DNA of 64,000 nucleotides from Croceimicrobium hydrocarbonivorans. Its GTDB lineage: Bacteria > Bacteroidota > Bacteroidia > Flavobacteriales > Schleiferiaceae. This document shows, in pieces, positions 1 through 64,000 of the stretch; positions within the stretch are counted from its first letter, which is position 1; the number at the start of each line of letters is the position of its first letter. The translations under genes were made by a program, and so were the position numbers. The DNA is taken from positions 3,913,501 to 3,977,500 of the forward strand of contig NZ_CP060139.1 of NCBI RefSeq assembly GCF_014524565.1. Direction: 5' to 3'. Below the pieces are notes generated by a model. It saw only the letters and a list, made by a program, of their open reading frames with translations, was not told where the DNA came from and made no database searches.

Positions 1-899
1 CAATTTTTAAGAGCAAGAATAATGGTAGAACACATCTTCGTTTTTCCTGCTCCGGTTGGGTCGGCTATCAGAACATTAGCATTTTCCTGTAAAATGGAGA
101 GTGCTTGCGCTAACCCTCTTTTTTGAGTAGGCCACAATTTAACATTTTCCAACTTGCTACTGAGCATTCCAAAATCTGACAACCAGCCACCCTCTATTAC
201 TTCATGAATCGCTCTGGCTAGTGCTTCCTTCCAGCCTACAGGTTTAATCAGGTTTTCAAGAAGGTCAATTATATCATGGTATGGTGTAGCCTTTTTAAAA
301 TAATTTTCGGCAATAAGCTTGATGTCCTCATGAACACTTGGGTGATCGTCCATAAGGACTCGATAGTTAGCCTCGGTTTGTTTTAATAATCCGTTATTAC
401 TGAAGTTGGAAGAACCAAGCATTGCCATTTTGTGACTTACATAAATCTTTGCATGGAGCTTGTTGAAAAATCTTACCTGAACTCTGTGGGATTTTATTTT
501 TTCAATCAGGTTAATAACACTCCCTCCTTGTAAAATAGAAAGTCCTTTTTTTAACCAGTACTCTTTGATCTCTTTGTCAAGTGGCTTAATGTGGTACCGT
601 TTTCTACCTCTAAAATTTGGATCAAAGCCGAGTACTATTCGAATTACTCTGATATTGTTATAATCATCTTTTCCGAAAGTGTCTATTAATTGAGAAAGTG
701 ATGTGTACCCAGTTAGTAAAATAAATTCCTTGGCTACAGTTAAATCTCCCATCAATATATCACCAACTCTTTTGTTTACTTCCTCAATGTTTAATGGGAA
801 AACCTCTTGTAAGGGCCATCTCGTATATGGCTCAATCGGCTTCTCAAAATCTAAAGTAAATTGAGAGTTTTCTTCTCTTTTATTAGGGGCATCACGCAT
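1..899 (-). CDS. PLD-like domain / helicase protein, C-terminus outside window
   Basis: I translated this by hand from an ATG at 899. The 299 visible residues run open to the window edge. The N-terminal part resembles a phospholipase-D-type nuclease domain: an HxK motif (H149, K151) is followed by GSSNFSNNG at 162-170. The acidic residue that usually ends the HKD motif is a histidine here, so catalysis is uncertain. A Walker A motif, PTGAGKT, lies at 281-287 near the cut end, which suggests an SF1/SF2 helicase or other P-loop ATPase; helicase motifs beyond Walker A are off the window. It begins 44 bases after the gajB-like stop on the same strand, so it is probably the third gene of that defence operon. 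PLD-helicase fusions are common in restriction-like defence systems. The exact system is not assigned. Confidence 0.75.
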   Translation of the reverse strand, partial: MRDAPNKREENSQFTLDFEKPIEPYTRWPLQEVFPLNIEEVNKRVGDILMGDLTVAKEFILLTGYTSLSQLIDTFGKDDYNNIRVIRIVLGFDPNFRGRKRYHIKPLDKEIKEYWLKKGLSILQGGSVINLIEKIKSHRVQVRFFNKLHAKIYVSHKMAMLGSSNFSNNGLLKQTEANYRVLMDDHPSVHEDIKLIAENYFKKATPYHDIIDLLENLIKPVGWKEALARAIHEVIEGGWLSDFGMLSSKLENVKLWPTQKRGLAQALSILQENANVLIADPTGAGKTKMCSTIILALKN

Positions 900-943
900 T
901 TATATGTTCCGATTTTGCTGTACTTTTTCGCTTTTAAGGAGAC

Positions 944-2851
944 TCAATGGGTTTCACCTAAGTTGACAACATTCTCCCTCCCGAACCAATCGATGGCTTT
1001 ATCGATGACCGCTTGGCTAGGATCGCAATAATAAACCGCTAGACGTTCTTTAGCTCTTGTGCAACAGACGTAGAAAATCTTCCGACTACGCTCAAGTACG
1101 CTGGCTTTATCCGTTCTGTTTGTGAACAGATACTCAAAATTGTAATTGTTCCATCCCCCATTGTCTAGGATGACCAGGACATTATCAAATTCCGTCCCCT
1201 TAGTTTTATGTTGAGTTGAAAATGGAGTGCGACCTTCCAAATATTCATAAAGTGCTTGTAATTCTTTGAAGGGAACTTTTATCACCTGGTCGTATACGTA
1301 CTTCTGATTTTCAGCGAATCTTTTCAATTTGTCATCTATCAGGCAGATTCCATAATCATTTGCTTCTTGAATGACTTCTTCGATTGTCTTTTCCCCAACA
1401 TTAACGAGACTATCAATTTTATTTTTAAGGTTTCGTTTTTCGGACACCCTACCTAGTTTTCCCTTATAATCAGTAGCCTTTAAAAACTCGTAGTATCGCT
1501 CGTTTTGGTAAAGCCAAATGATTTCTTGTAGACGATATAGATGCCGGATCAGGTTATCCCGTTTGCTGCCTTTTTTGTTTAAGTCGTTTTCGTCCTGTTT
1601 TTTATCATCAAGCAGTTGATCCTTATCTACATAAACCTTTGAAAAAACTTCGAAATTCATATCCATGGCTACCTTATAAAGGTTTTTATTTTTTTTGATA
1701 AAGTCTTGCTGCTTTGGTGCTGGTTCGACCATTTTCAAACCTTTTCCAGTTTTGCCTTCCTTCAATCGTTCAACTACTTCACCAAAGGTCATTTTACTTG
1801 GGTCCCATTCAACAGGATGATTCTTTATATGGTCCTTGATACGCTTCTTGTATTCAAGGATTTTATCCTTGTCATAAATATCCATCAAGGTTTGAAAACT
1901 TGCCTTATTTGCTATCAGGTTATGAGTAAGGTTTAACTCTTTGGTTTCTTTTGAGTTTGTAAAGTCCCAGGCCAAGTGGGCTTTTACATTATCGATATCT
2001 CCGGATGCTGAATAGAGAAAAGTGATCTCTCCTTCTTTCACCTTCCCTTCCGTCATGTTTGGAGCAGAATTATCTGTTGAATGGATCTGCACTAATCCGT
2101 CTGTTCTTAATTTGTTAGCCAGCTCATAAATGAGTTTTGGGTTTCTCCTATTCTGCCGCTTTTGAACCTCTCTTACCTGTCCTTCTTCGGTGCCTCTGTA
2201 ATCATCTAGTCTCCCAATGCGCTTGTCATATATCGATTGCATGGCATCACCAAAAAAACCGATGATATTTCTTTTCTCGGTTAGCTTAAAGTGCTCCAGG
2301 AAAATGCGTACAACATCGATCTGGGTGTCTTGATACTCATCCACGAAAATGAACTTAAACTTGTCTTTGACCATATCCCCCAACTTTGGGTAGCGTTCAA
2401 AAACTCGATCGCTTAATGCAATGACTTCATCATGAGAAATTACGCCTTGACTAATCCTAGAGTATTCTTTGTATTGAATGCCATCTTCTAAGTTGTCGAA
2501 ATAGTCATTTGGTACTGGATCAACACCATCCAATTTTATGACTTTTATTTCTTCTTCATTGGCCAATTCAACCAAACAAAGCTTGAGCTCTTTTTGAAAG
2601 TGTTTGATCTGGTCCCAAAGAAAATCGTGGATGGTGGTAACGTATAAATGCTCATGTCCCACCCTTTCCTCGATTTCTTTTACAGCGGCATTGGTATAGG
2701 TCATGCAAGCGATCATGGCACTTGGGTTTTCTTCAATGACTCTTTTTATGACTTCCACCAAGGTGTAGGTCTTTCCGCTTCCAGCTCCACCACTCAAAAG
2801 GAAGTTCCTACCGTTGTGAATATGATCGAAAATTTCCTCTATTTCAGTCAT
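944..2851 (-). CDS. gajB: UvrD/Rep-like superfamily 1 helicase, GajB-like (Gabija)
   Basis: A 635-residue SF1 DNA helicase. Visible motifs: Walker A GGAGSGKT near residues 20-28; motif II FVDEYQDTQ; motif III GDAMQSIYD; motif V HKTKGTEFDNV; and motif VI CCTRAKERL near the C-terminus. The start ATG overlaps the stop of the upstream ATPase/TOPRIM gene as ATGA (2848-2851), so the two are translationally coupled. A UvrD-like helicase directly after an OLD-family ATPase/TOPRIM nuclease is the definition of the Gabija anti-phage system, in which GajA nicks DNA and GajB senses or unwinds DNA ends. This protein is longer than the roughly 500-residue GajB of Bacillus. The gene symbol is an inference from gene order and motifs; a general repair helicase is unlikely in this context. 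Confidence 0.82.
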   Translation of the reverse strand: MTEIEEIFDHIHNGRNFLLSGGAGSGKTYTLVEVIKRVIEENPSAMIACMTYTNAAVKEIEERVGHEHLYVTTIHDFLWDQIKHFQKELKLCLVELANEEEIKVIKLDGVDPVPNDYFDNLEDGIQYKEYSRISQGVISHDEVIALSDRVFERYPKLGDMVKDKFKFIFVDEYQDTQIDVVRIFLEHFKLTEKRNIIGFFGDAMQSIYDKRIGRLDDYRGTEEGQVREVQKRQNRRNPKLIYELANKLRTDGLVQIHSTDNSAPNMTEGKVKEGEITFLYSASGDIDNVKAHLAWDFTNSKETKELNLTHNLIANKASFQTLMDIYDKDKILEYKKRIKDHIKNHPVEWDPSKMTFGEVVERLKEGKTGKGLKMVEPAPKQQDFIKKNKNLYKVAMDMNFEVFSKVYVDKDQLLDDKKQDENDLNKKGSKRDNLIRHLYRLQEIIWLYQNERYYEFLKATDYKGKLGRVSEKRNLKNKIDSLVNVGEKTIEEVIQEANDYGICLIDDKLKRFAENQKYVYDQVIKVPFKELQALYEYLEGRTPFSTQHKTKGTEFDNVLVILDNGGWNNYNFEYLFTNRTDKASVLERSRKIFYVCCTRAKERLAVYYCDPSQAVIDKAIDWFGRENVVNLGETH

Positions 2852-4971
2852 ACCTTAACATCCCTTAACCAAGTGAGACCTTCTTTTATATAAGCTGGTA
2901 TTACCCAATTGCTGAATTCAATACCTGTCGAATCTGTTTTACTATTGAGCAGTATCTCAATTGCGAAGGATGGTTTGCTGCCTATAGCCTTTTCAGCAAA
3001 TTCATAGACATCGATCTCATCATTCCGAAAGCTTTTAAGGTGTTTCTGCGTAAGGGAGTCGAATTTGTTATTAGTGTCTTTAATAAATGCCTTGTTTACA
3101 TGAAAGAAGGCATCTTCAAAGCTTCGAGCGTGGTACTCCTCACCTGCTTCATTCGCTTCTTGAGTTTGAAAAACGAGCTGAACATTACCGGTTGAGCTTA
3201 CTTTCCATTTTTTACCCTCAGTTTCTTCTGTTTTTTCAACCCTCTTCTGATCCAGATTAAAACCTATTAATTCAGCAAGTGAATCGGTATTCAAGAAGAA
3301 TTTCAATGAATAATTGGTGGAGAGCTTAGCTTTTGGATCGCTCACTTCACAGGCTTTTTTTGATTTATTTTCTGCAGAATCAATATCCGTGATTATCAGA
3401 GTCTTGAGTCCGATAAAATCGATGAATCTTTCGAATACATGAGAATAAGCTCCGACTTCTACGATTGAAATGTTTTGAGACAGTAACGGAGACTCACTTT
3501 CAGCTTGATCTATCTTTTTCATCATTGCCGGCAGGATGATTCGTTCCGTATCACCTTCAATGAGAATTGCTTTATCTGCAAAAAATAGTTCTGATTTGTT
3601 TAGAGTTAAATACTGCTTTAAGAACCTGTAATTTTCTTCTTCTCCTGCTGAATCATATTCCGATTCCAAAGCCATGAGGTTTTTGGCTATCACACTGGTG
3701 TCGCTCACTTTTTTTAGATACCGTATGTCGTTAAAATCGCTTTCGGAAGCAATGTGAGATGAGTGGGTTGTAATGACTGTTTGAAGGTTTCGGTTGGCCC
3801 CATCTTCCCTCTTGATACCTTCTTTTAATAACCCCTTTATGTTATTGATAAACACATATTGCATTTGAGGGTGTGTATGCGCTTCGGGCTCCTCGATAAA
3901 CAGGAGGTTTATATCGGCCGGCACTTCATGTTTGGTTCTCTTAAATTCCTTCAAGAGAATTTCAATTTCGAAGATGATGCTGATCAAGTTCATGTAGCCC
4001 AGTCCATTGTAGTATTCAGGAAAAGAATGCTCTCCATGGCTATACATCACTGTGGTATTGCCTTTTAGTAAATCCCTATGCTGTAGTGTGGAATTAATAC
4101 TGATCTTGGAATCACCTTCAGCTATACCTCCAAACTTGCTGACTTTATCCACTGTCTCCTTGAATAGCTTATCATATACTTTGGTCAATGCCAAATCAGT
4201 GTCTCCCAAGGCATCTTTAAAGTTGGCTATATGCTCATTTTGCTCGTCTGTTGCCTCGGTTTTCTCATAAATGCGCGAAGTCTGAAGAGAAAGCGTGCTG
4301 TTTTGTTCCTTGTTGGTAACATCTCGCCTTGCGCTAATAAACCGGAACTGAATTACATCTTTCAACGAAATGTTTTCGCTGATCAGGTCAATGAAAGACT
4401 TTCCATCCGGCTGTCCTGTGGTTTTGGAGCAAGACAAAGACTTTCTAGATAATTTGAAATAGTCGACCAGGTTTGAGTGAAGGAAATAGAATAGGTCGCG
4501 CGCCTGATACCCCTCTCTATTGGCCACCTTCTCCATTTCGTTAATTTCAAATTCAGCATAGTCGCTTTTCAATTGCTTCAAGGAAGCATGTTCCAATAAT
4601 AGACCGAACTCAAGATTGATGAAATAGTGATCAGGGTCAAGGTCTGTCATAATACGGCTCAGATTGGCAAGGTTATCTGATTCAGCGTATCGTATCAACA
4701 AATTCAGCCTAATACCCAATGGAGTATACTTATCCTTATCTGGCAAGACTGATTCCACTTGCGTTTTAATCTCGCTTTTGAGATCTAGGTTAAAATCGTC
4801 AAAAGAAAATTTGTTTCGATCAGAGCCAGCCAAAAAACGATCCAGAGCTGTAAGTAATGAGGTTTTGCCGGTGTTGTTTTTACCGACAATCAATGAGAGA
4901 TCATCTTCTAAATCGATGTAAAAGTCCCTTAAGAGTCTATAGTTCTTTATAAATACCTTGTCAATTTTCAT
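2848..4971 (-). CDS. gajA: OLD-family ATPase with TOPRIM nuclease domain, GajA-like (Gabija)
   Basis: A 707-residue protein with an ABC-type ATPase half and a TOPRIM half. The ATPase shows Walker A GKNNTGKTS (30-38), Walker B/signature LLFIEEPEAHTHPQ and an H-loop VITTHSSHIAS. The TOPRIM domain follows: ILIEGDTER near residue 470 supplies the metal-binding glutamate, and LIITDIDSAENK near 525 supplies the DxD pair. This order is that of class 2 OLD nucleases such as GajA, a nucleotide-sensing DNA nickase inhibited by ATP and activated when phage replication depletes nucleotides. It overlaps the downstream helicase by four bases. The gene before it on the same strand ends 51 bases upstream, so it may have its own promoter, though none is clear. 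PARIS is excluded because there the TOPRIM is a separate gene. Confidence 0.83.
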   Translation of the reverse strand: MKIDKVFIKNYRLLRDFYIDLEDDLSLIVGKNNTGKTSLLTALDRFLAGSDRNKFSFDDFNLDLKSEIKTQVESVLPDKDKYTPLGIRLNLLIRYAESDNLANLSRIMTDLDPDHYFINLEFGLLLEHASLKQLKSDYAEFEINEMEKVANREGYQARDLFYFLHSNLVDYFKLSRKSLSCSKTTGQPDGKSFIDLISENISLKDVIQFRFISARRDVTNKEQNSTLSLQTSRIYEKTEATDEQNEHIANFKDALGDTDLALTKVYDKLFKETVDKVSKFGGIAEGDSKISINSTLQHRDLLKGNTTVMYSHGEHSFPEYYNGLGYMNLISIIFEIEILLKEFKRTKHEVPADINLLFIEEPEAHTHPQMQYVFINNIKGLLKEGIKREDGANRNLQTVITTHSSHIASESDFNDIRYLKKVSDTSVIAKNLMALESEYDSAGEEENYRFLKQYLTLNKSELFFADKAILIEGDTERIILPAMMKKIDQAESESPLLSQNISIVEVGAYSHVFERFIDFIGLKTLIITDIDSAENKSKKACEVSDPKAKLSTNYSLKFFLNTDSLAELIGFNLDQKRVEKTEETEGKKWKVSSTGNVQLVFQTQEANEAGEEYHARSFEDAFFHVNKAFIKDTNNKFDSLTQKHLKSFRNDEIDVYEFAEKAIGSKPSFAIEILLNSKTDSTGIEFSNWVIPAYIKEGLTWLRDVKV

Positions 4972-5022
4972 CCAGATTATGATTTCATTCTATCAATGCA
5001 AAGCGATTGCCGGTAATGCTTT

Positions 5023-5730
5023 CTACTTATCCACCACAATCAACTCCACCCTACTACTATCCTCAGCCCCTTCCAGATAGGCAATCACCTGCACAGAGCC
5101 CACTAAGACGCTATCGAGGCAAGACACATTGAAAGAGGCTGTCTGATCATCAACGATTACAAATTCGGGAATGGAAAGGCTTGGACCATTTAATTCTAAA
5201 GGCCTTTGCTTTAAAAATACCTGGGTATTCATGGAGTTTTTGGCGGCTCCATTATTTTGAAATTGGAGGTTTAAACTCACATTTCCGCGACCATTGTTTA
5301 GCACTTGTCGGCTCGAGCCGGCGGTCAATGTAAAGGCATCGGGTAAGGCACGGGTAAAAGAGACCGTTTTGCTTGTGCTAAAGTCCCCTACCTTGGCGCT
5401 TAGAGTAATATAATCGTTCACCTCACGGTTAGATATGATATAGGCTTCAGCGCTTTTACCGGAAGCCTTTACGATGTGAATCTTCTTTTGCTCTGTTCCG
5501 GCGAAATATCCCTGGTCGGTGGTAAAGGTGATTTCTTGGTTGGGATCCGACTCAGATTGCAATTGAGCGGTGATTTTAATACGAGAATTACCATCCGCAG
5601 GAATGGCCTCATTTTCAGTTTGCATTTGAATGATCTGAGCACTGGTGAGGCCGCTGCGCGGATCTTCCTCATCACAACTGCTTAAAGTGAATGCGAATAG
5701 GGCTATGCTGATGCTGAAAAACTTTTTCAT
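5023..5730 (-). CDS. Predicted lipoprotein with Ig-like/invasin-like repeats
   Basis: About 235 residues. I prefer the ATG at 5730 over one 24 bases upstream, because it overlaps the preceding stop as ATGA and gives a clean lipoprotein signal: MKKFFSISIALFAF, then lipobox LSSC followed by acidic residues (CDEED), a frequent surface-export context in Bacteroidota. The mature part is beta-rich, with a stretch (IPADGNSRIKITAQL ... FTTDQGYF) like bacterial Ig-like domains of the invasin/BIg type. It is the last gene of a three-gene minus-strand run (7892 to 5023) and probably anchors to the outer membrane. Function unknown. Confidence 0.75.
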   Translation of the reverse strand: MKKFFSISIALFAFTLSSCDEEDPRSGLTSAQIIQMQTENEAIPADGNSRIKITAQLQSESDPNQEITFTTDQGYFAGTEQKKIHIVKASGKSAEAYIISNREVNDYITLSAKVGDFSTSKTVSFTRALPDAFTLTAGSSRQVLNNGRGNVSLNLQFQNNGAAKNSMNTQVFLKQRPLELNGPSLSIPEFVIVDDQTASFNVSCLDSVLVGSVQVIAYLEGAEDSSRVELIVVDK

Positions 5731-6101
5731 GCTGTAGTAATGTTTATTAGACAAGTATCCGAATCTGGCAAAGTACCATCCGGCTCGCTGGTATGAGCCT
5801 TTAGTGTGGCACTGTCTTCTTTATTCGGAGGTCCAATTACTTTGAAGTAAAGTTTCGTAGTCTGATGACTGAGTTCATTAGCTGACAGCTTGTAATAGAG
5901 TATTTTATGATCCGTCGATTCTCCGATTGGTTCGGCACCATCTGCTTTGGGGCCTACATGAGATAGTTTATGACACTCAGAAATCAATTTCAGACTGATC
6001 CTTATAATTCCTGGATAGGTAGTGTAGATCGATGCATCAATATTGACTTCCATTCCAACAGGTGCATGCAAAACTGATGGTTGAATATTAATATTAGCCA
6101 T
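5727..6101 (-). CDS. Hypothetical protein, 124 residues
   Basis: I do not recognise this family. There is no signal peptide or membrane segment. The sequence alternates short hydrophobic and polar stretches, suggesting a beta-sandwich, and opens with MANINIQPSVLHAPVG. It sits between two envelope proteins on the same strand, starting 9 bases after the larger upstream gene and ending with an ATGA overlap into the lipoprotein gene. The tight coupling supports it as real and suggests the three work together. Its lack of a secretion signal is odd next to two exported neighbours. Confidence 0.65.
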   Translation of the reverse strand: MANINIQPSVLHAPVGMEVNIDASIYTTYPGIIRISLKLISECHKLSHVGPKADGAEPIGESTDHKILYYKLSANELSHQTTKLYFKVIGPPNKEDSATLKAHTSEPDGTLPDSDTCLINITTA

Positions 6102-6110
6102 AGCGTAATT

Positions 6111-7892
6111 TTAATTAGCGGGAATTCGGTAAGCGTCACTGCTGATCAGGGCACTGAATCGGTTGAAGATATCAGCGTCAAAGCTCAATCCGATGATTGG
6201 CGATGCACTGAAATAGGTGCCACTTTTCAAAGGGCTGATGTATTCCATATTGTAAAAGGCAGCCCCCAGGTCTAAGGAGATATATCGATTGATATCCAAG
6301 CTAAGTGCTAGCATGGGCTTAATATTACCGATGGCTTGGATTTCCTGATCTTTAAATTTAGGACTGACCCCACTCACGAAGCCAACCAAAATTGCGGTAG
6401 ATTTAAAAAAGCCCTTTCGCGATTGCAAATAAGGATTCACTAAACGCTTGTCTACTGGTTGTAGGTAAAACTTAAGACCAACATAGCCAAAACCCTCCAG
6501 CTGCCAATAGCGATGCTGATCTGTGCTAAAAGCGAGGGCTCCGGCTCCAATGGCAGTACCAATGCGAATGGCATCCAATTCTTCTTTATTTACGGCAGCC
6601 TCGGGGCGATAGGTACTTACTTTCCGGATTTCAACTAATACTCCACGCAAAGGATCCAGTAACCTTTTCAAATCTGCTTTCATCAGCTTCTCAGAAGCCT
6701 TATAGATCGCATAAGTTGCTTCATCGTTTAAGATCGAATTCCTCTTTATCACATATTGATTGATTGTAGGGATAAGCTTACCATTTACCAGACCTATGGG
6801 ATTACGCAATAAGAACAAAGCCGCTTTGGATATAGAATTGGCAGTGCCATCACCAACTGCCTCAGAGGCTTTAAAGTCTGATGCTAGATTGGTACAAATT
6901 AGCTTGAGTTCATTTAAATAAGTCACTGCCTTTTTCGTTTCAGCAAGATGGTTCCTGGCAAGGCTTAAGTTGGTGTCTTGAATTGCCTTGGCAAATAGTT
7001 TAATCGTATTCTTTTGCGGATAATCCCCTAGTTTGTAGATCAAAGCATTCCAGAACTCCTCCTTAGCTAAGGCAATTAATTCTGACTTAGTTGATAATTG
7101 GGAATTGTCTAAGCGATTGAGAAATTCTGGATTAAAATTTACAGCCGAAAGAAGTTGCTTGGCAAGTTTTAAACTACTGTTCAGTTGCTGATCCATTAAT
7201 ACCAATGAATCCTGTTTGCGAATAGAGTCTTTCTGATATCCAGTGTATTTGCGCTTGGCATTTAAAAAACGATCCGCTGAAGAGGCGGTGAGGAAAAGTC
7301 GGGTCTTAAAATCCGGCTTAGACTCCAACATGCTTTCCAATTCTGAAGCGATACTGTTTTGAGGCGTTCCCGCATAAAAGGAACTCAATTCAATTAATAG
7401 CCAATTGTAAATTCTATCTGTACTGGCGTCTCCTTCCTTACCTGCAAAACGAATCAGTCGATCTTCAATATTGGATATTATGGTATTGGCCGCATTGTCG
7501 GGAATTATTCGAGTTTTGGAGAAGGCAAACTCATAAATATAGGTTTGATTAAATTCCAGAAAATCATTGATATAAAACTCAAATTCCGTTTCAGGATTGG
7601 CCCCATCAATGGCCTTTACCCGAAACCATTCTTGCCTAATAACTTCTTTTGGACCAGCGTCACTTTTCTTATAAATCACCAACTCTACGGCATTGGCTTT
7701 TTCTCCTCCCGGTAGATCTAGGCCCCCTTTTATTTTAAAATGTCGGCCGTAAACCGGTCCTCCGACCAGGGTACTATTGTTGACATTAAATCGTAGTTCG
7801 GCAATGGATTTCGAAGCTTCCTCATTAGCCTGAGCATAAAGCCCAACGCTTAAAAAGTATAAAAACAGACTAATTAGTACTCTTTGTTTCAT
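6111..7892 (-). CDS. Exported protein with possible C-terminal beta-barrel, 593 residues
   Basis: Begins with a typical signal peptide (MKQRVLISLFLYFLSVGLYAQA, cleavage near residue 22). Residues about 30-130 look beta-rich; a long helical middle (about 170-430) follows. The last 150 residues alternate aromatic and small residues (WQLEGFGYVGLKFYL, ASPIIGLSFDADIF) as outer-membrane strands do. I recognise no named family. It is the first gene of a minus-strand operon with the 124-residue protein and the lipoprotein. Its ATG lies 22 bases downstream of a 19-bp palindrome, and it is divergent from a membrane protein at 8102. An outer-membrane role is an inference. Confidence 0.72.
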   Translation of the reverse strand: MKQRVLISLFLYFLSVGLYAQANEEASKSIAELRFNVNNSTLVGGPVYGRHFKIKGGLDLPGGEKANAVELVIYKKSDAGPKEVIRQEWFRVKAIDGANPETEFEFYINDFLEFNQTYIYEFAFSKTRIIPDNAANTIISNIEDRLIRFAGKEGDASTDRIYNWLLIELSSFYAGTPQNSIASELESMLESKPDFKTRLFLTASSADRFLNAKRKYTGYQKDSIRKQDSLVLMDQQLNSSLKLAKQLLSAVNFNPEFLNRLDNSQLSTKSELIALAKEEFWNALIYKLGDYPQKNTIKLFAKAIQDTNLSLARNHLAETKKAVTYLNELKLICTNLASDFKASEAVGDGTANSISKAALFLLRNPIGLVNGKLIPTINQYVIKRNSILNDEATYAIYKASEKLMKADLKRLLDPLRGVLVEIRKVSTYRPEAAVNKEELDAIRIGTAIGAGALAFSTDQHRYWQLEGFGYVGLKFYLQPVDKRLVNPYLQSRKGFFKSTAILVGFVSGVSPKFKDQEIQAIGNIKPMLALSLDINRYISLDLGAAFYNMEYISPLKSGTYFSASPIIGLSFDADIFNRFSALISSDAYRIPAN

Positions 7893-7914
7893 GGTTGGGT
7901 TTTATAAAGAGTTA

Positions 7915-7933
7915 ATCCTAATTAAATTAGGAT
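7915..7933. promoter_or_regulatory. Perfect 19-bp palindrome, candidate operator
   Basis: ATCCTAATTAAATTAGGAT is a perfect inverted repeat of two 9-base arms around one base. It lies 22 bases before the 593-residue protein gene (minus strand) in the 209-base divergent gap to the gene at 8102. The position suits a repressor site. No T-run follows, so it is not an intrinsic terminator. Confidence 0.45.
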
Positions 7934-8101
7934 AAAAGATTCTCTAGCAAATTAGTGAATTCTATGGCTTTATAAGGTAGAGGAAAATCCCTATATCCCC
8001 TTCTGGATATTCCCTGATTCTGATTTCTCATCAATTCTTCATTGAATTAAAGCCGATATTAAATGCCTGATTTGCAATTCGTTTAACCAATTCAAAAGGC
8101 T

Positions 8102-9265
8102 ATGGAATTTCTTTCCTCCTCCTTGCTTAGTGTCCTCATTGCCTTGGGCTTTATCTATGTTTTATTAAGCGTTCTGGTTTCCATTCTGGTGGAATGGCGA
8201 AACCATTATGTGAAAGAAAGAGGCAAGCTTTTGCGCGAAGCCATCAATCAGATGCTCGACGATCCTCTGAATGCCCAATATGGTCTCCTACTCTACAATC
8301 ATCCCATGATTGGCGGGATGCAAAACCGTAAAAATCAAAGGCCTCCGCAGTATATAAGTAGCAGCATGTTTGCCGAGGCTCTCATTGATTTAATCGGACA
8401 ACAAGCGGAAGATGATCTGATCATTGATCGCAATAAAGATCCAGACCTAAAGAAACTTGCCTTCGAAGCTTCTGACCAGACCCCCACTCCTATTGATGAT
8501 CCGCTTTTGCGCTTTCAGCTGGGAGTGGCAGAAATGAAACACAGTCCGCTCAAAGAGCTACTCCATTCCTTTCAGTTAAAGTCGACAAGCGATTATCCTA
8601 AACTCAAGTCCCTGCTGCAAGAATGGTATAATGCCTATATGGACCGAGTTACCGGCTGGTACAAAACCAAGCAGAAAAGCAAATTCGTTTTCTTCGGTTT
8701 TGTGGTGGCTATCGGATTAAATGTCGACAGTCTGCACTTAGTAAAAAGCCTCAGTAGTGATTCAGAGCTGCGCACTAATCTCGAAAAACAAGCCATGGCC
8801 CTGGAGGCTAAAGGTGCTTTCGCAGAAGGCGATTATCAGCATTTCCTCAGCCTCTTAAATGAGTCTAAGGATTCCAATGCTGTCCAAAGCAATCAAGTAG
8901 TAGCGGCTATTGAAGCTCGTTTGGATTCGGTAGGCAAAGAGCGATTTAAAGAATCACAGCAGGTATTGCATTATCTGGAAGATCAAAAAGTTCCCATGGG
9001 CTGGTCCCTGCAAAGTGCTCCCCTCAGCTGGTTTGGATTCGAAAAGCCCAAATTGGACGCTAAGGCTCAAAAGGCCCTGGAAGATGATTTTCAATACCAG
9101 CGCAACCAGCAGCCCAATTTTTGGACCGTGATCAAATACCTGCTGGGACTTATCATTACCGGCTATATGCTCAGTTTCGGTGCCCCCTTCTGGTTCGAAG
9201 TATTAGTGCGCCTGATCAATATTCGCCGTGCCGGCAAAAAACCTGCAGAAAATACCAACGCTTAA
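8102..9265 (+). CDS. Membrane protein, 387 residues, uncharacterised
   Basis: Three hydrophobic segments are visible: about 5-28 (LLSVLIALGFIYVLLSVLVS), about 197-215 (FVFFGFVVAIGLNV) and about 343-370 (VIKYLLGLIITGYML). The long parts between them are soluble and charged. The stretch WYNAYMDRVTGWYKTKQKSK just before the second segment is, as I recall, a conserved signature of a widespread uncharacterised bacterial membrane family. No catalytic motif is evident. It is followed after 10 bases by an amidohydrolase on the same strand, and the two are probably cotranscribed. Confidence 0.7.
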   Translation: MEFLSSSLLSVLIALGFIYVLLSVLVSILVEWRNHYVKERGKLLREAINQMLDDPLNAQYGLLLYNHPMIGGMQNRKNQRPPQYISSSMFAEALIDLIGQQAEDDLIIDRNKDPDLKKLAFEASDQTPTPIDDPLLRFQLGVAEMKHSPLKELLHSFQLKSTSDYPKLKSLLQEWYNAYMDRVTGWYKTKQKSKFVFFGFVVAIGLNVDSLHLVKSLSSDSELRTNLEKQAMALEAKGAFAEGDYQHFLSLLNESKDSNAVQSNQVVAAIEARLDSVGKERFKESQQVLHYLEDQKVPMGWSLQSAPLSWFGFEKPKLDAKAQKALEDDFQYQRNQQPNFWTVIKYLLGLIITGYMLSFGAPFWFEVLVRLINIRRAGKKPAENTNA

Positions 9266-9275
9266 ATCGATTATC

Positions 9276-10586
9276 ATGGCTAGAGCTCCATTTACCAATA
9301 TTCACATTCACGTTTTTAATACCGAATGTGCCCCCGAGAATTTCTTGCGCATCATTAAATCTAATTTATTGCGTAAGCATCCTAAGACCTTTAAAATCCT
9401 TATTGATAAGCGCATTACCCGGGGCCTTATCCGTCAGCTTGCGAAATGGGGCACAAAGAAAAAAGGTGAAGATTACAGCAGGATAGATAAGTACATCTCC
9501 TTTCTGGAAGTAGGTACTACCAATCGCCAATTGGACATTTACCGTGATGCCCTTTTAGTAGCGCAGAAATACGATCCCCAATGTCGATTAATCGGCCTGA
9601 GTTTGGACATGGATTATTTGGATGATAAGGGTCGTCCACCCAAGAATTTCAATACCCAATTGAAGGAATTGAAGCAGATCAAGAAATACTATCCTGATCA
9701 ATTCTTTCCCTTTGTTTGTGTAGATCCACGTGGACATGCCGGCCAATTAATGGTAAACTGGATGAAGAAGTTTTTCGAGAATGGAATGCGCAGTCCGGAA
9801 ACAGGTATGGTACGCCCCTATTTCGCAGGTATCAAGATGTATCCTGCCCTGGGCTTCTTCCCTTTCGATCCCCGTTTGGACGAAATGTATGCTTATGCCG
9901 AAAAAGAGGGAATTCCGATCATGACACATTGTACCCGAGTAGGAACCCAATATATCGGCCCCTCGATTGAAAGTTTGATTCCACATGAAGTGGATATGAT
10001 TCAGCCTGAAAATTCGGCCTCTCCCGAATTCATTAAAGCCAAATCCGAGATTCACGCTCGAATAGAACGCTATTACAGTCAGAATCCCTCCTGGATTAAG
10101 AACAATGACTATGGCGATAATGATTTGGCCTGCGATCTCTTTGGGCATCCCCAAAACTATATTCCGGTGATGCTGAAATATCCCAAGCTTAAAATCTGCC
10201 TGGCCCATATGGGAGGCGATGATCAAATTGTGTTGATGAACCCTGAGAAACCGAACGAAAACGAGATCATCAATGTGGATGGTTATAATTGGGCCAGCCT
10301 GGTAAAGGAGCTCATGCTGACCTTCCCAAATCTATATACCGACATCTCCTACACCCTGGCCAAGCTCGATAAGGAAACGGTCCGCAACGAAATTCGAAAC
10401 TGGCTGCAAAGCGCGGATCAGGAGGGCAAGTCTTTAAGTGAAAGAGTACTCTTTGGTACTGATTTCTATATGACCGAGCGTGAAGCCCGCGAATCTGAAT
10501 TATACCAAAAGGCCCAGAACCATTTATCGGAATGGATGACGGTGATGAGTCGGGATAATTGTGAGCGTTACCTATTCTCAGTTTAA
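9276..10586 (+). CDS. Amidohydrolase-family metal-dependent hydrolase (Amidohydro_2-like)
   Basis: About 436 residues from the ATG at 9276; an upstream in-frame ATG at 9228 would overlap the membrane-protein gene. Metal-site features of the TIM-barrel amidohydrolase superfamily are visible in order: HxH in NIHIHVF near the N-terminus; a candidate lysine in GIKMYPALGF; histidine in IMTHCTR; histidine in CLAHMGG; and aspartate in LFGTDFY near the C-terminus. Relatives include ACMSD-like decarboxylases and hydrolases. The substrate cannot be read from the sequence. No signal peptide, so cytoplasmic. Its TAA stop overlaps the TAA of the convergent prs-like gene. Confidence 0.78.
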   Translation: MARAPFTNIHIHVFNTECAPENFLRIIKSNLLRKHPKTFKILIDKRITRGLIRQLAKWGTKKKGEDYSRIDKYISFLEVGTTNRQLDIYRDALLVAQKYDPQCRLIGLSLDMDYLDDKGRPPKNFNTQLKELKQIKKYYPDQFFPFVCVDPRGHAGQLMVNWMKKFFENGMRSPETGMVRPYFAGIKMYPALGFFPFDPRLDEMYAYAEKEGIPIMTHCTRVGTQYIGPSIESLIPHEVDMIQPENSASPEFIKAKSEIHARIERYYSQNPSWIKNNDYGDNDLACDLFGHPQNYIPVMLKYPKLKICLAHMGGDDQIVLMNPEKPNENEIINVDGYNWASLVKELMLTFPNLYTDISYTLAKLDKETVRNEIRNWLQSADQEGKSLSERVLFGTDFYMTEREARESELYQKAQNHLSEWMTVMSRDNCERYLFSV

Positions 10587-11338
10587 ATCATAGCATACTG
10601 CTTAATTAAAGGATCATCCCAATCACGGTAGCTATTCGTGCAATAAATCCCATCAATATGGGGCTTTATGGCATCTAAACCATGATGAAACATCGCATGG
10701 CTTACGTAGAGGAAAACTTTGGGAGCACCCAAGGATTTCAGTTTTTCGGCTAAAGCCATAAAAGTTCGGCCTCCGTCGGCAATGTCATCTACAATTAAGC
10801 AATTGCGATTTAGCAGCTCCCCTTGCAGCAAAATTTCGGGTTGACCATTTACACGCACCTTATTGGCAGGTAGCAAATCTGCCTGAAGCTGCTGAGCAAT
10901 TCTATGTAGTTCTTTATAGGCACCTGCATCCGGACTGATTAAAAGCGGCCGGCCGCTATCCAGGTATGCCTTTGCTACATAGGGTAAATGATCGATGGTT
11001 TCACTATTATTTATCAAAGCCAGGCTCACCGCGCTATGGGGATGAAAAATTCGCACTTTGGAAAAATGCATCCGATTAATAAAGTCGCTCACAATCTTTA
11101 AATCGAAAGATTCATTGGGAGCAAAGCGACGATCGGAACGTTGACTTATCAAACACAAGATTTCCAAGGTCGAATTTCGAGGTGCTTGATCCCTTTGGCT
11201 GTAATCCCAAGCCTCCTTAATACTGGCGGCCTTAAAGAGATCGCTATAGCTATTGCCGCGAATACGAACTGTAAGATCTGCCTTATCAATAATTTCAGCA
11301 CTACACTGGCCATCAGAGAAGTCCTTCAACTGGTACAT
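10583..11338 (-). CDS. PRPP synthetase-like (Prs family) protein, short form
   Basis: 251 residues, against about 310-320 for ordinary ribose-phosphate pyrophosphokinase. Recognisable parts: SQRSDRRF, corresponding to the ATP-site RQDRK region; SPDAGA, corresponding to SPDxGG; and CLIVDDIADGGRTF, the PRPP-binding loop of the phosphoribosyltransferase fold. It overlaps the upstream nadV-type gene by 26 bases, so both lie on one NrtR-controlled transcript. The simplest role is making PRPP for NadV. A Prs-like plus Nampt-like pair is also the gene content of the phage NAD reconstitution pathway NARP1, where the Prs homologue acts on ADP-ribose. Sequence alone does not decide which. Confidence 0.78.
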   Translation of the reverse strand: MYQLKDFSDGQCSAEIIDKADLTVRIRGNSYSDLFKAASIKEAWDYSQRDQAPRNSTLEILCLISQRSDRRFAPNESFDLKIVSDFINRMHFSKVRIFHPHSAVSLALINNSETIDHLPYVAKAYLDSGRPLLISPDAGAYKELHRIAQQLQADLLPANKVRVNGQPEILLQGELLNRNCLIVDDIADGGRTFMALAEKLKSLGAPKVFLYVSHAMFHHGLDAIKPHIDGIYCTNSYRDWDDPLIKQYAMI

Positions 11339-12800
11339 AATCTTGCTTGATGATTTGATTAATTCGATTTCGAATATCCGCCAAATTTACCTTCTGAACC
11401 AGTTTTCCATTTTCATAAATAAGCTTGAGAGCGCCTTCTTTTTCCTTCTGCTCCGTAACCTCCTCTTCCAAATGGAAGGAATTCTGACTCTTGGTCACTT
11501 TTACCAAGCCACAAGCTGATTTTTTAATGCCATTATCGGTAATGGGATCTTTAAAAATGCTTTGTCTTTTTCCCTTAATCACCACTGAGGTGGCTTTCAT
11601 CGCAAAGCCAAAGGTGTCGCGGGTTTTGTATTGATAGGTATAAGAACCAATTCCCAAAACAACATTGGTGCTAGCAAAGCCCTTATTCGCTAGTCTTTGG
11701 CAAATTTCTTCGGCCATTTCTGGCGTGATACTATCACCATATATAGTCCCAATATGAGCATCCAACACTTTATAGCCTTGGGAGTTAATCTGCCCTCCAA
11801 AACAGTCCCAAAGCAATTCAACCACTCCTTTTTCCTGTGCGCTACCATTGGAAAGTTCCTTGGAGCTACCACAAAGGATATCTGCAGGATGACCGCTATC
11901 AGGACGAATTACCAATTTCCCCTCACGATTTAGAATTTGATCTTTTAATTGAGGTAAAATATTTTCCAGCACATTCCATAAATCCCAGGTATCGCTTACT
12001 ACGGATAATATTCCCTGGGGATAAGTCTTTAAGAGTCGGGAAAAGGTTAAAAGCTCATCTTCCTTTTGACCGGCACACATAACGGAGTGCTCGGTGGCAT
12101 TTACAGAGCCTAGAACAAAGCCCTTCGCATCATAAAATCTACGCAATGAAGCAATAACCGGTAGTGAATCGGAGCCTTTGAAAACGGCTGCATGGCCCAT
12201 ACCAGAGGCAATAGCTGCACCTATCCCTCCCATTCCTCGCATGGAGAAATCATGGGCCTGAAAATCAACTATGGCCAGATTATCGGGATCGGTTTTTAAG
12301 GCCCAATTATGTAATATGCGACGATATAGAAGAGCAATGCTAGCAGAGGTCATGCATTGCCACAATAGAGAAGAGAATAAGGTTTCCAAATAATTTGTAA
12401 TCCAATAAAATTCGGCTTTGGTATTCACTAAAGTGAGCAGTGGAATTCGGGCTTCTACCTCCTCTCCTTCGGCAATGGCCTTCACTCTGATAGGTAAATA
12501 GCCTAGATCGTGTAGGGCTTCAAAATGGCTTACATCGTATTCTTGATTGAGATATAGAGAAAGCTCCTCTTTCATTTCCTGGCAAACGCGCTGCTTATCT
12601 TGACTAAAGAACTCCTTTTGAAAATGATCGTGGATAAATTGAACGGCATAGGATTGCCCAAATGAAAGCACCTTATGAATTCCGGCTGGAGCATACTTGA
12701 GACTGCGGGCGGTCCAGTTCGAATAAACTTCTTGAGTGCCTTGGGGATATTGCTGATGATGCCCTGTTTTATATCCGTCGGTGAGAAGTAAGCTGTTCAT
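11313..12800 (-). CDS. nadV: Nicotinamide phosphoribosyltransferase (NadV/NAMPT family)
   Basis: 495 residues, the usual length for the family. It makes nicotinamide mononucleotide from nicotinamide and PRPP, the committing step of NAD salvage. Family signatures: LLTDGYKTGHHQQYPQGT at the N-terminus; DFQAHDFSMRGMGG; RPDSGHPADIL; and IGSYTYQYKTRDTFGFAMK. The ATG at 12800 lies just below a promoter overlapped by two identical-format inverted repeats. It shares 26 bases with the downstream prs-like gene. A closely related ADP-ribosyl-transferring activity (Namat of NARP1) belongs to the same family and cannot be excluded. Confidence 0.9.
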   Translation of the reverse strand: MNSLLLTDGYKTGHHQQYPQGTQEVYSNWTARSLKYAPAGIHKVLSFGQSYAVQFIHDHFQKEFFSQDKQRVCQEMKEELSLYLNQEYDVSHFEALHDLGYLPIRVKAIAEGEEVEARIPLLTLVNTKAEFYWITNYLETLFSSLLWQCMTSASIALLYRRILHNWALKTDPDNLAIVDFQAHDFSMRGMGGIGAAIASGMGHAAVFKGSDSLPVIASLRRFYDAKGFVLGSVNATEHSVMCAGQKEDELLTFSRLLKTYPQGILSVVSDTWDLWNVLENILPQLKDQILNREGKLVIRPDSGHPADILCGSSKELSNGSAQEKGVVELLWDCFGGQINSQGYKVLDAHIGTIYGDSITPEMAEEICQRLANKGFASTNVVLGIGSYTYQYKTRDTFGFAMKATSVVIKGKRQSIFKDPITDNGIKKSACGLVKVTKSQNSFHLEEEVTEQKEKEGALKLIYENGKLVQKVNLADIRNRINQIIKQDYVPVEGLL

Positions 12801-12807
12801 AGCAGTA

Positions 12808-12830
12808 ATTTGCGTTATTGTTACGCAAAT
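12808..12830. promoter_or_regulatory. NrtR-type operator 1 upstream of nadV
   Basis: Half-sites ATTTGCGT (12808-12815) and ACGCAAAT (12823-12830) form a perfect inverted repeat with a 7-base spacer. It overlaps the -7 element of the nadV promoter and ends 8 bases before the start codon. The adjacent Nudix/winged-helix regulator is the obvious candidate to bind it. Confidence 0.75.
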
Positions 12831-12858
12831 CTACATTCAAACTAATCAGAGCGCCAAA
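12826..12858 (-). promoter_or_regulatory. Bacteroidota-type promoter of nadV
   Basis: Read on the minus strand, -33 TTTG (12858-12855) and -7 TAGATTTG (12833-12826) are 21 bases apart. The -7 element fits TAnnTTTG exactly. Operator 1 covers part of the -7 element and operator 2 lies just upstream of -33, so repressor binding would block polymerase. Confidence 0.65.
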
Positions 12859-12861
12859 TAT

Positions 12862-12882
12862 TTTGCGTCCTATTTACGCAAA
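12862..12882. promoter_or_regulatory. NrtR-type operator 2 upstream of nadV
   Basis: Half-sites TTTGCGT (12862-12868) and ACGCAAA (12876-12882) repeat operator 1 with the same 7-base spacer. The two centres are 53 bases apart, about five helical turns, so both sites face the same side of the DNA. Confidence 0.72.
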
Positions 12883-12911
12883 CTAGATGCTAGCGTTTAA
12901 CTATCAGGGAT

Positions 12912-13592
12912 TTAAATTTCAAAATGAAAGCCATCCCTTTGATGCTGGAAGTACTTCTCTTGATTAAATTGAAACAAGCTTGCTGGTCTTCCCGGTCCAT
13001 TTTTCACCTTTTGATCCAATTCATCCAAGATTCCGAAGGCCAGCATTTTCTTTCTGAAATTTCTACGATCTATAGATCTACCTAAAATGGACATATATAG
13101 GTTTTCGAGGTCTCCAAATAAAAATTTGGGTTCCAATAATTCGAAACCAATAGGCTCATAGCTGATTTTTGCTCTTAAGCGTTCTCTAGCGTATTCGAGA
13201 ATCTTGAGGTGATCGAAAGCCAATTTAGGTAGCTCGTCTAATTGGAACCATTGACTATCCTCGGCATCTGTATCTGCTTTAATTTCAAAATGATCTGGGC
13301 GCACCAATCCAAAATAGGCGACGCTTACAATATGTCGCCTAGGGTCACGCTTTGGATCGCCAAAGGTGTAAAGCTGTTCCAGGTAATTTAGTTGAACTCC
13401 GGTTTCTTCTTTAAGCTCCCGAGACACCGCCTCTTCCAAAGACTCGCCCTCTAAAACAAAACCTCCGGGAAGGGCCCAACCGCCTTTAAAGGGCTCATAC
13501 TTACGGCGAATTAATAAAATCGACAGGCCTTGTTCAGGCTGATATCCGAAGACAACTGCATCGACACTTAAAGAAATACCTGCTTTTTCCAT
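12912..13592 (-). CDS. nrtR: NrtR-type Nudix transcriptional regulator of NAD metabolism
   Basis: I chose the ATG at 13592 (226 residues, MEKAGISLSVDAVVFGY), because the 28 residues an earlier start would add are unlike the family and reach into a terminator. The N-terminal Nudix domain has an intact box: GGFVLEGESLEEAV then SRELKEETGV, so ADP-ribose hydrolysis remains possible, unlike many NrtR proteins with degenerate boxes. The C-terminus is the winged helix of the family, with NFRKKMLAFGILDEL and GPGRPASLFQF. NrtR represses NAD salvage genes and is released by ADP-ribose. It lies directly upstream of nadV in the same direction, and the operators sit in the gap between them. Confidence 0.86.
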   Translation of the reverse strand: MEKAGISLSVDAVVFGYQPEQGLSILLIRRKYEPFKGGWALPGGFVLEGESLEEAVSRELKEETGVQLNYLEQLYTFGDPKRDPRRHIVSVAYFGLVRPDHFEIKADTDAEDSQWFQLDELPKLAFDHLKILEYARERLRAKISYEPIGFELLEPKFLFGDLENLYMSILGRSIDRRNFRKKMLAFGILDELDQKVKNGPGRPASLFQFNQEKYFQHQRDGFHFEI

Positions 13593-13627
13593 GGAATCCA
13601 AAATTAGGGAATACTGCTTTGCTGAAT

Positions 13628-13662
13628 AAAAAAAGAAAAGCCACCCGTTTGCACAGGTGGCT
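13628..13662 (-). terminator. Intrinsic terminator after the 38-residue membrane peptide gene
   Basis: Arms AGCCACC (13639-13645) and GGTGGCT (13656-13662) enclose a 10-base loop. On the minus strand the stem is followed by a T-rich tract (13638-13628). It lies 30 bases past the stop of the small peptide gene and before nrtR, so it separates the two transcripts. Confidence 0.7.
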
Positions 13663-13691
13663 AATCGAAACAACAATCCGAGTACACAGCT

Positions 13692-13808
13692 TTAATTCAG
13701 TATCCAGGGAAGCACCAACCAGACTAAGGCTAAACCAATAAAAACAACGTATTTCACATTCTTAAGGGTACGCGGATCGAGCTGTTTAATCTTCTCCATG
13801 GTATTCAT
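13692..13808 (-). CDS. Small single-pass membrane protein, 38 residues
   Basis: I found this small frame by reading the gap. It begins ATG at 13808, overlapping the stop of the upstream gene as ATGA, and ends TAA at 13692. The peptide has a charged, positive N-terminal half (MNTMEKIKQLDPRTLKNVKY) and a hydrophobic C-terminal half (VVFIGLALVWLVLPWILN), as in a one-span inner-membrane peptide with its N-terminus inside. The overlap and the terminator just downstream support it as a real gene. Function unknown; it may work with the 127-residue protein before it. Confidence 0.62.
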   Translation of the reverse strand: MNTMEKIKQLDPRTLKNVKYVVFIGLALVWLVLPWILN

Positions 13809-14188
13809 AATTGTATCATTTTAAGCAGGCTGTTCTCGGATCCATGAATTCGGATCCCACGTAGATTTTCGGGATAATTGCTCCATTTGTAAACGGCAAT
13901 TACCGCTTCTACCAAGCCTGGGGTTAGAGCTTTTGGCGCTTGCGCGATAAAGTCGAAATCGTAAGTCCCGTCTATGGGAGGGAAATCATAAGTACGGAGC
14001 TTTAATTTGGGAGGCACCCATCCTTCAGCAGTACACTGCCCTACCGCAGAAATGCGGAGCTCACGTTGAGGCAATTCTTTAAAGTGCAGTTTCACACTAT
14101 TTACCTCTTCAACTTGATGTAAAACTTGAGTAAGGGTTTCCATTGTTAAAGCACTAATGTTTCGACGATTCAAAAGTGCATAGTGCAT
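13805..14188 (-). CDS. Hypothetical protein, 127 residues
   Basis: I do not recognise a named family. The central part, PPKLKLRTYDFPPIDGTYDFDFIAQAP, looks conserved and acidic-aromatic; the end is GIRIHGSENSLLKMIQL. No signal peptide or membrane span. A second ATG at 14143 (METLTQVLHQ) may be the true start. It overlaps the small membrane protein gene by four bases. Confidence 0.62.
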   Translation of the reverse strand: MHYALLNRRNISALTMETLTQVLHQVEEVNSVKLHFKELPQRELRISAVGQCTAEGWVPPKLKLRTYDFPPIDGTYDFDFIAQAPKALTPGLVEAVIAVYKWSNYPENLRGIRIHGSENSLLKMIQL

Positions 14189-14338
14189 AATGGCTATTCA
14201 AGAGGAGAAAGCCTGTATCTTGAGGGAAAATCCCCCGTCCCAAAAAGGATAATCCTCCGATTCGCCATCGAGGCCTTGTGTTTTACAGGATGGCCTTTAC
14301 TTTTACTCTCGTAATAACAATCCCTAAACAATAAGTCG

Positions 14339-14674
14339 ATGTCAAAGAAAATCACAAATTGGACTGCTGAAGCGGCAGAAATGATTCTCAACTATCAAAA
14401 CGATGACAATCTAGTTCTTCCTACCGCTACAGGTGGTAAACTCAAGGGTTTAATGGTTGATAAGGAGCATGTGATGAACATGATGGAGAATCCTGATCAC
14501 AATATCACCAAGCTCTTTATGATTTTTGGTTTGAAAAATGAAGCAGATGGTCAACAGAGTTTTCGCATCGTGCTTTGCGGAGTAGATGAGAATGATAAAA
14601 TGGTAATCGATCCTTCTTATGATTATTGTGATCCTTGCCCATTGACTTGTGCTGATTTGGACGCCCACTTATAA
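14339..14674 (+). CDS. Hypothetical protein, 111 residues
   Basis: A soluble acidic protein of no family I recognise. It ends with a cysteine-containing segment, DYCDPCPLTCADLDAHL (C-x2-C-x3-C), which might bind a metal or form a redox site. It is followed 16 bases later by a membrane protein and a two-component system in the same direction, so it may head that operon. The 150 bases before it, divergent from the 127-residue protein, show no clear promoter. Confidence 0.62.
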   Translation: MSKKITNWTAEAAEMILNYQNDDNLVLPTATGGKLKGLMVDKEHVMNMMENPDHNITKLFMIFGLKNEADGQQSFRIVLCGVDENDKMVIDPSYDYCDPCPLTCADLDAHL

Positions 14675-14690
14675 TCATTTGAATTAATTA

Positions 14691-15392
14691 ATGATTTATA
14701 ATACTTCCTTCCCCCCCTGGTATCCTGGAACAATGGCTATGGTCATTCATCCGGGATACCTTTTTTACATTTTTATTGTACTCGCAGTAGTCATTGTGGG
14801 ATGGATTAATATTAAATCACTTAATAAAGCGAATCAATACCTTACTTACTTATGTACTCTGGTTTTTGTCTCTGAAGTATCAGCGAAACTAGCCGTGCTT
14901 TTAGGACATAGCAATCACCCCTTTTATCATAACCTATTACCAATTCAAGGGATAGGCTATGGTTTGATTTTTAGTTACTTCCTGTCTAATCTCCGTACCC
15001 GTGGAAATTGGTTTATCTATTTAGGAGTTCTATTTGCCTTGATTTCTGCTGGGATTAGTGCAGTGAGCTATAATGGGAAATTTGGTTTCCCTTCAACCAA
15101 CATCAGTTTACTGAGTATCTTAATGATCTTCGGATCACTCTATCTTTATTATCGAATCATCTTAAGTCCCTCTGAGAAGTCCCTTTTTCAGCTAGGTTCA
15201 TTTTGGTTTGCAACCGGTAATTTGTTTTTCTATGCCGGAACTTTCTTGATATTTGGCTTATATCAGTGGATTGTAGATAAAAATGCTCCCTTACCTATTT
15301 GGGTGCCTAATGCAATTAGGGTTCTAAATGTTATCATGTATGGCTCTTATTTAGTGAGTATAAGCCTAAACGCCAAAGAGAAAAACCATTAG
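14691..15392 (+). CDS. Multi-pass membrane protein upstream of a histidine kinase
   Basis: 233 residues with about seven hydrophobic segments (for example FYIFIVLAVVIVGWINI, NISLLSILMIFGSLYLYYRI, FWFATGNLFFYAGTFLIFGL). It ends one base before a histidine kinase that has only a single membrane span. Such pairs are common in Bacteroidota, where the membrane protein may supply the sensing part. No enzyme motif is seen; the sensing role is an inference. Confidence 0.72.
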   Translation: MIYNTSFPPWYPGTMAMVIHPGYLFYIFIVLAVVIVGWINIKSLNKANQYLTYLCTLVFVSEVSAKLAVLLGHSNHPFYHNLLPIQGIGYGLIFSYFLSNLRTRGNWFIYLGVLFALISAGISAVSYNGKFGFPSTNISLLSILMIFGSLYLYYRIILSPSEKSLFQLGSFWFATGNLFFYAGTFLIFGLYQWIVDKNAPLPIWVPNAIRVLNVIMYGSYLVSISLNAKEKNH

Positions 15393-15393
15393 C

Positions 15394-16176
15394 ATGACCA
15401 ATAATAATGTGGAGATATTCATGATTTTAGGCACCTTAGGAGCTTTACTTCTAATTGCCTTTGTGATTATTGTGGTTGTCTTGTACCGGCGCTCTCAGTT
15501 AAAATTCCAGCTCGAAAGGCAAGCCATGCATCAAGCGCTCTTGCAAACCGAAGTAGAGATTCGTGAGCAAACCTTGAAAAACATTTCGCGCGACCTCCAC
15601 GATAATCTGGGGCAGATCGCTTCCCTAATCAAGATCAACCTGAACCTTCTTTCCAAAAACCTGGATGAGAAGGATCAACAGCATATCGACGAGTCTAAGG
15701 ACTTACTGAAGAACCTAATTGCTGATATCCGTGCCCTCTCCTCTTCCCTTTCCAATGAAACCTTGGCCAAGCAAGGTCTGGTGAAAATGATTGAGTCGGA
15801 TTTGGATCGTGTACGTCGCTCGGGCGCCCTAAAAATTATCTTTGATAATCGCTATGAAAATCAAAATCTGCCGGCAAACTCCGCTATTTTCCTTTACCGT
15901 ATGTTCCAGGAACTGCTGAATAACACCCTTAAACATGCTCAGGCTGATACCTTTAGCATATTGCTGGAAGGTGAAGGTCCGCAGATTCGCCTAGTGGCAA
16001 AGGATAATGGTGTGGGGATTCCTCCGGAAAAACTGGCCGATCCCGAAAGAGGATTAAGCGGTAATGGATTAATAAACCTTAAGGAGCGCTGCGAAATGAT
16101 CGGCGCCAGCTACGATTTCCAAAGCGCAGCCAATCAAGGCACCCGTGTAAGCATCCAACTAAAGAAAGAAATATGA
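15394..16176 (+). CDS. NarL/LuxR-type sensor histidine kinase
   Basis: 260 residues. One transmembrane segment (about 8-30, MILGTLGALLLIAFVIIVVV) is followed by a HisKA_3 dimerisation domain with the phospho-acceptor in SRDLHDNLGQIASLIKINL. The ATPase domain has the N box in MFQELLNNTLKHAQ, G1 in AKDNGVGIPPE and GLSGNGLINLKERCEMIGA. There is almost no extracellular part, so the signal is cytoplasmic or comes from the membrane protein encoded just before. It overlaps the response regulator by four bases (ATGA at 16173) and surely phosphorylates it. Confidence 0.9.
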   Translation: MTNNNVEIFMILGTLGALLLIAFVIIVVVLYRRSQLKFQLERQAMHQALLQTEVEIREQTLKNISRDLHDNLGQIASLIKINLNLLSKNLDEKDQQHIDESKDLLKNLIADIRALSSSLSNETLAKQGLVKMIESDLDRVRRSGALKIIFDNRYENQNLPANSAIFLYRMFQELLNNTLKHAQADTFSILLEGEGPQIRLVAKDNGVGIPPEKLADPERGLSGNGLINLKERCEMIGASYDFQSAANQGTRVSIQLKKEI

Positions 16177-16826
16177 GCAGCAACAGTACCATTAAAATTG
16201 CCGTAGTAGACGACCATAGCCTTTTTCGTAAGGGTCTGGTAACCTTGATTCATCAGGTAGATTCCAAGTTTAAGGTGGTTATGGAAGCGGCAAATGGCAA
16301 GGAGTTTTTAGCTCAATTGGCTGCTAATCCCCTGCCGGACTTAGTGGTTTTGGATTATGATATGCCCATTATGGATGGCCATGAAACCACTAAAGCCCTG
16401 AAAAAAGATTATCCGGGTTTAGGGATTTTAATGTTGACCATAAAGGATGATGAGAATTCCTTAATCCGCATGCTTAAAGCCGGAGTGAATGGCTATTTGA
16501 ATAAGGACGTAGAACCTGAGGAATTGCAGGCTGCTATTCGTTCCGTGTATCAAAATGGCTTCCACTATACCGATAATCTCACTGGCAAATTAGTGCATGC
16601 CATTCGTTTTCCGGAAAAAGATCAAGGGGCTAAGCTTAGTGATCAGGAAATGCGCTTTTTGGAATTGGCCTGTTCGGAACTAACCTATAAGGAAATTGCC
16701 GATCAAATGTGCTTAAGCGAGAAAACCATAGATGGCTATCGCGCCAAGCTCTTCGAAAAGCTGGAAGTACGCTCTCGCGTTGGCTTAGCGATGTTTGCGG
16801 TGAAGAATGATTTAATTTCCCTCTAA
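16173..16826 (+). CDS. LuxR/NarL-family response regulator
   Basis: 217 residues. The receiver domain has the acidic pair in VVDDHSLF, the phosphorylated aspartate in LVVLDYDMPIMDG and the lysine in YLNKDVEPEE. The C-terminal DNA-binding domain carries the LuxR signature LTYKEIADQMCLSEKTIDGYRAKLFEKL. It is the cognate regulator of the kinase it overlaps. Its targets are not evident. Its 3' end overlaps the convergent oxidoreductase gene by 15 bases. Confidence 0.92.
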   Translation: MSSNSTIKIAVVDDHSLFRKGLVTLIHQVDSKFKVVMEAANGKEFLAQLAANPLPDLVVLDYDMPIMDGHETTKALKKDYPGLGILMLTIKDDENSLIRMLKAGVNGYLNKDVEPEELQAAIRSVYQNGFHYTDNLTGKLVHAIRFPEKDQGAKLSDQEMRFLELACSELTYKEIADQMCLSEKTIDGYRAKLFEKLEVRSRVGLAMFAVKNDLISL

Positions 16827-17993
16827 GACCTTAACTGCTTCGGCGGCAAATTGGGTACTCAGAGCTACGCCCATGCCGCCAAATCGTCCACAGTACCATA
16901 AACCAGGTTCTAAAGACTGCATCAGCGGTTCTTTAGAATTACCAGTGGCAATGATGCCTGACCATTGGCTTTCAATTTTCCATTGATCGCCCATTGCCAA
17001 GTCATTAGTTAGGAATTGCTGTAAATAGTCTTGAATTGTAGTGGTTAAGCCCATTTGGGAAGTGGTCTCAGCTTCCAAAGCTAAATGCCTCGCCCCACCT
17101 ATTAATAAGCGATCTCCGATGGTTCGGAAATAGATATAACCCTTGCGGGCGTGGTAATTCCCGGGCTTTAAACCATGATCAAAAGGCTGGGTGACCAGCA
17201 CTTGATTGCGGGCCGGTTTCAAATCCAAATTATAGCCAGGCAGGCCAAAGGCATTAGTGGCAAAAACGACTTGCGTAGCTTGCCAAATCCCTTGATTGGT
17301 TTCCAGTTGCCAAGCTCCAGCATTAGATTCAACCGCTTGAACTTCGATAGCATTTAAGATGCGAACCCCAGTTTCAGTAACCAATTTTCGTAATTGCACT
17401 AAAGCCTTAACAGGATCTAATTGCGCTTCCAAAGGACTGTAAATAGAGCCTAGTATTCCTCTATTTAATGTTTCGCTATCTGTTTGATATAATGCATCTT
17501 GAGTGTATTTACCGAAAGTTTTATTTAAAGCCTCTATATGCGTTTGTGCCGCTTCCCATTCCTCCCTTTGATCTTGAAAAAACAGCTCAGTTCCTCCTAA
17601 TTGCTGCCAGTCTATTTGAGACGCTCCCACCAGCGCTTTTAAAAAGTTCAAGCCATGAATGCGACGCTCTATTAATTGCAGCGCTGCCTCTGCGCCCATC
17701 AGTTTCACATCGGATAGGTATTCGCCCACTGTGCCATAGCAAGCAAAGCCCGCATTTTTAGAACTGGCACCTTCGGCCAAAACATCTCGCTCTAAAAGCA
17801 AAACCTTCTTAAGCGGATTCTGCTTTTGAAAATGATAAGCCATTGAAAGACCACAAAAGCCGCCACCCACCACAATGAGATCCCAGTGTTGCGGATAAAA
17901 TTGACGTTCCCAAAAGGACCAGGTTTTCTGCATTTCTAAACCATTCGATGGCCACGAAGTTAAGCTTATGTAAGATTTATCGCTAGCTGACAT
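16812..17993 (-). CDS. FAD-dependent amine/amino-acid oxidase (DAO family)
   Basis: 393 residues. The dinucleotide-binding motif VVGGGFCGLSMAYHF is followed by VLLLERDVLAEGASSKNAGFACYG, the start of the glycine-oxidase/PuuB-type DAO fold. The C-terminus has SQWSGIIATGNSKEPLM and GRFGGMGVALS, matching the second FAD contact of the family. It is probably cytosolic and oxidises an amine or amino acid, releasing peroxide. The exact substrate cannot be called; gamma-glutamylputrescine oxidase-like is possible. A single gene, converging on the response regulator. Confidence 0.82.
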   Translation of the reverse strand: MSASDKSYISLTSWPSNGLEMQKTWSFWERQFYPQHWDLIVVGGGFCGLSMAYHFQKQNPLKKVLLLERDVLAEGASSKNAGFACYGTVGEYLSDVKLMGAEAALQLIERRIHGLNFLKALVGASQIDWQQLGGTELFFQDQREEWEAAQTHIEALNKTFGKYTQDALYQTDSETLNRGILGSIYSPLEAQLDPVKALVQLRKLVTETGVRILNAIEVQAVESNAGAWQLETNQGIWQATQVVFATNAFGLPGYNLDLKPARNQVLVTQPFDHGLKPGNYHARKGYIYFRTIGDRLLIGGARHLALEAETTSQMGLTTTIQDYLQQFLTNDLAMGDQWKIESQWSGIIATGNSKEPLMQSLEPGLWYCGRFGGMGVALSTQFAAEAVKVLEGN

Positions 17994-18052
17994 TTGTCAT
18001 ACCATTCCCGGCCATTCTCTTGTAATATCGTATAGAATTTAAGCCCTGCACC

Positions 18053-18844
18053 GTGAAAAACCTGCAAATCATCTATCCCACTGACTTCTCTGAACTCAGC
18101 ATCGATACCTTGAACGCTTTAATTCCCTTCTTAAAGCAAGGAAATAATCGATTAGTCCTATTACATGCTGCTCAGCGTAAGCGAAAATCTTTGGCTGCAG
18201 ATAAAGTAGCCACCCAAGAAGCCTTTGATCATTTTGTGAGCGCATGTCCTGGCTTGACAGGCTTACAATACGAATGCCGCTGGGACTTTGCCATCTCCAA
18301 AGAACTGATCTTACAGGAATCCGATAAGGTAGAATGCGACTTGGTTATAATGGCCACCAAAGGCGCTAAAGGTCTGGACCGACTCTGGGGCAGTAAAACC
18401 GAAGCGGTAGTGCGAGATGCCATCGTACCCATTATCGTGCTTCCCAAAGGCGCTGCTCTTACCGAGGTTAATCGCATTGTTCTGGCTGTAGACTATGAAG
18501 AATTGAGCTGCGATCATCGCCTCAGTCCCCTTTTGCAATTGGCGGATCACATGAAAACGGAAATTGACGTCCTTACCGTAAACCGGAAGGAAGAACAACT
18601 CAGTCGCAAAGAAAAAATGCACCGCAAGCAATTGAAATACCGCTTGCAGGACTTCCCTCACCGCTTTAGTTATCATTTTGAAAATGAAGTGGGTGAAGGA
18701 TTAATCAAATACGCTAAAGCCCACCGGGCCTCCTTAATTGCCATTATGCCGCGTGACTACCATTTTCTGGAGTCCATATTCCACGAAAGCTTGTCTCGCA
18801 AAATGATATTAGATAGTCCGGTACCACTTTTAATTCTGAAATGA
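18053..18844 (+). CDS. Universal stress protein, tandem UspA domains
   Basis: 263 residues from a GTG start at 18053. Two Usp-like halves are visible: IIYPTDFSELSIDTLNAL with VIMATKGAKGLDRLWGSKTEAVVRD, then IVLAVDYEELSCDHRLSPLL with MPRDYHFLESIFHESLSRKM. Only the first half has a fair match to the ATP-binding G-x2-G-x9-GS/T pattern. It is the first gene of the V-type ATPase operon and overlaps the subunit E gene (ATGA at 18841). Its placement suggests a regulatory or stress-linked role for the pump. Confidence 0.85.
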   Translation: MKNLQIIYPTDFSELSIDTLNALIPFLKQGNNRLVLLHAAQRKRKSLAADKVATQEAFDHFVSACPGLTGLQYECRWDFAISKELILQESDKVECDLVIMATKGAKGLDRLWGSKTEAVVRDAIVPIIVLPKGAALTEVNRIVLAVDYEELSCDHRLSPLLQLADHMKTEIDVLTVNRKEEQLSRKEKMHRKQLKYRLQDFPHRFSYHFENEVGEGLIKYAKAHRASLIAIMPRDYHFLESIFHESLSRKMILDSPVPLLILK

Positions 18845-19437
18845 TGAACAGCACTGCCTTCGACAATCTCGAGAAACTCAGTCAGGATTTATACCAAAAA
18901 CTGATTAGCGATGCCCAATCCGAAATTGAGTCGCTTCAGGCGGAAGCCGCCAAAGAACGCGAAGCCCTATTAAACGATGCCCGGACCAAAGCCGAACAAT
19001 ATCAGAAGGAAGCGGAACGTCAGGCTGATTTGTACAAGGAACGCCGACTCCAAGAATTGAAACAAGAATCCTTGCATTTGCGGGAAAAACTGCAAAGGAA
19101 TTTGGAAGGTTTCTTAAAGGCCGAAGTTCTGGAAGGCCCTACCGATAAGGCTTTTGAAGATCAGGAATTCATCGAAAAGCTGCTCCTCAAGCTATTGGAG
19201 CAATTTGATCCCAAATCCTATCAATTACAATGGCCCAAAGATTGGCAAGCAGAAAGCCTGGCTCAACTGCAAAAGAAATTACCGGATTGGCAGTTTGAAA
19301 TTCGGGAGAATGCTCGACTGAGCCTACAAAGCAGTGAGGCGGGATTGGAGTTCAGAATTGACGCTGAAGCCTTTAAAGCCCTCCTGGATGAATACTTTAA
19401 TCAGGAACTCCGAGACTTAATCCTGCAAAATGACTGA
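18841..19437 (+). CDS. atpE: V-type ATPase subunit E (peripheral stalk)
   Basis: 198 residues. The N-terminal half is a long heptad-rich coiled coil (SEIESLQAEAAKEREALLNDA, EAERQADLYKERRLQELKQE), as expected for the peripheral-stalk subunit; the C-terminal half is globular. Similarity within subunit E is low, so gene position is the main support: it precedes DUF2764 and A, as in Borrelia and Bacteroides operons. It overlaps the preceding stop by four bases and the next gene by eight. Confidence 0.8.
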   Translation: MMNSTAFDNLEKLSQDLYQKLISDAQSEIESLQAEAAKEREALLNDARTKAEQYQKEAERQADLYKERRLQELKQESLHLREKLQRNLEGFLKAEVLEGPTDKAFEDQEFIEKLLLKLLEQFDPKSYQLQWPKDWQAESLAQLQKKLPDWQFEIRENARLSLQSSEAGLEFRIDAEAFKALLDEYFNQELRDLILQND

Positions 19438-20257
19438 GTACTACTACATACTCAGCTCGATGCCAGACCTAGATCTGGAAAAACGACCTTCGGAAGAAGC
19501 ACTGGAAGAGGCCATTGAATTGATACTTAGGCAAATTCAGGATGAAGACCGCGAAAGCCTGGCTTGGTTTTTCCGTCGCAATGACCTCTATAATCTGATT
19601 GAGTTCTGGCAATTTGAATATGGGCATCTCCTCCATCGTCCCCTGCGTAAACCTTATTCTTTAGACCAGGAGAAATTGAAGAATCTCCGCTTGGAGCCCG
19701 AAGTACTACCCAGCTTCTTACAAGAATGGTATCGGGAAAACCAAGAAAGCATGGGCCATTGGTCAGCCAACCGTATTGAAACCGAAGTTCATAAACTCTT
19801 TTTCGATGCGATTGAAGCCTTGCCTCCGAGCTTTATTCGCGATTATTTCCTTTTTGAGAAAGAGATGCGCGCCTTTATGGCAACTTATCATCAGAGTCGC
19901 TATGCCTTTCTCGATTCTGAAGTACAATGGCTCAATCGAGAGATTAGTCAGGGTTTGCATAAAAACCCCGTTCAAATTAATTCGGCTCTGCTATTGGAAA
20001 ACCCCTGGTTGGATAAGCTCCTCAAAGCCTTGGATAGCAAAGAACCCAAAACCATTAGCCTGGCGGTACATCAGGTATTATGGGCTAAGGCCGATGAATT
20101 AAGCAAGGCTCATTATTTCGACCTGACCGCTTTATTGAATTACTGCGCTAAGCTTTTCCTTTTATACCGCAGAGAACAACTGAGTGAAAATCGCAAAGAG
20201 GCTCGTTTACAAGCATTGGTAGATGAGGCTCTGCAAAATATATCGCAGCATGACTAA
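19430..20257 (+). CDS. DUF2764-type V-ATPase accessory (subunit C position)
   Basis: 275 residues starting MTEYYYILSSMPDLDLEK, characteristic of DUF2764 proteins found only in V/A-type ATPase operons of Bacteroidota and spirochaetes. The protein is helical and soluble. Operons with DUF2764 lack a recognisable C subunit, so it probably replaces the central-stalk/membrane connector; that role is inferred. It overlaps subunit E by eight bases and A by eight. Confidence 0.8.
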   Translation: MTEYYYILSSMPDLDLEKRPSEEALEEAIELILRQIQDEDRESLAWFFRRNDLYNLIEFWQFEYGHLLHRPLRKPYSLDQEKLKNLRLEPEVLPSFLQEWYRENQESMGHWSANRIETEVHKLFFDAIEALPPSFIRDYFLFEKEMRAFMATYHQSRYAFLDSEVQWLNREISQGLHKNPVQINSALLLENPWLDKLLKALDSKEPKTISLAVHQVLWAKADELSKAHYFDLTALLNYCAKLFLLYRREQLSENRKEARLQALVDEALQNISQHD

Positions 20258-22007
20258 GGGAAAAATCACCGCCATTCTGAGCAATCTCCTGCAAGTGGAA
20301 GTGGATGGCCCGATTCGGCAAAATGAGATTTGCTACGTTTTAAAAGCAGGCGAAGAGCTGATGGCCGAAGTTATTAAGATTAATGGCAATATTGCCTTTG
20401 CCCAGCTATTTGAAGCGGGCTCTGGTTTAAAAGCTGGTGATCCGGTGCGTTTTAGCGGCGAATTACTGGAAGTGAGTTTAGGGCCTGGTCTGCTTAGCAA
20501 GAACTTCGATGGATTGCAAAACGATCTGGAAGCCATGCCCGGCAGCTTTATACAAGCCGGTCAACGCACTCCTGCCTTGGATCTGGATGAAGAATATGAA
20601 TTCACCCCATTAGTAGAACCGGGCGCCGTTTTAGAAGCAGGAGACGCCTTTGGCGAGGTGCCCGAGAATGCTTTGAAGCATGCCATAATGTTGCCCTTCA
20701 AATTCGAGGGTAAATGGGAAATAATTGAAATCGCTCCGGCCGGAACCTACCCTCTGAAACATATCGTGGCCAAGGTTAAGAATGATAAAGGCGAAAGTCG
20801 TGAACTGAGCATGGTGCAGAAATGGCCGGTAAAATGGCCGATAAAGAACTATCTGCGTAAGGAAAGACCCGCCGAAATTTTCCGTACGGGATTAAGGGTA
20901 ATCGATAGCCTCAACCCCATTGCTGAAGGCGGTACTGCCTATATCCCCGGTGCTTTTGGTACTGGAAAAACGGTATTGCAGCAGGCCATTGCCAAGAACA
21001 ATCGCGCGGAAGTGGTAATTCTGGTAGCTTGTGGCGAACGGGCTAATGAGGTAGTAGAAATCTTTCACAGTTTTCCGGAATTGGAAGACCTGGCCACTGG
21101 ACGGAAATTGAAAGACAAAACCACCATTGTTTGTAATACCTCCAATATGCCGGTTGCCGCGCGGGAAGCCTCGGTTTATGTAGGCATGACCATGGCTGAA
21201 TACTACCGCAGTATGGGCCATAAGGTGCTGCTTTTGGCAGATAGTACATCTCGCTGGGCACAGGCCCTAAGGGAGATGAGTAACCGTATGGAAGAATTAC
21301 CAGGTACGGATGCCTTCCCGGTAGAGTTGCCAGCAGTAATTGCCAATTTCTACGGTCGGGCCGGAAAGGTGGAAATGCGCAATGGCACTAAGGGCTCTGT
21401 AACCTTCCTGGGTACGGTATCCCCCGCTGGTGGTAACTTTAAAGAACCGGTAACGGAATCTACCTCCAAAGTAGCGCGTTGCTTTTATGCCCTTTCTCAA
21501 AAACGTGCGGATGCCAAGCGCTATCCCGCCATTGATCCCTTGCAATCCTACAGCCGTTATTTGGATTATGAAGAGTTTCAGGCCTTTGCCGCTAAAAACA
21601 TTGAGAGCGATTGGATTGAGAAAGTAAATCGGGCTAAAAACCTATTATCCAAAGGGATTGAGGCTCGAGATCAGATTTCCATTTTAGGGGATGATTCGGT
21701 GCCCTTGGATTATCATCGTGATTTCTGGAAAAGTGAATTGATTGATTTCGCTTTTATCCAGCAGGATTCCTTTGATGATACGGATATGAATTCGAGTCTG
21801 GAACGCCAGTCCTTTATGTTAAATAGAGTATTGGATATCTGCGACAAGCCTCAAGAATTTGAGGATTTTAGCGCGGTGAGTGCCTTTTATAAGAAGGTGA
21901 TCAACCTCTTTAAACAGATGAATTACAGCGACTTTGAGTCGGATGACTTCCAAAAATTCAATACCGAGCTCGAAGCCCTTTTTAACCTTCAAAGCACAGA
22001 AGCATGA
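20250..22007 (+). CDS. atpA: V-type ATPase catalytic subunit A
   Basis: 585 residues from the ATG at 20250, where the conserved MTKGKITAILSNLLQVEVDGP opens; an earlier in-frame ATG lies inside the previous gene. The P-loop GAFGTGKTV falls near residue 235, followed by CGERANEVVEIFHSFPEL and LADSTSRWAQALREMSNRM. The inserted non-homologous region before the P-loop identifies subunit A. It forms the catalytic sites of V1 and hydrolyses or makes ATP. It overlaps the next gene by four bases. Confidence 0.95.
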   Translation: MTKGKITAILSNLLQVEVDGPIRQNEICYVLKAGEELMAEVIKINGNIAFAQLFEAGSGLKAGDPVRFSGELLEVSLGPGLLSKNFDGLQNDLEAMPGSFIQAGQRTPALDLDEEYEFTPLVEPGAVLEAGDAFGEVPENALKHAIMLPFKFEGKWEIIEIAPAGTYPLKHIVAKVKNDKGESRELSMVQKWPVKWPIKNYLRKERPAEIFRTGLRVIDSLNPIAEGGTAYIPGAFGTGKTVLQQAIAKNNRAEVVILVACGERANEVVEIFHSFPELEDLATGRKLKDKTTIVCNTSNMPVAAREASVYVGMTMAEYYRSMGHKVLLLADSTSRWAQALREMSNRMEELPGTDAFPVELPAVIANFYGRAGKVEMRNGTKGSVTFLGTVSPAGGNFKEPVTESTSKVARCFYALSQKRADAKRYPAIDPLQSYSRYLDYEEFQAFAAKNIESDWIEKVNRAKNLLSKGIEARDQISILGDDSVPLDYHRDFWKSELIDFAFIQQDSFDDTDMNSSLERQSFMLNRVLDICDKPQEFEDFSAVSAFYKKVINLFKQMNYSDFESDDFQKFNTELEALFNLQSTEA

Positions 22008-23332
22008 TTGCCAAGGCTTTTCAACCCATATATAGCCGGATTAAGGCCCTAACCAAAGCTACCATTACCCTGGATGCCGATGGCGTTCAATACGATGAGC
22101 TCGCTTGGGTAGACGGACGTACCGCTCAGGTAATTAAAGTGGATGGTAAAGAAGTGAGTTTGCAAGTCTTTTCCGGCACCGAAGGTCTGGGTACCAATGC
22201 TCAGGTAGTCTTTTCAGGAAGCGCTCCGAATATACATCTAAGTCCTTTATTAGCTGGTCGTTACTTTAACGCATTTGGAGTACCACTTGATGGTAAAGAT
22301 AAGGTGCAAGGTGAAGAACGAGATGTAAAAGGAGCCACCGTAAATCCGGTACGCAGGCAATTGCCCTCCGAATTATTAGCCACTGGTATTGCGGGCATTG
22401 ACCTCAATAATACCCTGGTTACCGGTCAAAAGATTCCCTTCTTCGCCGATCCTGATCAGCCTTATAATCGCATTTTGGCCGAGGTTGCCATGCGAGCTGA
22501 TTCCGATCGAATTGTATTGGGAGGTATGGGAATCTCCCATGATGACTTCCTGATGTTTCAACAGCGCTTTAACAGCAGTGGCGCGGGCGACAAGATTGTG
22601 AGCTTCATTAATACCTCTGAAGATCCACCCCTGGAACGCTTGCTGATTCCGGATTTGGTATGCACTGCCGCCGAATACTTTGCCTATGAAAAGCAAGAGA
22701 AAGTTTTGGTGCTCTTAACCGATATGACTCTCTACGCCGATGCTTTGGCGATTGTATCCAATAAAATGGATCAGATTCCTAGTAAAGATGCCATGCCTGG
22801 CTCCCTCTATTCGGATTTAGCCCGGATTTATGAAAAGGCGGTACAGTTTCAAAATGGAGGCTCTATTACCATTATTGCGGTCACCACCTTGAATGATGGA
22901 GATATTACCCATGCCATTCCAGATAATACCGGCTATATCACTGAAGGACAGCTTTATTTAAAGAAAGATCCCGAAACCGGCCTAACCATTATTGACCCCT
23001 TCCGGAGTTTATCCCGCTTAAAGCAAAATGTAATAGGCATTAAAACTCGGGAGGACCATCCTCAAGTGATGAATGCCCTGGTAAGGCTGTATGCCGATGC
23101 CTCAGAAGCGCGTAGTAAAAAGGAAAACGGCTTCGACCTCAATGAATATGATGAGCGAAGCTTGCGCTTTGCAGAGGCCTATACGCGCGAATTACTGGAT
23201 GTTCAGCTCAATATCGGGACCGAAGAAATGCTCGATCGGGGATGGCGCCTGATGAGTCGCTTCTTTAAGGACTATGAACTAGGCATTCGCCAAAATTTAA
23301 TCGACAAATATTGGCCTGAGGCAAAATCATGA
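22004..23332 (+). CDS. atpB: V-type ATPase regulatory subunit B
   Basis: 442 residues. Homologous to A but without a P-loop: the equivalent site reads TGQKIPFFADPDQPYN. Other family blocks are TDMTLYADALAIVSNKMDQIPSKDAMPGSLYSDLARIYEKA (positions about 240-280) and TIIAVTTLNDGDITHAIPDNTGYITEG. It alternates with A in the V1 hexamer and forms non-catalytic nucleotide interfaces. Overlaps A and D by four bases each. Confidence 0.95.
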   Translation: MIAKAFQPIYSRIKALTKATITLDADGVQYDELAWVDGRTAQVIKVDGKEVSLQVFSGTEGLGTNAQVVFSGSAPNIHLSPLLAGRYFNAFGVPLDGKDKVQGEERDVKGATVNPVRRQLPSELLATGIAGIDLNNTLVTGQKIPFFADPDQPYNRILAEVAMRADSDRIVLGGMGISHDDFLMFQQRFNSSGAGDKIVSFINTSEDPPLERLLIPDLVCTAAEYFAYEKQEKVLVLLTDMTLYADALAIVSNKMDQIPSKDAMPGSLYSDLARIYEKAVQFQNGGSITIIAVTTLNDGDITHAIPDNTGYITEGQLYLKKDPETGLTIIDPFRSLSRLKQNVIGIKTREDHPQVMNALVRLYADASEARSKKENGFDLNEYDERSLRFAEAYTRELLDVQLNIGTEEMLDRGWRLMSRFFKDYELGIRQNLIDKYWPEAKS

Positions 23333-23914
23333 ACCGCGCGATCTCCTATAATAAATCGACTATTCAGGAATTTCGGAAGCAATTGCAAGTGCGCCGAAAA
23401 GCCCTGCCTGTGCTTATGCGCAAGGAAACAGCCTTACGCCAGGTTATAGCAGATCGCAAACCGGAATTAAAGCATTTGCAAAAGGAATATCAGGCCGAAT
23501 GGCAGCGATTGCAAGGCTATGAGAATATTTGGAATGATCTGCCTTCAGTATTAAGGGTTAAATCCATCCAAACCGAAGAACATAATATTGCCGGTACCCG
23601 CATAGAACGCTTGGTAAAAGTGGAATACGAGGCCTTACAACTCAATCCCCTTTACGAACCAGCCTGGATGCCCGCAGCTTTGGAGGCCTTGCAAAACTTG
23701 ATTGAACTAAAGCTCCAACTGCAATTCCGCCAGAAAGAATTAGAAAGTCTGGAACAGGCACGGAAGAAAACTACCCAAAAGGTGAACCTCTACGAGAAAG
23801 TGCAGATACCTGAATATGAAGAAGGTATTCGTAAAGTGAAACGCTTTTTGGAAGACAAGGAAAACATAGCCACTGCCGCTAAGAAGATTGCCAAGAACCG
23901 TAAAATGAGCCGCA

Positions 23915-23925
<11 letters not shown>
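23329..23925 (+). CDS. atpD: V-type ATPase subunit D (central rotor shaft)
   Basis: 198 residues, helical at both ends with a short centre, the antiparallel coiled-coil rotor of V1. The C-terminal stretch TQKVNLYEKVQIPEYEEGIRKVKRFLEDKE is the family signature (KVNLFEKVxIP). It overlaps B by four and I by eleven bases. No F subunit gene, which normally pairs with D, is seen in this operon. Confidence 0.9.
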
Positions 23926-26186
<2,261 letters not shown>

Positions 26187-26188
26187 TC

Positions 26189-27115
26189 ATGAAAAAACGT
26201 GCCCCCTTCAGTCGTGTATTGATAGCTCTGGAAGGTGGTTTGCAGGATGATATAATCCTGCGCTACTCTGCCTATCTCCTCTCGCATATGCGCGTGGACA
26301 GTCTTTTCCTGATGCACGTTACTGAAGACCTTGCCCTGCCCCAGGAAATACTGGAAAAGTATCAGGATCTCTTACCTCCCAAGGAAGAGCAACTGGAAAA
26401 ATACCTTCGCGAACTCTATAATGCCTCTTTTGGTGAAAAGGCGGATTATAAGGTTCAAAGCATATTAAGCGAAGGCGACCCTTTTGAGCAAATATTGCGA
26501 CAAAGTCATATTAAGGACATTGACCTTATTATTATGGGTCGACGTTCCGAAGATCGCAATCACCAGCTTTTAGGCGCAAGGCTGGCTGAGCAAGGCCCTT
26601 GCTCTGTGCTTTTGGTGCCCATGCACGCACATCTGGAAGTGAATGAAATCTTTCTGCCCATTGATTTTAGTGAACATGGACAGATAGCCATGCATTTCGC
26701 CGAAGAATTATCCGAAAGCATCAATGCGGAAGTACGCGGTATTCATTTCTATGCCCCTGCTCGCGGTTTTTTAAAGAATGCTGAAGCAGAAAGGGAATTA
26801 CGAGGTGCTTTGCGCGATACCGCCAAAAAAGAATGGATTCGCTATAAAAAGGAATTAGAGCTACCTCAAAATTGGTCTTGTGAATTGATTGAGAATCGTG
26901 GTGAAGCGCCTAATCATGCCCTCTTTTTAGCGGAACATTTTGGAAGTGATTTAATCGTAATTGCCTCTAAAGGAAGAACCGCTTCCGCAGCGGTTTTAAT
27001 GGGATCCTTTGCTAAAGAGATGATTCGCATCAACCGAAAGGTTCCTTTACTCATCCTGAAAAAGAAAAGAGAGAATCTGGATTTCTTTGAAGCTTTAAAA
27101 GGCTTACTCGACTAA
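26189..27115 (+). CDS. Universal stress protein, tandem UspA domains
   Basis: 308 residues with two Usp domains. The first has MGRRSEDRNHQLLGARLAEQGPCSVLLVP, the second IASKGRTASAAVLMGSFAKEMIRINRKVPLLILK. The second fits the ATP-binding pattern (GR..A..MGS) reasonably. It begins two bases after the proteolipid stop, so the ATPase operon is closed by a second Usp gene as it is opened by one. Function in this setting is unknown; a nucleotide-sensing partner of the pump is an inference. Confidence 0.85.
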   Translation: MKKRAPFSRVLIALEGGLQDDIILRYSAYLLSHMRVDSLFLMHVTEDLALPQEILEKYQDLLPPKEEQLEKYLRELYNASFGEKADYKVQSILSEGDPFEQILRQSHIKDIDLIIMGRRSEDRNHQLLGARLAEQGPCSVLLVPMHAHLEVNEIFLPIDFSEHGQIAMHFAEELSESINAEVRGIHFYAPARGFLKNAEAERELRGALRDTAKKEWIRYKKELELPQNWSCELIENRGEAPNHALFLAEHFGSDLIVIASKGRTASAAVLMGSFAKEMIRINRKVPLLILKKKRENLDFFEALKGLLD

Positions 27116-27116
27116 A

Positions 27117-27542
27117 ATGGAAGCCTCGTTGCTTTCCGCTTTTGAATATCATTTAGGACTTTTTCTGCTCTTAATTCTCTTCGATTGGGGACTGGGCATT
27201 CTGTGCTTAGTCCCTAAATCATTGATCATACGCTCATTTGGACTCATGCTTTTAGCTTGGGCCCTTGTTAATAGCCTGATCTATTATCTCTTAGAACAAC
27301 ACCATCAGGCGAAAGCCTTAGATCCAGCCGTTAATTTGGAGAACCATTTAATCCAGGTTTTTAACTGGAATATTGGTTTGGATATTCTTTACTTGATAAT
27401 CGCCCTGATGCTGCTTCTATGGCCTCGCAAAAGGCAGTCTAAAAAGCAAAGGATTCTTACAGGTCTGGCTCTGGGAGTAACCCTTAATGGACTCTATCTC
27501 TTGATAATAGATAGCCTATTTCGCTGGATGCAATTGAATTAG
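27117..27542 (+). CDS. Small multi-pass membrane protein, 141 residues
   Basis: Four hydrophobic segments (GLFLLLILFDWGLGILCLV, LMLLAWALVNSLIYYLL, IGLDILYLIIALMLLLW, ILTGLALGVTLNGLYLLII). Likely start ATG 27117, one base after the Usp stop, so it is the last gene of the ATPase operon. It resembles short uncharacterised integral membrane proteins often annotated DUF6992 or similar, but I am not sure. Its TAG stop overlaps the convergent trkH stop. Confidence 0.66.
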   Translation: MEASLLSAFEYHLGLFLLLILFDWGLGILCLVPKSLIIRSFGLMLLAWALVNSLIYYLLEQHHQAKALDPAVNLENHLIQVFNWNIGLDILYLIIALMLLLWPRKRQSKKQRILTGLALGVTLNGLYLLIIDSLFRWMQLN

Positions 27543-28996
27543 CGTCGCTGCCAGAAATAAGGCATAAAGAGAATCAGTACCGTAAACATTTCCAAACGAC
27601 CGAGTAACATCAGGAAACTCAGGAATAGCTTACCACCGGCAGGGATATGGGCGAAATTATCCACTGGTCCAACCGAACCTAAGCCCGGACCAATATTACC
27701 AAGCGTAGCGGTAACGGAACCTACGGCCGACATGAAATCGAGGCCAAACATGGACATTACAAAGGAGCCCGCGAAAAAGACGGTAAGCCAAATGAGCACG
27801 AATGCTGCTACGGTATTGGTGATATTCTGTGGTACCGCACGATCATTAAAACGTACGGGAATAATAGCATTAGGGTGAATTTGCCGCTTAAGCTCTAGAA
27901 AGGAGTTCTTAATCATAATAATGTGGCGCATCACTTTGATTCCGCCCGCGGTACTCCCAGTAGAACCACCAGAGAAGAAGAGCACGAAGACTAAGAATAT
28001 CAGGAAGTTAGGCCAAAGCAAATAGTTCTCAGTAACGAAACCAGTGGAGGTCATAATTGAGATTACCGTAAAGAATCCACCACGAATCCCTTCCTCAATG
28101 GAATAGCTTTGAAAGATGATCAGAACCAGGGCCACTACCCCACTAAATATCAGGGTATTCCAAGCATATACCCGGAATTCTTCATTCTGGCGTAATTGCT
28201 TAATCCGGCCGCTAAAACCGAAATAAAGTAAGGTAAAGTTTACCCCGGCTAAAAACATGAAAATGGTGATGATATAATGAATGGCTGGCGAGTTAAAAGC
28301 CGCAATACTCGCATTCTTAGTCGAGAAACCACCGGTCGCCATAGTCGCCATAGCATGGTTAATCGCATCGAACCAGCCCATACCCGCCACCCACAGGGCA
28401 ATAGCCTCGGCAGCGGTTAATGCGAAATAGATAAACCATAAGCGCTTTGCGGTACCGGTAATACGCGGATGTAATTTATCTGGAGTAATACCGGGGGATT
28501 CAGCGATAAAGAGCTGCATGCCTCCCACCCCTAAAAGCGGTAAAATGGCCACCGTAAGAACGATAATTCCCATACCACCAATCCAGTGGGTCATACTACG
28601 CCAAAAGAGAATGGATTTAGCCTGACCTTCAATATCGGTTAAAATGGTAGCTCCAGTAGTGGTAAAGCCACTCACCGTTTCGAAAATGGCATCTACAATA
28701 TTGTCGATCGCCCCAGTAAGCGCAAAAGGCAAGCTACCTAGCATCGACATGGCTACCCAACCCAAGGTTACAATTAGGAAACCATCGCGCTTACGAACAT
28801 CACGATTGGAATTCTTGAGATTGGGAAGGTAGAGCAAGGCTCCTACGGCCAGGGTGATTCCGGATGAAAGTAAAAGACTTTGCCAATCTTCACCATAATA
28901 CACGGCAACTCCTACCGCAAGCAGCATCATAGCGGCTACAATAGCTAAGAGGGTGCCGATTAAGGCGAAGGTCATTCTGGGGTTAAAAAGATGCAT
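27539..28996 (-). CDS. trkH: Trk potassium uptake channel subunit TrkH
   Basis: 485 residues from ATG 28996, two bases after the trkA stop. The channel has four membrane-pore-membrane repeats with filter loops: TVSGFTTTGATIL, TMATGGFSTKN, MTSTGFVTENY and TLGNIGPGLG, plus the gating loop GSTGSTAGGIKVMRH. It imports potassium at the inner membrane together with TrkA, using the membrane potential. It faces the V-type ATPase operon tail to tail. In E. hirae the sodium V-ATPase operon itself carries a related potassium transporter (NtpJ), so the pairing fits sodium/potassium homeostasis. Confidence 0.93.
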   Translation of the reverse strand: MHLFNPRMTFALIGTLLAIVAAMMLLAVGVAVYYGEDWQSLLLSSGITLAVGALLYLPNLKNSNRDVRKRDGFLIVTLGWVAMSMLGSLPFALTGAIDNIVDAIFETVSGFTTTGATILTDIEGQAKSILFWRSMTHWIGGMGIIVLTVAILPLLGVGGMQLFIAESPGITPDKLHPRITGTAKRLWFIYFALTAAEAIALWVAGMGWFDAINHAMATMATGGFSTKNASIAAFNSPAIHYIITIFMFLAGVNFTLLYFGFSGRIKQLRQNEEFRVYAWNTLIFSGVVALVLIIFQSYSIEEGIRGGFFTVISIMTSTGFVTENYLLWPNFLIFLVFVLFFSGGSTGSTAGGIKVMRHIIMIKNSFLELKRQIHPNAIIPVRFNDRAVPQNITNTVAAFVLIWLTVFFAGSFVMSMFGLDFMSAVGSVTATLGNIGPGLGSVGPVDNFAHIPAGGKLFLSFLMLLGRLEMFTVLILFMPYFWQRR

Positions 28997-28998
28997 GC

Positions 28999-30339
28999 TT
29001 AACGAAAGTAACGACTCACCTTTTTCGCACATTCGTTTTTAGCGAAAACAACCACTTTATCGCCGGGTTGAATGCTGAAATCTCCGGTGGGAATTAAGCC
29101 TTTATTATTGCGGATTACTCCTCCTACCAAAGAACCCTTGGGCAGGTCGAGATCCTTAATTTTCTTTTCGGTAACCTGACATTTGGTGCTTACATTGAAC
29201 TCAATCACCTCAGAATCAATTCCGTGAATAGTGGAGAGCGTTACAAAGTCACCCCGACGGATATAGCGATAAATAAAGTTAGCCGCGGCTAATTTCTTGT
29301 TAATCAAGCTATCAATACCAATACTTTGGGTTAAGGAAAGGTATTCGATGTTTTCAACCATGGCAATGGTTTTCTTCACGCCACGATCTTTAGCTACCAA
29401 ACAGGTAAGCACATTGGTTTCGGAGTTTCCGGTAACCGCTACCAAGGCATCCGTGTTTTTCAGGCCTTCTTCTTCTAGCTTTTCTACATCGGTACCATCG
29501 AAGTTAAGCACCATTATTTCTGGATGCTCAGAAGCAATTTCCTCGGCCTTTTCAGGATTCTGTTCAATCAGTTTTACATGGAAATTCCGACAAAGCTTGC
29601 GGGCTAAATGCCGACCGGTACGACTACCACCAATGATAATTATATCGTTGATTTTGATCTTTCTACGACCAGTTACTTCCAGTACTTGTTCTACCCCTTC
29701 TGCATGGGTGATAACGAAAAGGTGATCATTGGCCATAACCACGGTATCACCCTTAGGGATAATGGTTTCATTATTCCGGCGAATGGCCACTACAATGTAA
29801 TCACGAACATCGCGTAAGCCCGCAATTTGGGCCATGGTCTTACCTACAATGGCGGCGTCTTCCTCTATATCAAGACCTAATAAATTGATCTTACCATTTT
29901 CAAACTCAATCGATTCAGAGGCCGCATTGGTATTGAGCAGATGACGTACTTCCCGCGCCGCTAAGGATTCTGGAGAAATCAACTCATCGATTCCCAAATC
30001 TCGGATGTTCAATACATCATCACTGGTGAGGTATTGCATTTGGCTGATCCGGGCAATAGTTTTCTTAGCTCCTAATTGCTTGGCGTATATAGCACTCAGG
30101 ATATTTGCTTCCTCAACTGATGTTACGGATATAAACAAGTCAGCATCCGACACTTGCGCCCTTTGCAAGATCGAGAAATCCGTTACCTCACCAGAAATAG
30201 CAATTGCATCGATATTCTGATCCACATTTTGCAATCGATCCGCATCATGGTCGATCAGGGTAATATCATGTGATTCGCTCGAAAGCCAGGTTGCAAGGTG
30301 GGTTCCTACAGCTCCAGCACCGGCAATTACAATCTTCAT
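28999..30339 (-). CDS. trkA: Trk potassium uptake regulatory subunit TrkA
   Basis: 446 residues with two RCK_N/RCK_C units. Rossmann motifs: MKIVIAGAGAVGTHLATWLS at the start and IIIGGSRTGRHLAR near residue 233, each followed by an acidic residue that contacts the ribose (LIDHD, LIEQN). Each half ends with a TrkA_C domain. It binds NAD(H) or ATP on the cytosolic face and gates TrkH. It is the first gene of the trkA-trkH operon, with a promoter recognisable about 20-50 bases upstream. Confidence 0.93.
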   Translation of the reverse strand: MKIVIAGAGAVGTHLATWLSSESHDITLIDHDADRLQNVDQNIDAIAISGEVTDFSILQRAQVSDADLFISVTSVEEANILSAIYAKQLGAKKTIARISQMQYLTSDDVLNIRDLGIDELISPESLAAREVRHLLNTNAASESIEFENGKINLLGLDIEEDAAIVGKTMAQIAGLRDVRDYIVVAIRRNNETIIPKGDTVVMANDHLFVITHAEGVEQVLEVTGRRKIKINDIIIIGGSRTGRHLARKLCRNFHVKLIEQNPEKAEEIASEHPEIMVLNFDGTDVEKLEEEGLKNTDALVAVTGNSETNVLTCLVAKDRGVKKTIAMVENIEYLSLTQSIGIDSLINKKLAAANFIYRYIRRGDFVTLSTIHGIDSEVIEFNVSTKCQVTEKKIKDLDLPKGSLVGGVIRNNKGLIPTGDFSIQPGDKVVVFAKNECAKKVSRYFR

Positions 30340-30358
30340 CTTTGATCAAAATAAAAGA

Positions 30359-30388
30359 CAAAGGTACATAGGAATTAGAGCAATACAA
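30359..30388 (-). promoter_or_regulatory. Bacteroidota-type promoter of trkA
   Basis: On the minus strand, TACCTTTG (30366-30359) fits TAnnTTTG exactly. A TTG (30388-30386) stands 19 bases upstream as the -33 element. The -7 element lies 19 bases before the trkA ATG, giving a very short leader. Confidence 0.6.
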
Positions 30389-30487
30389 GAGCACATTTAG
30401 GGCTGCTTATATGTGAACAATTCGGCCTAAAAGTCTTATTGCTGCTGGCTTTTTCGTAAATTGAATGCACAACCAATTTTATAGACT

Positions 30488-30973
30488 ATGAAAAAGCTCT
30501 TACTTTTTTGCTTGGTGGGCGGCCTGTTTATGGCTTGTCAAGCCCCCAAACCCGAAACTGCTAGTGAAGCTAAAAAGCTTGACAAAAAGGCCTTGCGTGA
30601 ATATATCATCGCCATGGAAGATACCTTGGCTATGGCCTATCGTGAGAAGGATATTGATCTCTTTTCGAAGTTTTATTCGAAGAACGCCGTTACCTATGGT
30701 GAGGGTCGTGATCAATTATTCGGAAAACGCGATATTCTCAATCACTTTCGTCATAGCATTGTTGAAGACAGTACTCATTCCTTCAACTTCAAATACACTA
30801 CCATTGACGTATTTGCCACAGGCAAGGATATGGCAGTAGAAAGTGGCCGGTGGGCCGAGATGGATTCCAGTGGTGCCGAAATTGAGCACGGCTTCTATAT
30901 GGTAGTATTCCAGGAAGTTGATGGTCGTTTGGTTTCCGTTCGTGATATGTGGAACTCGGCCAAGAGCGAATAA
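30488..30973 (+). CDS. Lipoprotein with SnoaL/DUF4440-like domain
   Basis: 161 residues. Lipoprotein signal MKKLLLFCLVGGLFMAC, cysteine at 17. The mature part fits the NTF2-like fold: a long first helix (LREYIIAMEDTLAMAYREKDIDLFSKFYS), then AVTYGEGRDQLFGKRDILNHF and a beta-sheet ending FYMVVFQEVDGRLVSVRDMWNS. DUF4440 members are ligand-binding or of unknown function; no catalytic residues can be named. Monocistronic or followed after 28 bases by the thioesterase gene. Confidence 0.78.
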   Translation: MKKLLLFCLVGGLFMACQAPKPETASEAKKLDKKALREYIIAMEDTLAMAYREKDIDLFSKFYSKNAVTYGEGRDQLFGKRDILNHFRHSIVEDSTHSFNFKYTTIDVFATGKDMAVESGRWAEMDSSGAEIEHGFYMVVFQEVDGRLVSVRDMWNSAKSE

Positions 30974-31001
30974 TCCTTTTAAAAATCTTTGCTTTGCGGA
31001 C

Positions 31002-31388
31002 ATGATAGTCCATGAAATTCCAAAGATCGTTGAGGCTAAAGACCTCGACGATCTTAATCACGTAAACAATGTGGTGTACCTGCAATGGGTACAGGATGTT
31101 GCCAGTAGCCATTGGTTTAGTCGTGCCGGTAAAAATACCGGTGTCATTTGGGTAGTGCGCAAGCATGAAATCGAATACCTCGCTCCTGCTCATTTAGGGG
31201 ATGAGCTTAGCTTAAGGACTTGGGTGGAAAGCATGGAAGGCTTGACCAGTCTGCGAAAAGTGGAAATACTACGCGGTACGGAAGTAATTTGTTGTTGCAC
31301 CAGTCAATGGATAATGCTGGACGCTAAAAGCTTTCGACCTCGACGCATTAGTCCCGAATTAGCCGCACTCTTTATTGAGCAGAGCTAG
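31002..31388 (+). CDS. Acyl-CoA thioesterase, hotdog fold (4HBT type)
   Basis: 128 residues from ATG 31002; a longer in-frame start overlaps the preceding gene. The motif DLDDLNHVNNVVYLQWVQD is the active-site region of the 4-hydroxybenzoyl-CoA thioesterase/FatA-like family, where Asp is often catalytic (here D-D-L-N-H-V-N-N). The hotdog helix and EIEYLAPAHLGDELSLRTWV follow. It hydrolyses acyl-CoA or acyl-ACP; the exact substrate is unknown. Confidence 0.85.
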   Translation: MIVHEIPKIVEAKDLDDLNHVNNVVYLQWVQDVASSHWFSRAGKNTGVIWVVRKHEIEYLAPAHLGDELSLRTWVESMEGLTSLRKVEILRGTEVICCCTSQWIMLDAKSFRPRRISPELAALFIEQS

Positions 31389-31401
31389 GCGACTATTCAC
31401 T

Positions 31402-31409
31402 TATATTTG
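31402..31409 (+). promoter_or_regulatory. Candidate -7 element before the DUF3667-like gene
   Basis: TATATTTG matches TAnnTTTG exactly, 19 bases before the ATG at 31429. No convincing -33 TTTG is seen at the right distance, so this is tentative. Confidence 0.35.
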
Positions 31410-31428
31410 GGTAGCCTAATTTGTACCG

Positions 31429-32175
31429 ATGTCTCAGACCCCTAAATTTCTGGTGAAGCAAGAACGCCAGGTTCGTCGCTATAGCTTTCGCAATATGGGT
31501 GGTTCCATTCTGGACGCCTTTAATCTGGAATATGGAATTCTATTTACCCTGAAAGAATTGCTTCTTCGTCCGGGTGCCTCTATTCGCAGCTATTTACAGG
31601 AAGGGCGATTGAAATACACCTCTCCCTTTCGCTTATTGATTCTCAGCACCGCAATCCTACTTCTATTGTTTCAAAGCAGTGAGGTGGCTTCTGATTTTCA
31701 AGAAGGATTTAATTATGGGGCCAATCAGAATGCTGAAGCTGGAGTGGAAGCTTCAAAAGTTGATGGTGCTAAATCCGCGGCTAAGGTCTATGAATTGTTC
31801 AGCGAATATTTCAACCTCCTACTCTGGTTTTACATTCCCGTGATTAGCCTCTTTTCCTGGCTCTTTAACCTTAAGCGGGATCTGAATTTCGCTGAGCACA
31901 TTGTTTTCAATAGCTTCTATACCAGCTTAATCAATGTTTTTTCCCTGATTATGCTTTTGGAATTCGCCTTGGGAAATGAGCTCACTGGAATCCTATATAT
32001 CCTTCTAGCTTTTGTTTACTATATGTGGTTCTACAAGGATCTATTTGAAAAAAGCTGGCTGCGCTCTTTTTGGGAATCCATCGCAGTCTCGGTGATTAGT
32101 GCCTTGATTTACATCTTCCTAATCGCAATTTTAATGGCCTTGGCCATTCAAAAAGGTTTAATCCCATTAGATTAA
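31429..32175 (+). CDS. DUF3667-like membrane protein
   Basis: 248 residues. The cytosolic N-terminus contains LLLRPGASIRSYLQEGRLKYTSPFRLLIL, which matches DUF3667 proteins of Bacteroidota, though the N-terminal zinc-ribbon cysteines usual there are absent. Four or five hydrophobic segments follow (ILLLLFQ, LLLWFYIPVISLFSWLF, ILYILLAFVYYMWFY, ALIYIFLIAILMALAI). Function unknown. Its TAA overlaps the convergent DUF4294 stop. Confidence 0.72.
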   Translation: MSQTPKFLVKQERQVRRYSFRNMGGSILDAFNLEYGILFTLKELLLRPGASIRSYLQEGRLKYTSPFRLLILSTAILLLLFQSSEVASDFQEGFNYGANQNAEAGVEASKVDGAKSAAKVYELFSEYFNLLLWFYIPVISLFSWLFNLKRDLNFAEHIVFNSFYTSLINVFSLIMLLEFALGNELTGILYILLAFVYYMWFYKDLFEKSWLRSFWESIAVSVISALIYIFLIAILMALAIQKGLIPLD

Positions 32176-32852
32176 TCAGCATTAAGGCTGGTAATGGGCA
32201 CCCGCTCTTTTAACTGACCTTGAATAAAGGCTCTTTGCAATATATTTTCAATCAATTTATCCTCCTCCACCTCTTCAGGCTGATAAGGAGTTTTTAAATC
32301 CATATGATTGAAATAAGCCACTGTATTCCACCAAAAGGCATTCCAGCCACTGCGATATTCCGAGATAAGATCGTAAGTAGACATTCCCGTTTCTCTTGAA
32401 ACTAATTTGGAAAGAATTTGGCCTTCACTATGAGTGAGCTTAACAATCTCTTCCTCAAAATCCTGACGAAGGTATTCTTGAAACTCCTTGATCAAACGCT
32501 TTCGCTGCCAGCGATTCTTACCTTCTAAAGTTAATTTAAGGCTATCCATTTTATTGCCGGCAATCACCGCATAAGGATATACCTTCATCACCTTGCGCTT
32601 AAGGATAAAATAGCGTTTGCGCGCCTCTTTAGAATCAAAGCTGGGCTTATCTACCAGCAGAACTTCATCCAATACCATTATCGGTATGGTATCGCCATCT
32701 ACAATAATAGCATCCATGATATCGGTGCGATTCATGGCGGCATATTGCACAATGCTATCCTTCAGGCTTGATCCCGTTTTAATCGGTTGGGCCCAAAGAC
32801 CTCCAATTTGCAATAGGCTAATAATGAATATTACCTGAAGGTGCTTTATCAT
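32172..32852 (-). CDS. DUF4294 exported protein
   Basis: 226 residues with a signal peptide (MIKHLQVIFIISLLQIGGLWAQ). The core VLDEVLLVDKPSFDSKEARKRYFILKRKVMKVYPYA and RWQRKRLIKEFQEYLRQDFEEEI fits DUF4294, a Bacteroidota-specific family of unknown function. Its start overlaps the accC stop by four bases, so it is cotranscribed with biotin carboxylase. Confidence 0.82.
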   Translation of the reverse strand: MIKHLQVIFIISLLQIGGLWAQPIKTGSSLKDSIVQYAAMNRTDIMDAIIVDGDTIPIMVLDEVLLVDKPSFDSKEARKRYFILKRKVMKVYPYAVIAGNKMDSLKLTLEGKNRWQRKRLIKEFQEYLRQDFEEEIVKLTHSEGQILSKLVSRETGMSTYDLISEYRSGWNAFWWNTVAYFNHMDLKTPYQPEEVEEDKLIENILQRAFIQGQLKERVPITSLNAD

Positions 32853-34333
32853 AGGCGTTTAATCTTCCAATTACTGCGAGTGGCAGAACCATTGGCATCT
32901 GCTAATTCATTCTGCTTAGATTGGTCTCCCATCATTTTTGCAACGATCATACCAGCGATATCTCCATCTGCATGTTGACTTTGATCGAGGTATTCCGGTT
33001 TGAAATGCTTGTTCACAAAATGGGTATCAAAATCTCCACTAATGAAGGCTTCATGCTTCATTACAAAACGAGCAAACTCCATAGTAGTATGTAGACCCAC
33101 GATCTTGTAATCATCAATGGCACGGATCATACGTAAACGAGCTTCTTCGCGATCCTTACCGTAAGTTACCAATTTTGAGATCATAGGATCATAGTAGATC
33201 GGAATATCCATGCCTTCTTCAAAACCATCGTCAACCCTCACCCCTACGCCATGAGGACGTTGGTACACGCGTAGATTTCCGATATCTGGCATAAAGTTCT
33301 CACGGGCATTCTCGGCATAAACACGCACTTCAATAGAGTGACCGTGAATCTTAAGATCTTCTTGTTTAAAGCTTAATTCCTCACCACGGGCTACGCGAAT
33401 TTGCTCTTTCACCAAATCAACACCGGTAATCATTTCGGTAACCGGATGCTCTACTTGCAAACGGGTATTCATTTCCATAAAGTAGAAATTATGGTCTTCA
33501 TCCATAATAAACTCTACCGTTCCGGCACCCAGATAATCACAGGAGCGAGCTACATCTACCGCTTTTTGTCCCATCTCCGCTCTCAATTCATCGCTAAGGA
33601 TGGCGGAGGGAGCTTCTTCGATAACTTTTTGATGTCGACGTTGAACCGAGCATTCTCTTTCGAATAAATGCACGCGGTTTCCATGACTATCACAAAGTAC
33701 CTGCACCTCAATGTGGCGAGGTGAGCCTACGTATTTCTCAATAAAAACAGCGCCATTACCAAAGGCACTCTTAGCCTCAGAGATCGCACTGTGAATCTGT
33801 TCTTCCAACTCTTCTTCGCGTTCCACCACCCGCATTCCTTTACCACCACCACCGGCAGAAGCTTTGATCAAAACCGGGAAACCGATTTCACGGCAAATGG
33901 CAATTGCTTCTTTGGGATCATCAATGGCGCCTTCGGTTCCAGGAACTAAGGGAATGCCAAATTCACGAGCTGCTTCCTTGGCGGCTAGTTTATCACCCAT
34001 CACCTTCATAGAGTGGGCTTTGGGGCCGATGAAAATCAAACCGGCATCTTCTACTGCTTGAGCGAATTCGCCATTTTCACTAAGGAATCCATAGCCTGGG
34101 TGAATACCATCGACACCTAATTCCTTACAAGCAGCAATAATTTTATCGCCTAACAAATAGGATTGGGCCGAAGGCGGAGGTCCAAGGTATACAGCTTCAT
34201 CTGCGTATTTAACATGTGGAGAATTGCGATCTGCTTCAGAGTATACCGCTACGGTTTGAATACCCATTTCGCGAGCCGACTTCATTATTCGCAAAGCGAT
34301 TTCGCCGCGATTGGCAACAAGAATCTTATTCAT
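32849..34333 (-). CDS. accC: Acetyl-CoA (or acyl-CoA) carboxylase, biotin carboxylase subunit
   Basis: 494 residues. ATP-grasp biotin carboxylase: N-terminal MNKILVANRGEIALRIMKSA, glycine loop KASAGGGGKGMRVVE, ERECSVQRRHQKVIEEAPS and FYFMEMNTRLQVEHPVTEMITG with the catalytic region. It carboxylates biotin on a carrier protein at the cost of ATP. The protein is about 45 residues longer than E. coli AccC, with a polar tail after the conserved end. No biotin carrier (accB) or carboxyltransferase gene is adjacent, so it could serve acetyl- or propionyl-CoA carboxylase. Confidence 0.93.
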   Translation of the reverse strand: MNKILVANRGEIALRIMKSAREMGIQTVAVYSEADRNSPHVKYADEAVYLGPPPSAQSYLLGDKIIAACKELGVDGIHPGYGFLSENGEFAQAVEDAGLIFIGPKAHSMKVMGDKLAAKEAAREFGIPLVPGTEGAIDDPKEAIAICREIGFPVLIKASAGGGGKGMRVVEREEELEEQIHSAISEAKSAFGNGAVFIEKYVGSPRHIEVQVLCDSHGNRVHLFERECSVQRRHQKVIEEAPSAILSDELRAEMGQKAVDVARSCDYLGAGTVEFIMDEDHNFYFMEMNTRLQVEHPVTEMITGVDLVKEQIRVARGEELSFKQEDLKIHGHSIEVRVYAENARENFMPDIGNLRVYQRPHGVGVRVDDGFEEGMDIPIYYDPMISKLVTYGKDREEARLRMIRAIDDYKIVGLHTTMEFARFVMKHEAFISGDFDTHFVNKHFKPEYLDQSQHADGDIAGMIVAKMMGDQSKQNELADANGSATRSNWKIKRL

Positions 34334-34690
34334 GGCTAGTCTAAAATTACCAGGCTAAATTACAGCCTATCTGCTGAAATACCGTAGCTGTCTTCGAGTT
34401 TAATTGCACAAATGACTAATTTTTATGAGCTCTATAATTCTCAAATTCAAGCTAAATCCCTAAGCTCCTTAAAGCCCAGCAGCCCTTTATCCTAGCTAAG
34501 CTAAAGGGCCATTCAAACAAGGCTTTCATTGATATCCAATTTCAATCCGCTCAACACCAATTAGTCTGAAAGAGAATAAAAAAATTGTAAATTGATTTCT
34601 TAAATTCAAATGGCATTCAGTGTTTTAAGCAAAACTGGAACTCCCCTGCTTCTTTGAATTTTTTCGGAATGAAAAGACCAAGCCGAGGAA
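34334..34690. other. Gene-free divergent region between accC and the PAS gene
   Basis: 357 bases with no convincing open frame on either strand. The only clear structure is a perfect 8-base inverted repeat, GCCCTTTA (34482-34489) and TAAAGGGC (34502-34509), with a 12-base loop holding TAGCTA. No T-run on either side, so it is not an obvious terminator. It should hold promoters for both genes; none matches the consensus well. Confidence 0.5.
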
Positions 34691-37600
34691 ATGACCGAGT
34701 CAAACCCAAACATTCAGGTACTCTGTATTGAGAGCCAAAAGAAAGATCAAGAGTTCCTTAAAAAGCTATTCTCAAAATTTACTAAGATTAGTTGCGAGCT
34801 ACGCTTTTACAGGTCTGTGAAAGAAGCTTTAGCGGATCCATCGAATTTGGAATTTCAATTATGCCTGATTTCTGAAGATCAATTAGCAGAGCTTCCAAGA
34901 TTAATTAACCTTGTTCCTACTAGTCCCTTTCTGGTTTTAGGCACTGAGGCTAATACCGATAGAATCCCGGAAGCCCTGGCAGCAGGCGCCAGTAATTATC
35001 TACTCAAAAGCTCTCAAATGGGCTTTGAGTTGGAAAAGTCCTTGATGTTTTGCCAAAGACAATTGCAATTATCTAAAAAACTGGAACTTACCGAAAGGCA
35101 AAACCAAACCCTCTTTAAGGTAATGCCCGAAAGTATGGTTATTACCCGACAGGATAATGGTCATATTGTTAGTGTTAATGACACTTTCACCGAAGTATTT
35201 GGTTACCGCTTGGAAGATTGCATTGGTAAAACCTCGATTGAAATTGGCCTTTGGGATGATCTTCGAGATCGAGAATCCATCTTTGTGGATTTACCCAACA
35301 ATGGGGAAGTTCGGGATCTTGAAATTCGGCTTAAACGCAAGGATAATCATACCATCCCCTGCCATATTAGCTTTTCGACCTATCAATACATGGGTACAGA
35401 CTACCTTATGAGTGTAATTGTAAGTCAAGAAAAAGCGGAAAACCAACGCAGAGAATTGGAATTGGAAAAAGAGCGCTTTAGAACCTTAGTGGAGAGTGCT
35501 CCTGATCTTTTCTTTTATACGCGAGATTTCAATGCGATCAACTATGTCTGTCCTCAAGTATACAGGCATTTAGGCTATACCGAAGAGGAAGTTCTTAAAC
35601 TATCCTACCATCATTTCCTTACTGAAAAATCGAAATCAGAATTTGCGAAAATTCAATTTCCTGAATTCATGAAGAAGGGCGAAAGCAAGGTGCTTAGCCC
35701 TTTTGAATTGGTTCATAAATCCGGGAAAGTGAAGCAATATGAACTGTACTTGATTCCAGTTAAGAATAAAGAGACCGGTTGGGTTGAGTTTATCCAGGGG
35801 ATAGCGCGCGACATCAGTGATGAGTTGGAGACTTTTGAAATGTTGAAGCTCTCCAACCAAAGAAACCTAGAAGCCCTGGAAGAGTTAAAGGCCCACCAAT
35901 ATGCTATTGATCAGCACAATATGGTGGTGATTACCGATTTGGATGGAAAGGTGAAGTTTGCCAACGATAATTTCTGTAAAACCAGTGGTTATTCTAGGAA
36001 GGAGCTGATTGGTTCCAGCACCCGTATCTTAAACTCTGGGCTTCATGATGATGCCTTTTTTGCCCATTTGTGGAATACGGTATTGGACGGCAATGTATGG
36101 AAGGGCAATGTTTGCAATCGGCATAAAGACGGGCATCTCTATTGGCTGTCAACCACCATAATTCCTCGTAAAGATCAGAATGGTGAAGTCTACGAGTTTA
36201 TCGCTCTTCGCACGGATATTAGTGAATTAAAGGAAGCTGAAAAGGCTCTAAAAACCAGTCAAGAAAATCTAGCTAATATCCTGAACTCTAATCCACATGA
36301 GATTTGGTCGGTTGATCGGGAATTCAAGCTTTTAACCTTAAATCCAAATTTCAGGAACAATTTTGCGCAGCATTTCAATCATGACCTGAAAATCGGTCAA
36401 TTGATGACTGAAATCCCAGGTTTCCCTGATGAAATAGCTATCCTCTGGAAGGATCGATACAGCAAGGCCTTTACAGGCGAAAGCCATAGCTATCAGGATC
36501 ATTACCATCACCCCATAAGCGGTAAACTCAAGCATTTATTAGTTAGCATTTACCCTACGCTTAGTGAGGATGGTACTATCGTTGGTGCCAATGTTTTTTC
36601 ACAGGACATCACCGAAAGACAAGAAGCGAAGGAAGAACTAAAAGTTTCCAATATCCGCCTGGAAGAGGCTCAAGCCATGGCTATGGTAGCGGATTGGGAA
36701 TACTTGCCCAAGGAGGATATTTTGACCAGTTCCAACAATATGCCGCAGATATTGGGATTGGCTGATAATTCGAACCTTTTGGATCGTAAAGTTCTGGCTC
36801 GTTTTGACCGCCCGCATCGTTCCGAAATTTTCCACAGCTTAAAGCTGGCGCTATATCAGGGCGAAAGCACCCAAAATTTCTGGCTTTTCCACACCCCACA
36901 GGGTAAGGAGCTCTGGTTAGAATGTAAAATCCATCCCGAATGCAATCCTGATGGCGAAATAAGTCGAATCAGAGGAGTGGTGAGGGATGTAACCGAAATT
37001 ATTCACCTTCAGAAAAAAGAATACCAGCAAAAGCGAATCTTTATTGACCTGGCGAATAGCAGTTCGGATTTATTGCGCCTCAATGAAATCAATCAGGTTT
37101 ACGATGCCCTTTCCGAATCCATTTACCAATGGTTTAATGAAAAGGTAGTGGTAGGATCAGGAGCGGTGACCGAAAATGGTTTGGAAACGGAATATCGAAT
37201 GAACCATTGCATCATTCCTCCTAAGCTTAAAAAGGCATTTACTTTCCTGGAAAAAGCAGCCTCCTCCAACCAGGTATTTCCATCGGTAATGCCTATCATT
37301 GATGGATTACGACAAGGCAAGGTTTTTAAAATTACCGAGGATTTAATCTACCTCCTGCCCTTCTTGACCAAGGAAACGGTAGATCCCATTTTTAAAGCTT
37401 TCCCTCATTTCGAATTGATTGCCATTGGCATTAGCTACAATAATGCTTACAAGGGAACCACCTTTGTTTTCTTCCCGGAAGGCACCCCGGATTACTATTC
37501 TGATCAATTGCTGGAAGTATTGGGTAATCAGGCCAGTACCGTAATGGAGCTCATTGAGTACAGAAATGAACTAAGAGACAATGCCTTGATCTTAAATCAG

Positions 37601-39352
37601 GCGCTCAAAGCCGCTGGCTCCGCTATTTTCTACTATGATTTAGAAAAACGTCGTTTAGATGGTGATCCCAAACTTTACGAGTTAATGGGCGCTTCGGATC
37701 GTAAGGGCAATCCAATTCATGAAGAGGAATTAACATCCCGGATGTCACAGGAAGATATTCAGAGAATGCTTGAGTTTGTCTATCCTAAGTCTGAGCAATA
37801 TATCGACACCTATCAATTTGATTTCAGGTTTTACTGTTTGGATGATAAATGGCGCTGGTTTGAAGATCGGGCCAAGATTGTTCGTCGTGATAAGAATGGA
37901 AAAGCCCTTGAAATTGTAGGTATCCGAACAGATGTTACTGAAAGAAAGGAAAGAGAAAATCAGTTATTGCTTTTAGAATCCACCGTAACTAATGCCAATG
38001 AAGGCATTCTAATTACAGACGCAAGGGATTTAGACGGAGATGGCCCCTATATAATCTATGCTAATAAAGCTTTTGAGCGCATTAGTGGCTATACTTTAGA
38101 GGAGGTAAAGGGTAAATCACCACAAATGTTGCAAGGTCCGGATACCGATCCCTTGGAGCTCGAGCGAATTGCCGAATGCCTCTCCCAATTTAAACCTGTA
38201 GGAACTGAGCTTATCAATTATAGCAAGGAAGGCATCCCTTATTATGTAAGCATATCTATTGTTCCGGTTCTTAATGATCAGGGAGAAGTAACTCATTTTG
38301 TGGCACTGGAAAGGGATACCACCGAAGAACATCGCCAAAAGGCTGAATTGAAAGAGCTACTCATGCGCTTTGAATTGGCCACTAAAGCCAATACGGTAGG
38401 AATCTGGGATTTAAACCTGGCCGATAATGAGCATTTGGAATGGGATGACAATATGTTCCGATTATATCAACGTAGTCCAGATAATTTTAACAATAGAATC
38501 GAAGATTGGATATCCTATATCCACCCTGAAGATCGGGATGAAACGGCCAAAGCATTTCAAAGCTCAGTGGAGCAAGGCTTAGATGATGTCAACTTCCGTT
38601 TCCGAATTCGGGCCGGAAATCAAACCAAGCATATTGCGGCCATATCGAAGGTAGTTCGTGATCACGATGGAAATCCCAAACGTATTGTAGGTTTAAACTG
38701 GGATGTTACCGAGCTGGAATTGAAGCGTTTAGAGCTAGAACAGATGCGTTTGAATACGGAGGCGCTTATAAACAGTACTGATGATCACATGTGGTCGATA
38801 AACGTACGCTTCCGCCTCCTCAGTGCGAATAAGAGCTATCTGCAATTCCTGCAAAATCGCAGTGATCATGCTTTTAATATTGGGGATTCCGTGCTTAACG
38901 AGCGCTTGGGTGAAAATCATTTAAAGCGCTGGAAAGGCTTATACGAAAGAGCATTTAGTGGCGAGCAGGTGAATGTACAGATCGAAGATCAATCCCAATA
39001 CGGAGATCAGATTTTCGCCATCAGCCTCTACCCTATTTACAATGATGCGCGGGTGATTACCGGTGTTGCCTGCTATTCTCTCGATGTAACCGAAAGAACG
39101 CATTATTTGGAAACCATTGAGCAGCAAAACCAAAAATTAAAGGATATCGCCTGGATGCAGTCCCATGTTATGCGTGCGCCAGTAGCACGAATCCTAGGCT
39201 TAATCGCCTTATTGAAGGAAGAGAATTATGAAGGTCAGTCGGCCAGTACACAAGAAATTTTGCAGTTCATCAATGAATCTACCGAGGAAATGGACCAGGT
39301 GATTAAGGATATCACGGCCAAAACAGAACGCTTCAAATTAGATTTACAGTAG
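34691..39352 (+). CDS. Giant multi-PAS sensor protein with terminal HisKA-like helix pair, no ATPase domain
   Basis: 1553 residues. The N-terminus (about 1-125) resembles a receiver domain but lacks the acidic pair and phospho-aspartate. Eight or nine PAS domains follow, many with PAC ends such as RTDISE, SQDITER, RDVTE, RTDVTER, RDTTEEH and LDVTERT. A GAF-like segment of about 180 residues interrupts them near 780-960. The last 75 residues carry a HisKA-like block, IAWMQSHVMRAPVARILGL, with the candidate histidine at 1492, and then the protein stops. There is no HATPase domain here or in the next gene. It has no membrane span and must act with a partner kinase, or as a non-kinase sensor. Confidence 0.82.
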   Translation: MTESNPNIQVLCIESQKKDQEFLKKLFSKFTKISCELRFYRSVKEALADPSNLEFQLCLISEDQLAELPRLINLVPTSPFLVLGTEANTDRIPEALAAGASNYLLKSSQMGFELEKSLMFCQRQLQLSKKLELTERQNQTLFKVMPESMVITRQDNGHIVSVNDTFTEVFGYRLEDCIGKTSIEIGLWDDLRDRESIFVDLPNNGEVRDLEIRLKRKDNHTIPCHISFSTYQYMGTDYLMSVIVSQEKAENQRRELELEKERFRTLVESAPDLFFYTRDFNAINYVCPQVYRHLGYTEEEVLKLSYHHFLTEKSKSEFAKIQFPEFMKKGESKVLSPFELVHKSGKVKQYELYLIPVKNKETGWVEFIQGIARDISDELETFEMLKLSNQRNLEALEELKAHQYAIDQHNMVVITDLDGKVKFANDNFCKTSGYSRKELIGSSTRILNSGLHDDAFFAHLWNTVLDGNVWKGNVCNRHKDGHLYWLSTTIIPRKDQNGEVYEFIALRTDISELKEAEKALKTSQENLANILNSNPHEIWSVDREFKLLTLNPNFRNNFAQHFNHDLKIGQLMTEIPGFPDEIAILWKDRYSKAFTGESHSYQDHYHHPISGKLKHLLVSIYPTLSEDGTIVGANVFSQDITERQEAKEELKVSNIRLEEAQAMAMVADWEYLPKEDILTSSNNMPQILGLADNSNLLDRKVLARFDRPHRSEIFHSLKLALYQGESTQNFWLFHTPQGKELWLECKIHPECNPDGEISRIRGVVRDVTEIIHLQKKEYQQKRIFIDLANSSSDLLRLNEINQVYDALSESIYQWFNEKVVVGSGAVTENGLETEYRMNHCIIPPKLKKAFTFLEKAASSNQVFPSVMPIIDGLRQGKVFKITEDLIYLLPFLTKETVDPIFKAFPHFELIAIGISYNNAYKGTTFVFFPEGTPDYYSDQLLEVLGNQASTVMELIEYRNELRDNALILNQALKAAGSAIFYYDLEKRRLDGDPKLYELMGASDRKGNPIHEEELTSRMSQEDIQRMLEFVYPKSEQYIDTYQFDFRFYCLDDKWRWFEDRAKIVRRDKNGKALEIVGIRTDVTERKERENQLLLLESTVTNANEGILITDARDLDGDGPYIIYANKAFERISGYTLEEVKGKSPQMLQGPDTDPLELERIAECLSQFKPVGTELINYSKEGIPYYVSISIVPVLNDQGEVTHFVALERDTTEEHRQKAELKELLMRFELATKANTVGIWDLNLADNEHLEWDDNMFRLYQRSPDNFNNRIEDWISYIHPEDRDETAKAFQSSVEQGLDDVNFRFRIRAGNQTKHIAAISKVVRDHDGNPKRIVGLNWDVTELELKRLELEQMRLNTEALINSTDDHMWSINVRFRLLSANKSYLQFLQNRSDHAFNIGDSVLNERLGENHLKRWKGLYERAFSGEQVNVQIEDQSQYGDQIFAISLYPIYNDARVITGVACYSLDVTERTHYLETIEQQNQKLKDIAWMQSHVMRAPVARILGLIALLKEENYEGQSASTQEILQFINESTEEMDQVIKDITAKTERFKLDLQ

Positions 39353-39365
39353 GTACCTTTGCAAA

Positions 39366-40769
39366 ATGCGAATGGAAGATACCATCTGCGCCCTTTCTAC
39401 CGCTGCCGGAATGGGTGCTATTGCGATGATCCGGGTAAGCGGACCCGAAACATATACTGTACTAAATAAGATCTACAAGCCCTTTTCAGCTCAGCATAAG
39501 CTGGAAAATAATGAGGGCTATAAAATGGTTTTCGGCTCCCTCATGGATGGGGAACAATTGATCGATGAAGTGATGCTGGGCTTATTTAAAGGCCCAAAAT
39601 CCTATACCGGTGAAGATGTGATCGAAATTAGCTGTCATGGCTCCACCTATATTCAGGAGCGCATTTTAGGTCTATTAATGCGCCAGGGTATTCGCATGGC
39701 CGATCCCGGTGAATATACCCTGCGGGCTTTTATCAATGGCAAAATGGACCTTTCGCAAGCGGAGGCCATTGCCGACTTAATCGCTTCAGAAAATAAGGCC
39801 AGTCACCAAATTGCCTTGCAGCATATGCGGGGCGGTATTTCCGATGAAATTCGGGCTCTGCGCTCCGAACTAATCGACTTTGTTTCTCTTATTGAACTGG
39901 AACTCGATTTTGCCGAGGAAGATGTGGAATTCGCGGATCGCTCAAAATTTCAAGAATTACTCAATCGCATCGAGCAAGTACTCAGCAGTCTTATCTCTTC
40001 TTACGATACCGGAAATGCCATTAAAAACGGGGTTCCCGTGGCAATTGTAGGCGCACCCAATGCAGGGAAATCCACCTTGCTGAATGCCCTACTCAAAGAA
40101 GAAAAAGCGATTGTAACGGAAATTGCCGGTACTACCCGCGATGCCATTGAAGATGAAATACATATTGATGGCATCAGCTATCGTTTTATTGATACCGCAG
40201 GTATTCGCGAAACCACTGATATGGTGGAAAGTATTGGAATAAAACGCACCTACGAAAAGGTAGAACAAAGTGATTTGGTACTCTACCTCTTTGCTGCCGA
40301 TCGCCTCCAAAGCCCCGAGGGCTGGCAAGAACTAGAATCAGAATACCAGGATATTCAAATTCGGGCGGGAGAACGCAATTTCCTCTTCATCCTCAATAAA
40401 GCGGAATTAGTACCCGAACTCAGCAGTGAGCAAGAACAAAAGCTCAAAGACCTAAAGGCATTACATCTCAGTGCTAAGGATAAAAAGGGGTTAGAAGAAC
40501 TACACGCGCAAATCAGCGCTTTTTACCAATGGGGTGATCTTGCCGCTCAGCAAAGTATAGTTACCAATGTTCGCCATTTGGATGCCTTGCAAAAGAGCTT
40601 AATTCAGATAGAAAAAGTGCGCGAAGGCCTGGACTTTGGCATTAGTGGCGATCTGCTCTCCATCGATATCCGCGCTGCCCTCAGCGAATTAGGCAGCATT
40701 ATCGGCGAGGTGGATGTAGATAAGGATATACTGGGGAATATCTTTGGGAAGTTTTGTATCGGGAAGTAA
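39366..40769 (+). CDS. mnmE: tRNA modification GTPase MnmE
   Basis: 467 residues. N-terminal tetrahydrofolate-binding domain (MEDTICALSTAAGMGAIAMIRVSGP, YTGEDVIEISCHG), helical domain, and an inserted G domain with GAPNAGKSTLLN, DTAGIRE and FILNKAE. The C-terminal FGKFCIGK carries the catalytic cysteine. With MnmG it modifies U34 of several tRNAs. The start 14 bases after the PAS stop may be read from its transcript. The last 18 bases look like an integration target, and an integrase gene follows within 600 bases. Confidence 0.95.
   Translation: MRMEDTICALSTAAGMGAIAMIRVSGPETYTVLNKIYKPFSAQHKLENNEGYKMVFGSLMDGEQLIDEVMLGLFKGPKSYTGEDVIEISCHGSTYIQERILGLLMRQGIRMADPGEYTLRAFINGKMDLSQAEAIADLIASENKASHQIALQHMRGGISDEIRALRSELIDFVSLIELELDFAEEDVEFADRSKFQELLNRIEQVLSSLISSYDTGNAIKNGVPVAIVGAPNAGKSTLLNALLKEEKAIVTEIAGTTRDAIEDEIHIDGISYRFIDTAGIRETTDMVESIGIKRTYEKVEQSDLVLYLFAADRLQSPEGWQELESEYQDIQIRAGERNFLFILNKAELVPELSSEQEQKLKDLKALHLSAKDKKGLEELHAQISAFYQWGDLAAQQSIVTNVRHLDALQKSLIQIEKVREGLDFGISGDLLSIDIRAALSELGSIIGEVDVDKDILGNIFGKFCIGK
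40752..40769 (+). other. Probable attachment site at the 3' end of mnmE
   Basis: TTTTGTATCGGGAAGTAA encodes the CIGK-stop end of mnmE. From memory it is nearly the same as the 18-base site at which SGI1-type islands integrate in trmE/mnmE. A tyrosine integrase gene begins 593 bases downstream. I saw no second copy by eye before 64000, so the other end of the island is probably outside the window. Confidence 0.5.
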
Positions 40770-40940
40770 TTACTTTTCGAATAGTACGCTAAACCCTTCT
40801 TTTACTTACTTTTAGGCTGTTTTTACTTCCTTTTCTTGTTGCTAAATTTCCTATTTTTTCCTATCTTTCGTTTCTAATTTGTTGCTGACCAATCAATATT
40901 TGTTGTTAGCAACAGATTTTTAAGATAGTGGCGAGATTAT

Positions 40941-40986
40941 GTTACATAGAGATACATCCTGATACAAAGGGGTACACTCTGATACA
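40941..40986 (+). repeat. Five hexamers at exact 10-base spacing
   Basis: GTTACA (40941), GATACA (40951), GATACA (40961), GGTACA (40971) and GATACA (40981) recur every 10 bases, so all face one side of the helix. They lie 26 bases upstream of the first island gene, in the 242-base gap after mnmE. They suit arm-type sites for an integrase or an autoregulatory site for the HTH protein. Confidence 0.55.
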
Positions 40987-41011
40987 GAAACAAGCCGAAA
41001 AAGGAAACACC

Positions 41012-41365
41012 ATGAGCAGCAACATTCGAGTTCCCAAAATCTGTCAGCATTGCGGTACTGAGTTTATCGCCAAGACTACTGTGACCAAATTCTGTGGTGA
41101 TAACTGTGCTAAGCGTGCCTACAAGAAACGCAAGAGAGATCAGAAGGTACAGGAGATTGCCCCTACTGCGGTACAGAAACAAGAATACAATCAGGAGCAA
41201 GTCAGAGACAAAGACTTTCTAAGTATTGCCGAAACCTGCAAACTACTAGGAGCAAGTAGAATGACCCTGTACCGTCAAATAAAGAACGGAAAAATACAAG
41301 CTGCAAAAATTGGGAGCCGAACCATTATCAAGAGAGAAGAAATCGAAAAACTGTTTCAGGCATGA
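41012..41365 (+). CDS. Zinc-ribbon / helix-turn-helix excisionase-like protein
   Basis: 117 residues from ATG 41012, which has AAGGAAA upstream. An earlier frame start at 40928 would translate through the phased repeats and is less likely. N-terminus: treble-clef or ribbon with CQHCGTEF ... [17 protein letters not shown]-terminus: MerR/excisionase-type [50 protein letters not shown] (residues about 70-115). It overlaps the integrase gene (ATGA), so it is probably the directionality factor or regulator for it. Confidence 0.8.
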
Positions 41366-42456
41366 AAGTAACACTAAGAAAACGTAATCAAGGTGGCAAG
41401 ACCAGTCTATACCTCGACTACTACCACAAAGGGAAAAGGAAAACCGAATACCTCAAATTATACCTTTCTCCTAATGCAAAGACTAAGGAGGAAAAGGAAG
41501 TCAATAAAAAGACACTCCAATTAGCCGAGACTATTAGAGCACAGCGACAAATCGAAATCCAAAACGGTGTTTATGGATTCCGAGACAATGAGAAATTAAA
41601 AGGCAGCTTCCTTGCATATATTGAGCTACTTGCCAACCAGAGACAAGACAGTCCAGGCAATTACGGCAATTGGACAAGTATGCTGAAACATCTAAAGGCT
41701 TTCTGTTCCTATGAGGTATCCTTCTCAGATATTGACCGACAGTTTATTCAGGATTTCAAATACTACCTTGATAAGAAGGCTATTGCACATGGTGACCAGA
41801 AACTATCTCAAAATTCTAAGTACTCCTACTTTAACAAGCTGCGAGCAGCTTTAAAGCAAGCAGTGAAAGACGGTATTCTACCTACCAACCCAAGTGAAGG
41901 AGTTGACGCCTTTAAACAAGGTGAACCTGAAAGAGAATTTCTGACTTTGGAGGAACTGCAAGCAGCAGCCAATACGGAATGTGAAATACCTCAGATGAAA
42001 ACGGCATTCATATTTTCATGCCTTACTGGTTTGCGGTGGTCAGACATTAATAAGCTACTCTGGTCAGAGGTGCAGCACTCAAATGATAACGGGTATTACA
42101 TCCGATTCAGACAAAAGAAAACCAAGGGAGCAGAAACCCTCCCTATTTCAGAACAAGCCTTTGGCTTGCTCGGTGAAAGGCAAGCTCCAGAAGAGCGAGT
42201 ATTCAAAGGATTGAAATACTCTGCATGGCATAACCTGAAATTGCAACAATGGATGATGAAAGCTGGTATCTCCAAAACCATCACTTTCCATTGTGCCCGT
42301 CATACCTATGCCACTTTGCAGCTTACGGCAGGAACTGATATTTACACAGTCTCAAAGCTCTTAGGCCATAAGGAATTGAAGACCACCCAAGTCTATGCCA
42401 AAATCATAGATGAAAAGAAACAGGAAGCAGCCAACAAAATCAAACTTGACCTATGA
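41362..42456 (+). CDS. int: Tyrosine recombinase / integrase
   Basis: 364 residues. N-terminal arm-binding and SAM-like core-binding domains, then the catalytic domain with all signature residues: arginine in [12 protein letters not shown] (about 225), HxxR in [12 protein letters not shown] (about 308-313), histidine in [11 protein letters not shown] and tyrosine in QVYAKI (about 344). This type integrates Bacteroidota islands and conjugative transposons. It starts within 600 bases of the mnmE 3' end, and this nearness points to mnmE as its target. Confidence 0.92.
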
Positions 42457-43469
42457 GCAATCAAACCAAATTACTTGACGACATCCTGTACCAAGAGCTT
42501 CGCCCTTGGTTAGGAAAAAACAGCCTTGATCAAAAGTATGCTTCCAAACTCAGTAGCGTAAAGGAAGCCTCCACAGATTTTCAATTCAAATATGAAATCA
42601 GCTTTCACAGGCCATTCGATCACAAAACAAAGTACTATTCCAAACTAATATTGAATAATGTCAAATCAGAATGTGTCAGGCTTGTCGAGCTGATCAAGGA
42701 GGACAACAACGAAAACTTAATCAAGTATTGGCTTGAAGACACACTTAACAAGCGGATTAAAACACGTTTAAAAGACCTTGGAAAGCTCATTAAAGAAAAG
42801 GACTATGCACTGACGTACATAGATCCTAAAAAAACATCCTTTGAATTAGACCAAACTCACAAGGCAAACACATTCATCGTACAGCTTCTAAAGCTTGCAT
42901 ACATGCAGCTTTACTTAGAAATCCAAAATGCTTTCAGCACTTGGATAGAAGATCAATTCATACTGGAGGACTTTTACAGCCAACTACTTTTAGAACCTGT
43001 CCCGGACAAACATTTCTTGAAACCAGTTCAAGTAATTGAAGTTGAATCCAAACCATTACCAGCAGCCAAAACGGAAACCGCAGCAACGGCAAATTCATTT
43101 CATTCATTTACCTACAAGCAGCTAAACACCAACCCAGATAAATTGACCGATTTATGGGATAGCCTAAAGCTGAATCATTTCATTAGCAAATCCACAACCC
43201 TACTCAACTTCAAAAAGGTATTCTCAGGAGGTGAAATCAAAACACCTATAGAATGGACAGGAAATATCAGCGAGCTATTCTATTTCATTAAGCTGATATA
43301 CTCAGAACATAAGTTGGTGGATGATCTAAAGCAAAAGCAATGGGAAGTGACTTGCCTATGCTTCGTTGATACTGATGGGAATTCCTTTGACAGGTCAAAG
43401 TTCAGGTCTTTAAAAAGACCGAACCTGACAGGAGATAAAATAGAAAAGGCAGTTTCGCACCTGATATAG
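42453..43469 (+). CDS. Island-borne hypothetical protein, RteC-like position
   Basis: 338 residues, soluble, lysine-rich, no recognised catalytic motif. The C-terminal part (PIEWTGNISELFYFIKLIYSE ... FDRSKFRSLKRP) resembles ends of RteC-type or similar regulatory proteins of Bacteroidota mobile elements, but this is a weak impression. It overlaps the integrase stop by four bases, so it is cotranscribed with it. The stop codon lies in one arm of an inverted repeat. Confidence 0.6.
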   Translation: MSNQTKLLDDILYQELRPWLGKNSLDQKYASKLSSVKEASTDFQFKYEISFHRPFDHKTKYYSKLILNNVKSECVRLVELIKEDNNENLIKYWLEDTLNKRIKTRLKDLGKLIKEKDYALTYIDPKKTSFELDQTHKANTFIVQLLKLAYMQLYLEIQNAFSTWIEDQFILEDFYSQLLLEPVPDKHFLKPVQVIEVESKPLPAAKTETAATANSFHSFTYKQLNTNPDKLTDLWDSLKLNHFISKSTTLLNFKKVFSGGEIKTPIEWTGNISELFYFIKLIYSEHKLVDDLKQKQWEVTCLCFVDTDGNSFDRSKFRSLKRPNLTGDKIEKAVSHLI

Positions 43470-43543
43470 TCCACTCTGCACTATACTCCTTTTATCTTTT
43501 TTCTGTTTTTGTTTAGTCCTCTTTTACCTTAAAAGTGGACTAT
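43466..43543. repeat. Long-range 10-base inverted repeat
   Basis: ATAGTCCACT (43466-43475) and AGTGGACTAT (43534-43543) are perfect inverse copies 58 bases apart, followed by CAATTTTTAC. The left arm contains the stop of the preceding gene. It could be a loose terminator or a protein site. Confidence 0.4.
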
Positions 43544-43557
43544 CAATTTTTACAGCC

Positions 43558-43587
43558 CACTCTGCACTCTGCACTCTACACTGCACC
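43558..43587 (+). repeat. Heptamer tandem repeats CACTCTG, iteron-like
   Basis: CACTCTG, CACTCTG, CACTCTA and a shortened CACTG follow one another from 43558; another CACTCTGCAC occurs at 43472-43481 in the left arm of the inverted repeat. They lie about 115 bases before the excisionase-like and replication-type genes. Short iterons of this kind are bound by initiators or HTH proteins. Confidence 0.42.
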
Positions 43588-43700
43588 ATGCTTTAGAGCC
43601 TCATAACGCCCCTTTTAGCCTCCTACTTTAGCATCGTATTCGACAATCGGATATGACTTTTGGCCAAGAGTCCATTCATTAATTCTTAATACGATTTAAG

Positions 43701-44000
43701 ATGGACGAAATAATTGAACGTCTTGAAAATCTCCAACGCCTAATTGAGAGCCAGGGGATTTACACGAAAGAAGTTTTAAACTTCAATGAGGCTTGCCAGT
43801 ACTTGGAGCTTTCACAGTCACACTTATACAAGTTGACAAGTGGAGGTAATATTCCACACTACAAGCCAAACGGAAAGAAGCTCTATTTCAAGAGAACGGA
43901 GTTAGAAAGCTGGTTGCTTCGCAACCGCAATTCTACTCAGGAAGAAATAGACCGCAGAGCTGCGGATTACCTAATCAAAAAAGGGAGGGTAAAGCTATGA
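43701..44000 (+). CDS. Excisionase-family helix-turn-helix protein
   Basis: 99 residues. A short helix (MDEIIERLENLQRLIESQG) precedes an HTH_17 domain, LNFNEACQYLELSQSHLYKLTSGGNIPHYKP and KLYFKRTELESWL. This is the DNA-binding type of excisionases in Bacteroidota elements. It overlaps the next HTH gene (ATGA at 43997). Confidence 0.85.
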   Translation: MDEIIERLENLQRLIESQGIYTKEVLNFNEACQYLELSQSHLYKLTSGGNIPHYKPNGKKLYFKRTELESWLLRNRNSTQEEIDRRAADYLIKKGRVKL

Positions 44001-44293
44001 CAGAGGTTTTCGATATGCTCTTGACAGTAGCTCAAGACATAAAAACAATCAAAGCATACCTCCTCAATTTCCATAAGTCACGATTGGAGCAATTCAGTGA
44101 CGAATGGATTGATGGTCAGGTAGTGATGCAAACGCTGCACATTAGCAAAAGAACCCTTCAATCCCTTCGGGATAGTGGGGTTCTTCCCTACAGCCGAATC
44201 AATGGCAAGTTCTATTACAAAGTTTCTGATATGGAAGCTTTACTGGAATCCAACTACTCACCTTCAAAATCAAAGCATTATGGAGATCAGTAG
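43997..44293 (+). CDS. Second helix-turn-helix (HTH_17-like) protein
   Basis: 98 residues. After a helical start, EWIDGQVVMQTLHISKRTLQSLRDSGVLPYSRINGKFYYKVSDMEALL forms a MerR-like HTH. Two such genes in tandem before VirE/DUF3987 are a usual arrangement in Bacteroidota islands. It overlaps the VirE-type gene by 14 bases. Confidence 0.82.
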   Translation: MTEVFDMLLTVAQDIKTIKAYLLNFHKSRLEQFSDEWIDGQVVMQTLHISKRTLQSLRDSGVLPYSRINGKFYYKVSDMEALLESNYSPSKSKHYGDQ

Positions 44294-45200
44294 AGAAGCC
44301 ATTTTGAGAAAGACACATTACGGCTTGAATATCTATGCCCATGTATTACGCCACTACTATCAGGGTGAAACAGTCCTATCCCTTTCGGGACGGGACTGCA
44401 AACCTGCTAAGAATCCTTTCAATGCGGACAAGCCCACATTGATGGTTAAAGTAGTTGACGGCATTGCTACACACACAGATACAGAAGAAGCCATTGCACA
44501 GGGCAATATCTTTGATTTTGCTTCATTGCATTTCAGCCTCGAAGGGCAAGCCCTTCTCGAAAAGATCAATGAAGAACTATACCTGAGAATTGGCAAGGAA
44601 AGAGGTTTTTATCATCAAGAGGAAACGCAACCTGCGGTTGCTATTCCTGAAATTCAAAAGCCTACACCGCCAGTATTCAGCTATTTCAAAAAGCCTGTTT
44701 CTAATGTGAAACCAAGTCGCCAAGTCTCCTTGATTGAGGTGTACCATCTCATCAAAGGCAATGATTTTGCTTCGTGTACAAGTACACTTCGCAACATCTC
44801 AGAGCCAAAAGATGCCCGAAAATACAAGGCTCAAAACTTCGATTATGTGACCTTCTCAGGCTCATTCTCTAAGCGGAATGATGCAAACCTCCAAAGACAT
44901 TCAGGTTTGCTTACAATCGATTTTGACCACATTGAGGACATCCCAACGCTCAAGCAATCATTACTCGATGACCATTATTTTGAAACGGAGCTACTGTTTG
45001 TATCTCCTTCAGGTGATGGGTTGAAATGGGTAATACCGATTGACTTGACACAGGCAAAACACCAGGACTATTTCAAGGCAGTGGCAAACTACGTTTCCCA
45101 CACCTATCAATTAGAAGTAGACCAGTCAGGAAAGGACATTTCAAGAGCATGTTTCCTTCCGCACGATACAGAAATATTCATCAACCCTAAATACATATAG
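44280..45200 (+). CDS. BT4734-like / VirE N-terminal domain protein
   Basis: 306 residues from ATG 44280 (MEISREAILRKTHYG). The second half carries the domain: SLIEVYHLIKGNDFASCTSTLRNI, KYKAQNFDYVTFSGSFSKR, HSGLLTIDFDHIEDI and LLFVSPSGDGLKWVIPID, with acidic residues in DFDHIED as in primase-like folds. BT4734-like proteins pair with DUF3987 proteins and are thought to help island replication; mechanism unproven. Three bases separate it from the next gene. Confidence 0.83.
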   Translation: MEISREAILRKTHYGLNIYAHVLRHYYQGETVLSLSGRDCKPAKNPFNADKPTLMVKVVDGIATHTDTEEAIAQGNIFDFASLHFSLEGQALLEKINEELYLRIGKERGFYHQEETQPAVAIPEIQKPTPPVFSYFKKPVSNVKPSRQVSLIEVYHLIKGNDFASCTSTLRNISEPKDARKYKAQNFDYVTFSGSFSKRNDANLQRHSGLLTIDFDHIEDIPTLKQSLLDDHYFETELLFVSPSGDGLKWVIPIDLTQAKHQDYFKAVANYVSHTYQLEVDQSGKDISRACFLPHDTEIFINPKYI

Positions 45201-45203
45201 GTT

Positions 45204-47021
45204 ATGGAGCGAAAAACATTCAATCCGTTGGAATGGCTTGATAAGCCAGGGCAGCAAGTAAAAGTTACAGAGCAAAGCAAATACAATACAAGTACACAAC
45301 TCGAAGAAGTTGAACGAATCATTCAAGGCATTGAGGCCAGCCACATAGATGTCACCTCCGCTTACAGCGATTGGGTAAACATCGGCTTTGCCTTTGCGGA
45401 TGAGTTTGGTGAGACAGGTAGAAACCTGTTTCACCGTGTTAGTCAATATCATCCTGAGTATTCCACACAGGAATGCGACAAGCAGTTTGATAATTGCATG
45501 AAGGCAAGGGGTCAGGGAGTTTCCCTGAAAACCTTCTTCTATCATGCCAAGGAAGCAGGAATACCACTGACTACACCAAAGCAGGAAAGACAAGCCTACA
45601 GCCCTGCAAGCAGGTCTGAGAATCATAGCAAGAATCTCAATACTCAGGCAGAAATCAAGAAAGAACCGGAACAAATGCCAACCTTTTCTGATTCCTTATT
45701 TCCTGAACTTCCTGAGTTTTTGCAAAAGGTAATACAGATAGCCACTTCCAATGAGGAAAGGGATATTCTACTCCTTGGCTCCTTAGTGGCTATTAGTGCT
45801 TGTTTACCCAAAGTGTCAGGTATTTATGATGGCAAGCGTGTCTATTCCAATCTGTTTCTATTCATTACCGCCCAAGCCTCGGCAGGTAAAGGTCGTTTGG
45901 TGCATTGTCGCCAACTAGTGAATCCAGTACACAAAGAGTTCAGGGAGCAAGCCAAACTCCACAAGCAACATTACGAACTGGAATTGGCTGAATACAACGC
46001 CAACAAAGGGAAAGTTGAAGGAATAGAGAAACCCGAGAAGCCACCCGAAAAGATGCTCTTTATACCTGCCAATAACAGCTCCACAGGAGCTTATCAATTA
46101 TTGGGAGATAGTGATGGTAAAGGACTGATATTTGAAACTGAGGGTGACACACTTGCACATGCTTTTAAGAGCGATTACGGCAACTATAGTGACGGCTTTA
46201 GAAAAGCCTTTCACCATGAAACTATTTCCTACTATCGCAGGACAGACCGTGAATATGTAGACATTGAAAGCCCTTGTCTTTCTACTGTCCTTTCAGGTAC
46301 ACCCAAGCAAGTAGCGGCATTAATCCCGAATGCAGAAAACGGCTTATTCAGCCGTTTCATATTCTATTACATGAATGTTCGGCCAGTGTGGAAGAATGTA
46401 TTTGCTTCGCAAACTGCCAATGGATTAGACGACTACTTTGATGCGTTAGGCAATGAGTTCTTTAGCCTTTATAGTTCTTTGAAAGCTGGACAGGATGTTC
46501 AATTCTTTCTCACCGCTGACCAGCAAGACCAGTTCAATCAGTTCTTTGGTCAGATACAAGAAAAGTACATGAGCATTCAGGGAATCGACTACATGGCAAC
46601 CATCCGAAGATTAGGATTAATCGCCTATCGTTTCTGCATGATATTCTCCGCTTTACGGATCATGGAAACAGGTGAAACATCATCAAAGATGATTTGTGAA
46701 GAAAGAGACTTCCAAGCTTCGCTTGCTATGGTCAAAGTGTTGGTAAAGCATTCGAGTAAAGTATTTGCAGAACTCCCAGAGGACATTCAGAAACCTACTC
46801 GATTAAACAGGAAAGAGAAATTCTTGAACAAGCTGCCCAAGCACTTCAATCGTCAGAAGTACTTGGAAGTGGCAGCAGCTTTGAGCATTCCTCACAAAAC
46901 GGCAGAAGGTTATATCACTGACTTCTGTAAATCAGGACTGATTCATCGTGAGTCTCAGGACAACTACATAAACACCTCGATTGAGGATACTCAGGATTCT
47001 GAGGATGCTAAGGAAAATTAA
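45204..47021 (+). CDS. DUF3987 replication-type ATPase with PriCT-2-like N-terminus
   Basis: 605 residues. The N-terminal 110 residues (DWVNIGFAFADEFGETGRNLFHRVSQ ... ECDKQFDNCMKARG) fit the primase C-terminal type 2 domain. The DUF3987 body follows, with a helicase-like P-loop TAQASAGKGRLVHCR and IFETEGDTLAHAF, LSGTPKQVAALI. It is probably the island's helicase-primase-like factor. Single in its strand after VirE; a 119-base gap with a promoter for the XRE gene follows. Confidence 0.83.
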   Translation: MERKTFNPLEWLDKPGQQVKVTEQSKYNTSTQLEEVERIIQGIEASHIDVTSAYSDWVNIGFAFADEFGETGRNLFHRVSQYHPEYSTQECDKQFDNCMKARGQGVSLKTFFYHAKEAGIPLTTPKQERQAYSPASRSENHSKNLNTQAEIKKEPEQMPTFSDSLFPELPEFLQKVIQIATSNEERDILLLGSLVAISACLPKVSGIYDGKRVYSNLFLFITAQASAGKGRLVHCRQLVNPVHKEFREQAKLHKQHYELELAEYNANKGKVEGIEKPEKPPEKMLFIPANNSSTGAYQLLGDSDGKGLIFETEGDTLAHAFKSDYGNYSDGFRKAFHHETISYYRRTDREYVDIESPCLSTVLSGTPKQVAALIPNAENGLFSRFIFYYMNVRPVWKNVFASQTANGLDDYFDALGNEFFSLYSSLKAGQDVQFFLTADQQDQFNQFFGQIQEKYMSIQGIDYMATIRRLGLIAYRFCMIFSALRIMETGETSSKMICEERDFQASLAMVKVLVKHSSKVFAELPEDIQKPTRLNRKEKFLNKLPKHFNRQKYLEVAAALSIPHKTAEGYITDFCKSGLIHRESQDNYINTSIEDTQDSEDAKEN

Positions 47022-47102
47022 TCCTTGGTATCCTCCATTTCCTTAAAATCCTGAAACATTAAATCCACAAATCTACCTACTTCGTTTCTTCTTTTTCTTT
47101 CC

Positions 47103-47128
47103 TATATTTGGCATTATTTGTCAAGTAA
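47103..47128 (+). promoter_or_regulatory. Promoter and candidate XRE operator for the Argonaute operon
   Basis: TATATTTG (47103-47110) fits the TAnnTTTG -7 element exactly; TTCG at 47081 could be a poor -33. Directly after it, TTATTTGTCAAGTAA (47114-47128) is symmetric as TTAnTTGnCAAnTAA, at the expected transcription start and 12 bases before the XRE gene. The flanks TTGGCA (47108-47113) and TGCCAA (47134-47139) add an outer inverted repeat. This is where an autorepressor would bind. Confidence 0.5.
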
Positions 47129-47140
47129 TATATTGCCAAC

Positions 47141-47431
47141 ATGGATAACTTCGGTTCTAGACTGAAAGCATTAAGAACAAAACAAGGGCTATTAATGCGA
47201 CAAGTCGCTGCTGCTACAGATGTGGACACCTCTATGATAAGCAAGTTTGAGAATGGTGATCGACTTCCAACAAGAAAACAAATTGAAAAGCTCGCTTTGA
47301 TTTTAAAGGTTACAGAAGAGGAATTACTCGTTCAAGCATATAGTGAAAAAATTGCATACGATTTAATCAAAGAACCGCTAGCTGAGGAAATTGTCGAATT
47401 GGCATTAAAAAAATTACAATTAAAAAAATGA
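47141..47431 (+). CDS. XRE-family helix-turn-helix regulator
   Basis: 96 residues, FGSRLKALRTKQGLLMRQVAAATDVDTSMISKFENGDRLPTRKQIEKLALIL, a complete Cro/C1-type domain, followed by a short helical tail. It lies 22 bases before the Argonaute gene on the same strand and close to a near-palindrome at its own promoter. It most likely controls the Argonaute operon. Confidence 0.9.
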   Translation: MDNFGSRLKALRTKQGLLMRQVAAATDVDTSMISKFENGDRLPTRKQIEKLALILKVTEEELLVQAYSEKIAYDLIKEPLAEEIVELALKKLQLKK

Positions 47432-47453
47432 ACTAACCAAACAGTACATCTTT

Positions 47454-49553
47454 ATGCCTAACCATACTTTCAACATACTCACATTCAATCACCCGCAGGA
47501 AGAACAAACCTTTTACTTCACTGACCAGGAACATGACAACCTCACAAGGATCTACAAATCGCTTGTACCTGATGAGGTTATTGAAAAGTATGGGGAGCAA
47601 GACCATTATTACACATCATTTACAGTTGAGCAGGACGGATTCTTAGCAGTATCCAAACCAACAACTCCTTTATTTGAAACCAAGACAAATGAGGCAGGTG
47701 AAGAACGCTCATATGCTGTTCGCAATTCTACCTTCTCATCTTCAGTACTAAAGCGATATTACAATTCGCTTATTCATAGTCATTTCAAAGGGAAAGGATT
47801 TTTAGTAAAGCCCAATTTTATAAGTGATACGGAAGTTTGGCTTCCAAGCGAAAAACAGGATACAACTGGTCAGTACAAGATATTTGACCGCTTCTCACTC
47901 AAAGTACAGTTTAAGACCGTTTCCGATAGTCTGGAATTGTTGGTGACATTTGAAGGTAAATCCAAAATCTTCAAGGTTCCTGTCTCCACTCTTTTAGAGG
48001 ATGTATCACCGACAGATATTAATTGGGTAGTGTATGAAAAAGGACTGTACCGATTTGATGAGTTGCCTGATAGTGGCAAAAGAGAATATGACAAGGTGTA
48101 TCCCGTATGGAATTTCGAAATCAGAGATGCACTAATGCAAGGAACGGAAGCCCCGGACAAAACCAATAAGTACAAAAAGTTTAGAGAGGGAATCGACAAG
48201 TTCTACAATCAATACCTAAATACAGAGGAGTTCAAAGCAATCATTCCAATTACCTCAAATGGATTCATAGCAGTCAATAAAATCAATATCGGGTCAGTCA
48301 ACAATTCCAGTAACCGCCTTTTATTCGGTGAAGAAAAGTCTGGAATCGTGCCAATGGATGGAATGAAAGAGCATGGTCCTTTCGGATTAAGCCCTACTAC
48401 TAAAATTCACTACTTTTTTATCTTTCATAAAGATGATCAGCCCATCGCAGAGAAGATGGACAGTTATTTCAAAGGAACTGAGTTTGGCTTTAAAGGATTG
48501 GTCAAGTTTATTCATACAACTTACCACACCGAAAAAGGTTTCAGTATAAGGTTTGATGACAGAGATGATCCATGGCCAGAAATCTATGAAGCCATTACCA
48601 ATAAACACTTTGAATCTGACATTCAGTACATCGCCATTTATATCAGTCCATTCTCCAAAAATGCTCCAGACAAATCAAGAAGGAAGATATACTACAAGCT
48701 GAAAGAATTGCTACTGAAAGAAGGCGTATCCTCACAGGTAATTGACGGAGAGAAGGTATTGACCAACGAAAAGTACTATTACAGCCTACCGAATATTGCT
48801 ATCGCCATTTTAGCCAAACTGAACGGCATCCCTTGGAAGCTGGATACAAAGCTCAAAAATGAATTGATAGTAGGCATTGGAGCATTTAGAAACTCAGAAG
48901 TTGACATACAATATATAGGAAGTGCTTTTAGCTTCGCTAACAATGGGAAATTCAACCGTTTTGAGTGCTTCCAAAAAGACCAAACAAAGGAGTTAGCAGG
49001 TTCAATTATCAGGGCAGTAAAGGAGTATGCTAATGTAAATACAGGCATCAAACGGCTTGTGATACACTTCTACAAGAGTATGAGGCAAGATGAACTTCAA
49101 CCAATAGAAGACGGCCTCAAAGACCTTGGATTAGACATTCCGGTATTTATAGTGTCCATCAACAAAACAGAATCCTCAGACATTGTTGCATTTGACAACA
49201 GTTGGAAAGACCTTATGCCAATGAGTGGCACATTCATAAAGGTTGGGTACAATAAATTCCTGCTATTCAACAACACACGATACAATCCAAAATTTTACAG
49301 CTTCCATGACGGTTTTCCGTTCCCGATCAAGCTGAAAATCTTTTGCACAGAAAAAGAGCTGGTAGAGGAATATAAGACCGTAAAAGAATTGATAGATCAG
49401 GTGTATCAGTTCAGCCGTATGTATTGGAAATCAGTAAGACAACAGAACTTACCAGTTACCATCAAATACCCTGAAATGGTCGCAGAAATGCTCCCTCATT
49501 TTGATGGTAATGAAATACCTGAATTTGGAAAAGACAACCTTTGGTTCTTGTAA
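47454..49553 (+). CDS. Long prokaryotic Argonaute, catalytic residues degenerate
   Basis: 699 residues. N-terminal and PAZ-like parts occupy about 1-330. The MID domain has a Y-K-Q-K guide 5'-phosphate set: Y413 and K417 in YYKLKELLLKEG, Q428 in SSQVIDG and K455 in AILAKLNGIPW. The PIWI domain starts LIVGIGAFRNSEVDIQYIG; where active Argonautes have the first catalytic aspartate (VGID), G476 stands. The third catalytic aspartate position reads LVIHFYKSM (Y540). KKYPEMVA-type C-terminal end is present as TIKYPEMVAEML, and the protein stops at FL. It therefore probably binds guides but does not slice, as in the long-B group. No nuclease, Sir2 or membrane effector gene is adjacent. The stop overlaps the Fur-family gene start (TAATG). 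Confidence 0.85.
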   Translation: MPNHTFNILTFNHPQEEQTFYFTDQEHDNLTRIYKSLVPDEVIEKYGEQDHYYTSFTVEQDGFLAVSKPTTPLFETKTNEAGEERSYAVRNSTFSSSVLKRYYNSLIHSHFKGKGFLVKPNFISDTEVWLPSEKQDTTGQYKIFDRFSLKVQFKTVSDSLELLVTFEGKSKIFKVPVSTLLEDVSPTDINWVVYEKGLYRFDELPDSGKREYDKVYPVWNFEIRDALMQGTEAPDKTNKYKKFREGIDKFYNQYLNTEEFKAIIPITSNGFIAVNKINIGSVNNSSNRLLFGEEKSGIVPMDGMKEHGPFGLSPTTKIHYFFIFHKDDQPIAEKMDSYFKGTEFGFKGLVKFIHTTYHTEKGFSIRFDDRDDPWPEIYEAITNKHFESDIQYIAIYISPFSKNAPDKSRRKIYYKLKELLLKEGVSSQVIDGEKVLTNEKYYYSLPNIAIAILAKLNGIPWKLDTKLKNELIVGIGAFRNSEVDIQYIGSAFSFANNGKFNRFECFQKDQTKELAGSIIRAVKEYANVNTGIKRLVIHFYKSMRQDELQPIEDGLKDLGLDIPVFIVSINKTESSDIVAFDNSWKDLMPMSGTFIKVGYNKFLLFNNTRYNPKFYSFHDGFPFPIKLKIFCTEKELVEEYKTVKELIDQVYQFSRMYWKSVRQQNLPVTIKYPEMVAEMLPHFDGNEIPEFGKDNLWFL

Positions 49554-49963
49554 TGGACAGAATAGAAGAAATATTTAAAATTAAGGACGTAAAGCCGACT
49601 GCTGTAAGGATAGTAGTACTGCGCTACCTATTAGAACAAAAGAAAGCACAGTCTTTAAAGGACATTGAAGTTGGTCTCGATCAATCAGACAGAAGTTCAA
49701 TTTTTCGCACACTAAAAACTTTTGAAGATCATAAGGTGATCCATAGTATCGAAGATGGCTCAGGGATGACCAAGTATGCTGTATGTGTAGAAGGCTGCAA
49801 TTGCGATCCAAAAGACCTTCATTATCATTTCTATTGCACTTCATGTGAAATGACTTTTTGCCTTTTAGACCACCCTATTCCTTTAGTCAATCTACCAAAT
49901 AATTTTAAAATGGCACAAGCTAACATGGTCATTAAAGGATTATGCGATAAGTGTAACCAATAA
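49553..49963 (+). CDS. Fur-family metalloregulator
   Basis: 136 residues from the ATG at 49553, which shares a base with the Argonaute stop (TAATG), so its translation depends on ribosomes finishing the Argonaute. The winged helix has TAVRIVVLRYLLEQKKAQSLKDIEVGL and SSIFRTLKTFEDHKVIHSI. Metal ligands: HYHFYCTSCEMTFC and CDKC at the end, giving the two CxxC structural zinc pairs. It resembles Zur-type proteins. A 15-base inverted repeat just downstream, before the metal pump genes, is its likely target. Confidence 0.85.
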   Translation: MDRIEEIFKIKDVKPTAVRIVVLRYLLEQKKAQSLKDIEVGLDQSDRSSIFRTLKTFEDHKVIHSIEDGSGMTKYAVCVEGCNCDPKDLHYHFYCTSCEMTFCLLDHPIPLVNLPNNFKMAQANMVIKGLCDKCNQ

Positions 49964-49967
49964 CCTT

Positions 49968-49982
49968 TGCAATCGGGTTGCA
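49968..49982. promoter_or_regulatory. Inverted repeat TGCAA-N5-TTGCA, candidate Fur-family box
   Basis: TGCAATCGGGTTGCA (49968-49982) is a perfect 5-base-arm inverted repeat. It starts 5 bases after the Fur-family stop and stands upstream of the -7 element at 49995. It could control the pump operon from the -33 region. Confidence 0.45.
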
Positions 49983-49994
49983 CTATCGCTTCAT

Positions 49995-50002
49995 TATCTT
50001 TG
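49995..50002 (+). promoter_or_regulatory. -7 element for the metal-efflux operon
   Basis: TATCTTTG fits TAnnTTTG exactly, 7 bases before the start of the DUF6660-like gene. A TTTG at 49966-49969 is 25 bases away, slightly too far for an ideal -33, and the candidate Fur box overlaps that area. Confidence 0.5.
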
Positions 50003-50008
50003 TGACCA

Positions 50009-50341
50009 ATGAAGTATTTATCTTTGATATTCGCCACGTTTACGCTGATGCTCTCCACAGTCCCTATTGAGGGAGCTTGTCGTAGTAACTCGTATGATGG
50101 TGTTTACAACTACTCAAATACAGAATCTAGTCAGCAGGAGAGCGGAAATCAGGATAACGAAAATTGCCCCCCACTCTGCGGTTGTCAATGTAGTCATGTA
50201 CATGCAATCTCTTTTGGAAACAATAGGGTAATTATCAATCTGGTATTTGCGGATAATAATAAGTTGCCCAGAAACTACAACAATGGTATTTCTTTTAATT
50301 TAATCAATGCCATTTGGCATCCCCCAAAGTTCTCCGAATAG
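50009..50341 (+). CDS. Small exported cysteine/histidine-rich protein, DUF6660-like
   Basis: 110 residues. Signal peptide MKYLSLIFATFTLMLSTVPIEG with possible cleavage after GA. The centre has CPPLCGCQCSHVH, a likely metal-binding knot. Such short proteins regularly precede Bacteroidota CzcA operons. It is encoded downstream of the Fur-family gene and 184 bases before the pump gene. Likely a periplasmic metal-related accessory; role inferred from context. Confidence 0.72.
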   Translation: MKYLSLIFATFTLMLSTVPIEGACRSNSYDGVYNYSNTESSQQESGNQDNENCPPLCGCQCSHVHAISFGNNRVIINLVFADNNKLPRNYNNGISFNLINAIWHPPKFSE

Positions 50342-50369
50342 GTTATTGCTTACTTATTCAAAGGTATTA

Positions 50370-50397
50370 ACACATGTGATTTTCAAGTCACATGTGT
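50370..50397. promoter_or_regulatory. Perfect 10-base inverted repeat before czcA
   Basis: ACACATGTGA (50370-50379) and TCACATGTGT (50388-50397) surround 8 bases. Each arm contains CACATGTG, itself palindromic. It lies 128 bases before czcA. No T-run follows, so an operator or attenuator is more likely than a terminator. A second small hairpin, TTTATCA (50495-50501) and TGATAAA (50510-50516), lies next to the czcA start. Confidence 0.45.
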
Positions 50398-50525
50398 GAT
50401 ATTCAATAACCACCACTACGCCTACAGTCCAATAGAACAGTACGGCTTGTATTTCCAAATCAACATGTTTAAAAGTCATAAACATCAGGACTTCTTTATC
50501 AAGAGATCCTGATAAAAGTAAAGCT

Positions 50526-53500
50526 ATGATTAATCAAATAATTTCATTTTCAATAAAAAACAAGCTTATTATTGGCATGCTCACCATTGCCCTCATTATT
50601 GGTGGCTTATGGAGTGCGTCCCAAGTACCGCTAGATGCTGTGCCGGATATTACAAATAACCAGGTACAGGTCATTACACAAGCTCCGAACCTGGGCACAG
50701 AGGATATTGAGCAGTTTGTTACCTATCCAGTGGAGGTGGCAGTAGCCAACCTACCCGGTGTAACTGAAATCCGCTCGGTTTCCCGATTTGGTTTATCGGT
50801 AGTAACTATCGTTTTTGAAGACGATATTGGAACTTATCTGCCAAGGCAATTAGTGGCTGAAAAGCTTGCAGAAATCAAAGAAAGTATCCCAAAAGAATTT
50901 GGTGAGCCTTCAATGGGGCCAATATCCACCGGGTTGGGAGAAATCTATCAATACACACTAAAAGTAGATTCTACTCACAAAGGCCAATTCACTCCCACTG
51001 ATTTACGCACGATGCAAGATTGGATTGTGCGTAGGCAAATGGCAATGGTTCCCGGAGTGGTAGAAATAAACGCCATTGGAGGAAGTTTGAAACAGTATGA
51101 AGTGGCCATCAACCCAGATGAACTGAAGGCAATTGGCATTACTATTCTTGATATTTTCAATGCACTGGAAGCCAACAATCAGAATACAGGTGGCGCTTAT
51201 ATCGAGAAAAACCATCAAGCCAATTTTATTAGAGGCGAAGGTTTAGCCAGAAATCTGAAAGACATTGAGAACATAGTGGTTAAAAATGTGAATAACCTGC
51301 CTATCCGAATCAAGGATGTAGCAAAAGTTCAATATGGTAATGCGGTTCGTTATGGTGCACTAACGCAGGATGGTGAAGAAGTTGTAGGTGGGTTAGTGTT
51401 ATTGCTCAAAGGAGCCAACTCCAATGATGTAATAATTCGTGTGAAAGAACGCATGATGGAAATTCAGAAATCCTTACCTGAAGGTATTGTAATTGAACCA
51501 CTACTTGACAGAAGTAAACTCATAGCAAAAACAACAGACACAGTCAGCACTAACCTGATGGAAGGGGCATTGATTGTCATTTTTGTTTTGGTGTTTCTGC
51601 TTGGGAATTGGCGTGGTGGATTAATCGTAGCATCAACTATTCCCCTATCCTTATTGTTTGCTTTTGTATTAATGAACGTTTTTGGCGTTTGGGCAAATTT
51701 GATGAGCCTGGGAGCCATTGATTTCGGAATCATTATAGACGGTGCTGTAATAATTGTGGAAAGCACCGTATTTCTCCTTCATGAACGTGTATTGAAAAAA
51801 CAGAACATCACTGCACAGGTTAGAGATGAAGTATCCTATTCGGCCTCAAGCAAAATGATGAATGCTGCCTTCTTTGGTCAACTCATTATACTCATAGTGT
51901 TTATCCCGATTCTTGCCCTACAAGGTGTTGAGGGTAAAATGTTCAAGCCGATGGCACTCACCTTCATGTTTGCCATGATTGGTGTTATGATCCTTTGCCT
52001 AACCTATGTTCCTATGATGTCGGCTTGGTTTATTCGTACAAGCAACAGTAATAAAGCTTCATGGGGTGATCGTTTTGTCCTTTGGCTTGAGAATATTTAT
52101 GACCCCACATTGGGTAGGGCATTAAAAAAAGCCAAATGGGTAATCGTTTCAGCGGTTGTATTGCTCGGCTTGGCGGTCTTTACCTTCTCACGCATGGGTG
52201 GAGAATTTGTTCCACAGTTGGATGAAGGAGATATTGCATTTCATGCTATTCTAAAACCGGGTAGCTCGCTATCGGAAACCATCGAAACCACCACCAAAAT
52301 AGAAGGTATTGTTAAGACTAAGTTTCCTGAAGTACTGAAGATAGTTAGCCGTATTGGGTCTGCCGAAATCCCAACAGATCCTATGCCCTTTGATTATGCA
52401 GATGTATTCGTCATAATGGCTCCCAAGGAAGAATGGGTTTCTGCCGAAAGCAAAGACGATCTGATATATAAAATGAAAGAGGAACTGGAAAAGATACCAG
52501 GTGTCAATTTCGAGTTTACCCAGCCCATCGAAATGCGGTTCAACGAATTGTTAGAAGGAATTAAGGAGGATATTGCCATCAAATTATACGGGGAAGACAT
52601 CAATATCTTGGCCGCAAAAGCGGAAGAAATATCAAAGATTATTGCCGGGACTCAAGGCATAGGTGATATGCGTGTGGAGGCAACAACAGGACTTCCCCAA
52701 ATGACTGTGCAGTATAACCGGAATAAACTGGCTCAATATGGGGTAAATATCCAAGACCTGAATAGGTTGATTCAATCAGCTTTTGTAGGTGGTAAGGCGG
52801 GGGTAATTTTTGAAGGTGAAAAACGTTTTGATTTGGTCGTTCGACTAGATGAACAACACCGTAAAAGCATTGACGATATAAAGAACCTCTACATTAGTTT
52901 ACCCAGCGGCTCACAAATCCCTCTGAAAGAAGTAGCAAACATAAGCTACCAACCAGGCCCCATGCAAATCAGCCGGGATAATACCAACCGCAGGACTTAT
53001 GTAGGCATCAATGTCAGGGGACGTGATATAAAATCACTTGTAGAAGAAATTCAGCAAAAGTTGGACGCAAAGCTTGACCTCCCCCCTGGTTATTACATAC
53101 GGTATGGGGGCGCTTTTGAGAACCTGGAACGAGCAAGTAAACGCTTACAAGTAGTTGTGCCAATTGCTTTGGGATTGATATTCTTACTCATATTTTTTGC
53201 TCTAAAGTCTTTCAAACAATCCATGATGATATACATGGCCATTCCATTGGCAGCCATTGGAGGGGTTTTCTCTTTATGGTTGAGAGATATGCCGTTCAGT
53301 ATTTCAGCAGGCGTTGGTTTTATTGTACTCTTTGGAGTAGCGGTATTAAATGGATTGGTACTCATAAGTGGATGGAACGAACTGAAGGATGAAGGTGTAA
53401 GCGATTTGAATGAACGTATCCGGTTAGGCGCAAGAAGGCGGATAAGGCCAATTCTTCTTACAGCACTCACAGATGTCTTTGGCTTTTTGCCAATGGCTGT

Positions 53501-54893
53501 TTCTACCTCGGCAGGTGCAGAAGTCCAGCAACCCTTAGCGACCGTGGTAATTGGCGGAATGATTACAGCCACTTTACTTACCTTATTTGTGCTTCCTATA
53601 TTATACAGGTGGGTAGAAAACAGAAGCTCCAAAGTAATGATACCCAAAGCCATGACTATTCTGATACTGATTGGTGGATTCACTCTTTTTTCGTCCGGTG
53701 AACTGAAAGCTCAAGAGACTAAAGATAAAACAGTCACCACATTAGAGGAAGCCCTCAGGATCGGTTTATCGAATAACGGCAATGTGCAGGTAGCGAAAAC
53801 CAATATCGAGTTGCAGGAACAAGGGAAAAAAGCTGCTTTTGATCCGGGCAAGACCAATATAGGTGCACAATATGGGCAGTACAACAGTTTTGAAAATGAT
53901 TTTGCACTTAACCTGACCCAGCAATTTGATTTTCCAACGGTCTATACCAACCAGCACAAACTGGCAAAAGAAAAGACGGAAGGAAGCCAGATGCAACTGG
54001 CGGTAACTGAGAACAGCCTGAAACGAGACATCCGCCAAAGTTGGTATCAACTTGCCTATTTAAGGGAAAAGGAAAAGTTGTTGTTGTATCAGGATACTAT
54101 TTATGGTCGGTTTCTACATGCAGCCACCATCCGTTATGAAACGGAAGCTACCAGCTACCTGGAAAAAGCAGCAGCAGAAACCAAGGTGATGGAAATCCAA
54201 AATACACTTAAACTAATAGCATCGGACATTGCCATTCAGGAGAAGCAGCTTCGTATCCTCCTGAACGATACAACCGGAATCCACTTTATGCCAGGGGTCT
54301 TAGCCGAAAGGACTATGGCGGGTATTCAGGATTCAACACAAGTAGCCAATAATCCTCTACTTGCCTATGCCAAACAGCAGATTGATATTGCTGGTGCTGA
54401 AAAAGCAGTCCAGTCGTCCAAAATGCTGCCCGGGTTATCAGTCGGATATTTCAATCAATCACTAATAGGACAATTAACTACAACTGGTGATATTGCAGGC
54501 CCTTCTAATCGATTTTCCGGAGTGCAAGTTGGCATTTCAATACCGATATTTTACGGTTCTTATAAGGCCAATATAAAATCAGCCCAGCTCAAAGAGCAGA
54601 TGGCCGAAACCAATGCTAATTACTACACTTCCGTCCTTCAGGGGCAGTACGAACAGCAGCTACAGGAAGTGTTCAAATACGGGGGGAGCTTGAGCTACTA
54701 TAAGGACAAAGCAATTCCACAAGCAAATCTCATCATTGGCAATGCTCAAAAGAGTTTCGAGAATGGAGCCATAGATTATGTGGAATATTTTCAAAATCTA
54801 AATCAGGGGCTGGAACTGAAATTCAATTATCTCAATACATTAAACGGGTACAACCAGGCCATTATCAATCTGGAATACCTGATTGGTCAATAA
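50526..54893 (+). CDS. czcA: CzcA-type heavy-metal RND pump fused to TolC-like outer-membrane channel
   Basis: 1455 residues. Residues 1 to about 1035 are a full RND pump of the HME family; transmembrane helix 4 has DFGIIIDGAVIIVES near residue 400, the D-D-E triad typical of CzcA (divalent Zn, Co, Cd), not of CusA. After the last pump helix, at about 1043, a second secretion-like stretch, AMTILILIGGFTLFSSG ... KAQE, leads into about 390 residues of TolC/OEP sequence (TLEEALRIGLSNNGNVQVAKTNIE). The fusion of pump and channel is a known Bacteroidota form. It works with the adaptor encoded next. Confidence 0.93.
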   Translation: MINQIISFSIKNKLIIGMLTIALIIGGLWSASQVPLDAVPDITNNQVQVITQAPNLGTEDIEQFVTYPVEVAVANLPGVTEIRSVSRFGLSVVTIVFEDDIGTYLPRQLVAEKLAEIKESIPKEFGEPSMGPISTGLGEIYQYTLKVDSTHKGQFTPTDLRTMQDWIVRRQMAMVPGVVEINAIGGSLKQYEVAINPDELKAIGITILDIFNALEANNQNTGGAYIEKNHQANFIRGEGLARNLKDIENIVVKNVNNLPIRIKDVAKVQYGNAVRYGALTQDGEEVVGGLVLLLKGANSNDVIIRVKERMMEIQKSLPEGIVIEPLLDRSKLIAKTTDTVSTNLMEGALIVIFVLVFLLGNWRGGLIVASTIPLSLLFAFVLMNVFGVWANLMSLGAIDFGIIIDGAVIIVESTVFLLHERVLKKQNITAQVRDEVSYSASSKMMNAAFFGQLIILIVFIPILALQGVEGKMFKPMALTFMFAMIGVMILCLTYVPMMSAWFIRTSNSNKASWGDRFVLWLENIYDPTLGRALKKAKWVIVSAVVLLGLAVFTFSRMGGEFVPQLDEGDIAFHAILKPGSSLSETIETTTKIEGIVKTKFPEVLKIVSRIGSAEIPTDPMPFDYADVFVIMAPKEEWVSAESKDDLIYKMKEELEKIPGVNFEFTQPIEMRFNELLEGIKEDIAIKLYGEDINILAAKAEEISKIIAGTQGIGDMRVEATTGLPQMTVQYNRNKLAQYGVNIQDLNRLIQSAFVGGKAGVIFEGEKRFDLVVRLDEQHRKSIDDIKNLYISLPSGSQIPLKEVANISYQPGPMQISRDNTNRRTYVGINVRGRDIKSLVEEIQQKLDAKLDLPPGYYIRYGGAFENLERASKRLQVVVPIALGLIFLLIFFALKSFKQSMMIYMAIPLAAIGGVFSLWLRDMPFSISAGVGFIVLFGVAVLNGLVLISGWNELKDEGVSDLNERIRLGARRRIRPILLTALTDVFGFLPMAVSTSAGAEVQQPLATVVIGGMITATLLTLFVLPILYRWVENRSSKVMIPKAMTILILIGGFTLFSSGELKAQETKDKTVTTLEEALRIGLSNNGNVQVAKTNIELQEQGKKAAFDPGKTNIGAQYGQYNSFENDFALNLTQQFDFPTVYTNQHKLAKEKTEGSQMQLAVTENSLKRDIRQSWYQLAYLREKEKLLLYQDTIYGRFLHAATIRYETEATSYLEKAAAETKVMEIQNTLKLIASDIAIQEKQLRILLNDTTGIHFMPGVLAERTMAGIQDSTQVANNPLLAYAKQQIDIAGAEKAVQSSKMLPGLSVGYFNQSLIGQLTTTGDIAGPSNRFSGVQVGISIPIFYGSYKANIKSAQLKEQMAETNANYYTSVLQGQYEQQLQEVFKYGGSLSYYKDKAIPQANLIIGNAQKSFENGAIDYVEYFQNLNQGLELKFNYLNTLNGYNQAIINLEYLIGQ

Positions 54894-54911
54894 TATAAAA
54901 AACTGAATAAT

Positions 54912-56126
54912 ATGAACTCTTACATAAAAAATTACACTACTCCATTGTTAAAGACTTGGAGTATTGGCAGCTTGTTCGTTGCAGCAAGTTTATTCATTGT
55001 ATCGTGTGGAAACTCGGTGAATAAAGAAGAAGGGGAAGAACTAGAAGAAGAACATGTTGAAGAAGTACTCTTTTCTACCCAGCAATTTCAATCGCTAAGA
55101 ATGAAGGTAGATACTTTACCACTTCGCAACATCTCCTCCTATGTGGATGCAAACGGACAATTGGAAGTACCCCCACAAAATGAAGCAGCGGTTACAGCCG
55201 TCATAGGTGCGAACATTATCAGCATTAAAGTAATTGAAGGCGATAAAATAAAAAAAGGACAGGTACTGGCATACCTCAACCATCCTGACCTGATTAAACT
55301 ACAAACCGATTACATCAATAGCTGGAACCAACTTCAATACATTGATAAAGAATACCAGCGTCAAAAGACGCTCTATGATGAAAAAGTAGGGTCAGGAAAA
55401 GAATTTCAGAAAACACAGGCGGATTACCAGTCAATGAAAGGAACGGTAGTAGGTTATGAAGCACAGTTAAGACTATTGGGATTGAGCCTTATGAAAATAC
55501 AGCAAGGTGAAATCTACGATCAAGTACCAGTATCCACTCCTATTTCAGGATACGTACGACATGTAAATGTAAAAACAGGCCAATATGTACAGCCACAAAC
55601 CGAGATGTTTGAAATCGTCAATATAGATCACATCCATACCGATTTAACGGTGTTTGAAAAAGACATACACAAGGTAAAAGAAGGCCAGAAAGTTAAGTTT
55701 TCTATTGAATCCTTGCCAGGAAAAGAACTGGAAGCAACCATTTATTCAGTAGGTAAAGCATTCGAGCAAGACCCTAAGGCCATTCACCTTCATGCAGAAA
55801 TTCATAATAAGGAAGGATTGCTTATTCCCGGTATGTATGTGCGGGGACGTATCATAATTGATGACGTTCGTTGTTATGCTCTGCCTGAAGCTGCTGTAAT
55901 TAGAGATGGTGATAAATATTTCATTTTCACGGCTGAGAAGAAAGATGAAGATGGTGAAGTTGAGTGGGAATTTGTACCGGAGGAAATTATTGTTGGAGCA
56001 ATGGATAACGGTTGGATAGAAGTTAAACTTCTCCAACCATTAGAAGAAGGTACAACTGTCGCTTGGAACAATGCATATTACTTATTAGCAGAAATGAAAA
56101 AGGGTGAGCTGGGAGATGATGATTAA
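54912..56126 (+). CDS. czcB: RND efflux periplasmic adaptor (CzcB/CusB family)
   Basis: 404 residues. Lipoprotein signal with lipobox FIVSC near residue 32, then an acidic stretch (KEEGEELEEEHVEE) that may catch metal. The adaptor body shows the biotinyl-lipoyl halves GANIISIKVIEGDKIKKGQVLAYLNHPDL and VSTPISGYVRHVNVKTGQYVQPQTEM around a helical hairpin, then the beta-barrel (DLTVFEKDIHKVKEGQKVKFSIES). It begins 18 bases after czcA and joins pump and channel. Confidence 0.92.
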   Translation: MNSYIKNYTTPLLKTWSIGSLFVAASLFIVSCGNSVNKEEGEELEEEHVEEVLFSTQQFQSLRMKVDTLPLRNISSYVDANGQLEVPPQNEAAVTAVIGANIISIKVIEGDKIKKGQVLAYLNHPDLIKLQTDYINSWNQLQYIDKEYQRQKTLYDEKVGSGKEFQKTQADYQSMKGTVVGYEAQLRLLGLSLMKIQQGEIYDQVPVSTPISGYVRHVNVKTGQYVQPQTEMFEIVNIDHIHTDLTVFEKDIHKVKEGQKVKFSIESLPGKELEATIYSVGKAFEQDPKAIHLHAEIHNKEGLLIPGMYVRGRIIIDDVRCYALPEAAVIRDGDKYFIFTAEKKDEDGEVEWEFVPEEIIVGAMDNGWIEVKLLQPLEEGTTVAWNNAYYLLAEMKKGELGDDD

Positions 56127-56136
56127 AGATAGAAGT

Positions 56137-56928
56137 ATGAAAAAAACAATATTCAAAATATCGAGAATGGACTGCTCCTCTGAGGAACAGTTAATTCGTA
56201 TGAAATTGGAGTCGTTTTCCAATATAAAACACCTTGAATTTGACATACCTTCCCGTCAACTTGGAATTTACCACATTGGTGACATAGATCAAATTCATCA
56301 GGCTATCAGCGAGTTGAACCTAAACGATAAATTGGAAAACACAGAAGACGCTGATTTGCCTTCAGTTGTTGACGAATCGCATCAAAGGAAAATACTATGG
56401 TGGGTATTGGGCATCAATTTCGGCTTCTTTGTAGTAGAAATGACTACCGGATGGATATCCCGCTCTATGGGTCTGGTGGCTGACTCGCTGGATATGCTGG
56501 CAGATTCCATCGTCTACGGCCTGAGCTTATTTGCTGTCGGTGCAGCTATTTCTCGTAAGAAGAAAGTAGCCAAAATCAGTGGCTATTTTCAGATGGGATT
56601 GGCTCTGTTAGGTTTTTCAGAAGTTTTGCGCAGGTTTTTCAGCGAAAGCGAAACACCGCTGTTTCAATGGATGATCATCATTTCGGTACTTGCCTTAATT
56701 GGTAACTTGGTCTCGCTTTGGCTGATCAACAAAGCTAAAAGTGATGAAGCTCACATGCAGGCCAGTGCGATATTTACATCTAATGATATTATAGTGAATG
56801 GAGGGGTAATACTAGCTGGGATTCTGGTTTATTTTCTAAAAAGTAAATGGCCGGATCTGGTTGTTGGTGGTGTTGTTTTCTCCTTTGTTATGCGTGGTGC
56901 TTTTCGAATACTGAAATTGGCAAAATGA
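56137..56928 (+). CDS. Cation diffusion facilitator-type transporter with metal-domain-like N-terminus
   Basis: 263 residues from ATG 56137 (MKKTIFKISRMDCSSEEQLIRMKL); earlier in-frame ATGs overlap the preceding gene. The N-terminal 75 residues resemble an HMA domain but have DCSSEE in place of CxxC. The transport half has about five spans and the CDF metal site in LVADSLDMLADSIVYGLSL (D-x3-D). It exports divalent cations, probably zinc. It is followed by a second CDF with an ATGA overlap. Confidence 0.83.
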   Translation: MKKTIFKISRMDCSSEEQLIRMKLESFSNIKHLEFDIPSRQLGIYHIGDIDQIHQAISELNLNDKLENTEDADLPSVVDESHQRKILWWVLGINFGFFVVEMTTGWISRSMGLVADSLDMLADSIVYGLSLFAVGAAISRKKKVAKISGYFQMGLALLGFSEVLRRFFSESETPLFQWMIIISVLALIGNLVSLWLINKAKSDEAHMQASAIFTSNDIIVNGGVILAGILVYFLKSKWPDLVVGGVVFSFVMRGAFRILKLAK

Positions 56929-57818
56929 TTATGGGACATAATCACAATCATTCACATAATCATTCAGAGGGCAATGTAAAAGTAGCCTTCTTTCTCAACC
57001 TTGCCTTTACAATCATTGAGATCATTGGTGGTCTCTATACCAATAGTTTGGCTATCCTGTCGGATGCACTGCATGATTTAGGAGATAGCCTCAGTTTAGG
57101 ACTTTCGTGGTACTTTCAGAAGCTATCCAAGAAAGGTAGAACCAAGACATTCTCTTACGGGTACAAACGATTCTCATTGCTTGGTGCGATAATCAATTCG
57201 ATTGTGTTAGTGGCAGGGTCAATATTCATCCTGACAAAAGCGATTCCTGAACTCTTTAATCCTGGGGAAACAAATGTTGAAGGCATGCTCTATCTATCGA
57301 TTTTGGGAATAGTAGTAAATGGTGCAGCTGTTTTCAAACTCCGAAAAGGAGAATCTCTGAATGAAAAAGTAGTTTCACTACATCTTTTAGAAGATGTCTT
57401 GGGATGGGTGGCCGTTCTTATAGGTAGTGTCATTATGATGTATACAGATGCACCATTTATAGATCCGTTACTCTCAGTACTAATCTCGCTTTTTGTTTTG
57501 TACAATGTTTACAAAAACCTCAAAAAGAGCCTTTTAGTAATTCTTCAGGGCATTCCCGAGGAAATTTCCATTGACGACATTCGGCAAAAGCTCAAGAACA
57601 TATCAAAAGTTACTGACATCCATGACTGCCACGCATGGTCGATGGACGGCCAGTACAACATTCTTACACTTCACCTTCGACTAGATAAAGACTACAAACT
57701 TTCAGAACAAGCTAAGCTCAAAGAGCAAGTAAGAACACAATTAAAAGATGAATCGATTAATCACATTACCATAGAGTTTGAAGCACAGGGTGAAAACTGT
57801 GAGTTGGAGGATTGTTGA
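56925..57818 (+). CDS. CzcD/ZitB-type cation diffusion facilitator
   Basis: 297 residues from ATG 56925, which overlaps the previous stop; ATG 56931 is an alternative. The N-terminus is histidine-rich (MGHNHNHSHNHSEG). Six spans with the metal sites AILSDALHDLGDSLSLGLSW (HxxxD form) and LEDVLGWVAVLIGSVIM. The cytoplasmic C-terminal domain (DCHAWSMDGQYNILTLHLRL) is typical for CzcD. It exports zinc and similar metals with proton exchange. The end, EGENCELEDC-like as CELEDC, has two more cysteines. Confidence 0.9.
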   Translation: MIMGHNHNHSHNHSEGNVKVAFFLNLAFTIIEIIGGLYTNSLAILSDALHDLGDSLSLGLSWYFQKLSKKGRTKTFSYGYKRFSLLGAIINSIVLVAGSIFILTKAIPELFNPGETNVEGMLYLSILGIVVNGAAVFKLRKGESLNEKVVSLHLLEDVLGWVAVLIGSVIMMYTDAPFIDPLLSVLISLFVLYNVYKNLKKSLLVILQGIPEEISIDDIRQKLKNISKVTDIHDCHAWSMDGQYNILTLHLRLDKDYKLSEQAKLKEQVRTQLKDESINHITIEFEAQGENCELEDC

Positions 57819-57863
57819 TCAAATCATTTGATAAGTGATGAAAAAATATCAGATTAAAACAAA

Positions 57864-58433
57864 ATGAAGCTAAACACCCTCTACATAAAAAACATGGTTT
57901 GTCCTCGCTGTATTGACACAGTGAAGGACATTTTGGATAACCTGAATATAGAAACCTCCTCCATTGAACTCGGAGAAGTTCATACACCAAACAACATCAC
58001 GAGTGATCAGAAATCACAGCTGGAGGAACTACTGGCAGCACGAGGCTTTGAGTTGCTTCAAGATCAAAAGTCGAAACTGATCGGACAGATCAAAGCGATC
58101 ATTGTAGATCAAATTCATCACAACAAAGAAGCCTTAAATATCAATTTCTCTACCCTAATAGCTGATAAACTGCACCAGGAGTATTCTTCTCTCAGCAGGC
58201 TTTTCTCTTCTGTCGAAGGAGTCACTATTGAGCGGTTTATCCTTAAACAAAAAGTAGAGCGAGTGAAAGAGCTCATCTTTTACAATGAGCTAACGCTCTC
58301 AGAGATTGCTCATCAAATGGACTACAGCAGTGTAGCCCATCTATCCGCCCAATTCAAAAAAGAGACGGGCATGACCCCCACAGCTTTTAAGAAAATGAGA
58401 AATCCGGGACGGCAATCACTGGATCAGCTGTGA
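57864..58433 (+). CDS. HMA-like metal-binding domain fused to AraC-type DNA-binding domain
   Basis: 189 residues. The first 70 residues resemble a heavy-metal-associated domain: MKLNTLYIKNMVCPRCIDTV, with C13 and C16 as CxxC. The last 90 residues form an AraC family double helix-turn-helix: LFSSVEGVTIERFILKQKVERVKEL, LTLSEIAHQMDYSSVAHLSAQFKKETGMTPTAFKK. It should therefore sense a soft metal ion directly and switch transcription. Paired direct repeats with 21-base spacing stand before the next two transcription units and are its probable targets. 45 bases separate it from the CDF gene. Confidence 0.85.
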   Translation: MKLNTLYIKNMVCPRCIDTVKDILDNLNIETSSIELGEVHTPNNITSDQKSQLEELLAARGFELLQDQKSKLIGQIKAIIVDQIHHNKEALNINFSTLIADKLHQEYSSLSRLFSSVEGVTIERFILKQKVERVKELIFYNELTLSEIAHQMDYSSVAHLSAQFKKETGMTPTAFKKMRNPGRQSLDQL

Positions 58434-58434
58434 T

Positions 58435-58469
58435 CAAAATCTCATAAGCCTTTTTCAAAATTGTGTAAC
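58435..58469 (+). promoter_or_regulatory. Direct-repeat pair, candidate AraC-type operator (first copy)
   Basis: CAAAATCTCATAAG (58435-58448) and CAAAATTGTGTAAC (58456-58469) start exactly 21 bases apart. CATCTTTG at 58491-58498, one base from TAnnTTTG, follows 21 bases later, so the second repeat covers the -33 region as for a class II activator. The gene at 58526 would be the target. Confidence 0.55.
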
Positions 58470-58525
58470 AGCCACAAGCAGCTTACCGATCATCTTTGTA
58501 TCGTGACAATTAATACGATAACAAG

Positions 58526-59272
58526 ATGACCAAAGAATATACAATTACCGGAATGACTTGCACTGGCTGTTTGGCCAAAGTGAAGAGAACGATCAATGGA
58601 ATCGAAGAGATACAAGAAGCCGCTATTCAACTGGAATACCCACAGGCAAAGATTATCTCCGATGAATCTTTAGACCTTGGAGAAATTAATCTGGCATTAA
58701 AAAAGGTAGGGAACTATGCCATTTCTGAAGAATATCAAGAGACCGTACAAGCTCCGCTCCCTAAGATCAAAAAACAAGAACCACTCGCTGAGAAGTCCAT
58801 TACCACCTACAAACCACTGATCCTTATTGTAGGGTTCATTGCTGTGGTAACAGCTTTGAGCCAATACCCATTCAATGAATTTTCGGGGATGTTGTGGATG
58901 CGCCACTTTATGGCAGGGTTCTTCATTGTCTTTGCTTTTTTCAAGCTGCTAAACTTGACAGGCTTTGCGAACTCTTATCGAATGTACGATATAGTAGCCG
59001 CTAAATGGAAAGCCTGGGGATACGCTTACCCATTTGTTGAACTAGCCCTGGGATTGCTCTATTTATTGAATATTGCACCGTTTTTCACAAACATGGTGAC
59101 AGTTATCGTCTTGGGCATAAGCAGCATCGGAGTGATTAAAAGCAACCTGAACAAGAAGAAGATCAAATGTGCCTGCCTGGGAGATGTATTCAATTTACCC
59201 ATGAGTACAGTCACCATTGTAGAGGATCTATCCATGGTAGCTATGGCTGCAGCTATGCTTGTTTTCACTTAG
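58526..59272 (+). CDS. HMA domain plus MauE/DoxX-like membrane protein
   Basis: 248 residues. The N-terminal metal domain has GMTCTGCLAKVKRTI with C12 and C15. After a linker, four hydrophobic segments form a MauE-like membrane part (PLILIVGFIAVVTALSQYPF, FMAGFFIVFAFFKLLNLTGF, ALGLLYLLNIAPFF, VTVIVLGISSIGV) and a cytosolic or periplasmic CACLGDVFNLP loop. Such proteins are encoded beside CusA-type pumps in Bacteroidota and are thought to handle copper or silver or thiol transfer; function unproven. Confidence 0.8.
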   Translation: MTKEYTITGMTCTGCLAKVKRTINGIEEIQEAAIQLEYPQAKIISDESLDLGEINLALKKVGNYAISEEYQETVQAPLPKIKKQEPLAEKSITTYKPLILIVGFIAVVTALSQYPFNEFSGMLWMRHFMAGFFIVFAFFKLLNLTGFANSYRMYDIVAAKWKAWGYAYPFVELALGLLYLLNIAPFFTNMVTVIVLGISSIGVIKSNLNKKKIKCACLGDVFNLPMSTVTIVEDLSMVAMAAAMLVFT

Positions 59273-59279
59273 GTCGTTA

Positions 59280-59315
59280 CAAAATTCTGTAATCATTTCT
59301 CAAAATTCTATAAAC
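59280..59315 (+). promoter_or_regulatory. Direct-repeat pair, candidate AraC-type operator (second copy)
   Basis: CAAAATTCTGTAATC (59280-59294) and CAAAATTCTATAAAC (59301-59315) start 21 bases apart, the same motif and spacing as at 58435. A weak -7-like TATATTGC begins 20-22 bases after the second repeat (59336). The gene at 59351 would be the target. Confidence 0.55.
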
Positions 59316-59350
59316 CCTTCTCTGTAAGAAATCCGTATATTGCATTATAA

Positions 59351-59770
59351 GTGAAAAGAATAATCTCCATATCGCTTGCTTTGCTCATGTTGGTTTCCAG
59401 CGTGGGTTTCTCTATGAACACACATTTTTGTGGTGGCGTAGCGGTTGAGACTTCTTTTTCAATCGGACTTCATAATCCTGATTGCGGAATGTCCGATATG
59501 GATGGAGACTGCAAAAAAGAACCATCCTCAGAAGAACAGGTAAAACCTAAACCCTGTTGTGAAAATCAACATGAGGTACTTCAATTAGATGAGAATGCAA
59601 ATCTTCAAGCCTTCTCTGTTGATGTGAATCCTGTTTTCTTTGTTGCTTTCATTCACACTTATGTTCAGCCGATTCTATTTGCTGATCAAGCTTTTGTTCA
59701 TAACACTTATTACTCTCCTCCCATACCTGATAAGGATATTCAAGTCCTTTTTCAGACCTTTTTAATTTAA
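59351..59770 (+). CDS. HYC_CC_PP family exported protein
   Basis: 139 residues from a GTG start. Signal peptide (KRIISISLALLMLVSSVGFS). The family features are present in order: HFCGG, the CC pair in KPCCENQHEV and the proline pair in YYSPPIPD. HYC_CC_PP proteins occur only in Bacteroidota next to copper-type efflux genes; cysteines and histidines suggest metal binding in the periplasm. 104 bases lie between it and the CusA-type pump gene. Confidence 0.82.
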   Translation: MKRIISISLALLMLVSSVGFSMNTHFCGGVAVETSFSIGLHNPDCGMSDMDGDCKKEPSSEEQVKPKPCCENQHEVLQLDENANLQAFSVDVNPVFFVAFIHTYVQPILFADQAFVHNTYYSPPIPDKDIQVLFQTFLI

Positions 59771-59833
59771 TCCGCATAGTACAATTTGATGTTCCTGGTC
59801 TTGTGACTATGGAGCATAGTGGCATTTCCTGCC

Positions 59834-59858
59834 ATTGAACAATTCTTTTCTGTTCAAT
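59834..59858 (+). promoter_or_regulatory. Hairpin in the leader of cusA
   Basis: ATTGAACA (59834-59841) and TGTTCAAT (59851-59858) form a perfect 8-base stem with a 9-base loop, 16 bases before the pump ATG. No T-run follows. It could affect ribosome access; purpose unknown. Confidence 0.35.
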
Positions 59859-59874
59859 CAAATTCAATTGTATT

Positions 59875-62800
59875 ATGCTCAATAAAATCATAAAATATTT
59901 CTTAGAGAATAAGTTGGTCACTGTTCTCGTCCTTACAGGTTTTGTAGCCTGGGGAATTGTAACTGCTCCATTTGGATGGCAAGTGGGTGCATTGCCTTCT
60001 GACCCTGTTCCGGTGGATGCCATACCAGACATAGGAGAAAACCAACAAATTGTTTTTACCCAATGGGCTGGCCGTTCGCCACAGGATATTGAGGATCAAA
60101 TCTCTTATCCTTTAACTACTTATTTACTAGGAATCCCAGGAGTAAAATCTATTAGAAGTTCATCCATCTTCGGTTTTTCCAGTATCTATATCATCTTCTC
60201 AGAAGATGTGGAGTTCTATTGGTCACGATCCAGAATACTCGAAAAACTCAACTCACTACCCTCTGGCTTACTCCCTGATGCCGTCCAGCCTGCATTGGGG
60301 CCAGATGCCACCGCCTTAGGGCAGGTGTATTGGTACACCATTGAAGGAAGGGACAAAAACGGAAATCCAACTGGCGGTTGGGATTTGCACGAAATCCGCA
60401 CAGTTCAGGACTTCTATGTGAAGTATGGATTAAATGCAACAGAAGGAGTTTCAGAAGTTGCTTCCATTGGCGGTTTTATTCAGGAATACCAAATTGATGT
60501 AAATCCTGACGCATTGAAAGCCTACAACATCCCCTTGCATAAAGTCATGCAGGCAGTACAAAAATCCAATAAGGATGTTGGTGCAAAGACCATAGAAATC
60601 AATCAGGCTGAATATTTAGTTCGTGGTTTAGGATATGTCAAGAAAGTAGAAGACATAGAAAAGGCAGTAGTTGCAGTACAAGACAATGTGCCTATAAGGA
60701 TAAAAGACATTGGTGTAGTATCTCTTGGCCCCGCTACAAGACGAGGTATTTTGGACAAAGATGGTGCTGAAGTAGTAGGTGGCGTTGTAGTAGCTCGATA
60801 TGGAGCGAATCCCTTGCAGGTCATCAACAATGTAAAAGCCAAAATTATTGAAATAGCACCCGGCCTTCCCAAGAAAACATTGGCTGACGGTAGAGAAAGC
60901 CAGCTTACAATTGTCCCGTTTTATGATCGCTCAGAATTGATCTATGAAACCTTAGGTACACTGGAAGAAGCCTTGTCGCTGGAAATTCTCATTACCATTC
61001 TGGTGGTGATTGTGATGGTATATAACCTAAGAGCTTCATTCCTTATTTCCAGCCTTTTGCCCATTGCCGTGCTCATGGTGTTTATTGCCATGCGATACTT
61101 TGGTGTCGATGCGAATATTGTAGCACTATCAGGAATAGCCATTGCCATCGGAACAATGGTGGACTTAGGTATTATTCTTTCTGAAAATATCATCAAGCAT
61201 ATTGATGAAGCCCCACCAAGCCAAAAACTAATTGATACCATTTACAATGGAGCATCAGAGGTGGCCACTGCGATATTAACGGCTGTCTCTACCACAATTG
61301 TGAGTTTTGTCCCTGTATTTACCATGCAGGCAGCAGAAGGCAAGCTGTTTGGTCCTCTGGCTTTTACAAAGACTTTTGCCCTTTTAGCTGCATTGATCGT
61401 TTCATTGCTGATTTTACCAACGCTGGCACATTGGTTTTTTGGATTCAATATCAAAAACAAGTTTTTAAGAAAGTATGGTCATTACGGCTTAGTACTTATT
61501 GGAATTATAAGCCTCTTTATTGGACAGGTTTGGACGGGAGTGTTACTAATTCAATTTGGAATCATCGGTATTGTAAAAAACATTGAACAGCTCAAAAATG
61601 CTTCACTTCCGACTGTAATAAAGTTCTTACTCAAGTATGCGGAATTAATCATTGTCCTGTTGGGAGTCATTTGGTTGCTGGCAAAATATTGGTTACCACT
61701 AGGTGCATCTAAATCCCTTCTCCTCAACTTTGTTTTTGTTGCCCTATTGGTCGGTGTTATACTCGGTGCGTTTAGGCTATTGGAATTTCAATACAAAAAA
61801 ATCCTCACTTGGTGTTTAAATAACAAAATCAAGTTTTTGATTATCCCGACTATACTCATCCTATTAGGTGCAAATATTTGGCTTGGCTTCAATGCTGTTT
61901 TTGGTTTTGTCTCCAAGGGTTTTGAGAAGGTTGGATGGAATTTGGATCAGACCAAAGGATGGTCAGCCATGTCCCAAACCTTTCCAGGTATAGGAAAGGA
62001 ATTTATGCCTTCTCTGGATGAAGGCAGCTTTCTGTTGATGCCAACCTCAATGCCTCATTCCGGAGTAACATTCAATCGAAAGATAGTAGGCCAGTTGGAT
62101 ATGCTACTAACCAGTATCCCCGAAGTAGAGCTAACGGTTGGTAAACTCGGACGGGTAGAATCAGCCCTTGACCCAGCCCCTATTTCTATGTATGAAAACA
62201 TTATCAATTACAAGCCAGAATATATTCTGAACAAAAAAGGACACAGGCAAAGGTTTAAAGTAGATAAAAACAATCGCTTTATAACAGTTTCTGGTGATTC
62301 ACTAACCAATCAAGAAGGGTTAAGTAAAGGCATTGAAGCCAAGGAACTCATTGCAGATGAAAATGGGGAGTACTATCGCAATTGGCGTGATCACATTCAA
62401 TCACCTGATGATATTTGGAATGAGATAGTAAAAGCCACCAAACTACCAGGTGTCACCTCAGCACCTAAGCTTCAACCGATTGAAACTCGGTTGGTCATGC
62501 TCCAAACGGGGATGCGAGCTCCTATGGGAATCAAGGTATATGGCCCTGACCTGAAAACAATAGAGAACTTTGGATTGCAGTTGGAGAATGTTCTAAAAGA
62601 AGTGCCTTCTGTAAAGGCAGAAGCAGTATTTGCGGATAGAATTGTAGGTAAGCCCTACATACACCTCAACATAAATAGGGATGAAATCTCGCGATACGGA
62701 TTGAACATTGAGGATGTTCAACAGACCATAGAAACCGCAATTGGTGGAATGAAAATAACCTCTACTGTAGAAGGCCGTGAACGATTTCCTGTAAGGGTTC

Positions 62801-63699
62801 GCTATCCAAGAGAATTGAGGGATGACCCTGAAGCATTGGGTAAAATACTAATGCCTACACCCACAGGTGCTCAAATTCCATTATCTCAAATCATAGACTT
62901 TGAATATGTAAGGGGTCCACAAGCGATAAAAAGTGAAGAAACCTTTCTGGTTGGCTATGTACTGTTTGATAAACGTGCTGGTTTCTCGGAAGTCACCGTG
63001 GTAAACGATGCTCAACGCACAATTCAGGATAAAATTGATTCAGGTGAACTGACCGTACCTGCTGGTGTCAGCTATAAGTTTTCAGGGAGTTATGAAAACC
63101 AGGTGAGGGCAGAAAAACGGCTTTCTATAATAGTTCCTTTGGTATTAGGAATTGTGTTTCTCATTCTTTATTTCCAGTTCCGTTCGGTATCTACTTCATT
63201 AATGGTATTTACTGGAATAGCAATGGCCTTTAGTGGTGGTTTTATCATGCTATGGCTCTATGGGCAAATTTGGTTTGCAGACTTCTCAGTCTTCGGCACA
63301 AACTTTCGTGATTTATTCCAAATACATACTATTAATTTAAGTGTGGCAGTTTGGGTTGGCTTTATTGCCCTTTTTGGAATAGCTACTGACGATGGTGTAT
63401 TGATGGCTACCTATCTGGATCAAAGCTTTGATAGAAATAAAACAGATAATATAAAAGGAATAAGAGCGGCAACAGTAGAAGCAGGGCAGCGCAGAATAAA
63501 GCCAGCAGTAATGACAACTGCCACGACCATCATTGCTTTACTACCTATCCTCACTTCAACAGGAAGAGGTTCAGATATTATGATACCCATGGCATTGCCT
63601 GCTGTTGGAGGGATGCTATTTGCTGCCATCACTTATTTCATCGTTCCGGTGATTTACTGCTGGAGAGAAGAACGTAAAATTTTAAAAGGCCAATCATGA
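59875..63699 (+). CDS. cusA: CusA-type monovalent-metal RND pump
   Basis: 1274 residues, longer than E. coli CusA (about 1047) because of an insertion of about 150-200 residues with extra hydrophobic segments near 510-690. Transmembrane helix 4 has SGIAIAIGTMVDLGIILSENI near 420, the HME4 pattern for copper and silver. IETRLVMLQTGMRAPMGIKVYGP, with its methionines, matches the substrate region of CusA. The start FLENKLVTVLVLTGFVAWG is typical. The following channel gene overlaps its stop (ATGA). Together with the CzcA set the cluster covers both divalent and monovalent metals. Confidence 0.92.
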   Translation: MLNKIIKYFLENKLVTVLVLTGFVAWGIVTAPFGWQVGALPSDPVPVDAIPDIGENQQIVFTQWAGRSPQDIEDQISYPLTTYLLGIPGVKSIRSSSIFGFSSIYIIFSEDVEFYWSRSRILEKLNSLPSGLLPDAVQPALGPDATALGQVYWYTIEGRDKNGNPTGGWDLHEIRTVQDFYVKYGLNATEGVSEVASIGGFIQEYQIDVNPDALKAYNIPLHKVMQAVQKSNKDVGAKTIEINQAEYLVRGLGYVKKVEDIEKAVVAVQDNVPIRIKDIGVVSLGPATRRGILDKDGAEVVGGVVVARYGANPLQVINNVKAKIIEIAPGLPKKTLADGRESQLTIVPFYDRSELIYETLGTLEEALSLEILITILVVIVMVYNLRASFLISSLLPIAVLMVFIAMRYFGVDANIVALSGIAIAIGTMVDLGIILSENIIKHIDEAPPSQKLIDTIYNGASEVATAILTAVSTTIVSFVPVFTMQAAEGKLFGPLAFTKTFALLAALIVSLLILPTLAHWFFGFNIKNKFLRKYGHYGLVLIGIISLFIGQVWTGVLLIQFGIIGIVKNIEQLKNASLPTVIKFLLKYAELIIVLLGVIWLLAKYWLPLGASKSLLLNFVFVALLVGVILGAFRLLEFQYKKILTWCLNNKIKFLIIPTILILLGANIWLGFNAVFGFVSKGFEKVGWNLDQTKGWSAMSQTFPGIGKEFMPSLDEGSFLLMPTSMPHSGVTFNRKIVGQLDMLLTSIPEVELTVGKLGRVESALDPAPISMYENIINYKPEYILNKKGHRQRFKVDKNNRFITVSGDSLTNQEGLSKGIEAKELIADENGEYYRNWRDHIQSPDDIWNEIVKATKLPGVTSAPKLQPIETRLVMLQTGMRAPMGIKVYGPDLKTIENFGLQLENVLKEVPSVKAEAVFADRIVGKPYIHLNINRDEISRYGLNIEDVQQTIETAIGGMKITSTVEGRERFPVRVRYPRELRDDPEALGKILMPTPTGAQIPLSQIIDFEYVRGPQAIKSEETFLVGYVLFDKRAGFSEVTVVNDAQRTIQDKIDSGELTVPAGVSYKFSGSYENQVRAEKRLSIIVPLVLGIVFLILYFQFRSVSTSLMVFTGIAMAFSGGFIMLWLYGQIWFADFSVFGTNFRDLFQIHTINLSVAVWVGFIALFGIATDDGVLMATYLDQSFDRNKTDNIKGIRAATVEAGQRRIKPAVMTTATTIIALLPILTSTGRGSDIMIPMALPAVGGMLFAAITYFIVPVIYCWREERKILKGQS

Positions 63700-64000
63700 A
63701 AAAAATAATCATAATCATATTCACGGCATTTGGCTTTTCCACATTAACAAATGCTCAGTCGTTAGATGACTATTTCAAGTTAGCGGCAGAAAACAATCCG
63801 GGATTGCAGGCTAAATACAAATCCTTTGAAGCTGCCATGCAAAAAGTGACACAAGTTAGCAGCTTGCCAGACCCCAATCTTTCCTTCGGTTATTTCGTGT
63901 CTCCGGTGGAAACAAGAGTGGGGCCGCAACGAGCAAGGTTTTCTTTGACACAAATGTTTCCATGGTTCGGCACTTTAAAAGCCCAGGAAGATGCTGCTAC
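63696..64000 (+). CDS. TolC-family outer-membrane efflux protein, 3' end outside window
   Basis: The first 101 residues are visible. Signal peptide MKKIIIIIFTAFGFSTLTNA, then the OEP start SLDDYFKLAAENNPGLQAKYKSFEAAMQKV and LPDPNLSFGYFV. It overlaps cusA by four bases and should be the channel of the CusA pump, which unlike CzcA here is not fused to one. A periplasmic adaptor (CusB) is expected next. Confidence 0.88.
   Translation, partial: MKKIIIIIFTAFGFSTLTNAQSLDDYFKLAAENNPGLQAKYKSFEAAMQKVTQVSSLPDPNLSFGYFVSPVETRVGPQRARFSLTQMFPWFGTLKAQEDAA

Follow-up and report, generated by a model that had tools for sequence, protein, structure and literature searches.

What does a regulator sense that carries a metal-binding motif in front of an AraC-type DNA-binding domain, and which genes does it control? 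This question is raised by a 189-aa ORF in a 64,000-nucleotide stretch of the Croceimicrobium hydrocarbonivorans genome, referred to here as the window, which is part of a single 4.04-Mb contig. An earlier note on this DNA had proposed a one-protein metal sensor with its regulon. The present analysis supports the proposal, the genes downstream of the repeats being mostly concerned with copper export and handling; binding and sensing we infer. The regulator quite probably acts in the cytosol and activates these genes in response to Cu(I)/Ag(I), via a pair of half-sites 21 bases apart. The domain make-up, the conserved operator, its fixed geometry and the identity of the target genes were obtained here; they point to metal binding, to the identity of the metal, to DNA binding by the regulator and to activation rather than repression. 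The features of the locus are collected in Table 1.

Table 1. Regulator, paired repeats and downstream genes, with positions in the window.
Feature	Position	Strand	Basis
Regulator gene, HMA-like plus AraC-type DNA-binding domain, 189 aa	57864..58433	+	ORF, Pfam, predicted model
N-terminal HMA-like domain, beta-alpha-beta-beta-alpha-beta, residues 1-66	57864..58061	+	models, PDB profile matches, Foldseek
CPRC motif (C13, P14, R15, C16), presumed Cu(I) site, start of helix 1	57900..57911	+	sequence, alignment
AraC-type HTH domain (HTH_18 region, residues 95-178)	58146..58397	+	Pfam, model helices
Half-site 1 before HMA-MauE gene, CAAAATCTCATAA	58435..58447	+	consensus match; pair PWM 32.8
Half-site 2 before HMA-MauE gene, CAAAATTGTGTAA, 21 bases on	58456..58468	+	consensus match
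-7-like element CATCTTTG	58491..58498	+	TTTG at position typical of homologous sites
HMA domain + MauE membrane protein, first target gene	58526..59272	+	HMA 1.2e-07, MauE 9.9e-14
Half-site 1 before HYC_CC_PP gene, CAAAATTCTGTAA	59280..59292	+	consensus match; pair PWM 28.4
Half-site 2 before HYC_CC_PP gene, CAAAATTCTATAA	59301..59313	+	consensus match
Weak -7-like element TATATTGC, distance as for first pair	59336..59343	+	sequence; poor consensus match
HYC_CC_PP family protein, GTG start, second target gene	59351..59770	+	NF047658 1.4e-21
CusA-like RND efflux gene	59875..63699	+	ACR_tran 3.8e-168; CusA label putative

The ORF indeed joins a CxxC metal domain to AraC helices, as the note had claimed. 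Its N-terminal part reads MVCPRC, with Cys at 13 and 16, and Pfam matches HTH_18 over residues 99-177 (E 1.3e-16, 61 bits against a cut-off of 33.6) and HTH_AraC over residues 142-175 (E 7e-10, 39.2 bits against 26.6). The C-terminus with two HTH motifs places the protein in the AraC/XylS family, and 53/53 aligned sequences match at E<=1. In the AlphaFold2 model, built from an alignment of 53 sequences (pLDDT 89.3, pTM 0.78), the C-terminal helices span residues 68-86, 95-103, 107-118, 122-140, 145-151, 157-168 and 172-178, and a Foldseek search returned AraC, SoxS and MarA chains.

Profile and predicted fold agree in showing the CxxC domain to be HMA-like. The modelled strands (4-9, 33-35, 38-41, 63-65) and helices (14-26, 47-59) give the predicted N-domain a CopZ-like beta-alpha-beta-beta-alpha-beta fold, with MxCxxC at the junction of strand 1 and helix 1, as in HMA domains; helix 1 is predicted to start at residue 14. 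M11, C13 and C16 are invariant in 53/53 aligned sequences (the window's included, 48 from the best 80 of 523 relatives), a count to be read with the fact that one of the two peptide patterns used in the locus search itself contained Cys. A profile of 36 N-domains, compared with all PDB sequences, matched 18 chains at E<=10; all 18 are metal-chaperone or metal-ATPase chains, headed by a chain of copper-transporting ATPase 2 (9.2e-6) and CopZ. Copper-binding HMA proteins also head the Foldseek list for the N-domain model, and 2l3m, CopZ 6ff2 and 2qif are among its top matches, with TM of about 0.62-0.66 and E of only 4e-3 to 6e-3; no match reaches E<=0.001 (best 4.1e-3), and other ferredoxin-like folds follow from rank 11 (4zoq at rank 11, 2cdq at rank 18). 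Pfam HMA (PF00403) is matched at E<=1 by 21 of the 36 N-domains, with 5e-06 as the best value. The N-domain of the window itself scores below the Pfam cut-off (12.7 against 24.8 bits, E 0.17), and the domain is therefore named HMA-like rather than HMA. Strand 4 ends at residue 65 and the next helix starts at 68 in the model, which leaves almost no linker to the DNA-binding domain, and no second dimerisation domain is visible in it.

The repeats that the note had placed at 58435/58456 and 59280/59301 are found at these coordinates, and both pairs are spaced by exactly 21 bases. The four half-sites match CAAAATTNTGTAA in 9, 12, 12 and 11 of 12 positions, in the order of Table 1. Both -7-like elements start 22 bases past their own pair, close to the 21 first noted, and the second is weak; the -7 consensus TAnnTTTG was taken from PMC7366714. 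The CusA-like RND gene is probably co-transcribed with the HYC_CC_PP gene. On both strands of the 4.04-Mb genome the exact 13-base consensus CAAAATTNTGTAA occurs in 2 places, both in the window, and its reversed control in none. When up to two mismatches are allowed, the single 13-mer shows no enrichment (317/312 against 317/294). The searches were turned to pairs because the single CAAAATTNTGTAA is uninformative at 2 mismatches; what carries information is that the repeats are paired at a spacing of 21 and sit in a fixed promoter geometry, rather than the presence of a loosely matching single repeat.

Pairs at this spacing, which the note had suggested searching for, were recovered both in the genome and at homologous loci. 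The paired pattern CAAAATNNNRTAA-N8-CAAAATNNNRTAA, searched genome-wide at <=3 mismatches, occurs in 7 places, against 2 for the reversed pattern. Two of the seven are exact (the window pairs), one has 1 mismatch, two have 2 and two have 3. The version with a 7-base spacer (spacing 20) gave 1 place with 3 mismatches and 0 for its reversed control. The 1-mismatch operator lies at 3987803-3987836 (L146 1501-1534), about 10 kb beyond the window end, before a gene for a 69-aa CopZ-like HMA protein (Pfam HMA 2.4e-9), and next come ORFs similar by eye to HYC_CC_PP and CusA. The one similar to HYC_CC_PP ends after 85 aa. Of the sites with 2 mismatches, that at 287378 lies 3' of a regulator paralogue (50% identity) and 5' of an ORF reading as a CopA-type ATPase; that at 3809559 lies 5' of an ORF without a Pfam match. 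Beyond the window pairs the genome thus has two further copper-linked sites, 3987803 and 287378.

Homologous loci were collected by scanning a species-genome collection with the patterns IKNMVC[PDQ]R and FKK[EV][TI]GMT, and the best 80 of 523 confirmed relatives were kept, all from Bacteroidota-type organisms. All 80 loci carry CxxC, 79 by regular expression and L135, which reads CPRC too. The 13-base consensus of the window was used for a spacing test over 1.22 Mb on both strands, with at least 19/24 matches, at least 8 per half, and spacings of 13-60. A total of 30 pairs were found at spacing 21 in these best 80 of 523 loci, whereas the other 47 spacings gave 87 in total, the largest being 10 at 54. 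A position weight matrix (PWM) was then trained on the homologous loci and applied leave-one-out, each locus being scored without the contribution of its own sites or of any nearly identical to them. Among the best 80 of 523 loci, 57 have a site scoring at least 18 against 3 reversed, 49 against 2 at a score of at least 20, and 42 against 0 at a score of at least 24; a cut-off of 10 discriminates less well, with 64 loci against as many as 36 reversed. In the family-search loci, a score of at least 13 is reached by 10/21 CxxC-type loci and 1/9 Cys-less ones (L031, 19.8).

The repeat also emerges from a model-free measure of self-similarity, computed on the stretch between 15 bases 5' and 75 bases 3' of the regulator stop. 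Over the best 80 of 523 loci, lag 21 reaches 7.66, whereas the other lags average 6.28 and do not exceed 6.78. A total of 21 of these 80 loci have no PWM site of at least 16, and in them lag 21 does not stand out (6.48 against a maximum elsewhere of 6.95), so there is no sign of a hidden repeat of different sequence. One locus, L073, has a visible pair with a sub-threshold score. In the note, the proposal had been made to depend on conservation of the repeats, and spacing, orientation and -7 distance are kept in most of the best 80 of 523 loci. With 2 mismatches allowed, the single 13-mer turns up often, as chance matching in A+T-rich DNA would predict, but the spacing peak, the reversed controls and the fixed -7 distance put the pairs far above chance; this explanation is already refuted by the comparative data and retains a negligible probability.

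Six Chitinophaga loci with no operator of at least 16 (L089, L098, L104, L109, L111, L112) have a conserved 23-aa ORF ending in KK(D/E/N)CC(K/R), directly 3' of the regulator and within 100 bases of its stop. It is possibly a small metal-binding peptide.

The position of the sites is as regular as their spacing. A site of at least 16 lies on the regulator's strand between -10 and +100 of its stop in 39 of the best 80 of 523 loci, and many sites begin within a few bases of that stop. The regulator's strand carries 65/68 sites of at least 18 in these loci. Among 62 distinct sites of the same best 80 of 523 loci, 53 have TTTG 38-39 bases after the start of the second half-site (46 at 39 and 7 at 38), and 9 have no TTTG at 36-41. 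An AraC-type activator in contact with polymerase has this layout, a half-site pair ending near -33 and a -7 element in fixed phase on the same strand. The same-strand orientation and the fixed TTTG phase give the operator the geometry that an activator would need. The same operator and protein could also work in the opposite sense, with the apo-protein repressing and Cu(I) releasing it, as for CsoR or CopY. Overlap of the second half-site with the -33 region means that its occupancy could block polymerase; a repressor, however, needs neither the fixed -7 distance (53/62) nor the single orientation (65/68) found in the best 80 of 523 loci, and the first window pair shows no visible -33 TTTG, which suits an activator-dependent promoter. 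We consider repression unlikely.

For the regulator as a copper-responsive activator, the following course may be proposed. Cu(I) would be bound by the N-terminal HMA-like domain through C13 and C16, and two subunits would sit head to tail on the two 13-base half-sites 21 bases apart. Most likely, Cu(I) at C13/C16 would alter the seating of these two subunits on the repeats. The downstream half-site would occupy the place of the -33 element, the pair ending about there, and the primary-sigma RNA polymerase of the phylum would be recruited to a promoter keeping only the -7 element. The genes switched on would be HMA-MauE and HYC_CC_PP-CusA here, and mostly CopA-type and CopZ-like genes elsewhere.

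The genes downstream of the operators were identified by picking, by rule, an ORF of at least 55 aa for sites of at least 16 (at most four per locus) and for four sites of the own genome. A total of 77 ORFs were found in the loci from the best 80 of 523 and the own genome, one site having none; 74 of them went into a joint Pfam scan, and the two window genes and L146 were scanned separately. Among the 74 ORFs, 46 encode P-type (E1-E2) ATPases and 55 contain an HMA domain; the other domains are DUF4396 (4), AraC (3), DUF326 (2) and MauE (1). The ATPases have CPC in 46/46, and near the C-terminus YN in 45/46 and MxxSS in 44/46, which we take to be Cu(I)-type ATPase signatures; DxG is found in the last 60 residues of 0/46. 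Other targets look by eye like proteins of the HYC_CC_PP and CopZ types. For the genes behind a few sites (the second site of L081, the minus-strand site of L110) no clear copper link is seen. The genes downstream of the operators are thus mostly copper export and handling genes, and judged by operator position they may be under the control of the regulator.

The note had left the metal as Cu, Ag or Zn, a choice that the comparative data would narrow towards Cu(I)/Ag(I). A sensor of Zn(II)/Cd(II), or of thiol redox state given that CxxC can form a disulfide, would agree with the two CDF genes and the RND/adaptor (CzcB-like) pair just upstream in the window, and with the HMA domains of ZntA and ZiaA among the weaker relatives of the N-domain in the PDB profile and Foldseek searches. 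Against it, the best HMA matches of the N-domain are copper proteins, the target ATPases of the best 80 of 523 loci carry the Cu(I)-type motifs described above and two targets are DUF326 proteins, while the PWM scan of the window finds no site before the upstream RND/CDF genes. Such a sensor appears quite unlikely.

It might also be asked whether such repeats belong to Bacteroidota CopA promoters in general and serve a different protein, the fusion gene being a mere neighbour. Some sites do lie kilobases away from the regulator (L083, L091, L094), but many start a few bases from its stop. We compared CopA loci from two sets of 30 genomes, one lacking and one having a regulator match at E<=1e-30; a CopA match was present in 29/30 genomes per set, one genome in each giving two, so that each set has 30 loci. 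A score of at least 13 is reached by 0/30 regulator-less and 9/30 regulator-bearing CopA loci (Mann-Whitney p 2e-7), a contrast to be read with the possible overlap between the PWM training loci and the regulator-bearing set; 21/30 loci of the latter score below 13, and no reversed control reaches 13 in either set. Mean A+T is 0.47 in the regulator-less and 0.57 in the regulator-bearing loci. At A+T of at least 0.50 the contrast is 0/15 against 9/24 (Fisher p 0.006), at 0.55 or more it is 0/6 against 8/20 (p 0.08, not significant), and at 0.57 or more 0/6 against 6/18 (p 0.14). Base composition accounts for part of the contrast, which weakens as the sets shrink. A generic CopA element is very unlikely on these grounds.

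An identical 34-base operator precedes a CopA-type gene in five flavobacterial loci of four named genera (L091 12051, L094 13909, L102 13939, L103 13918, L106 13937). Recent transfer of a copper cassette would be expected to leave such letter-for-letter identity.

The regulator family is widespread, being matched at E<=1e-30 in 142/296 sampled Bacteroidota genomes and 81/140 genera, counts that include Cys-less relatives; in the window's own family, 24/88 genomes match the regulator model at E<=1e-25. The own genome has 0 matches to the CsoR family (PF02583) and 0 to CueR (TIGR02044) at E<=1e-10. An anti-correlation with CsoR was considered, since PF02583 is present in 5/51 regulator-bearing against 27/48 regulator-less genomes (Fisher p 1e-6); it is not relied on because 21 of the 27 belong to a single family (f18) and because relatedness does not enter into the test. 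CueR exceeds its curated cut-off in 0/99 genomes (21/99 at E<=1e-10), yet the cut-off is too strict to show absence, as just 1/14 control genomes passes it. In four regulator-less genomes (G090, G095, G137, G145) a MerR-type match lies about 0.7 kb from the CopA match, and in a fifth (G132) a CsoR match lies about 0.2 kb from it, as expected if those sensors serve there. It is possible, if rather doubtful, that Bacteroidota possess a class of cytosolic Cu(I) sensor peculiar to them, whose activator is assembled by copper itself and which replaces CueR/CsoR over a large part of the phylum. A Cu(I) ion bound between two CPRC sites would then hold the two subunits in head-to-tail order on the 21-base repeat. 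HMA proteins can share a bridging Cu(I) with each other, and the very short predicted link between the HMA-like and DNA-binding domains would make such copper-bridged pairing possible.

Several known systems share parts of this arrangement. The two-HTH DNA-binding domain is common to AraC/XylS activators such as AraC at araBAD and, in their DNA-binding domains, MarA and SoxS. The araI1-araI2 sites are 21-base direct repeats, and at araBAD, as here, such repeats lie just upstream of the core promoter. AraC, in contrast, senses a sugar through a cupin domain and has a separate dimerisation part, whereas the regulator here has an HMA-like metal domain and its model shows no such part. CueR (of the MerR type), CsoR and CopY are one-component cytosolic regulators, and the present regulator is likewise expected to control copA and copZ; it differs from them in having no MerR, CsoR or BlaI domain by Pfam, its match being to HTH_18 and not to PF02583. 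With CopZ/Atx1 chaperones and the HMA domains of CopA it shares MxCxxC at the strand 1/helix 1 junction and, according to the model, the fold, but here the domain is fused to a DNA-binding domain and scores under the Pfam HMA cut-off. YbtA, presumably the AraC-type regulator of the copper response of uropathogenic E. coli, resembles the proposed regulator in being an AraC-type protein in a copper response; the presumed signal of YbtA is copper complexed by a siderophore and does not involve an HMA domain, and its regulon is different. An AraC-type regulator takes part in the siderophore-dependent copper response of uropathogenic E. coli (PMC8725597). The regulator would accordingly fall within AraC-family regulation, with the sensor domain as the new part.

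No published description of an HMA-AraC fusion or of the 21-base operator was found in the portion of the open-licence PMC literature covered. A 2024 survey of the flavobacterium Bizionia argentinensis reports that the relatives of MerR and CopY found there lack the known copper-binding sites, names two candidates of the ArsR type and a possible two-component regulator, and describes an order of genes around copA that differs from the one in other Gram-negatives (PMC11213822); the word AraC is absent from the main text as available. Bacteroidota are abundant, and a regulator family whose operator can be recognised would offer an explanation of their cytosolic copper sensing that is open to test. 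The operator would allow copper regulons to be predicted from sequence, and copper reporters built on Bacteroidota promoters could use it as a natural component.

Some relatives may have departed from copper. Nine Cys-less paralogues of the same architecture have Ser/Thr for the first Cys (MVSxRC, MLTRSC; L029, L031, L032, L033, L034, L037, L038, L039, L040), and by eye none has a copper gene just downstream within flanks of 0.5 to 1.5 kb, which suggests that a different signal may be read with the same fold in these proteins. An HMA-ATPase-like ORF is divergent from the paralogue in L032, and L031 holds the site of score 19.8.

In HYC_CC_PP-type genes, a GTG start is found a few bases past the -7 element, e.g. 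TTTGCTTTAGGTGAAA in L070. Such starts were seen at 59336-59353 of the window, at 9434-9446 of L070, at 3757-3769 of L063, and after the regulator in L025 and L026. The closeness of GTG to the -7 element suggests leaderless or near-leaderless HYC_CC_PP transcripts.

Upstream of the metal genes, and adjoining mnmE (39366), the window contains a prokaryotic Argonaute (47454-49553; Piwi 3.3e-14, PADLOC pAgo 4.5e-292) in a stretch that also holds a tyrosine integrase (41362-42456) and primase-like genes (44175, 45204; to 47021). Together with the metal genes, this stretch looks like a mobile island with defence and metal functions. A 136-aa Fur-family regulator (49553-49963, PF01475 3.5e-07) is encoded between the Argonaute and the RND/CDF genes, and it could serve the upstream part as a second regulator responding to metal.
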